Assembly: GCA_902630925.1 (NCBI GenBank)
Contig: CACOWO010000006.1
Span: 1 to 43,265 of the forward strand
Length of the DNA: 43,265 bases
DNA from: an uncultured Pelagibacteraceae bacterium
GTDB taxonomy: Bacteria; Pseudomonadota; Alphaproteobacteria; Pelagibacterales; Pelagibacteraceae
Direction: 5' to 3'
The notes under the pieces are model-generated. The model had not been told where the DNA came from. It saw only the letters and a program-made list of their open reading frames with translations, and did not search any database. Numbering within the stretch: the stretch's first letter is position 1; each line of letters starts with the position of its first letter. Positions 1 through 43,265 of the stretch are shown one piece after another. The translations under genes and the position numbers were made by a program.

Positions 1-393
1 ATCGAAATGGTTCTTGATATTGAAAAATATCCTGAATTTGTTCCTTGGTGTATAGAAGGTAAGATTTTCGATAAGAATGAAAGTTCAGATCTAATTACTT
101 TCAACGGAGATTTAAAAGTTGGTAAAAGTATTTTAAATGAAACTTTCTCAAGCCACGTTTCTTATCATAAGGAAACTGATAAAATTATTGTTACGAACCT
201 AGACGGTCCCTTGAAGCATTTAAAAAATGAATGGCATTTCAAAGAAATAAATAATAATACGCAACTAGAATTTTTTATTGATTTTGAATTGAAAAATCCA
301 ATTTTAAATGGAATAATGAAAAAATCTTTTGAGCTTGGTTTAAATAAAATTGCTAAAGCTTTTGAGGAAAGGGCAGTGCGGTTATATAAATAA
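1..393 (+). CDS. Coenzyme Q-binding START-domain protein (COQ10/RatA family), 5' end cut
   Basis: The frame is open to the left edge; the ATG at base 7 is internal to the family fold, because COQ10/RatA-type proteins of about 145-150 residues begin some 15-20 residues before the equivalent of IEKYPEFVPWC. About 130 residues are visible. The DIEKYPEFVPWC stretch and the C-terminal helix (KKSFELGLNKIAKAFEERA) are the family's hallmark ends of the helix-grip fold. The family is thought to bind ubiquinone or other lipids and support respiration; the E. coli relative RatA was also described as a toxin, but alphaproteobacterial members next to lipoate genes are normally read as COQ10-like. The stop overlaps the next start (TAATG). 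Confidence 0.8.
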   Translation: MEMVLDIEKYPEFVPWCIEGKIFDKNESSDLITFNGDLKVGKSILNETFSSHVSYHKETDKIIVTNLDGPLKHLKNEWHFKEINNNTQLEFFIDFELKNPILNGIMKKSFELGLNKIAKAFEERAVRLYK

Positions 394-704
394 TGTTGGT
401 AATAACAGTCTTATTGGTGGTTTTTATTTTTACATTTAAAAGTTTAGCCTCATATATTAAAAAAATTAGAACCGGTGATCCAAATGAAAGCGATATAACC
501 TATTGGATGTTTTCTTATGATTTTAAGTCTCCAAATAAAGATTGGGTACCCGAAAATAAAAATCTTTTAGCAAAAAAAAGAGCAAGAAATTTCTTAGTTT
601 TTATCCTTTACCTTAACGCGTTTGGAATATTCTTATTGTTAAATAGTTTTACGGCTCATTTACTGAATTTTATTGTTAACCCGGAATTCAGTTATCCTGT
701 TTAA
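393..704 (+). CDS. Small two-TM membrane protein, unknown function
   Basis: 103 residues, starting inside the stop codon of the COQ10-like gene (TAATG), so probably translationally coupled to it. An N-terminal hydrophobic segment (about residues 2-17) and a second one (about 68-92) flank a polar, lysine-rich stretch containing YWMFSYDFKSPNKDW. No family recognised. Its last 17 bases overlap the end of the convergent pncC gene, so no terminator fits between them. Confidence 0.6.
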   Translation: MLVITVLLVVFIFTFKSLASYIKKIRTGDPNESDITYWMFSYDFKSPNKDWVPENKNLLAKKRARNFLVFILYLNAFGIFLLLNSFTAHLLNFIVNPEFSYPV

Positions 705-1167
705 TTAATTTTATTAATAGACTAAGTGATTTTTTTACCGTTTGTCTTTGAATATAGTCTCTACTTTTATTTTTAAAATTACATTTATTTACAATAACTT
801 TTTTTCCAATCCTTATTCCAATATAAACCAAACCCACTGGTTTTTTTTTAGATCCGCCTCTAGGACCAGCAATTCCTGTTATTGAAACACAGACTTTTGA
901 TTTACTAATTTTACTTAAGTTGTTAACCATAGCCAAACAACATTGAACACTTACAGCGCCATATTTTTTTATAATTTCTTGAGGAACTTTTAAAATACCT
1001 TTTTTGGCTTGATTTGAGTAAGTTACTAATCCCATTGTAAATACTTTTGATGACCCGCTTACAGACGTAATAGCGCTAGACAACATTCCCCCAGTGCAAG
1101 ACTCTGCAATTGCAAGTTTCATTTTTTTTCCTTTGATTAATGAAATTATCTTTTTATTTAAACTCAT
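688..1167 (-). CDS. pncC: Nicotinamide-nucleotide amidase (CinA C-terminal domain, PncC)
   Basis: 159 residues, the usual size of a stand-alone CinA C-terminal domain. The diagnostic motif AESCTGG is at residues 21-27 (Ser23 the expected nucleophile), followed by a VSGSSKVF segment and the TGIAGPRGGS loop. The enzyme deamidates nicotinamide mononucleotide to nicotinic acid mononucleotide in pyridine-nucleotide recycling. It is the last gene of a minus-strand operon ispDF-pgpA-pncC; its ATG overlaps the pgpA stop (TAATG). The N-terminal MoCF-like domain of full CinA is absent, as in many alphaproteobacteria. Confidence 0.88.
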   Translation of the reverse strand: MSLNKKIISLIKGKKMKLAIAESCTGGMLSSAITSVSGSSKVFTMGLVTYSNQAKKGILKVPQEIIKKYGAVSVQCCLAMVNNLSKISKSKVCVSITGIAGPRGGSKKKPVGLVYIGIRIGKKVIVNKCNFKNKSRDYIQRQTVKKSLSLLIKLIKQDN

Positions 1168-1670
1168 TAGAAAAATTTTGATTTGATTACCATAAAAATT
1201 ATTAATGTAAGTACTACATATAAACCAGCAACTACATCATCTATTATTACACCAAAACTATTTTTAAATTTTTTATCAAAAAAATTGACTGGAAAAGGTT
1301 TTTTAATATCAAAATATCTAAACAAAATAAAAATATATAAATAAAATAGAGCTGCTTCATGCGATTCTTTTACACTCCCATGAGCGATTTCATATAGATA
1401 AATTGGAATAGATTGCCCTATAAATTCATCTACAACAACTTCTTTAGGATCTTTGTTTTCATTATATTTTATATATTCGGTCACAGCATAAAAAGAATAA
1501 ATAAAAACTATTAATAAAATTATTAAAATAGTGTTGTTAGGTAAATTTATTATATGAAATAAGCTGTACAGAAAAACAGTTGTTATAAGAGACGTTATTG
1601 TTCCCGGAGCAAATCTAATTGATCCAATACCGAAACATGTTACAAATAAATAATTGAAAGTTTTAATCAT
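1167..1670 (-). CDS. pgpA: Phosphatidylglycerophosphatase A
   Basis: 167 residues, inner-membrane enzyme removing phosphate from phosphatidylglycerophosphate to give phosphatidylglycerol. Family signatures are visible in order: the N-terminal GIGSIRFAPGTITS loop, the acidic VVDEFIGQ motif near residue 100 (metal-binding Asp/Glu) and the C-terminal IIDDVVAGLY helix. About four hydrophobic segments fit the family topology. The gene overlaps the end of ispDF by 8 bases and its stop overlaps the pncC start, so the three are one transcription unit. Confidence 0.88.
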   Translation of the reverse strand: MIKTFNYLFVTCFGIGSIRFAPGTITSLITTVFLYSLFHIINLPNNTILIILLIVFIYSFYAVTEYIKYNENKDPKEVVVDEFIGQSIPIYLYEIAHGSVKESHEAALFYLYIFILFRYFDIKKPFPVNFFDKKFKNSFGVIIDDVVAGLYVVLTLIIFMVIKSKFF

Positions 1671-2808
1671 ATTTTATTACTGAACATATAACTTCGCATG
1701 CTATTGCCTTTTCTTTTCCTATCACACCAAGTTTTTCAGTAGTTTTCCCTTTAATATTTATTTGGTCTTTCGAAATTTCAAGTAGCTTAGCAATATTATT
1801 GATCATTTTGTTTTTATAATTTTTGATTTTAGGTGTTTGAGTAATAATATTAATATCAATATTATTTATTAAATAACCTTTAAATTTAATTTGTTCTACT
1901 ACTCTTTGAAGTAAAATTGTGGATCTTATGTTTTTAAATTTTTTATTTTTATCAGAGAACATTTGGCCAATATCACCCATTTTACAAGCACCTAAAATAG
2001 CATCAGTCACTGCATGAAGAACAGGGTCTCCGTCTGAATGACCTAGTGTCCCTACCTTTGATTTAATTCTTAAACCAGCTAAATAAAATTTTCTTTTTGG
2101 TACCAATCTGTGAACATCAAATCCTATTCCAACACTTTGTTTAGATTTATAAATATTCTTAAGATTTTCAAAATCTGATTTATCAGTAATTTTTAAGTTG
2201 CTCTTTTCTCCTTCAATAAATTTGACTTTATTAAGATCCATATATAAAGAAATATCATCATCTTTATATTTGCCCGAATTAGTTTTATGTAAATAATATA
2301 TTTCTTTCAAATTAAAAGCTTGGGGTGTTTGAGTTAAAAATAGATTATTTCTTTTTTTCCCAACAATGTATTCTTCTTTACTAGAGTCTATAATTTGTTT
2401 TACTGCATCTTGAACCCTAATCTTTGGAACTACAGCTCTAGCATTTTTCATATTTTTTATAATTAAATTAAATAATTTTGATGAGAAATTAGGCCTAGCT
2501 ACGTCATGAATTAAAACTTTTGAAATTCCTTTATGATTTTTCAAATACTTTAAAGCGTTAAAAGTTGAATGCTGCCTGTTTCTTCCGCCAATTACTAATT
2601 TAACATTTTTTAGTTTAAGTGATTTGACTCGTTTGGAGTCTTTTTTGTTATAAACGATAATTATCTTTTTAATTTGTTTAAATTTACGTGCTTTAATAAC
2701 GTTTATTTCAATTAATGATTTGCCCGCTATTTTTTGATATGGTTTGCCAATATTAGACCTAAATCTATGGCTATTACCTCCAGCAAGAATTATAAAACAA
2801 TAACTCAT
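1663..2808 (-). CDS. ispDF: Bifunctional IspD/IspF (MEP cytidylyltransferase and MECDP synthase)
   Basis: 381 residues, two fused enzymes of the non-mevalonate isoprenoid pathway. The IspD part (about 1-222) has the nucleotide-binding LAGGNSHRF loop followed by GKPYQ, and the HDVARP motif. The IspF part (about 225-381) has the zinc ligands Asp231 and His233 in FDVHR, the LGHSDGD loop (255-261), HAVTDA and the C-terminal KTTEKLG motif. Fusion of steps 3 and 5 of the pathway is common in alphaproteobacteria and is thought to work with IspE. First gene of the minus-strand operon, divergent from ntrY across a 47-base spacer. Confidence 0.93.
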   Translation of the reverse strand: MSYCFIILAGGNSHRFRSNIGKPYQKIAGKSLIEINVIKARKFKQIKKIIIVYNKKDSKRVKSLKLKNVKLVIGGRNRQHSTFNALKYLKNHKGISKVLIHDVARPNFSSKLFNLIIKNMKNARAVVPKIRVQDAVKQIIDSSKEEYIVGKKRNNLFLTQTPQAFNLKEIYYLHKTNSGKYKDDDISLYMDLNKVKFIEGEKSNLKITDKSDFENLKNIYKSKQSVGIGFDVHRLVPKRKFYLAGLRIKSKVGTLGHSDGDPVLHAVTDAILGACKMGDIGQMFSDKNKKFKNIRSTILLQRVVEQIKFKGYLINNIDINIITQTPKIKNYKNKMINNIAKLLEISKDQINIKGKTTEKLGVIGKEKAIACEVICSVIKYD

Positions 2809-2855
2809 AATATTAATTTATATTATATTTATAGAATATTTAATGCTTATTAATA

Positions 2856-4634
2856 ATGTTTAAGATTATAAAAAATTTTAACTGGATAATAATATCTTCA
2901 TTTCTATGTATTTTCTTAGGTATTATTACCTTTTTAACCTTTATCAATGAGGGATTTGTGCCCTTAACTGATAAAAATTTACAAACATTACTTATAATAG
3001 ATATTTTTTTATTATTAGTTTTTTTTACTTTAATTTTTAGAAATTTTTATAGATTTTATTATACAGGAAAAAAAAGCAAGAAAGGTGCTCAGACAAATTT
3101 AAAATATATTTCTGTCTTTTCTCTTTTTACAGTTATACCCTCTCTAGTTGTTGCAATCTTTTCATTGTTTATTTTTAACTTTGGTATTCAAAAATATTTT
3201 GACAAACAAATTACCAAAGCAGTAAATAATTCTTTTGATGTAGCCAAAAATTACTTAGAGGAAAGCAAAGAAAATGTTTTATCTGATGTAATTTTAATGA
3301 GCGTTGGTTTAAATCGCTCTTCAGGTTTTTACTACTCAAATCCTAATAGATTTAAACAAATTATGAGGTCAGAAAAAATTTTAAGGAGAATAGACGACGT
3401 CTATTTAATTGATAGTTTGGGAAATATTCTTTTATCAGATGTAAGGGATATTACAGAGGAATTAGTAATTCCTTCTGACGAAAATTACGATCAAGCATTA
3501 GAGGGTAAGCCGGTTTTTATAACCGATAGTCTAGAAAATAAAACTACAGTTATGACAAAACTAACGACTTTAGTTGATACTTATTTATATATTTCAAGGA
3601 ATATTGATCCAGAAATTTTAAGATATCTCAACGAAACCGAACAAGCTGTAAGTTTTTACTATTCAGTTGAGAATAGTCAAACTGGTATCAAAGTAACTTT
3701 TGCAATAATTTACATTATTGTGGTCACTTTATTGTTATTTTTATCTACGTCTATAGCCATCACTTTCGCCTCAAGATTAACTAAACCAATTATAAATTTA
3801 ATTAGCGCCTCAGACTCGATAAGCAAAGGAGCTTTAGATGTTAAAGTTCCTGATTTAGATACGGATGAGGAATTTAAACAACTTAATCAAAATTTTAATC
3901 AAATGATTGAGAGATTAAAAGAACAACAAGACAAACTTTTAATAAATGAAAGATACGAAGCTTGGGAGAGCGTTGCAAGGAAATTAGCACATGAAATTAA
4001 AAACCCACTTACACCAATTCAATTATCCATTGATAGCTTAAGAGAAAAATATAAAGAAAAATTATCTAGTGATAATAAAAATTTTGAAAAGTACTTAGAA
4101 ACAATTAATAGACAGATAAAAGATATTGAGAAGCTAGTTAATGAATTTTCTAATTTTGCCAGAATGCCAAGACCTATTCTAAAAAAAATTGATTTAGTAC
4201 ATATAATCAAAAAATCTCTAGACTTTATAAAACTTACATCTAAAAATTCTATTAATTTTATAAATAAATCAAAAAATACATTCATCAGTGGTGACGAAGA
4301 TCAATTAAATAGAGTTTTTATCAATTTAATTAAAAATTCAGAAGAGTCCTTTTTAGATCAATCTCAAAAAGAGCCTAATTTTAAAGGAAATATTGACATA
4401 GAAATAGACGATAATAATGACTATATAGTCATAAGATTAACAGATAATGGCATAGGTATTACAGATTCTAAAAAAGCAATGACGCCTTACTTCACTACAA
4501 AAAAAACAGGAACTGGTTTAGGTTTACCAATTGTAACAAAAATTATTAATGAACACTCAGGTTTTTTTTCTATTAAAAATAAAAGAGATAATAATGGCGT
4601 GACAGTTAAAATTTTATTACCAAAATATGCTTAA
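2856..4634 (+). CDS. ntrY: NtrY-type membrane sensor histidine kinase
   Basis: 592 residues. Three hydrophobic segments near the N terminus (about 9-30, 45-65, 85-107), a periplasmic domain of about 165 residues, a fourth TM (about 275-300), a HAMP domain (LTKPIINLISASDSI onward), then the kinase core: H-box LAHEIKNPLTP with phospho-acceptor His379, N-box FINLIKNSEES, G1 DNGIGI and G2 TGTGLGLP. Alphaproteobacterial NtrY is usually 700 or more residues with a PAS domain between HAMP and kinase; here HAMP leads almost directly into the H-box. Overlaps ntrX by 8 bases. NtrYX respond to nitrogen or redox state in relatives; the signal here is unknown. Confidence 0.88.
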   Translation: MFKIIKNFNWIIISSFLCIFLGIITFLTFINEGFVPLTDKNLQTLLIIDIFLLLVFFTLIFRNFYRFYYTGKKSKKGAQTNLKYISVFSLFTVIPSLVVAIFSLFIFNFGIQKYFDKQITKAVNNSFDVAKNYLEESKENVLSDVILMSVGLNRSSGFYYSNPNRFKQIMRSEKILRRIDDVYLIDSLGNILLSDVRDITEELVIPSDENYDQALEGKPVFITDSLENKTTVMTKLTTLVDTYLYISRNIDPEILRYLNETEQAVSFYYSVENSQTGIKVTFAIIYIIVVTLLLFLSTSIAITFASRLTKPIINLISASDSISKGALDVKVPDLDTDEEFKQLNQNFNQMIERLKEQQDKLLINERYEAWESVARKLAHEIKNPLTPIQLSIDSLREKYKEKLSSDNKNFEKYLETINRQIKDIEKLVNEFSNFARMPRPILKKIDLVHIIKKSLDFIKLTSKNSINFINKSKNTFISGDEDQLNRVFINLIKNSEESFLDQSQKEPNFKGNIDIEIDDNNDYIVIRLTDNGIGITDSKKAMTPYFTTKKTGTGLGLPIVTKIINEHSGFFSIKNKRDNNGVTVKILLPKYA

Positions 4635-5994
4635 AGAAATTTTAGTAATTGACGATAATCCAGATATACGTTTTTTAATCTGTAATATTTTAGAAGATCA
4701 AAATTTTAAAGTTCGGTCAGCAGCTAATTATGATCAAGCAATATTAGAAATAGAAAAACGCTTACCAGATCTAGCCATAATAGATATTAAATTAGATAAA
4801 CCTGATAAAGACGGAATAGATCTTTTAAAACTAGTTAACTTAAAAAATAAATTAACACCTGTAATAATGATTTCTGGTCACGCAACAGTTCAAATTGCGG
4901 TAGAAGCGATAAGGCTTGGTGCTTACGAATTTATTGAAAAGCCTTTTTCAAAGGAAAAAATTCTAAACTATGTAAAAAGAGGATTAGAGTCTGCCTCACT
5001 TAAAAAAGAAAAAAACATTATTGAAAATAAATTATTTCACTCTTTTGAACTTATTGGAAAAAGTCCATCTATACTAAAAATAAAAAAAATAATTGATAAG
5101 CTATCAACTTCTGAGAGTAGAGTGCTAGTTTATGGACCAACTGGCTCAGGTAAAGAACTTGTTGCTAGAAAAATTCATAAGAACTCATCAAGATCTAAAG
5201 AACCTTTTGTAATTATTAATGCGGCGTTGTTGAAAGAAAAAACTTATGAAAGAGAATTATTTGGAGAAGAATTCGAGGATGGAAATATTTCTTTTGGCGC
5301 CTTGGAAAGAGCTAATAGAGGAACTTTACTAATTGATGAAGTTTCTGAAATACCTTATGAAACCCAAGCAAATGTATTACGTGTTTTAATAGATCAAAAG
5401 TTTAAGCGCTTGAATGGATCAAAAGATATTCATGTAAATATTAGGCTTATATCTTCAACCTCAAAAGATCTTGCTAATTTAGTAAGAGAAAATAAATTTA
5501 GAGAAGACCTATATCATAGATTAAATGTTATGCCTGTAGAATTATCTCCTTTATCTTTAAGAACAGAGGACATTCCGTTACTAGTAGATTATTTTAAAAC
5601 TAAACTTTCAGAGATAAATGGAGTTCAAAAACCAGATATCGATATAAAAAACGATAGTCTATACACTTATAACTGGCCTGGAAATGTAAGAGAGTTAAGA
5701 AATTTAGTAGAAAGATTAACTATACTATCATCTAACGAGAGTAAGCAAAAGATAAATCAAGTTATTGATGATATTTTAAATCCTTCATCCAAGTTAGAAG
5801 ATAATAAAGATATCTTAGAACAATCATTTCAATCACCATTAAAAGAAGCAAGAGAAAATTTTGAAAAAGAATACTTAATGACCCAGTTAAAAAAACACCA
5901 TGGAAATATATCAAAAACTGCAGATTTTATTGGGATGGAGCGATCTGCACTTCACAGAAAATTAAAATCTTTGGGAATTAAGGGAATAAATTAA
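4627..5994 (+). CDS. ntrX: NtrX-type response regulator
   Basis: 455 residues. Receiver domain 1-120 with acidic pocket Asp9/Asp10, phospho-acceptor Asp53, Ser83 and Lys105; AAA+ domain about 140-370 with Walker A GPTGSGKE and Walker B-like TLLIDEV; C-terminal Fis-type helix-turn-helix (NISKTADFIGMERSALHRKLKSLGI). The loop where sigma54 activators have GAFTGA instead reads ISFGALERA, as in other NtrX proteins as I recall them, so sigma54 contact is unlikely. Expected to be phosphorylated by NtrY, whose gene it overlaps by 8 bases. trkA begins 3 bases after the stop. Confidence 0.9.
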   Translation: MLKEILVIDDNPDIRFLICNILEDQNFKVRSAANYDQAILEIEKRLPDLAIIDIKLDKPDKDGIDLLKLVNLKNKLTPVIMISGHATVQIAVEAIRLGAYEFIEKPFSKEKILNYVKRGLESASLKKEKNIIENKLFHSFELIGKSPSILKIKKIIDKLSTSESRVLVYGPTGSGKELVARKIHKNSSRSKEPFVIINAALLKEKTYERELFGEEFEDGNISFGALERANRGTLLIDEVSEIPYETQANVLRVLIDQKFKRLNGSKDIHVNIRLISSTSKDLANLVRENKFREDLYHRLNVMPVELSPLSLRTEDIPLLVDYFKTKLSEINGVQKPDIDIKNDSLYTYNWPGNVRELRNLVERLTILSSNESKQKINQVIDDILNPSSKLEDNKDILEQSFQSPLKEARENFEKEYLMTQLKKHHGNISKTADFIGMERSALHRKLKSLGIKGIN

Positions 5995-5997
5995 ACA

Positions 5998-7371
5998 ATG
6001 AACATAATCATATGTGGAGCCGGAAAAGTAGGCTTTTCAATAAGTAAACAACTATCAGCCCAAGGACACTCCGTAACAGTTATAGACCAATCTTCTGAGG
6101 ACATAAAAAAAATAAATGATTCCCAAGATGTAAAAGGTATAGTTGGCAGGGCAAGCTTGCCGTCTGTGTTAGAGAATGCAGGTGCTGAAAAAGCGGATAT
6201 GATCATTGCTGTTACTAGAAATGATGAGACAAATATGATTGTTTGTCAGTTAGCCAGTTCTTTATTTAATGTATCTAAAAAAATTGCCAGAATTAGAACT
6301 AAGGATTTTTTGGAAGGTAAATGGGGAAAATTATATAATAAATCAAACATTCCTATAGATGTAATAATATCGCCTGAGCTTGAAGTAGCTAAATCTCTTT
6401 ATCGGAGGTTAGAAGCACCAGGTGCTTTAGACAATGTTCCATTTGGCAAAAATAAAGTCAAAATGTTAGAGATTTCTATCGAAAAAAATTGCCCAATAAA
6501 AAATATCCCTTTGAAAAAATTAACTGAAAAATTTCCAGATTTTAAAGCAAATATATTAGGTGCTCTAAGAAAAGAAAAATTTGTATACCTTAAAAAGGAT
6601 GATCAAATGCTCGAAGATGATAATGTTTACGTAGTTGTAAGTAGCGAACAACTAAATCCAATTCTCAAAGCATTTGGTCATGATGAAAAAATTGCAAAAA
6701 ATGTTTTAATTATTGGGGGCGGAAATATTGGGTTACAATTGGCTAAAATGTTAGAAGAAAATTTCGAAGATGTAAGAATAAAAATTATTGAGATTAATAA
6801 GCAAAGAGCAGAAGAAATTGCTAACGAGCTCTCCTCTTCTATAGTGATAAATGGTGATGCATTAGATGAGGATATTCTTAAAGAAGCTAATTTAGAGGGA
6901 TCAGAAACAGTTTTAGCTTTAACAAACGATGATGAAAATAACATGATGGCCTGCGTACTCGCCGAAAAAACAGGTTTAAAAAAACGAACGATAGCAATAG
7001 TAAATAAAACTAATTATAATCTTTTACAAGACTCTCTGAACATTGATGATTTAGTAGATCCTCGAATGACTACAGTTTCAAGAATAATGGAACATGTTCA
7101 CAGAGGGACCATTGGAACTGTATATTCATTATTAGATGGCGAGTATGAGTGTATCGAGGCAAAAATATCTGAAAAATCAGATTTGATTAATAAAAAAATA
7201 CGTGATGCTAATTTACCAGAGGATATTAGAATTGGCGCAATAATTAGAAAAGACAAAGTTTTGATACCAAGATCGAATTTTATTTTTGAAAAAAATGATT
7301 TGGTAGTATTTCTAGCTAAAAGAGAAGAGTTAAAAGCGGTAGAAAGTATTTTTAGCGTAGGTACTATTTAA
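5998..7371 (+). CDS. trkA: Trk potassium uptake regulatory subunit TrkA
   Basis: 457 residues, cytoplasmic NAD-binding subunit that gates TrkH. Two tandem RCK halves are visible: the first Rossmann fold with GAGKVG at 7-12, the second with GGGNIG at about 240-245, each followed by a TrkA-C type domain. This two-RCK architecture and length match TrkA rather than single-RCK KtrA. It follows ntrX after 3 bases and is followed by trkH after a few bases, so probably co-transcribed; the ntrX-trkA neighbourhood is common in alphaproteobacteria. Confidence 0.93.
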   Translation: MNIIICGAGKVGFSISKQLSAQGHSVTVIDQSSEDIKKINDSQDVKGIVGRASLPSVLENAGAEKADMIIAVTRNDETNMIVCQLASSLFNVSKKIARIRTKDFLEGKWGKLYNKSNIPIDVIISPELEVAKSLYRRLEAPGALDNVPFGKNKVKMLEISIEKNCPIKNIPLKKLTEKFPDFKANILGALRKEKFVYLKKDDQMLEDDNVYVVVSSEQLNPILKAFGHDEKIAKNVLIIGGGNIGLQLAKMLEENFEDVRIKIIEINKQRAEEIANELSSSIVINGDALDEDILKEANLEGSETVLALTNDDENNMMACVLAEKTGLKKRTIAIVNKTNYNLLQDSLNIDDLVDPRMTTVSRIMEHVHRGTIGTVYSLLDGEYECIEAKISEKSDLINKKIRDANLPEDIRIGAIIRKDKVLIPRSNFIFEKNDLVVFLAKREELKAVESIFSVGTI

Positions 7372-7376
7372 GTTTG

Positions 7377-8789
7377 ATGAATTTCAAAAGTATAAGTTTT
7401 TATTTAAGTTTATTCTGTTTCCCGATTTGTTTATTAGCTTTTATAAATATACTATATGCTTCATACTTTGACTATTTTTTAAGTATATATACTTATTTTG
7501 CAGCGTTGATAACTTCATTGGTATTAGGCTTGGCACTTTTATATTATGGGAAAAATTCAAAAAAAAATATCAATTTTGTTGAACAATTAATATTGATAGT
7601 TCTTGCTTATTTTTTAACTGCATTACTAATATCTATACCATTCTACCTGAGTAATTATCAGGTTTCATTTTTAAATTCTATTTTTGAGTCAATATCTGGT
7701 TTAACAGGAACAGGTTTTTCTATTTTTAAAGATATAAAATATCTTGACCCAACACTTGTTCTTTGGAGGTCTTCTTCTCAATGGATAGGAGGCTTATTTT
7801 TTTTATTTTTCTTAATAATAATTTTTTCAAATAAATCATTCAATTTTAAAATGACAAATCTAACATATGCTGGAGACAATAACTTTAATTCTGAGAATAA
7901 TATAAAAGAAAATTTATTAAGGATTTTTATAATTTACTCTGTTCTTAGCATTCTTGTTCTAAGTTTGCTTAATTTATCAGGCATAAGATTATTTAATTCA
8001 CTAAATATGAGCATGACATTAGTTTCAGGAGGTGGTTTTTTACCAACAGATAGTTTGAGTAAAATAATTTCTACAAATTTTCAAAAAGCAATATTTATAT
8101 TTTCATTAATAATATCTATGCTAAATTTTTACTTATTATTCAATTTATTCAATAGAAATATTATAATTAAGGAACACAAAGAAGATCTATATTTGATAAT
8201 TCTATCATTTATATTCTGTTTACTGATATATTTTAATAATTATGATGGCTTAGATATAATCATAAGTGTAATAAGCAGTTTATCAAATTCAGGGTTAACT
8301 CTTATGAAGTCAGATAATAATTTAAGTTTATATTTTTTATTAATTACAATAGTAGGTGGATCATTAATATCAAATTCCTCTGGTATTAAACTAATAAGAT
8401 TTTATATTTTATTAAAAATTACTTCTTTAGAAATAATTAAGCTTGTTAGCCCTAACAGTATTATAAATAAAACTATCTTTAATACAGATAAAAGAATATC
8501 AGAAGATAATATAAAAATATCTTTTTTAATATTTATATCTTTTTTTTTAAGCCTTTTTATTTTATCTAGCTTATTGGTAGTTGATAATATTGGGTTTGAA
8601 AAATCTTTTAAATTGTCAATATTAACTTTAACTAATACCGTAAACTCTGAAATATTTAATATGCACAATTTAAATTTTTCTAACCTATTAACATCTTCAA
8701 AAATAAGTTTAATTTTATTTATGATAATTGGAAAAATTGAGCTAATATCAATTTTTTTAATTTTCAAAAAAATATTATTAAAAGATTGA
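7377..8789 (+). CDS. trkH: Trk potassium transporter membrane subunit TrkH
   Basis: 470 residues from the ATG at 7377; a TTG lies immediately before it, but ATG is the better start. Highly hydrophobic with four M1-P-M2 repeats. Pore loops can be picked out: P1 SGLTGTGFS, P2 SGGGFLPTDS, P3 SLSNSGLTLM and P4 TLTNTVNSEIF. The first three keep the filter glycine; P4 has Val422 at the usual glycine position. The C-terminal GKIELISIFLI matches the family's GRLELL helix. Forms the K+ translocating channel with TrkA. Its stop overlaps the gpsA start (TGATG). Confidence 0.9.
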   Translation: MNFKSISFYLSLFCFPICLLAFINILYASYFDYFLSIYTYFAALITSLVLGLALLYYGKNSKKNINFVEQLILIVLAYFLTALLISIPFYLSNYQVSFLNSIFESISGLTGTGFSIFKDIKYLDPTLVLWRSSSQWIGGLFFLFFLIIIFSNKSFNFKMTNLTYAGDNNFNSENNIKENLLRIFIIYSVLSILVLSLLNLSGIRLFNSLNMSMTLVSGGGFLPTDSLSKIISTNFQKAIFIFSLIISMLNFYLLFNLFNRNIIIKEHKEDLYLIILSFIFCLLIYFNNYDGLDIIISVISSLSNSGLTLMKSDNNLSLYFLLITIVGGSLISNSSGIKLIRFYILLKITSLEIIKLVSPNSIINKTIFNTDKRISEDNIKISFLIFISFFLSLFILSSLLVVDNIGFEKSFKLSILTLTNTVNSEIFNMHNLNFSNLLTSSKISLILFMIIGKIELISIFLIFKKILLKD

Positions 8790-9835
8790 TGTCAAAAATT
8801 GTAATTATTGGTGCAGGTGCTATGGGTTCAGCTTTTGCTCTACCTTGTTTAGATAATAAACATGATATTAATATTATTGGCACTCACTTAGAAAATGATT
8901 CAATTGACCAATTAAAAAATAATAATAATTTACACCCAGGTCTTAACACAAAGATTCCTCAAGAAATTAAAATTTTTAAATTTGAAAAATTCAACGATTT
9001 ACTTAAATCAAATGTAGATTTAATTGTTCTTGGTATAAGCTCTAAAGGTATTGAGTGGGCAGCTGATCAATTAAGTAGAATTTATAAAGATAATAAAATT
9101 CCGAAATTACTTATGCTTACAAAAGGTTTAAGTATTCATAATAATCAATATGAATTATTAGTAGACAAGCTAGAAAGATTGTTAGCTGATAGAGGAGTCA
9201 AAAAAGTTGATATCTCTGCTGTTGGAGGCCCTTGTTTAGCAGCCGGATTAGCTAATAGAGTTCATAGCAGTGTTATAATTGCAAATAAAGATATTCAAAC
9301 TGCCAAAAAAATTGCTGACATGCTTAATACCAATTATTACCACACTTCACACTCGGATGATCTAAATGGCGTGGAAGTTTCAGCTGCTATAAAAAATATT
9401 TTTTCTATGGCTGTTGGAGCAGCGAAAGGTTTATGTAGTAAAAATGTTTCTAATGAAGTAAGAGAAAAAAATTATTTAAATACAGCATCTGCTTTAATTA
9501 AACAATCAATTCATGAAATGGAAGTTTTTGTAGAACATCTAAAAGGAAGAAAGGAAACTGTAAAAGGGTTAGCAGGTTTAGGAGACCTTTATGTAAGTTC
9601 AGGTGGTGGAAGAAATGCAAAAATGGGATCTTACATTGGAGAAGGATTAACTTTTTCAGAAGCTAAAAAAACAAAGATGGAAAAAGTAACAGTTGAAGGA
9701 GCAGATCTAGCAAAAGAAATTGCAAAAAAGGTAAATGAAGATTTTGATCAAAAAAAATTACCTTTAATGCTTGGTATGATCAATGCTATTGTTGATAATA
9801 AAAAATTAGAATTAGACTGGGAGTCATTTAGGTGA
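8789..9835 (+). CDS. gpsA: NAD(P)-dependent glycerol-3-phosphate dehydrogenase
   Basis: 348 residues from the ATG at 8789 (TTG just before it is less likely). N-terminal Rossmann motif GAGAMGSAFA at residues 7-16; LMLTKGLS, the SAVGGPCLA substrate loop, EVSAAIKNIFSMAVGAAKGL with the catalytic lysine, and GLAGLGDLYVS are all GpsA hallmarks. It interconverts glycerol 3-phosphate and dihydroxyacetone phosphate. Placed directly before glpK (stop/start overlap at 9832-9835) and a glycerol importer, it may run in the oxidising direction, in place of FAD-dependent GlpD, as well as feeding phospholipid synthesis. Direction is inference from context. Confidence 0.85.
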   Translation: MSKIVIIGAGAMGSAFALPCLDNKHDINIIGTHLENDSIDQLKNNNNLHPGLNTKIPQEIKIFKFEKFNDLLKSNVDLIVLGISSKGIEWAADQLSRIYKDNKIPKLLMLTKGLSIHNNQYELLVDKLERLLADRGVKKVDISAVGGPCLAAGLANRVHSSVIIANKDIQTAKKIADMLNTNYYHTSHSDDLNGVEVSAAIKNIFSMAVGAAKGLCSKNVSNEVREKNYLNTASALIKQSIHEMEVFVEHLKGRKETVKGLAGLGDLYVSSGGGRNAKMGSYIGEGLTFSEAKKTKMEKVTVEGADLAKEIAKKVNEDFDQKKLPLMLGMINAIVDNKKLELDWESFR

Positions 9836-11313
9836 AGAAATTTATTATCTCGATTGATGCTGGGACTACATCGAATAGATCGATCCTTTTTGACTTAAAA
9901 GGAAAACCGGTTTATTCGTCACAAAAAGAATTTACACAGTATTTTCCAAAAAGTGGTTGGGTCGAACATAACCCAGAAGAAATTTGGAGAACAACTTTAA
10001 AAACTTTAAAAGATGTTATTAAAAAAACAAAAAAACTAAGAGGTGAAATTTTAAGTATAGGTATAACTAACCAAAGAGAAACTACTGTTTTGTGGGACAA
10101 AAAAACAGGTAAACCAGTTTATAATGCAATAGTTTGGCAAGATCGTAGACAAGAGGAGTTTTGTAAAAAATTAAGAAAACAGAATAAAGATACTATGATC
10201 TTTAACAAAACAGGTCTTTTAATTGACTCTTATTTTTCAGGAACAAAAATTAAATGGATACTTGATAATGTTTCTAAAGCTAAACAACTAATGAACAAAA
10301 AACAATTATTGTTTGGAACCATCGATAGCTTTTTAATTTGGAGATTAACTAGAGGAAAAATACACGCTACTGATGCTACAAATGCAAGCAGGACAATGAT
10401 TTTTAATATTAGTTCAAATAAATGGGATGATACGATTTTAAATTTGTTAAAGATAAAAAAACATATTCTTCCTGAAGTAAAAGATTGTGCTGATGATTAT
10501 GGTCAAACTCATTCATCAATTACCGGTAAGTCTATTCCAATAAACGGTGTAGTAGGTGACCAACAATCAGCGACTATTGGCCAATGTTGTTTTGAACCAG
10601 GCTCTCTCAAAAGCACTTATGGAACTGGGGCTTTCGTTTTATTAAATACTGGAAATAAAAAGATTTATTCTAAAAATAGACTATTAACTACTATAGCCTA
10701 TAGAATTAATGGAAAAACTACATATGCGATGGAAGGATCAATCTTTATTGCTGGAGCAGGGGTTCAATGGTTAAGAGATAGAATGAAATTTTTTAAGAAA
10801 GCACCAGAAACAGAAAAAATAGTTAAGTCACTAAAAAATAATAATGACATATATTTAGTTCCAGCATTTACAGGTTTAGGGGCACCTTACTGGAATGCTA
10901 ATGCTAGAGGAGTTTTAAGTGGTATTACTAGAGACACAAGTCCTAAAGAAATAGTGAGAGCGACAATAGAAGCAGTTGCGTATCAAACTTTTGATTTATT
11001 TGAAGCAATGAAACAAGATGGTTTAAGACCAAAAATTGTTAAAGTAGATGGTGGCATGGTAATGAATAATTGGTTTTCACAATTTTTATCTGATATTGTA
11101 AGTGTAAAAGTTTTAAGACCTAAAGTTCAAGAAACAACAGCATTAGGCGCTGCTTTTATGGCTGGAATGCAAGTTGGGATTTATAAATCCCTAAAAGATA
11201 TTTCAAGAAATTGGAGCTTAGATAAAAAATTCTCTCCTAAGATGAAAAATAATTCTAGATCTAGTCTGATCAAGGGATGGAATAAGGCTGTAAAGAGAGC
11301 TTTAATAAATTAG
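9832..11313 (+). CDS. glpK: Glycerol kinase
   Basis: 493 residues, standard length for FGGY-family GlpK. The GTG start overlaps the gpsA stop (GTGA). N-terminal phosphate loop SIDAGTTSNRSILFD, the NQRETTVLWDKKTG and VWQDRR substrate-site segments, LIDSYFSGTK, the GVVGDQQSA motif, the family signature TYGTGAF and the C-terminal KVDGGMVMN ATP motif are all present. Phosphorylates glycerol to glycerol 3-phosphate in the cytoplasm, trapping what the downstream GlpVSTPQU importer brings in. A 97-base gap separates it from glpV. Confidence 0.94.
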   Translation: MKKFIISIDAGTTSNRSILFDLKGKPVYSSQKEFTQYFPKSGWVEHNPEEIWRTTLKTLKDVIKKTKKLRGEILSIGITNQRETTVLWDKKTGKPVYNAIVWQDRRQEEFCKKLRKQNKDTMIFNKTGLLIDSYFSGTKIKWILDNVSKAKQLMNKKQLLFGTIDSFLIWRLTRGKIHATDATNASRTMIFNISSNKWDDTILNLLKIKKHILPEVKDCADDYGQTHSSITGKSIPINGVVGDQQSATIGQCCFEPGSLKSTYGTGAFVLLNTGNKKIYSKNRLLTTIAYRINGKTTYAMEGSIFIAGAGVQWLRDRMKFFKKAPETEKIVKSLKNNNDIYLVPAFTGLGAPYWNANARGVLSGITRDTSPKEIVRATIEAVAYQTFDLFEAMKQDGLRPKIVKVDGGMVMNNWFSQFLSDIVSVKVLRPKVQETTALGAAFMAGMQVGIYKSLKDISRNWSLDKKFSPKMKNNSRSSLIKGWNKAVKRALIN

Positions 11314-11355
11314 CACACTCAAGAGTTGTAATTATCTTTTTTCTCTGCTGTACAT

Positions 11356-11376
11356 TTGAAACTTTTTTTGTTTCAA
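11356..11376 (+). promoter_or_regulatory. Hairpin TTGAAAC-T7-GTTTCAA in the glpV leader
   Basis: Perfect 7-bp inverted repeat with a loop of seven T, 35 bases before the glpV start. The same arms recur in the aapJ leader (28404-28424) with a different 3-base loop. It could be an mRNA 5' structure, a weak terminator for the gpsA-glpK transcript or a protein site. A GGGGGA Shine-Dalgarno-like run lies between it and the glpV ATG. Confidence 0.5.
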
Positions 11377-11410
11377 TAAGATATCTTAAAACAACAACGG
11401 GGGAATAATA

Positions 11411-13144
11411 ATGTTAAGAATATTAAAGAACATTTTAGCTGTTGCTGTTTCAATTTCTCTTATAACTATTTCAAATGCTGTAGCCGACGGACACATGGCT
11501 GCAATAAAGAAATGGTCTAATGGTGAGTTTAGTCTTTCTACAATTTCTGCAAAAGAAAGAGAGAAAGAGTTACAATGGTTCTACGATGCGGCAAAACCAT
11601 TCAAAGGAATGGAAATCAACGTGTTGTCAGAAACAATTCCAACTCACGTATATGAATCAAAAACTTTAACTAAAGCTTTTGAGGAAATAACTGGAATTAA
11701 AGTAAACCACCAGTTATTGGGAGAAGGAGAAGTAGTACAAGCAGTACAAACTCAAATGCAAACTGGAAGAAACTTATATGATGCATACATCAATGACTCA
11801 GATTTGATTGGTACGCATTCAAGATTACAGTTAGCAGTAAACTTAACTAAGTGGATGAAAGGTGAAGGTAAAGATGTTACTTTACCAACATTAGATATCG
11901 ATGATTTCATCGGTAAATCATTTACTACAGGTCCAGACGGTGATTTATATCAGTTACCTGACCAACAATTTGCTAACCTTTATTGGTTTAGAAAAGATTG
12001 GTTTGACAGACCTGAAATTAAAAAAGGTTTTAAAGCTAAATACGGATACGACCTTGGTGTACCAGTAAACTGGTCTGCTTACGAAGATATCGCTGAGTAC
12101 TTTACAAAAGATGTGAAGAATATCGATGGTGTTAGAGTATACGGTCACATGGACTACGGTAAGAGAGCTCCAGACTTAGGATGGAGAATGACTGACGCGT
12201 GGCTATCAATGGCTGGCGCAGGTTCAGTTGGTAAACCTAACGGAGTACCAGTAGATGAGTGGGGAATAAGAATGGAAAAAGGTTCTTGTAATCCAGTTGG
12301 TGCTGACGTGGCAAGAGGTGGGGCTGCTAATGGTCCTGCTGCCGTATATGCAATCAGAAAATGGGACGAGTGGTTAAGAGCCTATGCACCTCCAGGTGCT
12401 GCGGCGATGGACTTCTATCAGTCTCTGCCAGCTTTATCATCAGGAAACGTTGCTCAGCAAATTTTCTGGTATACAGCGTTCACGGCATCAATGGTTGCTC
12501 CAAAGAGTTCTGGAAACAAAACAGTTGACGATAAAGGTAATCCTTTATGGAGAATGGGACCATCACCAAAAGGTCCTTACTGGGATGAAGGTATGAAGCT
12601 TGGTTATCAAGATGCTGGATCATGGACTTTATTTAAGTCTACTCCAGTTGATAGAAGAAAAGCTGCATGGTTATACGCTCAGTTTGTAGTATCAAAAACT
12701 GTTGATCTTAAGAAAAGTGATGTTGGTTTAACTATCATTAGAGATAGTACAATCAACCACAAACACTTTACTAAGAGAGCTCCAAAACTTGGTGGACTTG
12801 TAGAATTCTACAGATCTAAAAATAGAGTATTGTGGTCACCGACAGGTATCAACGTTCCGGATTATCCGAAACTTGCACAAATCTGGTGGCAACAAATTGG
12901 AGACGTAAACTCAGGCGCGTTTACTCCACAACAAGCTATGGATCGTCTGGCTGAAGAGATGAACTTAGTTATGTCACGTATGGAAGCTGCTGATAAAGCA
13001 AATAATACATACGGTGGATGTGGTCCAAGATTAGCTAAGCCAAAAGGCGCTGCTTATTGGTTGAAACAACCAGGATCACCTAAAGCTAAACGTAACGAGA
13101 AACCTAAAGGAAAAACAGTTCCATTCGAAAAAGCTTGGAAGTAG
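11411..13144 (+). CDS. glpV: Glycerol-type ABC importer, periplasmic binding protein GlpV
   Basis: 577 residues, large for a binding protein but typical of the GlpV type described in rhizobia. Signal peptide about 1-25 with cleavage after SNAVA. The mature protein has family 1-like features such as EITGIKVNHQLLGEGEVVQAVQTQM and a C-terminal DVNSGAFTPQQAMDRLAEEM segment. It heads a run matching the rhizobial GlpSTPQUV set (two ATPases, two permeases, a DUF2160 protein), which supports glycerol as ligand, though related sugar alcohols are possible. Codon use is visibly less AT-biased than the neighbours (more TAC, AAC, GGA/GGT choices), as expected for a very highly expressed gene. A terminator follows at 13165. 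Confidence 0.87.
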   Translation: MLRILKNILAVAVSISLITISNAVADGHMAAIKKWSNGEFSLSTISAKEREKELQWFYDAAKPFKGMEINVLSETIPTHVYESKTLTKAFEEITGIKVNHQLLGEGEVVQAVQTQMQTGRNLYDAYINDSDLIGTHSRLQLAVNLTKWMKGEGKDVTLPTLDIDDFIGKSFTTGPDGDLYQLPDQQFANLYWFRKDWFDRPEIKKGFKAKYGYDLGVPVNWSAYEDIAEYFTKDVKNIDGVRVYGHMDYGKRAPDLGWRMTDAWLSMAGAGSVGKPNGVPVDEWGIRMEKGSCNPVGADVARGGAANGPAAVYAIRKWDEWLRAYAPPGAAAMDFYQSLPALSSGNVAQQIFWYTAFTASMVAPKSSGNKTVDDKGNPLWRMGPSPKGPYWDEGMKLGYQDAGSWTLFKSTPVDRRKAAWLYAQFVVSKTVDLKKSDVGLTIIRDSTINHKHFTKRAPKLGGLVEFYRSKNRVLWSPTGINVPDYPKLAQIWWQQIGDVNSGAFTPQQAMDRLAEEMNLVMSRMEAADKANNTYGGCGPRLAKPKGAAYWLKQPGSPKAKRNEKPKGKTVPFEKAWK

Positions 13145-13164
13145 TTTAGGTTAAATCTAAATTT

Positions 13165-13191
13165 AAAGGGGGCTTAACAGCCCCCTTTTTT
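13165..13191 (+). terminator. Intrinsic terminator/attenuator after glpV
   Basis: Stem AAAGGGGGC / GCCCCCTTT with loop TTAACA, followed by a T run: a textbook rho-independent terminator. Because glpS starts 20 bases later in the same direction, it probably acts as a partial terminator setting high binding protein to low membrane-complex ratio. Confidence 0.88.
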
Positions 13192-13211
13192 AAAACGGAA
13201 TTCAATAAAAT

Positions 13212-14276
13212 ATGAGCTTAGAATTAAAAAACGTAGAAAAAAAAATAGGATTAGACACTCATATTTATTCAACAAATTTAAAATTAGAAAAAAATACTAT
13301 CAATATTCTTTTAGGCCCAACACTTTCAGGCAAAACTACACTCATGCAAATTATGGCCGGGCTCGATAAACCTACCTTAGGTGAAATTTGGTTTAATGAA
13401 AAAAATGTTACTGGAATGAAAGTTCAAAAAAGAAACGTTTCAATGGTTTATCAACAATTTATTAATTATCCTAATTTCACTGTTTATGAAAATATTGCAT
13501 CTCCGCTAAAAATTACTGGTGTTAGTTCAGATGAAACAAAACAAAGAGTTGGAAAAGTTGCTGAATTATTGAAATTATCAGGAATGCTTAATAAAAAACC
13601 TAATGAACTTTCGGGTGGTCAACAACAAAGAACAGCATTAGCTAGAGCCTTAGTAAAAGACTCAGACTTAATTTTACTCGATGAACCCTTGGCAAATTTA
13701 GACTTTAAACTTCGTGAAGAATTACGAGAAGAGCTTCCAAGATTGTTTGAAGATAGAGATTGTATCGTTGTGTATGCAACAACAGAACCTTCAGAAGCCC
13801 TATTGCTTGGTGGAAATACTGCAACTTTACAAGAAGGAAAAGTAATTCAGTATGGCAAAACTTTAGATGTTTACAATAAGCCAAATTCCTTACTATCAGC
13901 ACAAGTATTTAGTGATCCTCCAATGAATATTACAAAAATTAAAAAGGTTGGAGATAATTGCTCTTTTTTAGATGACTCAGTTAATTGGAAAAGTAAAATT
14001 AATATAAGAGACGGGGAATATAAAGTAGGAATAAGGCCACACAATATTACCACATATAAAGAAGGAAGTAATTCTCTTGAGATAAAAGGCAAAGTTTTGA
14101 TATCAGAATTAAGTGGATCTGAAAGCTTAATTCATTTTACTAAAGGTGATTTAAATTGGGTCTCACTATCAAACGGTATTGTTCAAAAGAATGTTGGAGA
14201 TGAGATGAATTTATATATGAATGCTGATGAATTTATATACTTTGATCATAACGAGAGGCTGGTAACTAATGGCTAA
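13212..14276 (+). CDS. glpS: Glycerol-type ABC importer ATPase GlpS
   Basis: 354 residues, MalK/UgpC-type ATPase. Walker A GPTLSGKTT at about 36-44, Q-loop YQQF, intact signature LSGGQQQR, Walker B LILLDEP and D-loop ANLD; a C-terminal TOBE-like regulatory domain from about 240. The switch (H-loop) histidine is missing: where the family has YVTHDQ, this reads YATTEP. Its own ATP pocket is therefore probably poor, while its signature motif can serve the partner GlpT. It overlaps glpT by 8 bases. Expected to sit on the inner face of the membrane with GlpPQ. Confidence 0.87.
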   Translation: MSLELKNVEKKIGLDTHIYSTNLKLEKNTINILLGPTLSGKTTLMQIMAGLDKPTLGEIWFNEKNVTGMKVQKRNVSMVYQQFINYPNFTVYENIASPLKITGVSSDETKQRVGKVAELLKLSGMLNKKPNELSGGQQQRTALARALVKDSDLILLDEPLANLDFKLREELREELPRLFEDRDCIVVYATTEPSEALLLGGNTATLQEGKVIQYGKTLDVYNKPNSLLSAQVFSDPPMNITKIKKVGDNCSFLDDSVNWKSKINIRDGEYKVGIRPHNITTYKEGSNSLEIKGKVLISELSGSESLIHFTKGDLNWVSLSNGIVQKNVGDEMNLYMNADEFIYFDHNERLVTNG

Positions 14277-15333
14277 GATTACTTTAAAAGATTTAAGTCA
14301 TAGTTATTTAAAGACACAATCTTCTGATACTGATTGGGCTGTAAGAAATGTTAATATTGATTGGAACGATGGTGGTGCTTATGCATTACTAGGACCATCA
14401 GGCTGTGGGAAGACAACGCTTTTAAATATTATTTCAGGCCTGATTAATCCAACTAGAGGAGATATATTATTTGATGATAAAATGGTTTCAAATTTAAACC
14501 CAGTTGAAAGAAATATAGCTCAAATTTTTCAGTTTCCAGTAATTTACGACACTATGACAGTTTATGATAATTTGGCCTTTCCATTAAAAAATAGAAAAAT
14601 TGAAGAAGAAAAGATCAAATCAAAAGTTCATGAAATAGCAGAGATGCTAGAACTTACTTCAACATTAAATAACAGAGCTTCAGGTTTAACGGCTGACGGG
14701 AAACAAAAAATTTCTTTAGGAAGAGGTTTAGTTAGATCAGATGTAAACGCAATTATGTTTGATGAGCCACTTACCGTAATTGATCCTCATTTAAAGTGGA
14801 TTTTAAGATCGAAGCTAAAAGAACTTCATCAAAAAATAAATAGAACAATGATTTATGTGACACATGACCAAACAGAAGCTTTAACATTTGCTGATCAAGT
14901 TGTCGTGATGCATGAAGGACAAATTGTACAAACTGGCACACCAGTTGATCTTTTCGAGAAACCAAAACATACATTTGTTGGTTATTTTATTGGTTCACCT
15001 GGTATGAACTTACTTCCATGTGAACTAAAAGGAGGCGAGGTAATCGTTAATGGAAAAAAAATTGAAATTCATAAAAAAGTAAAATCGAATAGTTTTAAAA
15101 AAACTGAAGTTGGTGTTAGACCCGAATTTATAAATTTTAGCTCTGATGGTATTCCTGTTAAAGTTTTATCAGTAAGTAATACAGGGAGACATAAAATTGT
15201 AGACACTCAGAGTGAAAGTGGGAAAATTAAAATAATTGCAAAACCTAATGAAAATATCCCTTCAGGTTCTGCATTCTTAAACTTTAAAAAAGAATACACT
15301 TACGCGTATGGAGACGATTGGATTATAGAATGA
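14269..15333 (+). CDS. glpT: Glycerol-type ABC importer ATPase GlpT (degenerate signature)
   Basis: 354 residues, paralogue of GlpS and not the G3P antiporter that shares this name. Walker A GPSGCGKTT, Q-loop IFQFP, Walker B IMFDEP and an intact H-loop VTHDQTEA are present. The signature LSGGQQQR is replaced by LTADGKQK and the D-loop SNLD by TVID. The C-terminal part (about 240-354) is a TOBE-like domain. Paired with GlpS this gives one canonical and one degenerate composite ATP site. Its stop overlaps the glpP ATG (ATGA at 15330). Confidence 0.87.
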   Translation: MAKITLKDLSHSYLKTQSSDTDWAVRNVNIDWNDGGAYALLGPSGCGKTTLLNIISGLINPTRGDILFDDKMVSNLNPVERNIAQIFQFPVIYDTMTVYDNLAFPLKNRKIEEEKIKSKVHEIAEMLELTSTLNNRASGLTADGKQKISLGRGLVRSDVNAIMFDEPLTVIDPHLKWILRSKLKELHQKINRTMIYVTHDQTEALTFADQVVVMHEGQIVQTGTPVDLFEKPKHTFVGYFIGSPGMNLLPCELKGGEVIVNGKKIEIHKKVKSNSFKKTEVGVRPEFINFSSDGIPVKVLSVSNTGRHKIVDTQSESGKIKIIAKPNENIPSGSAFLNFKKEYTYAYGDDWIIE

Positions 15334-16196
15334 ATAAAACAATAAATCAGAAAGCTTGGTTTTTTGTAATTCCTGTTTTTGTATTGGTTGCCTTCAATGC
15401 AATCATACCGCTAATGACAGTTGTGAATTATGCTTTTCAAGAAACTTTTGGAAATAATGTTTTCATGTGGGAGGGTACAAGATGGTTTAAACAAATAATG
15501 TTGTCTGAAAGATTTCATGCCTCATTAGGTAGACAATTTTTATTTACGTTCATAATTCTATTTATTCAAATACCTTTAGGAATAGCCATAGCACTTACAA
15601 TGCCTAAAGAGGGAGTAGGGGTACCTGTTTGTTTGGTTTTAATGTCTATGCCTCTTTTAATTCCATGGAATGTTGTTGGAGCGATGTGGAATATTTTTGC
15701 ACTACCAGATATTGGTTTTTTAGGTCATTCATTAAATGCATTGGGATTTGATTATAATTTTACTCAACAAATTGGAGATGCGTGGTTTACGACAATCTTA
15801 ATGGATGTATGGCATTGGACTTCATTGGTAGTTTTATTGTCTTATGCAGGTTTGCAATCAATTCAACCAGCTTATTATCAGGCTGCAGAGATTGATGGGG
15901 CAAGTCGATGGGCTGTATTTACAAAGATTGAATTACCAAAAATGAAAAAAGTTTTAACTATCGCAATACTTTTAAGATTTATGGATAGCTTCATGATTTA
16001 CACTGAACCATTTGTTTTAACTGGTGGTGGACCAGGAAATGCTACCGCATTTTTATCCATTGACCTTGTAAAAATGGCTTTAGGCCAATTTGATTTAGGT
16101 CCAGCTGCTGCTATGTCATTAATATACTTCTTTATTGTATTATTAGTTTGTTGGGTTTTTTACACTCTGATGATGAGGAATGAGGGCAATCAATGA
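15330..16196 (+). CDS. glpP: Glycerol-type ABC importer permease GlpP
   Basis: 288 residues from the ATG at 15330, which overlaps the glpT stop (ATGA); a TTG four codons earlier is an unlikely start. About six TM helices, the family's N-terminal AWFFVIPVFVLVAFNAIIPLM segment, and the ABC coupling motif AAEIDGASRWAVFTKIELPKM (EAA loop) at about 186-206. Type I importer permease that pairs with GlpQ. The glpQ start overlaps its stop by 4 bases. Confidence 0.88.
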   Translation: MNKTINQKAWFFVIPVFVLVAFNAIIPLMTVVNYAFQETFGNNVFMWEGTRWFKQIMLSERFHASLGRQFLFTFIILFIQIPLGIAIALTMPKEGVGVPVCLVLMSMPLLIPWNVVGAMWNIFALPDIGFLGHSLNALGFDYNFTQQIGDAWFTTILMDVWHWTSLVVLLSYAGLQSIQPAYYQAAEIDGASRWAVFTKIELPKMKKVLTIAILLRFMDSFMIYTEPFVLTGGGPGNATAFLSIDLVKMALGQFDLGPAAAMSLIYFFIVLLVCWVFYTLMMRNEGNQ

Positions 16197-16993
16197 AAAA
16201 AGCTAAATGGATAGTTCCAACAATTTACATTATTTTTTTGATGCTTCCAATTTATTGGTTGTTAAATATGTCTTTTAAAACAACTACTGAGATCATTAAT
16301 ACATACACTTTATGGCCTCAAGAATTCACTTTAGAAAATTATAAAACAATTTTTACAGATAGCACTTGGTACACAGGTTATCTCAACTCAATTTATTATG
16401 TAGTAATGAATACAGTTATATCTGTTGCTGCAGCGTTACCCGCTGCATACGCTTTCTCAAGGTATAAATTTTTAGGAGATAAACACTTATTTTTCTGGTT
16501 GCTCACGAATAGAATGGCACCACCAGCTGTTTTTGCATTACCTTTTTTTCAATTTTATTCATCAGTAAATTTATTTGATACACATGTGGCCGTAGCTCTT
16601 TCACATTGTTTATTTAATATTCCTTTAGCTGTATGGATTTTAGAAGGATTTATGTCCGCAGTACCCAAAGAATTAGATGAAACTGCTTATGTAGACGGCT
16701 ACTCTTTTTGGAGATTTTTTTTCAAAATATTCATACCAACAATAACTGCAGGTATCGGTATTACAATGTTTTTCTGTTTTATGTTTTCATGGGTAGAATT
16801 ATTATTAGCAAAAACATTAACTGCTGTAGCAGCGAAACCTATAGCAGCTACGATGACCAGAACTGCCAGTACGTCAGGATATGAGCTAGGATTGCTTGCA
16901 GCGGCAGGCAGTTTAACTATTATACCAGGTGCAATCGTTATTTATTTCGTAAGAAACTACATTGCAAAAGGATTCGCTTTAGGGAGAGTATGA
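16193..16993 (+). CDS. glpQ: Glycerol-type ABC importer permease GlpQ
   Basis: 266 residues, second type I permease (MalG-like class). Six TM helices; N-terminal MLPIYWLLNMSFKTTTEI typical of the group; EAA loop ELDETAYVDGYSFWRFFFKIFIP at about 163-185 for docking on an ATPase. ATGA overlap with glpP upstream and with glpU downstream, so tightly coupled translation. Not the glycerophosphodiesterase that shares the symbol in E. coli. Confidence 0.88.
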   Translation: MKKAKWIVPTIYIIFLMLPIYWLLNMSFKTTTEIINTYTLWPQEFTLENYKTIFTDSTWYTGYLNSIYYVVMNTVISVAAALPAAYAFSRYKFLGDKHLFFWLLTNRMAPPAVFALPFFQFYSSVNLFDTHVAVALSHCLFNIPLAVWILEGFMSAVPKELDETAYVDGYSFWRFFFKIFIPTITAGIGITMFFCFMFSWVELLLAKTLTAVAAKPIAATMTRTASTSGYELGLLAAAGSLTIIPGAIVIYFVRNYIAKGFALGRV

Positions 16994-17349
16994 TGATGTT
17001 TAATGTTTTAAATGCTGCCACGTGGGGTGATATGGCTAAGGAAAAGGAGAAAGGCTTCTTTGAATTTGAATTTATTACTTGGATGGCATGGACTTGGCAG
17101 ACGGCTGCATTTTTTATATTTATAGCTTTATGTTTAACTGCGATGGTTGTTTGGGAAAAAAAATCACCAGGAGGCAGTCCTAGAAAAGGTATTTTAGGTT
17201 TAGATACAACAAGAGGTGATAGGTTGTTTATATCTTTATTAGGTAGCGCTTTTATTCACCTTTTTTGGTTGGCTTTAATTGGAAGTGTGCTATGGGTAGC
17301 TACAATTTTATGTGTAGGTTACGCTGTAGTTGTTTTTAGATATGTTTAG
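16990..17349 (+). CDS. glpU: DUF2160 small membrane protein GlpU
   Basis: Up to 119 residues; three ATG codons in a row at 16990, 16993 and 16996 make the exact start uncertain. Sequence WMAWTWQTAAFFIFIALCL, then KKSPGGSPRKGILGLDTTRGDRLFISLLGS, then a second and third hydrophobic stretch: the pattern of DUF2160 membrane proteins encoded within glycerol ABC operons (GlpU of rhizobia). The role is unknown; constant linkage suggests an accessory subunit of GlpPQST. A strong AGGAG site for gap lies right after its stop. Confidence 0.82.
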   Translation: MMMFNVLNAATWGDMAKEKEKGFFEFEFITWMAWTWQTAAFFIFIALCLTAMVVWEKKSPGGSPRKGILGLDTTRGDRLFISLLGSAFIHLFWLALIGSVLWVATILCVGYAVVVFRYV

Positions 17350-17357
17350 GAGATTTA

Positions 17358-18362
17358 ATGGTTAAAGTTGGAATCAATGGATTCGGTAGAATAGGAAGAC
17401 TAATTTTAAGAGCCATATTAGAAAATTATAAAGGTAAAATTCAAGTTGTAGGAATTAACGATCTAGGTTCCATAGAAGCAAATGCACATTTAATAAAGTT
17501 TGATAGTACTCATGGAACATTAACTCAAGAAGTTAAAACTTCATCTGAAGGATTTCAAATTGGGGATCAGAATATAAAAGTTTTCGCAGAAAAAGATCCT
17601 GCTAAGTTACCATGGGGCAAAATTGGAGCAGATGTTGTTTTAGAATGCACAGGTTTTTTCTTAGATAAATCATCAGCAGGAAAACATATTGATGCTGGAG
17701 CAAAAAAAGTAATTATCTCAGCACCAGCTAAAGAAGTTGATTTTACTGTTGTTCAAGGAGTTAATAGCAAAGATCTCAAAAAAGAGCATAATATTATTTC
17801 AAATGGATCATGCACTACAAATTGTTTAGCCCCAGTAGCAATGGTGTTAGAGAACACTTTTGGAATTGAATATGGCTATATGACTACAATTCATAGCTAT
17901 ACTGGTGATCAAAAATTATTAGATACTCTCCATAAAGATTTAAGAAGAGCGAGGGCATCAGGAGATGCAATGATACCGACATCAACAGGCGCAGCAAAAG
18001 CCATGAGCTTAGTGTTACCAAGTCTTAAAGGAAAATTAGATGGTACTGCCATCAGAGTTCCTACACCGAACGTATCTCTGATAGATCTCACTTTCGTGCC
18101 AAAAAAAGAAGTTACAACTGAAAGCATTAACGAGTCTATGAATAATGCAGCAAAAGGACCTTTAAAAGGTATACTTGCTACTAATTCATCTCCATTAGTC
18201 TCTAAAGATTTTAATCACAACCCACACAGTTCAATATTTGATTTGACTCAAACTCAGGTAATCAAAGGGAAGTTTAGTAGAGTATTATCTTGGTATGATA
18301 ATGAGTGGGGTTTTTCTAACAGAATGTGTGATACAGCAATTCAAATTGCAGGATTAATTTAA
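17358..18362 (+). CDS. gap: Glyceraldehyde-3-phosphate dehydrogenase
   Basis: 334 residues. NAD-binding INGFGRIGR at 6-14, Asp35 in GIND (favours NAD over NADP), catalytic Cys152 in SCTTNC (151-156), HSYTGDQ, DLRRARA and the C-terminal SWYDNEWGFSNRM. Oxidises glyceraldehyde 3-phosphate in glycolysis or runs backwards in gluconeogenesis. Follows glpU by 8 bases with an AGGAG ribosome site, so it may be read through from the glycerol operon. Its stop overlaps the end of a convergent small ORF by 4 bases. Confidence 0.94.
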   Translation: MVKVGINGFGRIGRLILRAILENYKGKIQVVGINDLGSIEANAHLIKFDSTHGTLTQEVKTSSEGFQIGDQNIKVFAEKDPAKLPWGKIGADVVLECTGFFLDKSSAGKHIDAGAKKVIISAPAKEVDFTVVQGVNSKDLKKEHNIISNGSCTTNCLAPVAMVLENTFGIEYGYMTTIHSYTGDQKLLDTLHKDLRRARASGDAMIPTSTGAAKAMSLVLPSLKGKLDGTAIRVPTPNVSLIDLTFVPKKEVTTESINESMNNAAKGPLKGILATNSSPLVSKDFNHNPHSSIFDLTQTQVIKGKFSRVLSWYDNEWGFSNRMCDTAIQIAGLI

Positions 18363-18529
18363 TTTTCAGATTTTTCAGCTTCCTCAATTAATCTCAAAGT
18401 ACTTAGGGGTATTTCCGAGAGACTTTTTTTGTTTTGTTGTTCATCAATAATTTTTTCACTTTTAACTTTTTTAATTTTTTGAAGATCCTCAACAGCAGAA
18501 AGTATCTCTTCAATAGAATAGTTTTCCAC
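18359..18529 (-). CDS. Small acidic/basic protein downstream of pyk (56 aa)
   Basis: An ORF of 56 codons with GTG start at 18529, one base after the pyk stop, running to a TAA at 18359 that overlaps the gap stop. It fills the whole pyk-gap spacer without a stop. Predicted product begins MENYSIEEILSAVEDLQKIK and is highly charged, helical-looking, without TM or signal. An AGGA lies about 8 bases before the GTG. Nothing recognised; the IEEIL-SAV start only vaguely recalls the EEILASIR motif of PopZ-like proteins. Confidence 0.55.
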   Translation of the reverse strand: MENYSIEEILSAVEDLQKIKKVKSEKIIDEQQNKKSLSEIPLSTLRLIEEAEKSEN

Positions 18530-18530
18530 C

Positions 18531-19943
18531 TTAGGATCCTACCTTATAAAGTCTGATCATATTTGTCATCCCAGCGTTTCCAAATGGTAATCCAGCAGTG
18601 ATTACTACAAAATTATTTTTTTTAATAAATTTAAGTTTTTTTACAATTTCTTTTGATATCGACATCATATCTTTCCAGCCATTAGCATCCCGGCTATTAA
18701 TAGATTTAACGCCCCAAAGTAATGACACCTGCCTACTTATATTTATATTAGGTGAAATGGTTACTATTTTAGCTGCAGGACGCATTGCTGATACCAGTTT
18801 CGCTGATTTACCGGAGTTAGAAAAGACAATTATAGCTTTTACATTTGGATTATAAGCAATATCCTTTACAGAAAGAAGAATAGATTTAACAGGGTCTGTA
18901 TTAGAAATTATTGAATTTTTAAAATCTTCAATGTGTTCTTTTTTATATTTTTCCGTCGAGAGAATAGTTTTACTCATTGTTGAAACTGCCTGAGCCGGAA
19001 ACTTACCGATTGCAGCCTCAGCTGACAACATTACAGCGTCAGCTCCTTGAAAAATTGCAGTAGCGATATCGTTAATTTCAGCGCGTGTAGCAGAATTATT
19101 TTCAATCATGCTTTCAAGCATTTGAGTAGCAACAATTACAGATTTAGAAAATTGAGAGCATTTTTTAATTAAACTCAATTGAACTTTTGGAACCTCACTA
19201 TGACCTATTTCAATAGCTAGATCACCTCTGGCTATCATTATAGAGTCAGAAGCTTTTATTATTTTATTAATATTTCTTAATGCTAATTTATTTTCAATTT
19301 TAGCAATGATACCCATATCTTTTCTTAGTATCTTTCTTGTCTCTAATATAATTTTTTCATTTTGGAGATAAGATAAGGCTACCCAATTACAACCTAATCT
19401 AATAGCTTCTTTGATGTCTTTACGATCTTTGTCAGTTAATTTATTAAAAGGTATATCAATTTTAGGAATATGGACACTTTTATTGCTGTTTAATAAGCAG
19501 TTTTGGCTTTTACATTTTGTTATTATTTGATTTTTTTTAGTCCCTACGACAACGAAAACATACTTTCCATCATCTAAGAGAATTTTAAAACCTTTCTTTA
19601 TCTTTTTAAGTATTTTTGGAAAAGGGAATTTTACTCTATTATTATCACCTACATTATTTTTATTATCAAAAATATACTTTTGATTAAGTTTAATTTTGAT
19701 GTTTTTTTTATTTAATCTTCCAATTCTTAATTTAATACCCTGAATATCTGCAATAATTGCTATATGTTTTTTTTTAAATTTTTCAATTTTTCTTATTTTA
19801 GAAATTATTCCGCCTATACCTTTTGTGTTATGGCTAAAATTTATCCTAAAAGCATCTACGCCTAAATTTATAATTTTTTTCAATTTGTTTTCACTGTAAA
19901 TCGAAGGACCTAATGTTGCGATAATCTTGGCTTTTTTTTCCAT
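18531..19943 (-). CDS. pyk: Pyruvate kinase
   Basis: 470 residues. N-terminal KIIATLGPS, the substrate motif FRINFSH, the active-site segment SIMIARGDLAIEIG, VATQMLESMI and a C-terminal allosteric-type domain ending KVGS. Converts phosphoenolpyruvate and ADP to pyruvate and ATP. Divergent from the hydratase-like gene over only 29 bases. With glpK, gpsA and gap nearby it completes part of a glycerol-to-pyruvate route, although the intervening enzymes (tpi, pgk, gpm, eno) are not in this window. Confidence 0.93.
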   Translation of the reverse strand: MEKKAKIIATLGPSIYSENKLKKIINLGVDAFRINFSHNTKGIGGIISKIRKIEKFKKKHIAIIADIQGIKLRIGRLNKKNIKIKLNQKYIFDNKNNVGDNNRVKFPFPKILKKIKKGFKILLDDGKYVFVVVGTKKNQIITKCKSQNCLLNSNKSVHIPKIDIPFNKLTDKDRKDIKEAIRLGCNWVALSYLQNEKIILETRKILRKDMGIIAKIENKLALRNINKIIKASDSIMIARGDLAIEIGHSEVPKVQLSLIKKCSQFSKSVIVATQMLESMIENNSATRAEINDIATAIFQGADAVMLSAEAAIGKFPAQAVSTMSKTILSTEKYKKEHIEDFKNSIISNTDPVKSILLSVKDIAYNPNVKAIIVFSNSGKSAKLVSAMRPAAKIVTISPNINISRQVSLLWGVKSINSRDANGWKDMMSISKEIVKKLKFIKKNNFVVITAGLPFGNAGMTNMIRLYKVGS

Positions 19944-19972
19944 TTATAAATTTATATGTTATAACATTTTAT

Positions 19973-20749
19973 ATGATAAATAAAAATATGAATTTTTTAG
20001 CTAATAAGCTCGTCAAAGCTTTTATTAAAAATAAATCTATAGCGCCTTTACCTTCTCGTTATGTTAAAAATATGAAAAATGCTGAAAATTTTAGGAGACT
20101 TTGCGAAAGCAAAATTTCTAAACCTATTGTGGGTTATAAAGCTGCTGGAACAGGTATTCCTTTAATAAAAAAATTAGGCGAAAAGGAGCCATTCTATGCA
20201 TCAGTTTATAAACACAATTTAATTTCAAATAATAGTCGCGTTAGAATAAATAAAAATGTTTTAGGTATAGAATTAGAAGTTTGTTACCTAATAAGTAAAA
20301 ATTTTTTCAAGTTAAAATCAAAGATAACGAAAAATAATCTTAAAAAATTTATAACTCATATTGCGCCATGTATTGAAGTAGTTGGATACAGACAAAGAAA
20401 AAAGGGAATTACTTGCTTTGGTGATTTATGTTCTGATTTTGGAGCAAACGTAAAATTTGTAATTGGTTCTAAGAAAAAATTCAAAAATCAAAATGTTAAA
20501 AAACTAAAAACAAAAATTTTTAATAAAAAAATAAATCAATCTGTAAATGGTAATACTAATACAGTTTATATAAATCCAATGAACTCATTGTTATTTGTAC
20601 TAAAAAAATTACAAAAAGATAAAATAAGATATAAAAATAATTTTTATGTTTTTACAGGATCTACTGTAGGTGTTGTTCCTATTTTGGGGAAGGGAGTTTA
20701 TAAAGGAATTATTGACAAAATAGGTTCTGTTTCTACAAAGATTAGTTAG
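19973..20749 (+). CDS. 2-keto-4-pentenoate hydratase/decarboxylase family protein (FAH superfamily)
   Basis: 258 residues (a second ATG five codons in, at 19988, is an alternative start). The pattern VGYKAAGTGIP...EPFYASVYKHNLI and the metal-ligand motif GIELEVCYLI (ExE) with later GDLCSDFGANVKFVIG matches MhpD-like hydratases. FAH-superfamily proteins use Mg2+ to hydrate or decarboxylate 2-keto acids from aromatic degradation, but no other aromatic pathway gene is visible, so the substrate is unknown. Shares a 29-base divergent spacer with pyk. Confidence 0.72.
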   Translation: MINKNMNFLANKLVKAFIKNKSIAPLPSRYVKNMKNAENFRRLCESKISKPIVGYKAAGTGIPLIKKLGEKEPFYASVYKHNLISNNSRVRINKNVLGIELEVCYLISKNFFKLKSKITKNNLKKFITHIAPCIEVVGYRQRKKGITCFGDLCSDFGANVKFVIGSKKKFKNQNVKKLKTKIFNKKINQSVNGNTNTVYINPMNSLLFVLKKLQKDKIRYKNNFYVFTGSTVGVVPILGKGVYKGIIDKIGSVSTKIS

Positions 20750-20957
20750 ATAAAAAATATCCGCCAATTAAGACAATGCTTGCAATACTGATAAATTTAA
20801 TATTTTTTAAAATTTTTTCTCTTCTTTCACCTGTTACTTTTCTTTTTGATAAAAAATAAATATTTGATTGAGCCTTATTTCTAAACCTAGGTCTCATGGC
20901 ATTAGGTATTGTCTTATTTTTTATCGGCTTGAATTTTCTTGGATTGATCTGCAACAT
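20742..20957 (-). CDS. Small tail-anchored basic protein (71 aa)
   Basis: 71 residues; a basic N-terminal part rich in Lys/Arg (KFKPIKNKTIPNAMRPRFRN) and one hydrophobic segment at about 53-68 ending close to the C terminus, so probably tail-anchored with the basic part in the cytoplasm. No family recognised. Its stop overlaps the convergent hydratase-like gene by 8 bases. Divergent from the iron operon: it may share regulation from the 138-base spacer that carries the Fur boxes. Confidence 0.55.
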   Translation of the reverse strand: MLQINPRKFKPIKNKTIPNAMRPRFRNKAQSNIYFLSKRKVTGERREKILKNIKFISIASIVLIGGYFLSN

Positions 20958-21001
20958 AGTTCTATAAACTCTATTTTAATTAAGTTATCAACACTATTTC
21001 C

Positions 21002-21030
21002 TTGATAATTCAACTTAAGGTGCGACAATA
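21002..21030 (+). promoter_or_regulatory. Candidate sigma70 promoter of fbpABC
   Basis: TTGATA at 21002-21007 (5 of 6 to the -35 consensus), a 17-base spacer, then ACAATA at 21025-21030 as a weak -10. The first Fur box begins 3 bases later, over the expected transcription start, an ideal place for repression. Found by eye only. Confidence 0.4.
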
Positions 21031-21032
21031 AT

Positions 21033-21054
21033 GCGAATGATAATCATTATCATT
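21033..21054. promoter_or_regulatory. Fur box 1 upstream of fbpA
   Basis: Contains a perfect 9-1-9 palindrome AATGATAAT-C-ATTATCATT (21036-21054). Positions 21033-21051 also match the classical 19-bp Fur box in 17 of 19 positions. It predicts iron-dependent repression by Fur of the ferric importer just downstream. Confidence 0.85.
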
Positions 21055-21059
21055 TTACT

Positions 21060-21078
21060 GATAATGACAATCAATATC
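21060..21078. promoter_or_regulatory. Fur box 2 upstream of fbpA
   Basis: GATAATGACAATCAATATC matches the 19-bp Fur consensus GATAATGATAATCATTATC at 17 of 19 positions. It lies between box 1 and the fbpA ribosome site (CGAGGG at about 21083-21090), suggesting cooperative binding of two Fur dimers or more. Confidence 0.75.
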
Positions 21079-21095
21079 AAATAACGAGGGAAATA

Positions 21096-22115
21096 ATGAA
21101 AAAAACGATAATCATCAGCTATCTATTATTAATTGCATTCGCAAGTAGTTTATTTGCAAATGAAGTAAATATATTTAGCGCAAGGCATTACGACTCTGAT
21201 GTTCAACTTTATGAAAAATTTACTGCAAAAACAGGAATAAAAGTAAATGTTGTTTCAGGAAAATCTGGTGCCCTTGAAAAAAGAATAGTTGAAGAAGGAG
21301 CAGATAGTAAGGCAGATCTTTACATAACTGCAGACGCTGGAAGGCTTGGAGCCTTTGAAGCTAATCTTCAAGGAGGACTTACTAGTTCAGCAATAAAAAA
21401 TGCAGTACCTAGTAATTTCAGAACATCAAAATGGACTGGTATAGCTAAGAGAGCCAGAATTGTTTATTTTGCTCCAGAAAGAGTAAGTGGTGCAGAATTA
21501 GCTGGGTTAACTTATGAGAGTTTAGCTGATCCAAAATGGAAAGGTAGACTTGTAATTAGAGCTTCAAACAATATTTACAATCAATCGCTTGTAGCTTCAT
21601 TAATAAAAAATAATGGTAAAGGTAAAGTAGCTGATTGGTCAAAAGGTATGGTTTCCAATATGGCAAGATCGCCAAAGGGTAATGACAGAGCTCAAATACT
21701 TGCTGTTGCTGCAGGAGAAGCAGACATAGCAGTGGCTAATACTTACTATTTAGCACTTATGTTGTCTGGAAAAAAAGGTCCAGAACAGCAAGCAGCTGCT
21801 AAAAAAGTAAAACCTTTCTTTCCTAACCAAGATGGAAGAGGAACTCATATGAACATTAGTGGTGCAGGACTAGTTAAAGGAGCACCTAATAAAGCTAATG
21901 CGATTAAATTAGTTGAGTTTTTACTAAGTGAGGAAGCTCAAAATCATATTGTAAATAATACTTTTGAGTATCCAATGATAAAGGGCGTCTCCCCACATCC
22001 ACTTGTTGTAAATATGGGATTAGATTTTAAACAAGATCTAAAAACTAAAGTTGTCAATTACGGAAAAAGGCAAGCAGATGCTCTAGAAGTAATGACATCA
22101 GCAGGTTGGAAGTAG
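21096..22115 (+). CDS. fbpA: Ferric iron ABC importer, periplasmic binding protein
   Basis: 339 residues; signal peptide 1-21 (cleavage after SLFA). Mature start NEVNIFSARHYDSDVQLYEKF is typical of FbpA/FutA/SfuA ferric-binding proteins, including the early Tyr; the paired tyrosines of the iron site appear in VANTYYLALM near residue 210. Captures Fe3+ in the periplasm for FbpBC. First gene of the iron operon, directly under two Fur boxes. Separated from fbpB by an unusual 280-base spacer with two hairpins and a possible small ORF. Confidence 0.92.
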   Translation: MKKTIIISYLLLIAFASSLFANEVNIFSARHYDSDVQLYEKFTAKTGIKVNVVSGKSGALEKRIVEEGADSKADLYITADAGRLGAFEANLQGGLTSSAIKNAVPSNFRTSKWTGIAKRARIVYFAPERVSGAELAGLTYESLADPKWKGRLVIRASNNIYNQSLVASLIKNNGKGKVADWSKGMVSNMARSPKGNDRAQILAVAAGEADIAVANTYYLALMLSGKKGPEQQAAAKKVKPFFPNQDGRGTHMNISGAGLVKGAPNKANAIKLVEFLLSEEAQNHIVNNTFEYPMIKGVSPHPLVVNMGLDFKQDLKTKVVNYGKRQADALEVMTSAGWK

Positions 22116-22131
22116 TTGTTAATTAATTGAT

Positions 22132-22302
22132 ATGAGGCGGACAAGCAAAACTAGTATTAACTTAAATAAGTTAAAAACTGGTTGTTCGCCTTGTATTTCA
22201 GAGGCTAAAAAAATGGAAAGAAAAATTTCAAATAGAAAGATCTCTGAGATAAAAATTGAAGAAGTAAAATTGATTGTTTCTTCAATGTTTAAAAAAGATT
22301 AA
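22132..22302 (+). CDS. Possible 56-aa CxxC small protein between fbpA and fbpB
   Basis: Open frame of 56 codons with ATG at 22132 and TAA at 22302, too short for ordinary gene calling. The product is basic with a CSPC motif near residue 19 and ends SSMFKKD. No clear Shine-Dalgarno. Its first 60 bases coincide with a strong stem-loop (22135-22191), so this may be a structured RNA region that is open by chance. If translated, a CxxC protein inside an iron operon would suggest metal or redox handling. Confidence 0.3.
   Translation: MRRTSKTSINLNKLKTGCSPCISEAKKMERKISNRKISEIKIEEVKLIVSSMFKKD
22135..22191 (+). other. Long stem-loop after fbpA
   Basis: Outer stem AGGCGGACAA / TTGTTCGCCT (10 pairs, one G-U), a 5-base bulge, then an inner stem ACTAGT...ACTGGT continuing to AACTT-AAAT-AAGTT. 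There is no T run behind it, so rather a 3'-end stabilising or processing structure than an intrinsic terminator. Likely protects the fbpA part of the message. Confidence 0.6.
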
Positions 22303-22317
22303 AAGTTTGACGTCAAT

Positions 22318-22373
22318 TTCTCTGGCTTTAAATGCTAGCTATATTCTACACTCAAGCCGCTTTAGCCAGAGAA
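22318..22373 (+). other. Stem-loop in the fbpB leader
   Basis: Perfect 10-bp stem TTCTCTGGCT / AGCCAGAGAA enclosing 36 bases, ending 22 bases before the fbpB ATG. Preceded by the 10-bp palindrome TTGACGTCAA (22307-22316). It could control fbpB translation; no known riboswitch class recognised. Confidence 0.5.
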
Positions 22374-22395
22374 CTTAGTATGATACCAAACTAAA

Positions 22396-24012
22396 ATGAC
22401 AAAATATAATATTTGGTTTTTTAGTTCAGTACTCATCGCTTCGATTGTAGCATTACCAATAATTACAGTATTTTTTAGTTTTTTTTATGAGACAAGTAAT
22501 TATTTTATTATATTAAAAAATACATTTCTCCTGGACTATATTTTTAATTCAATAGTAATATTATTTTTTGTCATTTTGATTACTTTTTTCTTAGGAGTTT
22601 TGTCTGCTTACCTTGTTTCATTTTACGAATTTCCATTATCTAATTTCTTTAGTTGGGCTTTAATTTTAGCATTCGCTGTACCTGGGTATATATATGCGTT
22701 TTCAATAATTGCTTTTTTTGAAAATTATGGAACAGCATTTTCATTAATGACTTACTTTTTTGGAGAGAGCAATTATAATTTAATTATTCCTAAAATTGAC
22801 GGAATTATTGGTGCTATTTTAGCGATATCTTTTTCACTTTTTCCATATGTTTACGTTTTGACAAGGGCTTCATTTCACTACCAATCAAACAATTACATAG
22901 AGGTGGGAAAAAATTTAGGTCTTTCTTCAAAAAAAACATTTTTTAAAATAATTTTACCTTCTGCAAGACCTGCAATTATCGCAGGTTTAGCACTTGTATC
23001 TATGGAATGTTTATCTGACTTTGGAACAGTTTCTTTTTTTAGCGTTAATACATTAACTACTGGTATTTATAATTCTTGGCTCTCTTTCGATGACCTAAAT
23101 ACTGCAAATCAAATCTCTTTTATATTATTGCTTTTTATACTTTTTATATTTTCTATAGAGATATATTCGAGAAAAGAGGCCAGATATCATCAACCAGGAA
23201 GAGGATATAAACCTATCACAAAAATTAAATTATACGGTAAAAATGCTGTTTTACCTATTATTATATGTTCAGTAATTTTATTTTTAAGTTTCCTTTTTCC
23301 AGTTTCACAAATGATTTACTGGACAATAAAATTCCCCAAATATTATCAAGATATTAATATTTTAAATATTAACATAAATACATTAATTTTAGTGTCTTTA
23401 GCGAGTGTATCTATAGTTACTATTTCTTTATTTATAAATTATGGAAGCAGAATTTCTAAAAGTAAGATTTTGAATTACCTTACAAATTTTTCAATTTCTG
23501 GTTATGCAATACCAGGGGTTATTTTAGCAGTAGCTTTTATAACTTTTTTTTCTAACTTGAGTGATTTTTTCTCTGATAATTTTAGTCTAAAAAGTACTAA
23601 AGGTATTTTCATAGGTTCAGTTTTAGGACTTATCTTAGCTTATTTCATAAGATTTTTCTCTTTATCATTTAATGGAATTAAATCAAGCTATGAAAAAATC
23701 AATAATTCAATTGACGAAAGTGCTTATCTTCTTGGATACTCAAAAATTAAAACTTTTTTAACTATTCATATACCTTATTTAAGAACTAACATTATCTTAA
23801 TAATGCTTTTAATTTCTTTAGAAGTAATCAAAGAACTTCCTATAACTTTGATACTAAGACCTTTTAATTTTGAAACTTTTGCAACTCAAGCATATATTTA
23901 TGCCTCTCAAGATCTTTTAGAAGCTGCTGCACTTCCATCGCTTTTTCTTATCTTTTGGTCTACAATATTAATACTTCTCTCATCTAGATATATACTTTCA
24001 AAAAAAAACTAA
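22396..24012 (+). CDS. fbpB: Ferric iron ABC importer permease (fused two-domain)
   Basis: 538 residues with about 12 TM helices: two permease halves in one chain, as in FbpB/SfuB. Two EAA-type coupling loops are visible, in the first half EVGKNLGLSSKKTFFKIILPSARPA (about 172-196) and in the second half DESAYLLGYSKIKTFLTIHIP (about 440-460). Moves Fe3+ delivered by FbpA across the inner membrane. fbpC follows after 12 bases. Confidence 0.9.
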   Translation: MTKYNIWFFSSVLIASIVALPIITVFFSFFYETSNYFIILKNTFLLDYIFNSIVILFFVILITFFLGVLSAYLVSFYEFPLSNFFSWALILAFAVPGYIYAFSIIAFFENYGTAFSLMTYFFGESNYNLIIPKIDGIIGAILAISFSLFPYVYVLTRASFHYQSNNYIEVGKNLGLSSKKTFFKIILPSARPAIIAGLALVSMECLSDFGTVSFFSVNTLTTGIYNSWLSFDDLNTANQISFILLLFILFIFSIEIYSRKEARYHQPGRGYKPITKIKLYGKNAVLPIIICSVILFLSFLFPVSQMIYWTIKFPKYYQDINILNININTLILVSLASVSIVTISLFINYGSRISKSKILNYLTNFSISGYAIPGVILAVAFITFFSNLSDFFSDNFSLKSTKGIFIGSVLGLILAYFIRFFSLSFNGIKSSYEKINNSIDESAYLLGYSKIKTFLTIHIPYLRTNIILIMLLISLEVIKELPITLILRPFNFETFATQAYIYASQDLLEAAALPSLFLIFWSTILILLSSRYILSKKN

Positions 24013-24024
24013 TATAATTATTAA

Positions 24025-25095
24025 ATGGTTGAAAATTTTTTTGAAATCCAAAATGGCTATTTTACTGCTAGTGAAAAAAATAAAGTAAATGACGTAAATC
24101 TTGTAATTGAAAATCAAGGAGAGATTGTTTCTCTACTAGGGCCATCTGGGATTGGAAAAACAACAATTTTAAGAACTATTGCTGGCTTACAAAAACTTAG
24201 TAAAGGTAAAATAAAACTTGGAAAAAGGTTTTTAGCTTCAGATGATATTCATATAGAACCAGAAAAAAGAAACGTTGCTCTATCATTTCAAGATAATTCA
24301 CTTTTCCCTAATTATAAAATTATTGATAATATAAATTTTGGAGTAAAAAGAACCAATGGAAACAGTTCATCTATAAATGTAAACGAAATCATTGAACTAT
24401 TAAGAATTGAACCAATTTTAAAAAAATATCCTCATCAAATTAGCGCCGGAGAAGCTCAAAGAGTTTCACTAGCAAGATCTTTAATGTCAAAACCTGATTT
24501 ACTATTACTTGACGAACCTTTTTCAAATATTGATCAAAGTTTAAAAGATGAAATTCAAGTTTCAGTTAAAAAATTGTTAAAGAGAATTAATCTAACAACA
24601 ATAATTGTAACTCATGACTCTTACGAGGCTTTTTCAATGGCAGATAAGTGTGGAATTATATTGGGTCAAGAACTTAAACAGTATGACATTCCTTATAATG
24701 TTCATCACGAGCCGAATTCAATTGCCGTAGCAAATTTTTTAAATAAGGGTATTTTTATTGATGTTCAAGTAGTTGACAGTGAATGTGCTGTACATAGATT
24801 AAGGCACGATGAACTCGGCGAAATACGTGGAAAATTATCGAACAATTTTCCTTCAGGAGCTAAAGTTAAACTTCTATTACAACCGGAAGATTTAATACAT
24901 GATGATCAAAGTAAGTTAAAATTAGAAGTGGTAGATAGAAAGTTTAAAGGAACCAATTTTATCTATACTTTAAAAACTAAAAAAGGTGAACATTTACCAG
25001 TATTTGTTCACTCTCACCACATTCACCAACATGAGAAGTCCGAACAATTTGGAGTAAAGTCTCCGATTTATATTGACCACTTAGTATGTTTTTAA
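24025..25095 (+). CDS. fbpC: Ferric iron ABC importer ATPase
   Basis: 356 residues. Walker A GPSGIGKTT at about 38-46, Q-loop SFQDN, signature ISAGEAQR (a variant of LSGGQQQR), Walker B LLLLDEPFSNID and H-loop VTHDSYEA. The C-terminal TOBE-like domain (about 235-356) ends with a His-rich HSHHIHQHEK run that is unusual and could bind metal. Energises FbpB. The operon ends here; tRNA-Arg follows 19 bases later. Confidence 0.9.
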   Translation: MVENFFEIQNGYFTASEKNKVNDVNLVIENQGEIVSLLGPSGIGKTTILRTIAGLQKLSKGKIKLGKRFLASDDIHIEPEKRNVALSFQDNSLFPNYKIIDNINFGVKRTNGNSSSINVNEIIELLRIEPILKKYPHQISAGEAQRVSLARSLMSKPDLLLLDEPFSNIDQSLKDEIQVSVKKLLKRINLTTIIVTHDSYEAFSMADKCGIILGQELKQYDIPYNVHHEPNSIAVANFLNKGIFIDVQVVDSECAVHRLRHDELGEIRGKLSNNFPSGAKVKLLLQPEDLIHDDQSKLKLEVVDRKFKGTNFIYTLKTKKGEHLPVFVHSHHIHQHEKSEQFGVKSPIYIDHLVCF

Positions 25096-25114
25096 GTAAA
25101 TATAATAATATTAG

Positions 25115-25191
25115 GCGCCCTTAGCTCAGCTGGATAGAGCATCGGTTTTCTAAACCGAGGGTCGTAGGTTCGAATCCTTCAGGGCGCGCCA
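25115..25191 (+). tRNA. tRNA-Arg (anticodon UCU)
   Basis: 77 bases with encoded CCA. Acceptor GCGCCCT / AGGGCGC, D-arm GCTCAGCTGGATAGAGC, anticodon stem TCGGT/ACCGA with loop TTTCTAA (anticodon TCT at 25149-25151), T-arm GGTTCGAATCC. Reads AGA, the main arginine codon in AT-rich genomes. Confidence 0.96.
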
Positions 25192-25212
25192 CAAATTTGT
25201 AAGATTATAAAA

Positions 25213-26190
25213 ATGGTCAAAAATATTTTAATCACTGGCGGCGCTGGTTATATAGGGTCTCATATTGCTGAAATTCTATTAAAGAAAAATAAGAAAATAT
25301 TTTTAATAGATAATTTGTCCACAGGTCACCGGAAATTAATTAATAAAAAAGCAAAATTTTTTAAATTAGACATTCACAATAAAGATAAAGTTAGAAAAAT
25401 AATTGAAAAATACCATATAGACTCAATAATTCATTTAGCAGCCCATCTAATTATTGGAGAGGGTCAGAAAAAGCCTAAAAAATATTTCAAAAACAATGTT
25501 CTTGGCACTCAAAAAATACTTGAGGCATGTAAAAGAACTAAAGTAAAAAATTTTATTTTTTCTTCGACAGCAGCTATTTATAAAGAAGGTCAATATAAAG
25601 TTTCAGAGGACTCTCAAATAAAACCGAAAACTGTATACGGAAAAACAAAAATAAAGGCAGAAAGCTTAATTAAAAAATTTTCCAAAAAAAATAAAATAAA
25701 TTATGGAATATTAAGATATTTTAATATTGCTGGTTCAAGTCCATCGGGTAACATAGGTTTAGTAAATAAAAAAAGTGACCACTTATTTAAAAATTTTTCA
25801 ATTGAATTAATGAAAAAAAAACCAAAATTGAATATATATGGTACAGATTATAAAACTAAAGATGGAAGCTGTATAAGAGACTTTATTCATGTTTCAGATA
25901 TAGCGGAAATTCATTATTTGGTTTTAGAAAAAATTAACAAATTAAATACCTCAAAAATATTAAATTGTGGTTACAACAAAGGTACGTCAGTTATGGAAGT
26001 GGCTAAAGAATTTAAACGTCAGTCGTCAAAAAAGGTTGATATAGTTTATGCAAATAAACGAAAAGATGATTTGATAAAAATAATTGCATCAAATAACAAA
26101 TTAAGAAGATTTGTTAAGTGGAGACCAAAATTTAATAACCTGACTAAAATTGTCAAAAGCTGTATAGTTTGGGAAAAAAACATTAGATAA
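25213..26190 (+). CDS. galE: UDP-glucose 4-epimerase family protein
   Basis: 325 residues. N-terminal NAD motif GGAGYIGSH at 9-17, DNLSTGH, HLAAHLIIGEG, FSSTAAIY and catalytic YGKTK (Tyr and Lys of the SDR fold), then RYFNIAGS and DGSCIRDFIHVSD, all typical of GalE. Interconverts UDP-glucose and UDP-galactose for envelope polysaccharide. Starts 21 bases after tRNA-Arg; the next gene starts one base after its stop. Confidence 0.88.
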   Translation: MVKNILITGGAGYIGSHIAEILLKKNKKIFLIDNLSTGHRKLINKKAKFFKLDIHNKDKVRKIIEKYHIDSIIHLAAHLIIGEGQKKPKKYFKNNVLGTQKILEACKRTKVKNFIFSSTAAIYKEGQYKVSEDSQIKPKTVYGKTKIKAESLIKKFSKKNKINYGILRYFNIAGSSPSGNIGLVNKKSDHLFKNFSIELMKKKPKLNIYGTDYKTKDGSCIRDFIHVSDIAEIHYLVLEKINKLNTSKILNCGYNKGTSVMEVAKEFKRQSSKKVDIVYANKRKDDLIKIIASNNKLRRFVKWRPKFNNLTKIVKSCIVWEKNIR

Positions 26191-26191
26191 A

Positions 26192-27259
26192 ATGAAAAGT
26201 TACAAAATAGCTTCAATTGCTGGAGATGGAATAGGAAAAGAAGTCTTGCCAGAAAGTTTAAAAATATTGAAAGAAACAGCAAAAAAACATCAATTTAAAA
26301 TTCAATTTGATGAGTTTGATTTTGCATCATGTGATTATTACGAAAAGCATGGAAAAATGCTGCCTGATGATTGGAAAGAAAAAATTGGATCTCATGACGC
26401 AATCTTTTTTGGAGCTGTTGGAGATCCAGTAAAAGTGCCAGATCATATTAGTTTATGGGGATCTTTATTAAAATTTAGAAGAGAATTTGATCAATATGTG
26501 AACTTGAGACCTGTAAAATTATTTAATGGAGTACCGTGTCCTTTAGCAAACAAAAAACCAGGCGATATAGATATCTTAATAGTAAGAGAAAACACAGAGG
26601 GAGAATATTCTTCAGTTGGTGGTAGAATGTACAAAGATACAGAAAGAGAGATTGCTGTTCAGGAAACAATAATGTCTAGACAGGGTGTAGATAGAGTTCA
26701 AAAATATGCATTTGAATTAGCTAAATCTAAAGGAAGAAAAAAAGTAACTAACGCAACAAAATCAAATGGTATTTCAATTACAATGCCATTTTGGGATGAA
26801 AGGTTTGATATTATGAAAAAAAATTATCCTGAAATAAAAACTGATCAATTTCATATAGATATTTTAACTGCTAGATTTGTTTTAACTCCTGAGTGGTTTG
26901 ATGTAGTTGTAGCATCGAATTTGTTTGGAGATATTTTATCAGATTTAGGCCCAGCTTGTACCGGTACCATAGGTATTGCACCATCGGGAAACATTAATCC
27001 TGAAAATAGGTTTCCTTCATTATTTGAGCCAGTTCATGGCTCGGCGCCTGATATAGCTGGAAAAGGTATAGCAAATCCAATTGGGCAAATATGGTCAGGA
27101 GCATTAATGCTTGATCATTTAGGAGAAAAAGAGGCAGCTAAATCTATATTAAACTCAATTGAAAAAACCTTATCAGTCAAAGAAAATCGAACAAAAGACC
27201 TTCACGGCTCAAGTAATACGGCGCAATGCGCAAAAGCAGTTCTATCTAATATAAATTAA
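26192..27259 (+). CDS. ttuC: Tartrate dehydrogenase-type beta-decarboxylating dehydrogenase
   Basis: 355 residues, isocitrate/isopropylmalate dehydrogenase superfamily. N-terminal IAGDGIGKEVLPE; the substrate segment HISLWGSLLKFRREFDQYVNLRP is characteristic of the tartrate dehydrogenase/decarboxylase (TtuC) branch, not LeuB or Icd; then VRENTEGEYS, VASNLFGDILSDLG with metal aspartates, and EPVHGSAPDIAGKGIANP. Acts on tartrate, malate or related 2-hydroxydiacids with NAD+ and a divalent metal; the true substrate cannot be read from sequence. Ends exactly where zapE begins. Confidence 0.75.
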   Translation: MKSYKIASIAGDGIGKEVLPESLKILKETAKKHQFKIQFDEFDFASCDYYEKHGKMLPDDWKEKIGSHDAIFFGAVGDPVKVPDHISLWGSLLKFRREFDQYVNLRPVKLFNGVPCPLANKKPGDIDILIVRENTEGEYSSVGGRMYKDTEREIAVQETIMSRQGVDRVQKYAFELAKSKGRKKVTNATKSNGISITMPFWDERFDIMKKNYPEIKTDQFHIDILTARFVLTPEWFDVVVASNLFGDILSDLGPACTGTIGIAPSGNINPENRFPSLFEPVHGSAPDIAGKGIANPIGQIWSGALMLDHLGEKEAAKSILNSIEKTLSVKENRTKDLHGSSNTAQCAKAVLSNIN

Positions 27260-28297
27260 ATGTCCAAAATATTCTTACAAGATTCATTTATAGAATTTTG
27301 TGAAATTAATAAGCTTGAAGTAAATGTACAACAAGTAAAAATTATTAATTCACTAGAAAAATTTTTAGATAATAGAGAAACATTTTTAAGTAGATTTATT
27401 AAAAGAAAAAAAAAACTTTGTTTTTACCTATATGGCGAAGTAGGGGTAGGTAAAACAATGTTATTAAATTTTGCGTTTGAAAGATTGAAAATTAGAAAAC
27501 ATAGACAACATTTTAATGAATTCATGATAAATTTTCATAACTTTAGGCACGAAAAGAAAGACAATAATACGATAATCGCTTTTGTAAAAGAACTTAAGAA
27601 AAAATACGATTTAATATATTTAGACGAGTTTCAGGTTACAAATATAGTTGATGCAATGATATTGGGCAAATTATTTGAAATAATTTTTGAGGAAAAAATA
27701 AAAATTATAATTACTACTAATACAAAACTACATGACCTTTATAAAGATGGACTTCAACGAGATCAATTTTTACCATTTATTTCAATAATAGAAAATTATT
27801 CTATTCAAAAGGAATTACAAATAAAAGACGATTATAGAACAAAAAACAATGAAAAACTTCAACAAATTTTTTTTCCATTAAACGAGAAAACCTCTTTTAG
27901 ATTAAATCAGAAATTTCGTGAATTTACTAGAAACATTAACAAAGAGAGTAAAATAGTTACAACAAAAGGAAGAAATTTTGTTATTAACAATTTTTACTCT
28001 GGTATCGCTCGATTTAAGTTTAAAGATTTGTGCGATAATAATTTAGGAGCCGAGGATTACATAAATATTTCAAATTTTTGCAAGCATATATTTATTGAAG
28101 AGATTCCAAAATTTAATAATGAAAATTCTAATCAGCAACTTAGATTTATTACGATGATTGATATATTTTATGAAAAAAAAATCAGACTAACTTTATCTAT
28201 TGAAGAAAATTTAGATAATTTAAGTTCATCAAATAAACATTCTGAAGTTTTTAAACGAACTATAAGCAGAATGTTTGAGATGACTAAAAGCCCCTAA
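27260..28297 (+). CDS. zapE: AFG1/ZapE-type ATPase
   Basis: 345 residues. Walker A GEVGVGKT at 59-66, Walker B YLDEFQVTNI, sensor IITTNTKLHDLYKDGLQRDQFLPFI, and the family's later YRTK segment. Members (LACE1/AFG1 in mitochondria, ZapE in E. coli) are P-loop ATPases linked to membrane protein turnover or the division ring under stress. The ATG follows the previous stop with no gap, so co-translated with the dehydrogenase; functional link unclear. Confidence 0.85.
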   Translation: MSKIFLQDSFIEFCEINKLEVNVQQVKIINSLEKFLDNRETFLSRFIKRKKKLCFYLYGEVGVGKTMLLNFAFERLKIRKHRQHFNEFMINFHNFRHEKKDNNTIIAFVKELKKKYDLIYLDEFQVTNIVDAMILGKLFEIIFEEKIKIIITTNTKLHDLYKDGLQRDQFLPFISIIENYSIQKELQIKDDYRTKNNEKLQQIFFPLNEKTSFRLNQKFREFTRNINKESKIVTTKGRNFVINNFYSGIARFKFKDLCDNNLGAEDYINISNFCKHIFIEEIPKFNNENSNQQLRFITMIDIFYEKKIRLTLSIEENLDNLSSSNKHSEVFKRTISRMFEMTKSP

Positions 28298-28321
28298 TTA
28301 CAAGTAGTATTATCATATATG

Positions 28322-28351
28322 TTGAAAGTCCCCTTGAAAAGAAGCTATATT
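28322..28351 (+). promoter_or_regulatory. Candidate sigma70 promoter of aapJQMP
   Basis: TTGAAA (28322-28327), 18-base spacer, TATATT (28346-28351). It would give a leader of roughly 105-110 bases carrying the two inverted repeats. By-eye match only. Confidence 0.45.
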
Positions 28352-28403
28352 TAGTACCTGCTTAAAATTGTAATTCGAGCCAAAGTAGATGATAATCCAC
28401 CCG

Positions 28404-28424
28404 TTTTGAAACATCGTTTCAAAA
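28404..28424 (+). promoter_or_regulatory. Hairpin TTTTGAAAC-ATC-GTTTCAAAA in the aapJ leader
   Basis: Perfect 9-bp inverted repeat with a 3-base loop, 42 bases before the aapJ start. The inner arms TTGAAAC/GTTTCAA are identical to the glpV leader hairpin. Either an mRNA 5' stem-loop or an operator. Confidence 0.55.
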
Positions 28425-28425
28425 A

Positions 28426-28439
28426 TATTGTTAACAATA
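28426..28439. promoter_or_regulatory. 14-bp perfect palindrome in the aapJ leader
   Basis: TATTGTTAACAATA, 27 bases before the aapJ ATG and adjoining the hairpin. A two-fold symmetric site like this fits a dimeric regulator. The same stretch also contains CAA-N5-TTG (28420-28430), the spacing reported for NtrX sites in Brucella, but so short a motif is weak evidence in AT-rich DNA. Confidence 0.4.
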
Positions 28440-28466
28440 ATAATAACTAAAGAGGATTATAATAAT

Positions 28467-29513
28467 ATGATCAAATCAATCAAAACTTGGATTTTAGTTG
28501 GATTTGCATCTTTGCTTTTAGTCGCTTGCGGCCAAGGCGGAGGAGGAGCTGGTTCAAAAAAATCTAAAACTTTAGACAATACTAAGAAAGCTGGTTTTGT
28601 GAAATGTGGTGTTTCACAAGGTCTACCTGGTTTCTCTAATGCAGATGAAGCAGGAAACTGGACTGGTATTGACGTAGATGTATGTAGAGCTGTTGCTGCA
28701 GCTGTTTTAGGTGATGCAGACAAAGTTAAATATACTCCGTTAAGTGCTAAAGAAAGATTTACGGCATTAACATCAGGTGAAATCGATGTACTTGCACGTA
28801 ACACTACTTGGACATTATCAAGAGATGCTGACATCGGTTTAACTTTTGTTGGTGTAAACTTTTATGATGGTCAAGGTTTCATGGTGAGAAAAAATTCAGG
28901 AATTAATTCTGTGAATGATTTCAAAAACGGTATTTCTGCTTGTACAAATACAGGTACGACTACCGAGCTTAACATGAGAGACTTCTTTAATTCTAAAAAC
29001 ATAAGTTACGAACCAATTGCGTTTGAAAAAGCAGACGAAGTTGTTGCAGCTTATGATGCTGGAAGATGTGATACTTACACTACAGATAAATCTGGTTTAG
29101 CGGCACAAAGAACTAAAATGTCAAATCCAGATGAGCACAAAGTATTACCTGAAACGATCTCTAAAGAACCATTAGGTCCTGTTGTAAGACAAGGAGATGC
29201 AGTATGGGAAGATATCGTAAGATGGTCTCTAAATACTATGATTGAAGCTGAAGAGTATGGTGTAAATTCATCAAACGCTTCTAGCCTAAAAGACTCTGAG
29301 AACCCAGCTATTAAGAGATTAGTTGGTTCTGAAGGTGAACTAGGTGCTGCTTTTGGTCTAGATAACGACTGGAGCTTAAGAATTATCGAGCAAGTTGGTA
29401 ACTACGGTGAAAGCTATAAAAAACACATAGCTGATACTGGAATTTTACCTAATAGAGGTCCTAATCAATTATGGACAAAAGGTGGAATTCTTTACGTACC
29501 ACCAGCAAGATAA
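28467..29513 (+). CDS. aapJ: General amino-acid ABC importer, binding protein (lipoprotein form)
   Basis: 348 residues from ATG 28467, chosen because AGAGGA sits just upstream and the signal peptide follows at once; an in-frame upstream start would add an odd N terminus. Lipobox LLLVAC with Cys21, then a glycine-rich linker. Mature sequence GFVKCGVSQGLPGFSNADEAGNWTG, YTPLSAKERFTALTSGEIDV and CDTYTTDKSGLA is AapJ/BztA/YhdW type. Binds a broad set of L-amino acids in the periplasm. Being a lipoprotein is unusual for this family in Gram-negatives. A terminator at 29528 separates it from aapQ. Confidence 0.9.
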   Translation: MIKSIKTWILVGFASLLLVACGQGGGGAGSKKSKTLDNTKKAGFVKCGVSQGLPGFSNADEAGNWTGIDVDVCRAVAAAVLGDADKVKYTPLSAKERFTALTSGEIDVLARNTTWTLSRDADIGLTFVGVNFYDGQGFMVRKNSGINSVNDFKNGISACTNTGTTTELNMRDFFNSKNISYEPIAFEKADEVVAAYDAGRCDTYTTDKSGLAAQRTKMSNPDEHKVLPETISKEPLGPVVRQGDAVWEDIVRWSLNTMIEAEEYGVNSSNASSLKDSENPAIKRLVGSEGELGAAFGLDNDWSLRIIEQVGNYGESYKKHIADTGILPNRGPNQLWTKGGILYVPPAR

Positions 29514-29527
29514 TTGCTAATTAAATT

Positions 29528-29560
29528 AAAAAGGGCTGGATTAATCTGGCCCTTTTTTTT
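29528..29560 (+). terminator. Intrinsic terminator/attenuator after aapJ
   Basis: AAAAAGGGC / GCCCTTTTT stem with a run of eight T. Since aapQ starts 12 bases later, partial read-through is expected, as at the glpV-glpS junction. Confidence 0.85.
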
Positions 29561-29572
29561 ATTCTTAAAATA

Positions 29573-30748
29573 ATGATTTTTAAAAAATTCAACATTGAAA
29601 ACAAAAAAGCAAGAGATTTAATTCCTCAAGCAATAACCGTTTTAGCTTTACTGTCCGTTATTGTTTATTTTGCAACCAATGCTCAAATTAACATGGGCAA
29701 CAGAGGAATATCTTTTGGATTTGGATTTTTAAATCAAGAAGCATCATTCGATATTACCTTTTCAATGATCGAATATGATGGTTCGCACTCGTATGGAAGA
29801 GCTTTTTTAGTAGGTTTATTAAATACAATTTTAGTCTCAGTAATAGGAATATTTTTTGCAACAATTATGGGAGTAATAGTTGGCGTATCTAGACTATCAG
29901 ATAACTATTTAATCGCTAAAGTAGCAGAGTGGTATGTAGAAATTTTTAGAAACATTCCCTTAATTTTGCAAATATTTTTTTGGTATTTTGCAGCACTAAG
30001 AGCATTACCTTTACCTGAAAACGGTATAAGTTTTTATGATATTTCATTTTTAACAATAAAAGGTTGGTATGTTCCGAAATTTATATGGACCAATTTTAAT
30101 ATTTTTCTTTTATCAATAATTGCAGCGTTTATAGCAATTTATTTTATTAATTCTTATGCAACTAAACAAAGAGAACAATTTGGAAAACAAATACCAACAT
30201 TAATCATTTCTTTTTTAACATTAATATTAATACCTTTAATTACATTTCTTTTTCTTGGAGTATCACTTACTTTTGAATACCCTGTTTTAAAACAACTTTC
30301 TCCAACAGTCTTTACTTATGCGGGCGGCGTAAGCATTATTCCTGAATTAATTGCATTAGCTTTAGCTTTATCAATGTACACAGCAACATTCATTGCTGAA
30401 AACGTAAGAGCTGGAATTTTAGGAGTTGGCAAAGGTCAAAAAGAAGCTGCAGCAAGTATAGGATTAAATAAAAATCAAATTTTAAAACTCGTAGTGATGC
30501 CCCAAGCATTAAGAATAATTATTCCACCAACTACTAATCAGTATTTAAATCTAACAAAAAATTCTTCATTAGCGGCCGCAATTGCATATCCAGATATAGT
30601 ATTAGTCTTTGCGGGAACTGCTTTAATGCAAACGGGCAGGGCAATTGAAATAATTTCTATTACTATGCTTACTTATTTAACTTTGAGTATCTCAATTTCA
30701 ATATTTATGAATTGGTACAACAAAAAAATGGCAATAAAGGAAAAATAA
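29573..30748 (+). CDS. aapQ: General amino-acid ABC importer permease AapQ
   Basis: 391 residues, typical AapQ/BztB/YhdX length. About eight hydrophobic segments; the HisM-type domain shows VEIFRNIPLILQIFFWYFA and the coupling loop GQKEAAASIGLNKNQILKLVVMPQALR at about 290-316. The long insert between the first and second TM groups (NMGNRGISFGFGFLNQEASFDI onward) is family-typical. Stop overlaps the aapM start (TAATG). Confidence 0.92.
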   Translation: MIFKKFNIENKKARDLIPQAITVLALLSVIVYFATNAQINMGNRGISFGFGFLNQEASFDITFSMIEYDGSHSYGRAFLVGLLNTILVSVIGIFFATIMGVIVGVSRLSDNYLIAKVAEWYVEIFRNIPLILQIFFWYFAALRALPLPENGISFYDISFLTIKGWYVPKFIWTNFNIFLLSIIAAFIAIYFINSYATKQREQFGKQIPTLIISFLTLILIPLITFLFLGVSLTFEYPVLKQLSPTVFTYAGGVSIIPELIALALALSMYTATFIAENVRAGILGVGKGQKEAAASIGLNKNQILKLVVMPQALRIIIPPTTNQYLNLTKNSSLAAAIAYPDIVLVFAGTALMQTGRAIEIISITMLTYLTLSISISIFMNWYNKKMAIKEK

Positions 30749-32001
30749 TGAATTTAATTGCAAAACCTTCTAAAGAAAATATTAAAACTTACGTTCCAAT
30801 AGGTTTGTCTCTTGTCTCTTTAAGTATTTTAGATGTATTTGTTAATGCTTTTTTCAATTTTAACTTAATGGCATTTTTGCCCTCTGCATTAAGCTATTTT
30901 TTACCATTAATATTAGGTTTTACTGGCTTCTACCTTATTAGAATTGAATTTAGCGGTGCTCGTTCCTTAGATATATTAAATAAAAATATAAATTCTAATA
31001 ATTTTAATGCTTTATTAACACTTTTCACAATTTTTATTATTATAAAATCTATTCCTCCAATGTTGGATTGGTTTATTTTAGATGCAAATTTTGTAGGTAA
31101 CTCAAAAGATGATTGTACAGGTGATGGTGCTTGTTGGGTTTTTATAAAGGTTTGGTTTAATAGATTTATGTATGGTCTTTATCCTGATGCAGAACAATGG
31201 AGAATAAATACAGCTTTTTTAATTTTATTTGCTGTGGTAGGAGCTTCATTTTTTGTATCTGAAAAGCTTAAAAAATACTTTATTTTATTCTTAGTTTTTG
31301 TTTTTCCATTCTTAGGAATTAAACTTATTTCAGGTGGAAGTTTTGGACTTGAGTACGTTGAAAGTGCAGCCTGGGGAGGTCTTTCATTAACTTTCATTAT
31401 TTCCGCTTTTGCAATACTTTTCTGTTTTCCGATTGGAGTAATTTTAGCCCTAGGAAGAAGATCCTCATTGCCAGCGATTAAATATATTTCTATTGGTTTT
31501 ATAGAACTTTGGAGAGGAGTCCCTCTAATTACAGTTCTATTTATGTCAGCTGTAATGTTTCCTATGTTTTTACCAGATGGTACTTTTATTGATAAGTTAA
31601 TTAGAGTTTTGATAGCAATAACATTATTTGAAGCTGCATACATGGCCGAGGTAGTTAGAGGAGGGTTGCAAGCTTTACCTAAAGGTCAATACGAAGCTGC
31701 TAAGTCTTTAGGAATGGGTTATTGGAGAATGAATGCACTAATAATATTGCCGCAAGCCCTTAAATTAGTGATACCTGGGATAGCAAACACTCTTTTAGCA
31801 CTTGTTAAAGATACTCCATTAATTTTTGTTGTAGGGTTGATGGAATTAGCAGGTATGATAGGCTTAGCAAAAACAAATCCTAAATGGCTTGGGATGGCAA
31901 TGGAAGGCTATGTTTTTGCAGGTTTAGTTTTCTGGGTAATATGTTATGCAATGAGTAGATACAGTCAAAATTTAGAGAAAAAGTTAAGTACAGAAAGATA
32001 A
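30748..32001 (+). CDS. aapM: General amino-acid ABC importer permease AapM
   Basis: 417 residues from the ATG at 30748 in TAATG with aapQ; an upstream in-frame start would read backwards into aapQ. Several N-terminal TM helices, then a HisM-like domain with [21 protein letters not shown] and the coupling loop [27 protein letters not shown]. Heterodimer partner of AapQ. aapP follows 2 bases after its stop. Confidence 0.92.
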
Positions 32002-32003
32002 CA

Positions 32004-32735
32004 ATGTCAAAAATAATTGAGCTTAAAAATGTAAATAAATGGTTTGATAAGTTTCAAGTTCTAAAGGACATTGATCTTGAAGTAGCCCCACAAGAAAAAA
32101 TTGTAATTTGTGGACCATCTGGATCTGGTAAGTCAACGCTAATCAGATGTATTAATAGATTAGAAGAACACCAAGAAGGAAATATTATTGTAGATGGTAC
32201 AGAACTTTCTGAAAGTACAAAAAATATTGAAAAAATAAGAGCTGAAGTTGGAATGGTATTTCAACAGTTTAATTTATTTCCCCACTTATCTATTTTAGAT
32301 AATTGTTCTTTGGCCCCTATATGGGTAAAAAAACTTCCAAAAAAACAAGCTGAGGAAATAGCAATGAATAATTTAAAAAGAGTTCAGATTGATGATCAAG
32401 CTTTAAAATTCCCTGGACAACTCTCAGGAGGGCAACAACAACGAGCAGCAATAGCAAGAGCTTTATGTATGGAACCTAAAATAATGTTATTCGACGAACC
32501 AACGTCTGCTCTTGATCCTGAAATGATTAAAGAAGTTCTAGATGTGATGGTTGATTTAGCTAAAGGTGGAATGACTATGATTGTAGTCACACATGAAATG
32601 GGTTTTGCAAAAGAAGTTGCAGATTATATGATTTTTATGGATGAAGGAAAAATAGTAGAAAGGGCTAAAACGAAAGAGTTTTTTGAAAATCCTAAGTCAG
32701 ATCGAACTAAACTATTTTTAAGTCAAATACTATAA
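32004..32735 (+). CDS. aapP: General amino-acid ABC importer ATPase AapP
   Basis: 243 residues, GlnQ/HisP size. Walker [11 protein letters not shown]-loop FQQFN, signature LSGGQQQR, Walker B IMLFDEP, D-loop SALD and H-loop VTHEMGFA, all canonical. Energises AapQM uptake of amino acids. The last 6 bases overlap the end of the convergent cysteine synthase gene. Confidence 0.94.
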
Positions 32736-33725
32736 CCATTTTGGAATTGGTAAATTTTTACTTTTTAAAAATTCTTTATTAAAAATTTTACTTGCATATC
32801 TTTTACCATGATCACAAAGAATTGTTACAATTGTTTTTCCAGGACCCATCTTTTTTGCGAGTTTAATAGCGCCAGCGATGTTAATACCTGAAGATCCACC
32901 TAGTACAATTTTTTGCTTTTCTATTAAATCATATACTATTTGTAAGGCTTCAGTATCATTAGTCTGAAAGGCCTCATCAACTAAAGCTTTTTCAAAATTT
33001 TTTGTGACTCTCGCTGTTCCGATACCTTCAGTAATTGAACTTCCTGAATTTTCTAATTTATTATTTGTAATATAAGAGTATAAAGATGATCCCATAGGAT
33101 CAGATAACGCTATTTTTATATTTTTATTCTTATTTTTTAACCCAATTGAAACACCTGCTAAAGTGCCACCAGTACCTACAGCACAAGTGAACCCATCTAT
33201 TGAACCAGCTGTTTGACTCCATATTTCTTCAGAAGTAGTTCTGATATGTGCTTCAGTATTAATTACATTGTCAAATTGATTAGCCCAATACACTCCATTT
33301 TTACTTTTTTTATTTAAATCCTCCGCTATTTGCTTTGATTGTTTTATGTAATTTTTTGGGTTTGAATAGGGTACAGCTTCAACCTCAATCAGTTCTGCCC
33401 CTAGTTTTTTTAATGTTTCTTTTTTTTCTATCGATTGCGTATTCGGAATGACAATCTTTAATTTAAGACCATATTCTTTACAAACAACAGCTAATCCTAT
33501 CCCAGTGTTTCCAGCTGTACCTTCCACAATAGTACCACCTTCAGAGATAAGTTTTTTTTTTAATGCATCTTCAACAATAAATAACGCAGCTCTATCTTTT
33601 ACTGACTCTCCAGGATTAAAATATTCAGCCTTTCCATATATATTACAACCAGTCAATTCTGAGGCTTGTTTTAATCTTACTAATGGTGTATTTCCAATTT
33701 GTGATATTACAGAGTTTGTTTCCAT
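32730..33725 (-). CDS. cysK: Cysteine synthase family PLP enzyme
   Basis: 331 residues, fold-type II PLP enzyme. PLP lysine Lys43 in NPGESVKDR, the phosphate/asparagine loop [10 protein letters not shown] (68-77), GTGGTLAG near 188 and [11 protein letters not shown] toward the end. Ordinary CysK has EPTSGNTG; the EGTAGNTG variant and slightly greater length place this in a side branch also called cysteine synthase (CysK/CysM-like), so O-acetylserine sulfhydrylase is likely but cystathionine or desulfhydrase activity is possible. Faces aapP with a 6-base overlap; divergent from the DUF6134 gene over 12 bases. Confidence 0.8.
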
Positions 33726-33737
33726 ATCATTAAATAT

Positions 33738-34421
33738 ATGAAAAAATATTTACTTTCAATTGCTTTAATTTTACTTTTATCTTTAGAAATTAATGCTCAC
33801 GTTGGTCATTATGCAAAATTTAATTATTTAGAATACGAACTTTTTAGAAATAATAAATTAATAGGATATCATAAATATGATTTCCAAAGAAAAGGCGAAA
33901 ATCTTGTTATAAATAATGAGGTTAGTTTTAAAATCACAAAGCTAGGTATAGATCTTTACAATTATTACGCAAAAGGAGTTGAAAAGTACAATAATGGAAT
34001 TTTTTCAGGTTTTAACTCAAAAACAAATCAAAATAAAAAAGAAAAATATGTAAATATAACTGTAGATCCAAATGATAAAAATCTTATTATTGATGGTTCA
34101 TCTTTTCAAGGATCAGTAGACAAAGATATGATAATAGGAACCTGGTGGAATCATGAAATTGTTCAAAAGAAAGCTCAAATTAGTGCAGTATCTGGAAGAA
34201 TCATTGAGCAAAAAGTTGAATTTATAGGTAAAGAAGAAATAATTATAGGTGATAAAACTTATAAAACCTTAAGGTTTAATTTTAGTTCATCTGATCCAAG
34301 TTTATCAAAAGATAAAAAACTTAATACAGATATTTGGTATGAAGAAGGAACTTATTTATGGGTTAAAGCAGCCTTTGATAAGACTGGATACTGGGAATAT
34401 AGGTTGAAAAAAGTAAAATAA
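33738..34421 (+). CDS. Exported DUF6134-type protein
   Basis: 227 residues with signal peptide about 1-20 (cleavage after LEINA). The mature part is beta-rich: LEYELFRNNKLIGYHKYDFQ, a lysine-rich centre, DIWYEEGTYLWVKAAFDKTGYWEYRLKK at the end, the pattern I associate with DUF6134/DUF3108-like periplasmic proteins. Function unknown. Its ATG is 12 bases from the divergent cysteine synthase start, so they probably share a promoter region. Confidence 0.65.
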   Translation: MKKYLLSIALILLLSLEINAHVGHYAKFNYLEYELFRNNKLIGYHKYDFQRKGENLVINNEVSFKITKLGIDLYNYYAKGVEKYNNGIFSGFNSKTNQNKKEKYVNITVDPNDKNLIIDGSSFQGSVDKDMIIGTWWNHEIVQKKAQISAVSGRIIEQKVEFIGKEEIIIGDKTYKTLRFNFSSSDPSLSKDKKLNTDIWYEEGTYLWVKAAFDKTGYWEYRLKKVK

Positions 34422-34454
34422 TTCATTTCTTCACTTTATTTTTTTGCTTTAGTC

Positions 34455-34482
34455 AATACCAAATATATGTTTTTTTGGTATT
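34455..34482. repeat. Inverted repeat in the spacer before the XRE gene
   Basis: AATACCAAA / TTTGGTATT, perfect 9-bp arms with a 10-base loop. No T run follows on either strand, so a weak terminator at best; an operator for the adjacent XRE regulator is possible. Six C and ten A follow at 34488-34503. Confidence 0.4.
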
Positions 34483-34563
34483 TCAGACCCCCCAAAAAAA
34501 AAATTATTATGTATTGCTAAATTGTTCATTTTGAGGTTTTATAATTAAAAATTAGGGAGTTCT

Positions 34564-34929
34564 ATGGAAGAAAATTTCAATATTCATTTAGGAAAAAAAC
34601 TAAGAATGAGAAGACTTTCCTTAGGTCTTACTCAAACAAAAGTCGCTCAAGCAATTAACGTAACATTCCAACAAATTCAAAAATACGAAAAAGGCACAAA
34701 CGGTGTAAGCTCAAATAGATTAATGCAGTTATCTCAATTTCTAAAAGTTCCAATAATTTACTTTTTTGAAGATTACAAAGAATTTAAAGATATTAATCCA
34801 AGTGAAGATACTAACGATGATTTAAATTATTCATTTTTAAGCAGGACTTTTTCCTCACTGTCACGAGTTCAAAAAGAAAAAATCTTACAAATTTTAAATA
34901 ATACTTCTAAATTTGAAAAAGCAGTTTAA
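34564..34929 (+). CDS. XRE-family transcriptional regulator
   Basis: 121 residues with a Cro/CI helix-turn-helix at about 8-62: LGKKLRMRRLSLGLTQTKVAQAINVTFQQIQKYEKG, the standard motif. The C-terminal half is acidic and ends in a short helix (FSSLSRVQKEKILQILN), as in single-domain alphaproteobacterial regulators of this type. AGGGAG ribosome site 5 bases before ATG. Target unknown; autoregulation through the upstream inverted repeat is possible. Ends 1 base before tRNA-Asn on the other strand. Confidence 0.88.
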   Translation: MEENFNIHLGKKLRMRRLSLGLTQTKVAQAINVTFQQIQKYEKGTNGVSSNRLMQLSQFLKVPIIYFFEDYKEFKDINPSEDTNDDLNYSFLSRTFSSLSRVQKEKILQILNNTSKFEKAV

Positions 34930-34930
34930 T

Positions 34931-35006
34931 TGGCTCCTCGGGCAGGACTCGAACCTGCGACCAATTGATTAACAGTCAACTGCTCTACCAACTGAGCTAC
35001 CGAGGA
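34931..35006 (-). tRNA. tRNA-Asn (anticodon GUU)
   Basis: 76 bases on the minus strand with encoded CCA. Acceptor TCCTCGG / CCGAGGA, D-arm GCTCAGTTGGTAGAGC, anticodon loop CTGTTAA, T-arm GGTTCGAGTCC. The 3' end points left, toward the XRE gene; no duplicated tRNA 3' end was seen nearby. Confidence 0.96.
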
Positions 35007-35087
35007 ATAAATTGCAACATACCTTTTTATTTAAATAAAACAACTAATTTATTTAAGCAAATTTAACAAATTTGATAAAGTAAAATT

Positions 35088-36302
35088 ATGATACTTAAAA
35101 TTCTGAACGCAAAATCTAAAAAGGCTATAGGACTATTAGCATTACTGGCGTCACTGGGAAGTTTTATTGCAGATGTACTTCAGCCATTAGCACCATTTTC
35201 TAAATATATTTTTTTTCTTGCTATATTTTTGTTAATTATTTTTAGGATATTAAATTTTTATAAAAAAGGGATTTATGAAAAATTTTCTTTTTTAATTATC
35301 TTTTTTTGGTTAGTTGCAATAATGAGTGGAGCTGTTTATTTAGCAAAACAAAACTCTTTTAAAGAAACTGGTTTATTTGCACACTTTTTTCCACCAATAC
35401 AAGAAGCTCAAAGTGAATTAGGTATAATTGAAAAAGATTTAGGGGATATAAAGACCACTACAAAAGAGATTAAAAAAGAAACTCAAAATATTACAAAAAA
35501 ATTAGAAAATATTGAGCAAAAAATAGACGGCGTTAATATTAAAGAAAACATTCAAAAAATTGATTACAATCTAACTTTTGGAAGCGAAGGATTAATGAGA
35601 ATTGATTTACGACCAATAGAAACTGTTAGAGAATTTTTTTACTCCCTAGATGACAAAAACTATAAATCAATAGGCTTTTATGATACAATAAATCAGCAAA
35701 CTGGTCTAAAAACCCCAAAACAATCTATTCGTTTTACAGAGTTTAAATTCATTAAAAGAACATTTTATGTAAAGTACTTAGATTTTAATAATAATGCTAA
35801 AGGTCCATTTAAGATTGAATTTGATCTAAAAGATGAATTTCTAAAAAGTCAAAAAAAAAGAATTAAAGATGCAGATTGGGTAAATTGGGATTTACGTGAA
35901 GATTATTATGGTTACTCCTTAAGAAACTTAATGTCTTTTAGATGTGCAATTAAATTAATGAATATCCAATTAGATCAGCAGAAAATTGTTAAAATAAAAT
36001 TCCCATCTTGCGAAAATGAGCTTAATGATAGGAGAAAAAATTCATATCATGAACACAACATTAAAGAATTAATTTTACTTGAAAGTGTTAGGTTTGAAAA
36101 GCATCTTAAAGTTCGGCATGCTATTCCAGTTCCAAATACAAAATACATAATTTTTGATAACCAATACACTGAATATGAAGAGGCTATTAAGCATACCCCT
36201 TATGTCTATCATCCTGAAATAAAGAATATCAAAATTCAAATTATATTTTATGATGATGAAAGCACTATTTTTAGATCATCCGATAATCCAAAATTAAATT
36301 GA
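35088..36302 (+). CDS. Membrane protein with coiled coil and large C-terminal domain, unknown
   Basis: 404 residues. Three TM helices near the N terminus (about 14-33, 38-56, 66-85), a heptad-like helical segment (about 105-155, EKDLGDIKTTTKEIKKETQNI and so on), then a soluble domain of about 240 residues rich in aromatic and charged residues with no motif I know. The topology (short TM bundle, coiled coil, soluble sensor or effector) resembles membrane-anchored signalling proteins, but no function can be named. Stand-alone; 42 bases before the DUF805 gene. Confidence 0.6.
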   Translation: MILKILNAKSKKAIGLLALLASLGSFIADVLQPLAPFSKYIFFLAIFLLIIFRILNFYKKGIYEKFSFLIIFFWLVAIMSGAVYLAKQNSFKETGLFAHFFPPIQEAQSELGIIEKDLGDIKTTTKEIKKETQNITKKLENIEQKIDGVNIKENIQKIDYNLTFGSEGLMRIDLRPIETVREFFYSLDDKNYKSIGFYDTINQQTGLKTPKQSIRFTEFKFIKRTFYVKYLDFNNNAKGPFKIEFDLKDEFLKSQKKRIKDADWVNWDLREDYYGYSLRNLMSFRCAIKLMNIQLDQQKIVKIKFPSCENELNDRRKNSYHEHNIKELILLESVRFEKHLKVRHAIPVPNTKYIIFDNQYTEYEEAIKHTPYVYHPEIKNIKIQIIFYDDESTIFRSSDNPKLN

Positions 36303-36344
36303 TTTTTATATTGCAATTAGTTTTGTAGAATACTATTATCTTTT

Positions 36345-36707
36345 ATGAATTTTCAAGAATCTATAGAAAAGTGTTTAAAAAATTACGCCAATTTTAATGG
36401 CCGTGCTACTAGGTCTGAATACTGGTTTTTCATTCTTTTTGGAATCTTAGTAAGTATTGGCACAATAATTTTAGATTTACTTTTTTTTGACAGTTCGGGA
36501 ACATATTCTCCTTTAAATACAATAGCAGCTCTTGGTTTGCTTATTCCACAATTATCTGCAGCATGTCGTAGGCTACACGATGTTGGTAAATCAGGATGGT
36601 GGCAATTATTATATTTAACTGTAATTGGAGGTATAGTAGTTTTGATTTGGTTAGTTACTGATACAATCAAAAGAAAAAATCAATTTGGCCCAGTACCAAA
36701 AAAATAG
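36345..36707 (+). CDS. DUF805 membrane protein
   Basis: 120 residues. The N-terminal YANFNGRATRSEYWFFILF and central RRLHDVGKSGWWQLL motifs define DUF805; four TM helices. Function unknown; family members often occur beside other small membrane or stress genes. Followed after 6 bases by a PrsW-type protease, likely in one operon. A second, divergent DUF805 gene lies at 38665-39039. Confidence 0.88.
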   Translation: MNFQESIEKCLKNYANFNGRATRSEYWFFILFGILVSIGTIILDLLFFDSSGTYSPLNTIAALGLLIPQLSAACRRLHDVGKSGWWQLLYLTVIGGIVVLIWLVTDTIKRKNQFGPVPKK

Positions 36708-36713
36708 ATATTT

Positions 36714-37376
36714 TTGATTTTATTATTCTTAACTTTAGCGCCTTCTTTTTTTATAATTTATTATTTAATCAATAGCGACCGATTTCCAGAGCCAAAAGAA
36801 AAAATTATAAAATCTTTCTTATGGGGAATCGCAATAATTTTCCCAGCTGCAATTGCTAATGATTTATTAATAAATAACTGGAATGCGCTTAATATTAGTC
36901 AATCTATATCCCATTCCTTTTTGTCTGCTGCACCAGTGGAGGAGGGCTTAAAGTTTTTAATACTTACTAGTGTCATAGCAAAATTTAAAGACTATGATGA
37001 TGCAGTTGATGGAATAGTTTATTGCGTATGTTTATCTCAAGGTTTTGCAGCTTTAGAAAATATATATTATGTTTTTTCATTATATGGAGCTTCATATGAA
37101 ATTGCTTTATTAAGAGCCTTTTCTGCTGTTCCAGCTCACGCTATGTTTGGAGCGATAATGGGGATTTTTTATTCATCTCATCTCATGGCAAAAAAGAAAG
37201 AAGATAAAAAAATGTTTCTAATATTATCGATTTTAGTTCCTTTCTTGTTACATGGATTTTATAATTATTTTATGTACTCAATGCCAATATTGGGGTTTGT
37301 TCTAGTTATTGTAGGGATATATTTTAGCTATACTATTTTTATTAAATGGAATGGAAAAAAAAGATTTAAAATTTAA
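36714..37376 (+). CDS. PrsW-type glutamic intramembrane protease
   Basis: 220 residues with a TTG start; no ATG fits, and this start gives the family's usual hydrophobic N terminus followed by a DRFPEPK segment. About seven TM helices. The catalytic-type motifs are in place: APVEEGLKFL (paired Glu), FAALENIYYV, the PAHAMFGAIMG histidine helix and LLHGFYNYF. PrsW of Bacillus cleaves an anti-sigma factor within the membrane; the substrate here is unknown, and no anti-sigma gene is adjacent. Overlaps the end of a convergent exported-protein gene by 11 bases. Confidence 0.85.
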   Translation: MILLFLTLAPSFFIIYYLINSDRFPEPKEKIIKSFLWGIAIIFPAAIANDLLINNWNALNISQSISHSFLSAAPVEEGLKFLILTSVIAKFKDYDDAVDGIVYCVCLSQGFAALENIYYVFSLYGASYEIALLRAFSAVPAHAMFGAIMGIFYSSHLMAKKKEDKKMFLILSILVPFLLHGFYNYFMYSMPILGFVLVIVGIYFSYTIFIKWNGKKRFKI

Positions 37377-38664
37377 TTATATTATTTTTTAATTTATTTT
37401 GATTATCTTTGAGATTATAACCCATAAGTTTAAGAAGTGCATGGTAGTTGTTATTTTCAATGTTTCTCTCATGCATTCCAACAACAAGATTAAAATAATA
37501 TTTTGAAGAGAAGAAAGAGCTAAAACAGCCGGAACTTGTTTGAAAATTATATTCATTATCATTTGAGTCCGAAACTATAAAATAATCATTTATTTCTTTT
37601 TGATCTTTATATTCCTTGATTAGTTTATCTGCAGCTGCATAACAACTATTTAAGTCTTCATAGATTTCTTTAGAGGAGGCGATTATCCTTATTATGGGCT
37701 CAGGATTATCATTTTTATCCATAATTTTATAAGTATAAAAATAGTAGTTTTCAAAAATATCATTCTTTGTTTCAGGTTTAAATTCATATCGAAAAACTGA
37801 TACTTTCAATTTTTTAAATTTTTCATAGAAAAAATCTACAGTTGGATCAAATTTGTCTTTGTCTAGGATTAATTCATTATAATCATTTTTAAAGCTTAAA
37901 AATCTAATCTTAAATAAACTAGAATTATTCACGATTTTTTTCTTCCTTAACAAATCTTGTTCTAACAATACGATTGATTTATTCTTCTTCTCTAAATTTA
38001 CCAAACCTTGTTCAATTATTGACAATATTTTATTGTTATAAGAAATTAATAAATTTGATGATTTTTTTAGAGAATTATTATGATTTTCATTTAAAGAGTA
38101 ATTAAGTAATAATCTAAAATTTGATAATTCTAAACTTGACATTTTCAGATTTTTTTCTGATTGTTTAATTAAATTATTGCAGGTTTTTTCTTTACTATTT
38201 TTTTTTAAATTAAGATCATCATTATCGATATCGACTAAACTATTTTTACAGTATTCACCTAATTTTAAAGACAAGTTATTATATTTTCTTAGAAATTTTC
38301 TTGTATTTTTTATAGCTTCGGCAGCACTTATTTTTTGTTCAAAATATATATTTTTATAATTTTGATATTCTTCATACGTAAATTTTTTTCCAAAAAGTCC
38401 TTTTTTTTCACCCGTTGCGTTTTGGAGGCTATTTAAAACTCTATTATAATGTTCTAGTAGGCTAGCACCGCACGTAACAGCAACACAAGTACTAAAAGCA
38501 TTTTCATGATCTCGCCTAAAAATATCTTCATATTTATCAAAATTACCCACATTCCAATTGTTATAAATTAATTCAAAATCATTGGAATATTTTTCAAAAT
38601 TCGTTGATGCATTTACATTGAAAATAAAAAATAGAGAAAAAAAATATAAGTATATAGATTTCAT
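37366..38664 (-). CDS. Exported protein of 432 aa, unknown
   Basis: Signal peptide about 1-19 (cleavage after FNVNA). The mature protein is largely helical, with a CVAVTCGASLLEHYN stretch holding two cysteines, further cysteines (KTCNNL, NSCYAA, SSGCFSSFF) compatible with disulfides, and Lys/Asn-rich linkers. No family recognised. Begins 1 base after the stop of the upstream minus-strand DUF805 gene, so the two are an operon; its 3' end overlaps the convergent PrsW-type gene by 11 bases. Confidence 0.6.
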   Translation of the reverse strand: MKSIYLYFFSLFFIFNVNASTNFEKYSNDFELIYNNWNVGNFDKYEDIFRRDHENAFSTCVAVTCGASLLEHYNRVLNSLQNATGEKKGLFGKKFTYEEYQNYKNIYFEQKISAAEAIKNTRKFLRKYNNLSLKLGEYCKNSLVDIDNDDLNLKKNSKEKTCNNLIKQSEKNLKMSSLELSNFRLLLNYSLNENHNNSLKKSSNLLISYNNKILSIIEQGLVNLEKKNKSIVLLEQDLLRKKKIVNNSSLFKIRFLSFKNDYNELILDKDKFDPTVDFFYEKFKKLKVSVFRYEFKPETKNDIFENYYFYTYKIMDKNDNPEPIIRIIASSKEIYEDLNSCYAAADKLIKEYKDQKEINDYFIVSDSNDNEYNFQTSSGCFSSFFSSKYYFNLVVGMHERNIENNNYHALLKLMGYNLKDNQNKLKNNIIKF

Positions 38665-39039
38665 TTATAAATGAGTTAACATTTTAGGAACATTACCATA
38701 ACGGTTTTTATTTGGATCGCTCATAGTACACCACCATATAATAAGAGGAATAAATCCAATTATTGTGAAAGAGAGTAAAAACCATAATCCACTTTTTCCA
38801 ACATCATGCAATCTTCTAAATGTAATGCTTAGTTGAGGAATAAATGTGGTTAACCAAAAAATTCCACTTACAATTCCCATTTCTTCCTCGTGGTAACCAA
38901 TCATATACGTGTCGATAATGTGGGCTATTGCGTTTCCAATTAAAATAAAAAGAAAAAAATACCAAAATTCAGATCTATTTGATCTCCCACCAAAATCAAA
39001 ATACTTATTAAAAGCTTTATTTATTGCAAAATTTATCAT
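38665..39039 (-). CDS. DUF805 membrane protein, second copy
   Basis: 124 residues, four TM helices, motifs YFDFGGRSNRSEFWYFFLF and RRLHDVGKSGLW. It is clearly homologous to the 36345-36707 gene but diverged through the middle helices, so an old paralogue, not a recent duplication. Leads the minus-strand pair with the 432-aa exported protein; divergent from the DUF2628-like gene over 27 bases. Confidence 0.88.
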   Translation of the reverse strand: MINFAINKAFNKYFDFGGRSNRSEFWYFFLFILIGNAIAHIIDTYMIGYHEEEMGIVSGIFWLTTFIPQLSITFRRLHDVGKSGLWFLLSFTIIGFIPLIIWWCTMSDPNKNRYGNVPKMLTHL

Positions 39040-39066
39040 ATCAAATAGTAATCATAATAAAATTAT

Positions 39067-39372
39067 ATGGCATTTGCAGTAATAACATTTGAAAATAAAA
39101 AGACCAAGCAACTTAAACTTGCCCCTATAGGATTTTCTTGGACAAACCTATTTTTTGGTTTTTTTGTCCCTTTATTTAGAGGTGATTGGAAATGGGCTGC
39201 AATACTCTTTGCTGTAGGTTGGATAACCTTTGGTTTTGGAAGCTTTGTCACTTGTTTTTTTTACAATAAACTTTATGCAGAGGAATTGATAAATAATGGC
39301 TTCAAAGTAAAGTCTCTTAATGGAGCTGATAAGAATTTAATCAAAGCTTCCTTAGGAATGTCAAGATTATAA
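39067..39372 (+). CDS. DUF2628-like small membrane protein
   Basis: 101 residues. PIGFSWTNLFFGFFVPLFRGDWKWA followed by a TM segment and FFYNKLYAEELINNGF is the pattern of small DUF2628/HrgC-like membrane proteins. Function unknown. Followed after 3 bases by the EI24-like gene, so the two are probably one operon with TM2 behind them. Confidence 0.65.
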   Translation: MAFAVITFENKKTKQLKLAPIGFSWTNLFFGFFVPLFRGDWKWAAILFAVGWITFGFGSFVTCFFYNKLYAEELINNGFKVKSLNGADKNLIKASLGMSRL

Positions 39373-39375
39373 ACA

Positions 39376-40113
39376 TTGTTTGATTTTATTAAAGATGTAT
39401 TCAACAAGACAATTATTGATTTAGAAAACCCTAAAATTTTAAGAACACTAATTTATTCAATTTTAATAACTGCAATAATTGCGATATTATTTTTTATTAT
39501 TTTTTATTATTTTTTATTTTCAGCCTTATTTAATCTATCTGACCCATCAAATTTTGATGAAGATGGTATTTTATATTATATTTTTAGCTTAAAATTTATT
39601 TCTATACTACTTGGTATAATCCAATTTTTTACCTCCTGGATACTAATTTCTCTGATATTAGTTCCAATAGGATCTATAGTTTCGGGTTTATTTGCGGAGA
39701 AAATTTTTTTTGACATTAAAAATGTTCACAATTATAAATGGAACAATCCTTTAAAAAAAAATGCTTTCTATTTATCAAATAAATACGCTTTAACCTCTGC
39801 CTGTAAAAGCTTTTTAATTAACATATTAATTTTACCGTTATATTTATTATTGCCAATTGCTAACATTTTTATTTTTATTGGAATTAATGGCTTACTAATT
39901 GGTAGAGAATTTTGTGGAAATTTTTTAATTCAATTTTTTGAAAAAAATCAAATTAAAATAGTTAACATTCACTTAAGTAACAAAATTTATATCCTAGGAG
40001 TGATTATAGTAATATTATATACCATTCCGATTATCAATTTATTGGCTCCCACGATAGCAAATTTATTATTTTCTCACTTGATTTTACAATCTAATAAAAG
40101 TATTTTCAGATAA
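39376..40113 (+). CDS. EI24/CysZ-like membrane protein
   Basis: 245 residues with a TTG start 3 bases after the previous stop. Four to six TM helices; FINILILPLYLLLPIANIFIFIGINGLLIGREFCGNF matches the conserved LLPLYLLLP...NGYLLGREY block of alphaproteobacterial EI24-domain proteins. CysZ of this group imports sulfate, but the EI24 label alone does not give a substrate. The early TM region is encoded by a 10-bp tandem repeat (39485-39518). Confidence 0.68.
   Translation: MFDFIKDVFNKTIIDLENPKILRTLIYSILITAIIAILFFIIFYYFLFSALFNLSDPSNFDEDGILYYIFSLKFISILLGIIQFFTSWILISLILVPIGSIVSGLFAEKIFFDIKNVHNYKWNNPLKKNAFYLSNKYALTSACKSFLINILILPLYLLLPIANIFIFIGINGLLIGREFCGNFLIQFFEKNQIKIVNIHLSNKIYILGVIIVILYTIPIINLLAPTIANLLFSHLILQSNKSIFR
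39485..39518 (+). repeat. 10-bp tandem repeat (about 3.4 copies) inside the EI24-like gene
   Basis: The unit TTTTTATTAT is repeated without error over 34 bases. It encodes alternating Phe/Ile/Tyr of a TM helix. As 10 is not a multiple of 3, gain or loss of a unit would shift the frame. Confidence 0.8.
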
Positions 40114-40128
40114 ACAAGGAGAGAGTTT

Positions 40129-40329
40129 ATGCAAAAATCTAAAACAACAGCAGCGTTGTTATGTTTCTTCTTAGGATTCTGGGGAGTTCATAGATTCTAT
40201 GTTGGTAAAATTGGAACTGGCGTAGCTATGATATTTACACTCGGAGGACTTGGAATATGGACTTTAATTGATTTCATCATGATTTTAGTTGGAAACTTTA
40301 CAGATGAACGTGGCAAAAAACTAAAATAG
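40129..40329 (+). CDS. TM2-domain protein
   Basis: 66 residues: [48 protein letters not shown] is an almost complete TM2 domain (two TM helices joined by the HRFYVG turn). Function of bacterial TM2 proteins is unknown. AAGGAGAG ribosome site just upstream. A strong two-way hairpin follows. Confidence 0.9.
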
Positions 40330-40340
40330 AAAAATAAATT

Positions 40341-40376
40341 TTATGGAAGTAGTTTTTAACTAGACTACTTCCATAA
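40341..40376. terminator. Two-way hairpin between convergent genes
   Basis: Perfect 12-bp stem TTATGGAAGTAG / CTACTTCCATAA with a 12-base loop, placed between the TM2 gene (+) and the 151-aa gene (-). No long T run on either side, so possibly rho-assisted or a 3'-end stabiliser. Confidence 0.6.
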
Positions 40377-40425
40377 TTCAAAAACTTTTCCAATTTTCCT
40401 TCAAATTTTTTAAAAAATATTTAAT

Positions 40426-40881
40426 CTATTTAACTGATATTTTTAGGTTTTTTATTTTTTCCTCTAATAAAAGAATTGCTTTATGTATTTTATCCTTTTC
40501 GCTCTTACTTAAAGATGCACCCAAGTCACTTTTTGGATCAAAAGCAGACTCTGTTAAATCCATAATATCACCTAAGCGACCTCCTATATTCATAAGTACT
40601 GAATTAATATTTTCAAAATAATTAGTTTGATGCATAATTTCGTGTAAATTAGTACTTATAGCGTCATATAATGGAGTGCCTTTAGATTTCTTTAATAATA
40701 ATTCATCAATGTGTATCGCATCGTTTATTGAGAGAGTGTGATGTCGATCATCAGGGTCTGCACATTTAAAAAAATGTGATTTACTTTTATTTGTAGCACT
40801 TTTTAGCTCTTCTTCACTTAAATTTTTAAGAGCATTTTGAAGAGCAAATTCTATAGTATTTGGTTTTCTTAATTTGGTCAT
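40426..40881 (-). CDS. Hypothetical protein, 151 aa, possibly HTH-like
   Basis: Begins LRKPNTIEFALQNAL and has FFKCADPDDRHHTLSINDAIHIDELL, a layout I associate with alphaproteobacterial proteins that carry a short CII-like DNA-binding segment; this is a weak recollection. An NLHEIMHQ stretch contains HExxH, the zinc-protease motif, but the surrounding helix and small size make chance likely. Soluble, no signal peptide. Alone between the two-way hairpin and an AT-rich spacer. Confidence 0.55.
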   Translation of the reverse strand: MTKLRKPNTIEFALQNALKNLSEEELKSATNKSKSHFFKCADPDDRHHTLSINDAIHIDELLLKKSKGTPLYDAISTNLHEIMHQTNYFENINSVLMNIGGRLGDIMDLTESAFDPKSDLGASLSKSEKDKIHKAILLLEEKIKNLKISVK

Positions 40882-40963
40882 TTAATTAATTATACCACTT
40901 TAAGTGAAAAATATAATCTACTATTTCACTATAAAATCATAATAAATTTCCTAAATTAGATAC

Positions 40964-41254
40964 ATGTTTAAATTAATAAAACTGATTATACTTGCGTATA
41001 TGATTTATGCCTCAATATTAGTTTCTTTGGGATATGCGAGAAGTTATGAAAAAGGCCAACAAATAATTAGCAATATAGTTAGCGATGATTGTGTAAAAAA
41101 TAAAAAATGTATTGATACTATCATGGAGTCAGAATTGAAAAATTCAACCCATGTTTTTCTTTTGGGAACACTTGATAAAATCGAGAATTACCTACCAGCT
41201 TTCATTAATGAATTTAAATTAAATGTTCAGAAAGATTTAGATGTTAAATTATAA
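40964..41254 (+). CDS. Small membrane-anchored protein, 96 aa, unknown
   Basis: Hydrophobic N terminus (about 3-24, LIKLIILAYMIYASILVSLGYA), a signal anchor or cleavable signal, followed by a helical, charged domain with two cysteines (DDCVKNKKCIDT). Overlaps the next start by 14 bases in another frame. First of four short genes for exported proteins in a row; no family recognised. Confidence 0.5.
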   Translation: MFKLIKLIILAYMIYASILVSLGYARSYEKGQQIISNIVSDDCVKNKKCIDTIMESELKNSTHVFLLGTLDKIENYLPAFINEFKLNVQKDLDVKL

Positions 41255-41504
41255 AAAAACTTTCGTAGCAATATTTCTTCTATCTATAGTTAATTTTAGT
41301 AATTTAAATGCAAGAACAGTTTGTAATTATAAAGTTACAACTATAACAGAGAATAATTTAATAATAGGACATCGAGAAGTAAAGAATTGCGAAGAAACAA
41401 AGATAACAGGAGAAAAATATAGCTTTGTAGAGTCTGTTTTATCAAGCCCGCAATATGAAACAACTTTAATGCTAGTAATGAGTTTAGTTTTAGAGGCTAT
41501 ATAA
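41241..41504 (+). CDS. Small exported protein, 87 aa, unknown
   Basis: Signal peptide about 1-24 (cleavage after SNLNA), short mature domain with two cysteines (TVCNYKV and KNCEETK), and a hydrophobic C-terminal segment (about 73-87) that could anchor it. Overlaps the previous gene by 14 bases. No family recognised. Confidence 0.5.
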   Translation: MLNYKKTFVAIFLLSIVNFSNLNARTVCNYKVTTITENNLIIGHREVKNCEETKITGEKYSFVESVLSSPQYETTLMLVMSLVLEAI

Positions 41505-41520
41505 AAAAAGGAAAGGAAAA

Positions 41521-41958
41521 ATGAAATATATACTTATAATGTTAATAACAATTCTTACAGCATGTTCAGGTAACTTTGCTGAAAAGAAAACTATTATAAA
41601 TAATAGTAATGACTTACTAAAACTTAATGCAGAAATTTGCAATAAGTTTAAAAGCGATCAGTCAAAAACATTTGGCTGTGGGTCTGGATTGAGCTCAGAT
41701 TTAGAAGTTTCAAAAACAAAGTCACTTCTTAATGCAAAAATTAATGTTGCAGATGTAGTTGGCTCTTCAATATTAAAAAGTGAGAAACAAACCAGAACGG
41801 AAAACACAAAAGGGGTTATTAGTAAATACCAGACGACTGAGGAAAATAAAATTTTAGAGACATCTCTAAATAACTATAAAGTTGTTTTTACTAAGACTTT
41901 TAAACAAGGAAATAAATTTAGAACATATACGGTAATAAAATATGCTACAAAAACTTAA
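41521..41958 (+). CDS. Lipoprotein, possibly LPP20-like fold
   Basis: 145 residues; signal with lipobox ILTAC and Cys15. The mature part has SKTKSLLNAKINVADVVGSSILKSE then NYKVVFTKTFKQGNKFRTYTVIKYA, reminiscent of LPP20-type outer-membrane lipoproteins (helix, then beta strands). AAGGAAAGGA ribosome site upstream. Its end overlaps the next small gene by 17 bases. Confidence 0.6.
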   Translation: MKYILIMLITILTACSGNFAEKKTIINNSNDLLKLNAEICNKFKSDQSKTFGCGSGLSSDLEVSKTKSLLNAKINVADVVGSSILKSEKQTRTENTKGVISKYQTTEENKILETSLNNYKVVFTKTFKQGNKFRTYTVIKYATKT

Positions 41959-42181
41959 ATATATAATCTTAATTTTCTCTTTGATTTTATTTAGTAACTC
42001 AAAACTTTTTGCATCAAATTTTAAGAAACAAATAAATTTTGCAAAATCAAATGTATCTAAATTTATGGTTAACGAGTGGGATAAAACTATTAAATTTCAA
42101 AAGATAAAATTCAATGAAATGAAAATTCAAACTGAAAACCACAAAAGAGATATAAATAAAATCCTCAACTATTTTAGATAA
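41942..42181 (+). CDS. Small exported basic protein, 79 aa, unknown
   Basis: Signal peptide about 1-25 (cleavage after KLFAS region), then a lysine-rich, helical mature part (WDKTIKFQKIKFNEMKIQTENHKRDI). Starts 17 bases inside the lipoprotein gene in another frame, so likely co-translated. No family recognised. Confidence 0.5.
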   Translation: MLQKLKYIILIFSLILFSNSKLFASNFKKQINFAKSNVSKFMVNEWDKTIKFQKIKFNEMKIQTENHKRDINKILNYFR

Positions 42182-42265
42182 CTTTTTTGTTTTCCTCTAT
42201 CAAGTTCAAGTGTTTATAAAACCAAATTCATAAATTATTTAATAAACATTTGACTTTATAGGAAT

Positions 42266-42406
42266 TTGCAAAGTCTAATAAACTGGGGCTTTGGAATATG
42301 GAGTTTGAATTTCCATGGATATTTAGGAAAAATTCAAGAAATTAATAATATTTCATATCTTTTAAAAGATCATAAAATCTGGTTTAATTTTATAAAGGTA
42401 GAATAA
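42266..42406 (+). CDS. Possible 46-aa ORF before the TerB-like gene
   Basis: Open frame with a TTG start at 42266 and an AGGA just before it, ending in TAA that overlaps the ATG of the next gene (TAATG). Product MQSLINWGFGIWSLNFHGYL and onward, aromatic-rich. Could be a real coupled small gene or the tail of a decayed one; the rest of the 42182-42405 spacer shows nothing else. Confidence 0.3.
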   Translation: MQSLINWGFGIWSLNFHGYLGKIQEINNISYLLKDHKIWFNFIKVE

Positions 42407-42831
42407 TGGACATCTTAGAAGAGTTTAGAGGCCAGAGCGATAGAACTATCTGTATTGTTGGAACTATTATACTTTCAACAAAAATATGTATGGTTGATGG
42501 TAAATTCTCATTGTATGAAAAAGATGAGATATTAAAAACTTTCCCCACTAATGATCCTAAAAAAAAGAAGACTATTATAGATATTATAGATAAAGCCTCT
42601 AAAGATAAAAATGATATTTCATATCACGCAGAACGTATAAAAAAATTTGTTGATCCTAAACATGACAAATTTTTAGATTTTATTGTTGCGACATTGATTA
42701 AATTTGCAAAGTCAGACCATCATTTTGATGAAAAAGAAAAAAAATTAATTAGAAAAGTCGTCGATATATTTAATGAACATAAAGAGTTGAGTTTTTATGA
42801 AAAAACAAAAAAAAAATTAGGATTTAATTAA
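42406..42831 (+). CDS. TerB/DjlA-N-like helical protein
   Basis: 141 residues, all helical. MVDGKFSLYEKDEI near the N-terminal third and KSDHHFDEKEKKLIRKVVDIF near the C terminus are the two metal-binding-like repeats (D-G/H-x-F-x-x-x-E) of the TerB fold. TerB-like domains are linked to tellurite resistance and membrane stress responses. The stop overlaps the start of the next gene (TAATG), so the pair is coupled. Confidence 0.7.
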   Translation: MDILEEFRGQSDRTICIVGTIILSTKICMVDGKFSLYEKDEILKTFPTNDPKKKKTIIDIIDKASKDKNDISYHAERIKKFVDPKHDKFLDFIVATLIKFAKSDHHFDEKEKKLIRKVVDIFNEHKELSFYEKTKKKLGFN

Positions 42832-43265
42832 TGGAAAAAAATTTAGACAATATTTTTGATAGATTTTATCCCAGATCTCAAACAGTAGAACAGGGTATTT
42901 TCCTAAAAAGAGCGGCTTGGACAGTTGAAATCATATTAGCTATCATTGGATGCTTAATTGGTGTTCTGATGATTGTTAAATACCAAAGTAATCCAGATGA
43001 AGTTACTACGACATCTGGGTTAATTGGTTTTACTGCTGACAATCTAATGATGGGATTAATATTTTTTATGGTAGGAATAATTGAGTTAACAAAAATACCT
43101 TTAGCTTCTGCAGTTTATTATAGTAGAACACTTTATATAAGAACTATATTTTTAATTGCTTTAATAGCGGTTAACGTATCTACCTTTGAAACTGTAGTAG
43201 CCGGCTTTGAAAGAATAAATAACCAAAGAACTGAAGCGTTTAGAAAATTACTTATTCAAAAAGAC
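42831..43265 (+). CDS. Membrane protein, 3' end beyond window
   Basis: First 145 residues only; the frame is open at the right edge. Starts MEKNLDNIFDRFYPRSQTVE, then TM helices at about 31-50, 75-95 and 103-123, followed by a polar helix (FERINNQRTEAFRKLLIQKD) that may begin a coiled coil. The ATG overlaps the TerB-like stop. Not recognised; topology of a TM bundle followed by a cytoplasmic helix. Confidence 0.6.
   Translation, partial: MEKNLDNIFDRFYPRSQTVEQGIFLKRAAWTVEIILAIIGCLIGVLMIVKYQSNPDEVTTTSGLIGFTADNLMMGLIFFMVGIIELTKIPLASAVYYSRTLYIRTIFLIALIAVNVSTFETVVAGFERINNQRTEAFRKLLIQKD

Follow-up and report, generated by a model that had tools for sequence, protein, structure and literature searches.

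One complete and one degenerate composite ATP site in the paired MalK-type ATPases of a probable SAR11 glycerol importer

Background

Type I importers are usually explained by way of MalFGK2, in which the two ATP sites are equal: two copies of MalK pair with each other, and both sites are canonical. The window analysed here, that is, the whole stretch of 43,265 nucleotides of contig CACOWO010000006.1 from an uncultured Pelagibacteraceae bacterium, departs from the typical MalK-type arrangement of two canonical sites made from one gene: it carries two adjacent ATPase genes with complementary losses, and one site is incomplete. The question raised by this locus is whether the losses in both subunits fall consistently in the same composite ATP site, and whether a site so altered would still have a part to play in the transporter.

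Motifs of GlpS and GlpT

The two genes, glpS (13212-14276) and glpT (14269-15333), lie on the forward strand with an overlap of eight bases and encode MalK-type ATPase subunits of 354 amino acids each; the coordinates and frames given for them in the earlier, sequence-only reading were right. Both proteins contain PF00005 and have MalK-type ATPases as their best solved relatives, which places them in the MalK-type (CUT1) group, and by sequence and predicted fold they are alike to the ATPases of MalFGK2/CUT1 importers. Structure prediction gives a MalK-like monomer for each, the signature helix lying at residues 135-148 in GlpS (pLDDT 90.8) and at residues 142-154 in GlpT (pLDDT 86.6). Of the two, only GlpT has an OB_MalK domain above the cut-off, and both fall under the curated UgpC cut-off.

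Translation of glpS renders the Walker A motif GPTLSGKTT (13314-13340, positioned from the translation), the Q-loop MVYQQF, a canonical signature LSGGQQQR (13608-13631), the Walker B/D-loop region LILLDEPLANLD, and an H-loop, VYATTEPSEAL, in which Thr191 (codon at 13782-13784) occupies the place of the switch His of MalK relatives. In the alignment with the solved ATPase 1V43, 'yvthdqvea' lies opposite 'yattepsea' of GlpS, and the His of 1V43 faces Thr191. GlpT has GPSGCGKTT, QIFQFP, the sequence LTADGKQK replacing LSGGQQQR at residues 140-147 (14686-14709), the region AIMFDEPLTVID (FDEPLTVID) with TVID as D-loop at residues 169-172 (14773-14784), and a canonical H-loop, IYVTHDQTEAL, whose switch His is codon 199 (14863-14865). 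The description of both subunits in the sequence-only reading, a GlpS devoid of the switch His that keeps LSGGQQQR and a GlpT that keeps its H-loop with signature and D-loop altered, is thus borne out by the translations, by the 1V43 alignment in the case of GlpS, and by the relatives described below. A lone ATPase gene elsewhere in the window (24025-25095) has a signature, ISAGEAQR, mildly off LSGGQ, with normal Glu and His.

In the passages of PMC7756269 used here, a composite site is described as being formed by Walker A/B, the Q-loop and the H-loop of one NBD and the signature of the other, and the D-loop of TM288 is said to reach the nucleotide in the degenerate site. According to this geometry, the altered GlpT signature and D-loop and the missing GlpS histidine belong to one site, which retains the GlpS Walker A motif, and the GlpS signature and the GlpT switch His belong to the other.

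Gene company and probable substrate

The ATPase genes stand among other genes on the forward strand that would encode the remaining parts of an importer. They include GlpV (11411-13144, PF01547), a periplasmic solute-binding protein from the operon of the two ATPases that owes its name to similarity with the rhizobial glp operon, the permeases GlpP (15318-16196, PF00528) and GlpQ (16193-16993, PF00528), and a small GlpU-like membrane protein with DUF2160 (16990-17349, PF09928, E 3.7e-34). The TTG listed as start of GlpP at 15318 is probably too early; the ATG at 15330, which forms an ATGA overlap with the stop of GlpT (15330-15333), is the likelier start. Adjoining the transporter genes is a gene at 9832-11313, on the same strand, which to judge from its translation is probably a glycerol kinase gene, glpK, and the gene at 8786-9835 is presumably glycerol-3-phosphate dehydrogenase-like.

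The same parts are found, according to their annotation, in rhizobial records, namely glpD, two ATPases, two permeases, the DUF2160 protein, the binding protein and glpK. With two ATPases in tandem, a pair of permeases, the DUF2160 and binding proteins and the glp metabolic genes, the window has the gene set of a GlpSTPQUV importer. It resembles GlpSTPQUV of R. leguminosarum VF39 in having two ATPases, two permeases, DUF2160 and a binding protein beside glpD/glpK, although the gene order of the window, in which glpV precedes glpS, is a different one, and the ATPase pair of R. leguminosarum CC283b (L285) has the same motifs as the window pair. The closest named relative of GlpT, among the best 80 of 585 matches, is in a Pelagibacteraceae genome (94% identity, L094), which places the window in SAR11. 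A probable glpK next to the importer genes speaks for glycerol as the substrate, so that, from gene company and rhizobial precedent, the window importer would most naturally be taken as a glycerol importer. The gene set glpSTPQUV is named in PMC7912956. On the use of glycerol by R. leguminosarum VF39 it refers to Ding et al. 2012, a study that by its title makes this use depend on the transporter, and it reports, in the parts drawn upon here, that growth of Cupriavidus metallidurans on glycerol continues upon deletion of the homologue; the ATP sites of GlpSTPQUV are not discussed in those parts. The same parts also describe that de-repression of the GlpSTPQUV homologue in C. metallidurans increased zinc resistance.

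Co-occurrence of the two losses in relatives

Homologues were collected by several routes. In a search of the class, GlpT-type matches (E<1e-100) were found in 33 of 289 genomes, forming a sharp group in which all 33 have E < 1e-108 and the next match is at 4e-71; GlpS-type matches were found in 32 genomes, all of them within those 33, the remaining one being a case of a contig edge. Loci were added from a search of the phylum (85 of 398 genomes matching, up to 30 loci taken), from a search of the SAR11 order (72 of 247 genomes matching, up to 30 loci taken), from 80 named loci (73 alpha-, 5 gamma- and 2 betaproteobacteria; the best 80 of 585), and from 60 regions picked from match lists, weak matches included; one further set gave no new pair. 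In the class, phylum and order searches the whole protein was scored, with five to eight candidates per genome, and reading frames were taken from stop to stop. The scan of genome contigs that gave the 80 named loci used the patterns [LM]FDEPLTV and FIGSPGMN; since one of them includes the D-loop, it is biased to the usual D-loop and, alone, is no test for others.

The 254 loci examined rendered 249 adjacent pairs, or 208 once identical copies had been removed, among which near-identical strains or genomes held in two collections may persist; clustering at 66% GlpT identity reduces them to 23 clusters. In the five loci that contributed no counted pair, GlpT is at a contig edge (L110, L136, L225), the pair was missed by the distance rule and has the same pattern (L165), or another tandem family is present (L187).

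Both losses were found in all 30 pairs from the class search, of which the window pair is one, and in all of the 208 distinct adjacent pairs, which come from alpha-, beta- and gammaproteobacteria, as well as in nine further plasmid pairs, two of them from Streptomyces. GlpS has LSGGQQQR and the catalytic Glu in 208 of 208, with Thr (171) or Ser (37), and never His, at the His position. In GlpT, the signature is non-canonical in every one of the 208, its fourth position being Asp in 207 and the exception reading LGAADKQK, and the TVID D-loop, the switch His and the Glu are each present in 208. Mixed patterns, which would have spoken against the sequence-only reading, were looked for: neither in the 208 distinct pairs nor in the nine plasmid pairs does any GlpT have an intact signature or any GlpS the His, and none was found in the most divergent relatives collected, namely the second SAR11 system (see below), Ponticoccus, Streptomyces, Photobacterium, Sphaerotilus and the outlier G643. 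The losses cannot be attributed to an error in a single genome, given that 208/208 pairs carry both. These pairs, considered with the published composite-site geometry, support the earlier proposal that both main defects meet in one composite site and leave the other complete, as in heterodimeric ABC transporters with one degenerate site.

Near relatives of MalK type served as controls, selected as such and not at random. Out of 20 fetched, 19 keep SGG, Glu and His (the stretches for these 19 extend ca. 0.6 kb per side), and the 20th (L263) is non-canonical. Six plasmid relatives are canonical too (L284, L304-L306, L311, L312), which brings the controls to 25 of 26, the exception, L263, belonging to a tandem family described below. 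L284, from Rhizobium sp. Pop5 (37% identity to GlpT), is a single canonical ATPase.

SAR11 matches are arranged in two tiers, 34 at 75-100% identity and 41 at about 48-52%, three genomes having both. The second tier corresponds to a different importer, made up of an alcohol dehydrogenase, a binding protein, two permeases and the ATPases S' and T' (L178:1812-7282; the names come partly from an annotated relative). This system is also found on a Roseobacter plasmid (L283) and, in another phylum, on two Streptomyces plasmids (L287, L288). The same asymmetry is present in 13 distinct S'/T' genome pairs and in these three plasmid pairs. In L186, the system is followed by putative genes for a sugar dehydrogenase, an epimerase and a galactokinase.

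The altered site is conserved

In 23 diverse representatives, the residues that replace the canonical ones are themselves nearly fixed: in GlpT, D143 is present in 22/23 and K145, Q146 and TVID in 23/23, and at the His position of GlpS 18 representatives have Thr and the other five Ser. The nucleotide-binding residues of GlpS, Lys41 and Thr42 of Walker A and Asp157 of Walker B, are present in 23/23, and so is the catalytic Glu158. Variable positions are residues 141 and 144 of GlpT and 36 and 38 of GlpS. With Lys, Thr, Asp and Glu all retained, the defective site should still bind Mg-ATP, and a combination of fixed new residues with conserved nucleotide-binding ones is unlikely under decay, indicating a site that is degenerate and not decayed. 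The site had been described as dead-looking, which is too strong a word for it: what it has lost to replacement is the His, together with the signature and D-loop on the facing subunit. Most likely, the odd site binds Mg-ATP and has another job, and it is possible, as the catalytic Glu is kept in GlpS, that some hydrolysis takes place there. Not every ABC ATPase is inactivated when its switch His is lost.

Other tandem MalK-type pairs

Genomes chosen for their many matches or for prior inclusion were surveyed for tandem ATPases, the adjacent pairs being picked by eye. In 13 genomes and one megaplasmid, among the matches listed, at least eight GlpST pairs, at least four pairs of a family E/F and at least one of a family C/D were seen. 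A further family, A/B (L293, 1630-3833, and L298-L300), was first met through the control locus L263. In family A the signature is LGASELQR, LGGSELQR or MGGSQLQR and the D-loop is SNLE, with a normal H-loop; in its partner, family B, Pro replaces the switch His and an acidic residue, Asp or Glu, the Gln of the Q-loop, and SGG is kept. The first signature residue of family B is Phe or Met and not Leu, a mild change on an otherwise complete site. In the third asymmetric family, C/D (L301-L303), the signature of C reads LSVNILQR and its D-loop SNVD, and D has a normal signature and His with a change of Glu to Asp in Walker B (DDP). In L301 and L303 the C/D pair adjoins genes annotated as an oxidoreductase and a sugar phosphate isomerase/epimerase.

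The first signature residue of B apart, all the defects of A/B and C/D are in the site made by Walker, Q-loop and H-loop of the second partner and signature and D-loop of the first. When the altered signature is used to define the defective side, the remaining altered motifs are concordant with it in 7/7 cases (two in GlpST, three in A/B and two in C/D); a crude sign test gives about 1 in 128 for this, a value that deserves little weight, being post hoc and obtained from families that may share ancestry. Family E/F (L187, L307-L310, L313) is essentially canonical, with Glu and His in both partners and LSGG in F in 6/6. The signature of E is slightly loosened in 3/6 (LAGG twice, LSSG once), and the side affected is the one that is altered in the asymmetric families. 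Pairing of two ATPases does not, therefore, by itself force asymmetry. The E/F pair adjoins annotated dihydroxyacetone kinase genes in L313 and a look-alike gene in L309.

Ancestry of the partner lineages

In a tree of 85 proteins with the motif columns removed, GlpS, S' and B group together (97/81), with D and F joining this side (86/93), and GlpT, T', A and C form another group (92/91) in which A goes with C (99/93). An earlier tree of 80 proteins also joined S, S' and B (97/88) and left A ungrouped with GlpT. Neither T, T' and A as one clade (AU 0.46) nor B and D as one clade (AU 0.41) was rejected. GlpS and GlpT were closest kin, as would be expected from a recent duplication, in neither the 80- nor the 85-protein tree. 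It is plausible, with moderate tree support, that the ATPases that lost the signature group together and their partners group separately, as two partner lineages, and also that loss of the signature took place a single time or on a few occasions, with the catalytic residue of the partner lost by at least two routes.

A broader reading can tentatively be built upon this, one to which we grant somewhat less than an even chance. There may have been an early split between GlpT/A/C-like and GlpS/B/D/F-like ATPases, after which, in the heterodimers, the signature of the former would have degenerated first. The catalytic residues of the latter would have gone later, always in the same site but along two routes or more, GlpS and B losing His and D losing Glu. 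Single-site hydrolysis would then be a stable state of type I importers, repeatedly perfected, of which the nearly canonical E/F pairs would be a living intermediate.

A proposed single-site motor and its alternatives

As the probable explanation for these observations, in which we place good but not full confidence, we propose that GlpS and GlpT form an obligate heterodimer that powers the GlpSTPQ(U)V glycerol importer and in which one complete site hydrolyses ATP and the other holds nucleotide with slow or no hydrolysis. The complete site would consist of Walker A/B and the H-loop of GlpT with the signature of GlpS, and would drive the cycle. The other, formed by Walker A/B of GlpS with the signature and D-loop of GlpT, has the residues for Mg-ATP binding; lacking the switch His and the signature glycines, it would hydrolyse little or not at all and would serve as a nucleotide-bound hinge or allosteric contact. 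By analogy with exporters, the nucleotide bound to GlpS may prevent the ATPases from coming apart from one cycle to the next. The cost of transport would be nearer one than two ATP per glycerol. Since a complete site is present only in heterodimers, each protein would, as a result of the losses, depend on the other.

It could also be the case that both sites hydrolyse ATP, with Thr or Ser and the following Glu-Pro of GlpS and Asp-x-Lys-Gln of GlpT providing an alternative chemistry that keeps the second site working. The replacements are indeed nearly invariant, Glu and the Walker A Lys of GlpS are present in 23/23, and Thr or Ser could form a hydrogen bond; the unrelated replacements in the corresponding site of the other families (Pro for His, Asp or Glu for the Q-loop Gln, Asp for Glu, and the signature LSVNILQR), however, fit a loss of hydrolysis better, so that we consider this alternative unlikely. 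Another possibility would be that the degenerate site works as a nucleotide sensor, preferring ADP or responding to the ATP/ADP ratio, and throttles glycerol uptake at low energy. An Asp at the signature glycine position in 207/208 GlpT proteins, with an invariant Lys two residues on, would be in line with it, as Asp143 near the position of the gamma-phosphate would disfavour ATP, but families A and C carry Ser or Asn there, so that a sensor could not account for the asymmetry in general; we consider it quite improbable. Finally, a homodimer of GlpS or of GlpT, or the pairing of either with another MalK-like ATPase, would render the asymmetry meaningless, and although MalK-type ATPases such as MsmX can serve several transporters and a canonical MalK-like ATPase (G000:C1:4899) is present in this genome, the adjacency, co-occurrence and 8-base overlap of the two genes, and the two incomplete sites that homodimers would have, make this very improbable.

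The proposed obligate heterodimer resembles exporters with a degenerate site (TAP, CFTR/MRP, TM287/288), in which the defects of both NBDs also meet in one composite site. In the passages of PMC7756269 used here, the signature is described as altered in all human degenerate sites, and ATP in the degenerate site is inferred to stabilise the closed dimer and serve as a hinge. Exporters differ in that their Walker B Glu is often altered too, whereas GlpS keeps it; in family D, Glu is changed to Asp. As for importers, the claim that such asymmetry is rarely noted has to be narrowed, as one degenerate site has already been reported for RbsA and NupO (PMC11466899, in the part used here). GlpST is not of this CUT2 type, in which the two NBDs are fused and the second Walker A has no Lys: GlpS and GlpT are encoded by separate genes and both have the Walker A Lys. 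E. coli DppDF is like GlpST in consisting of two different ATPases in a bacterial importer, but both its ATPases have functional motifs and both can hydrolyse, according to the part of PMC12136057 used here. Single-site function was not found in the parts of the OpuA paper PMC8199443 drawn upon, and no report of an asymmetric MalK-type heterodimer was found in the part of the open-licence literature consulted, which is weak evidence; among the papers listed there, a genome report is the one in which the name GlpSTPQV occurs. Degenerate sites are thus known in exporters and in RbsA/NupO, and what would be new is the case of a putative MalK-type (CUT1) heterodimer.

Conclusions

The motif pattern of GlpS and GlpT, the co-occurrence of their losses and the conservation of both are accompanied by a trans-complementary layout in other tandem MalK-type families. 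If the proposed mechanism is true, nature itself would offer, in a conserved MalK-type pair, an importer that runs on a single complete site, in which the hydrolysis events per transport cycle could be addressed site by site without artificial heterodimers. The fact that several families have the same layout by way of different residues makes the order of events, signature first and catalytic residue second, testable, and if the reading of two partner lineages is true, single-site hydrolysis would be no speciality of exporters. SAR11 bacteria are among the carriers of this system, and for them an ATP saved per glycerol could matter.
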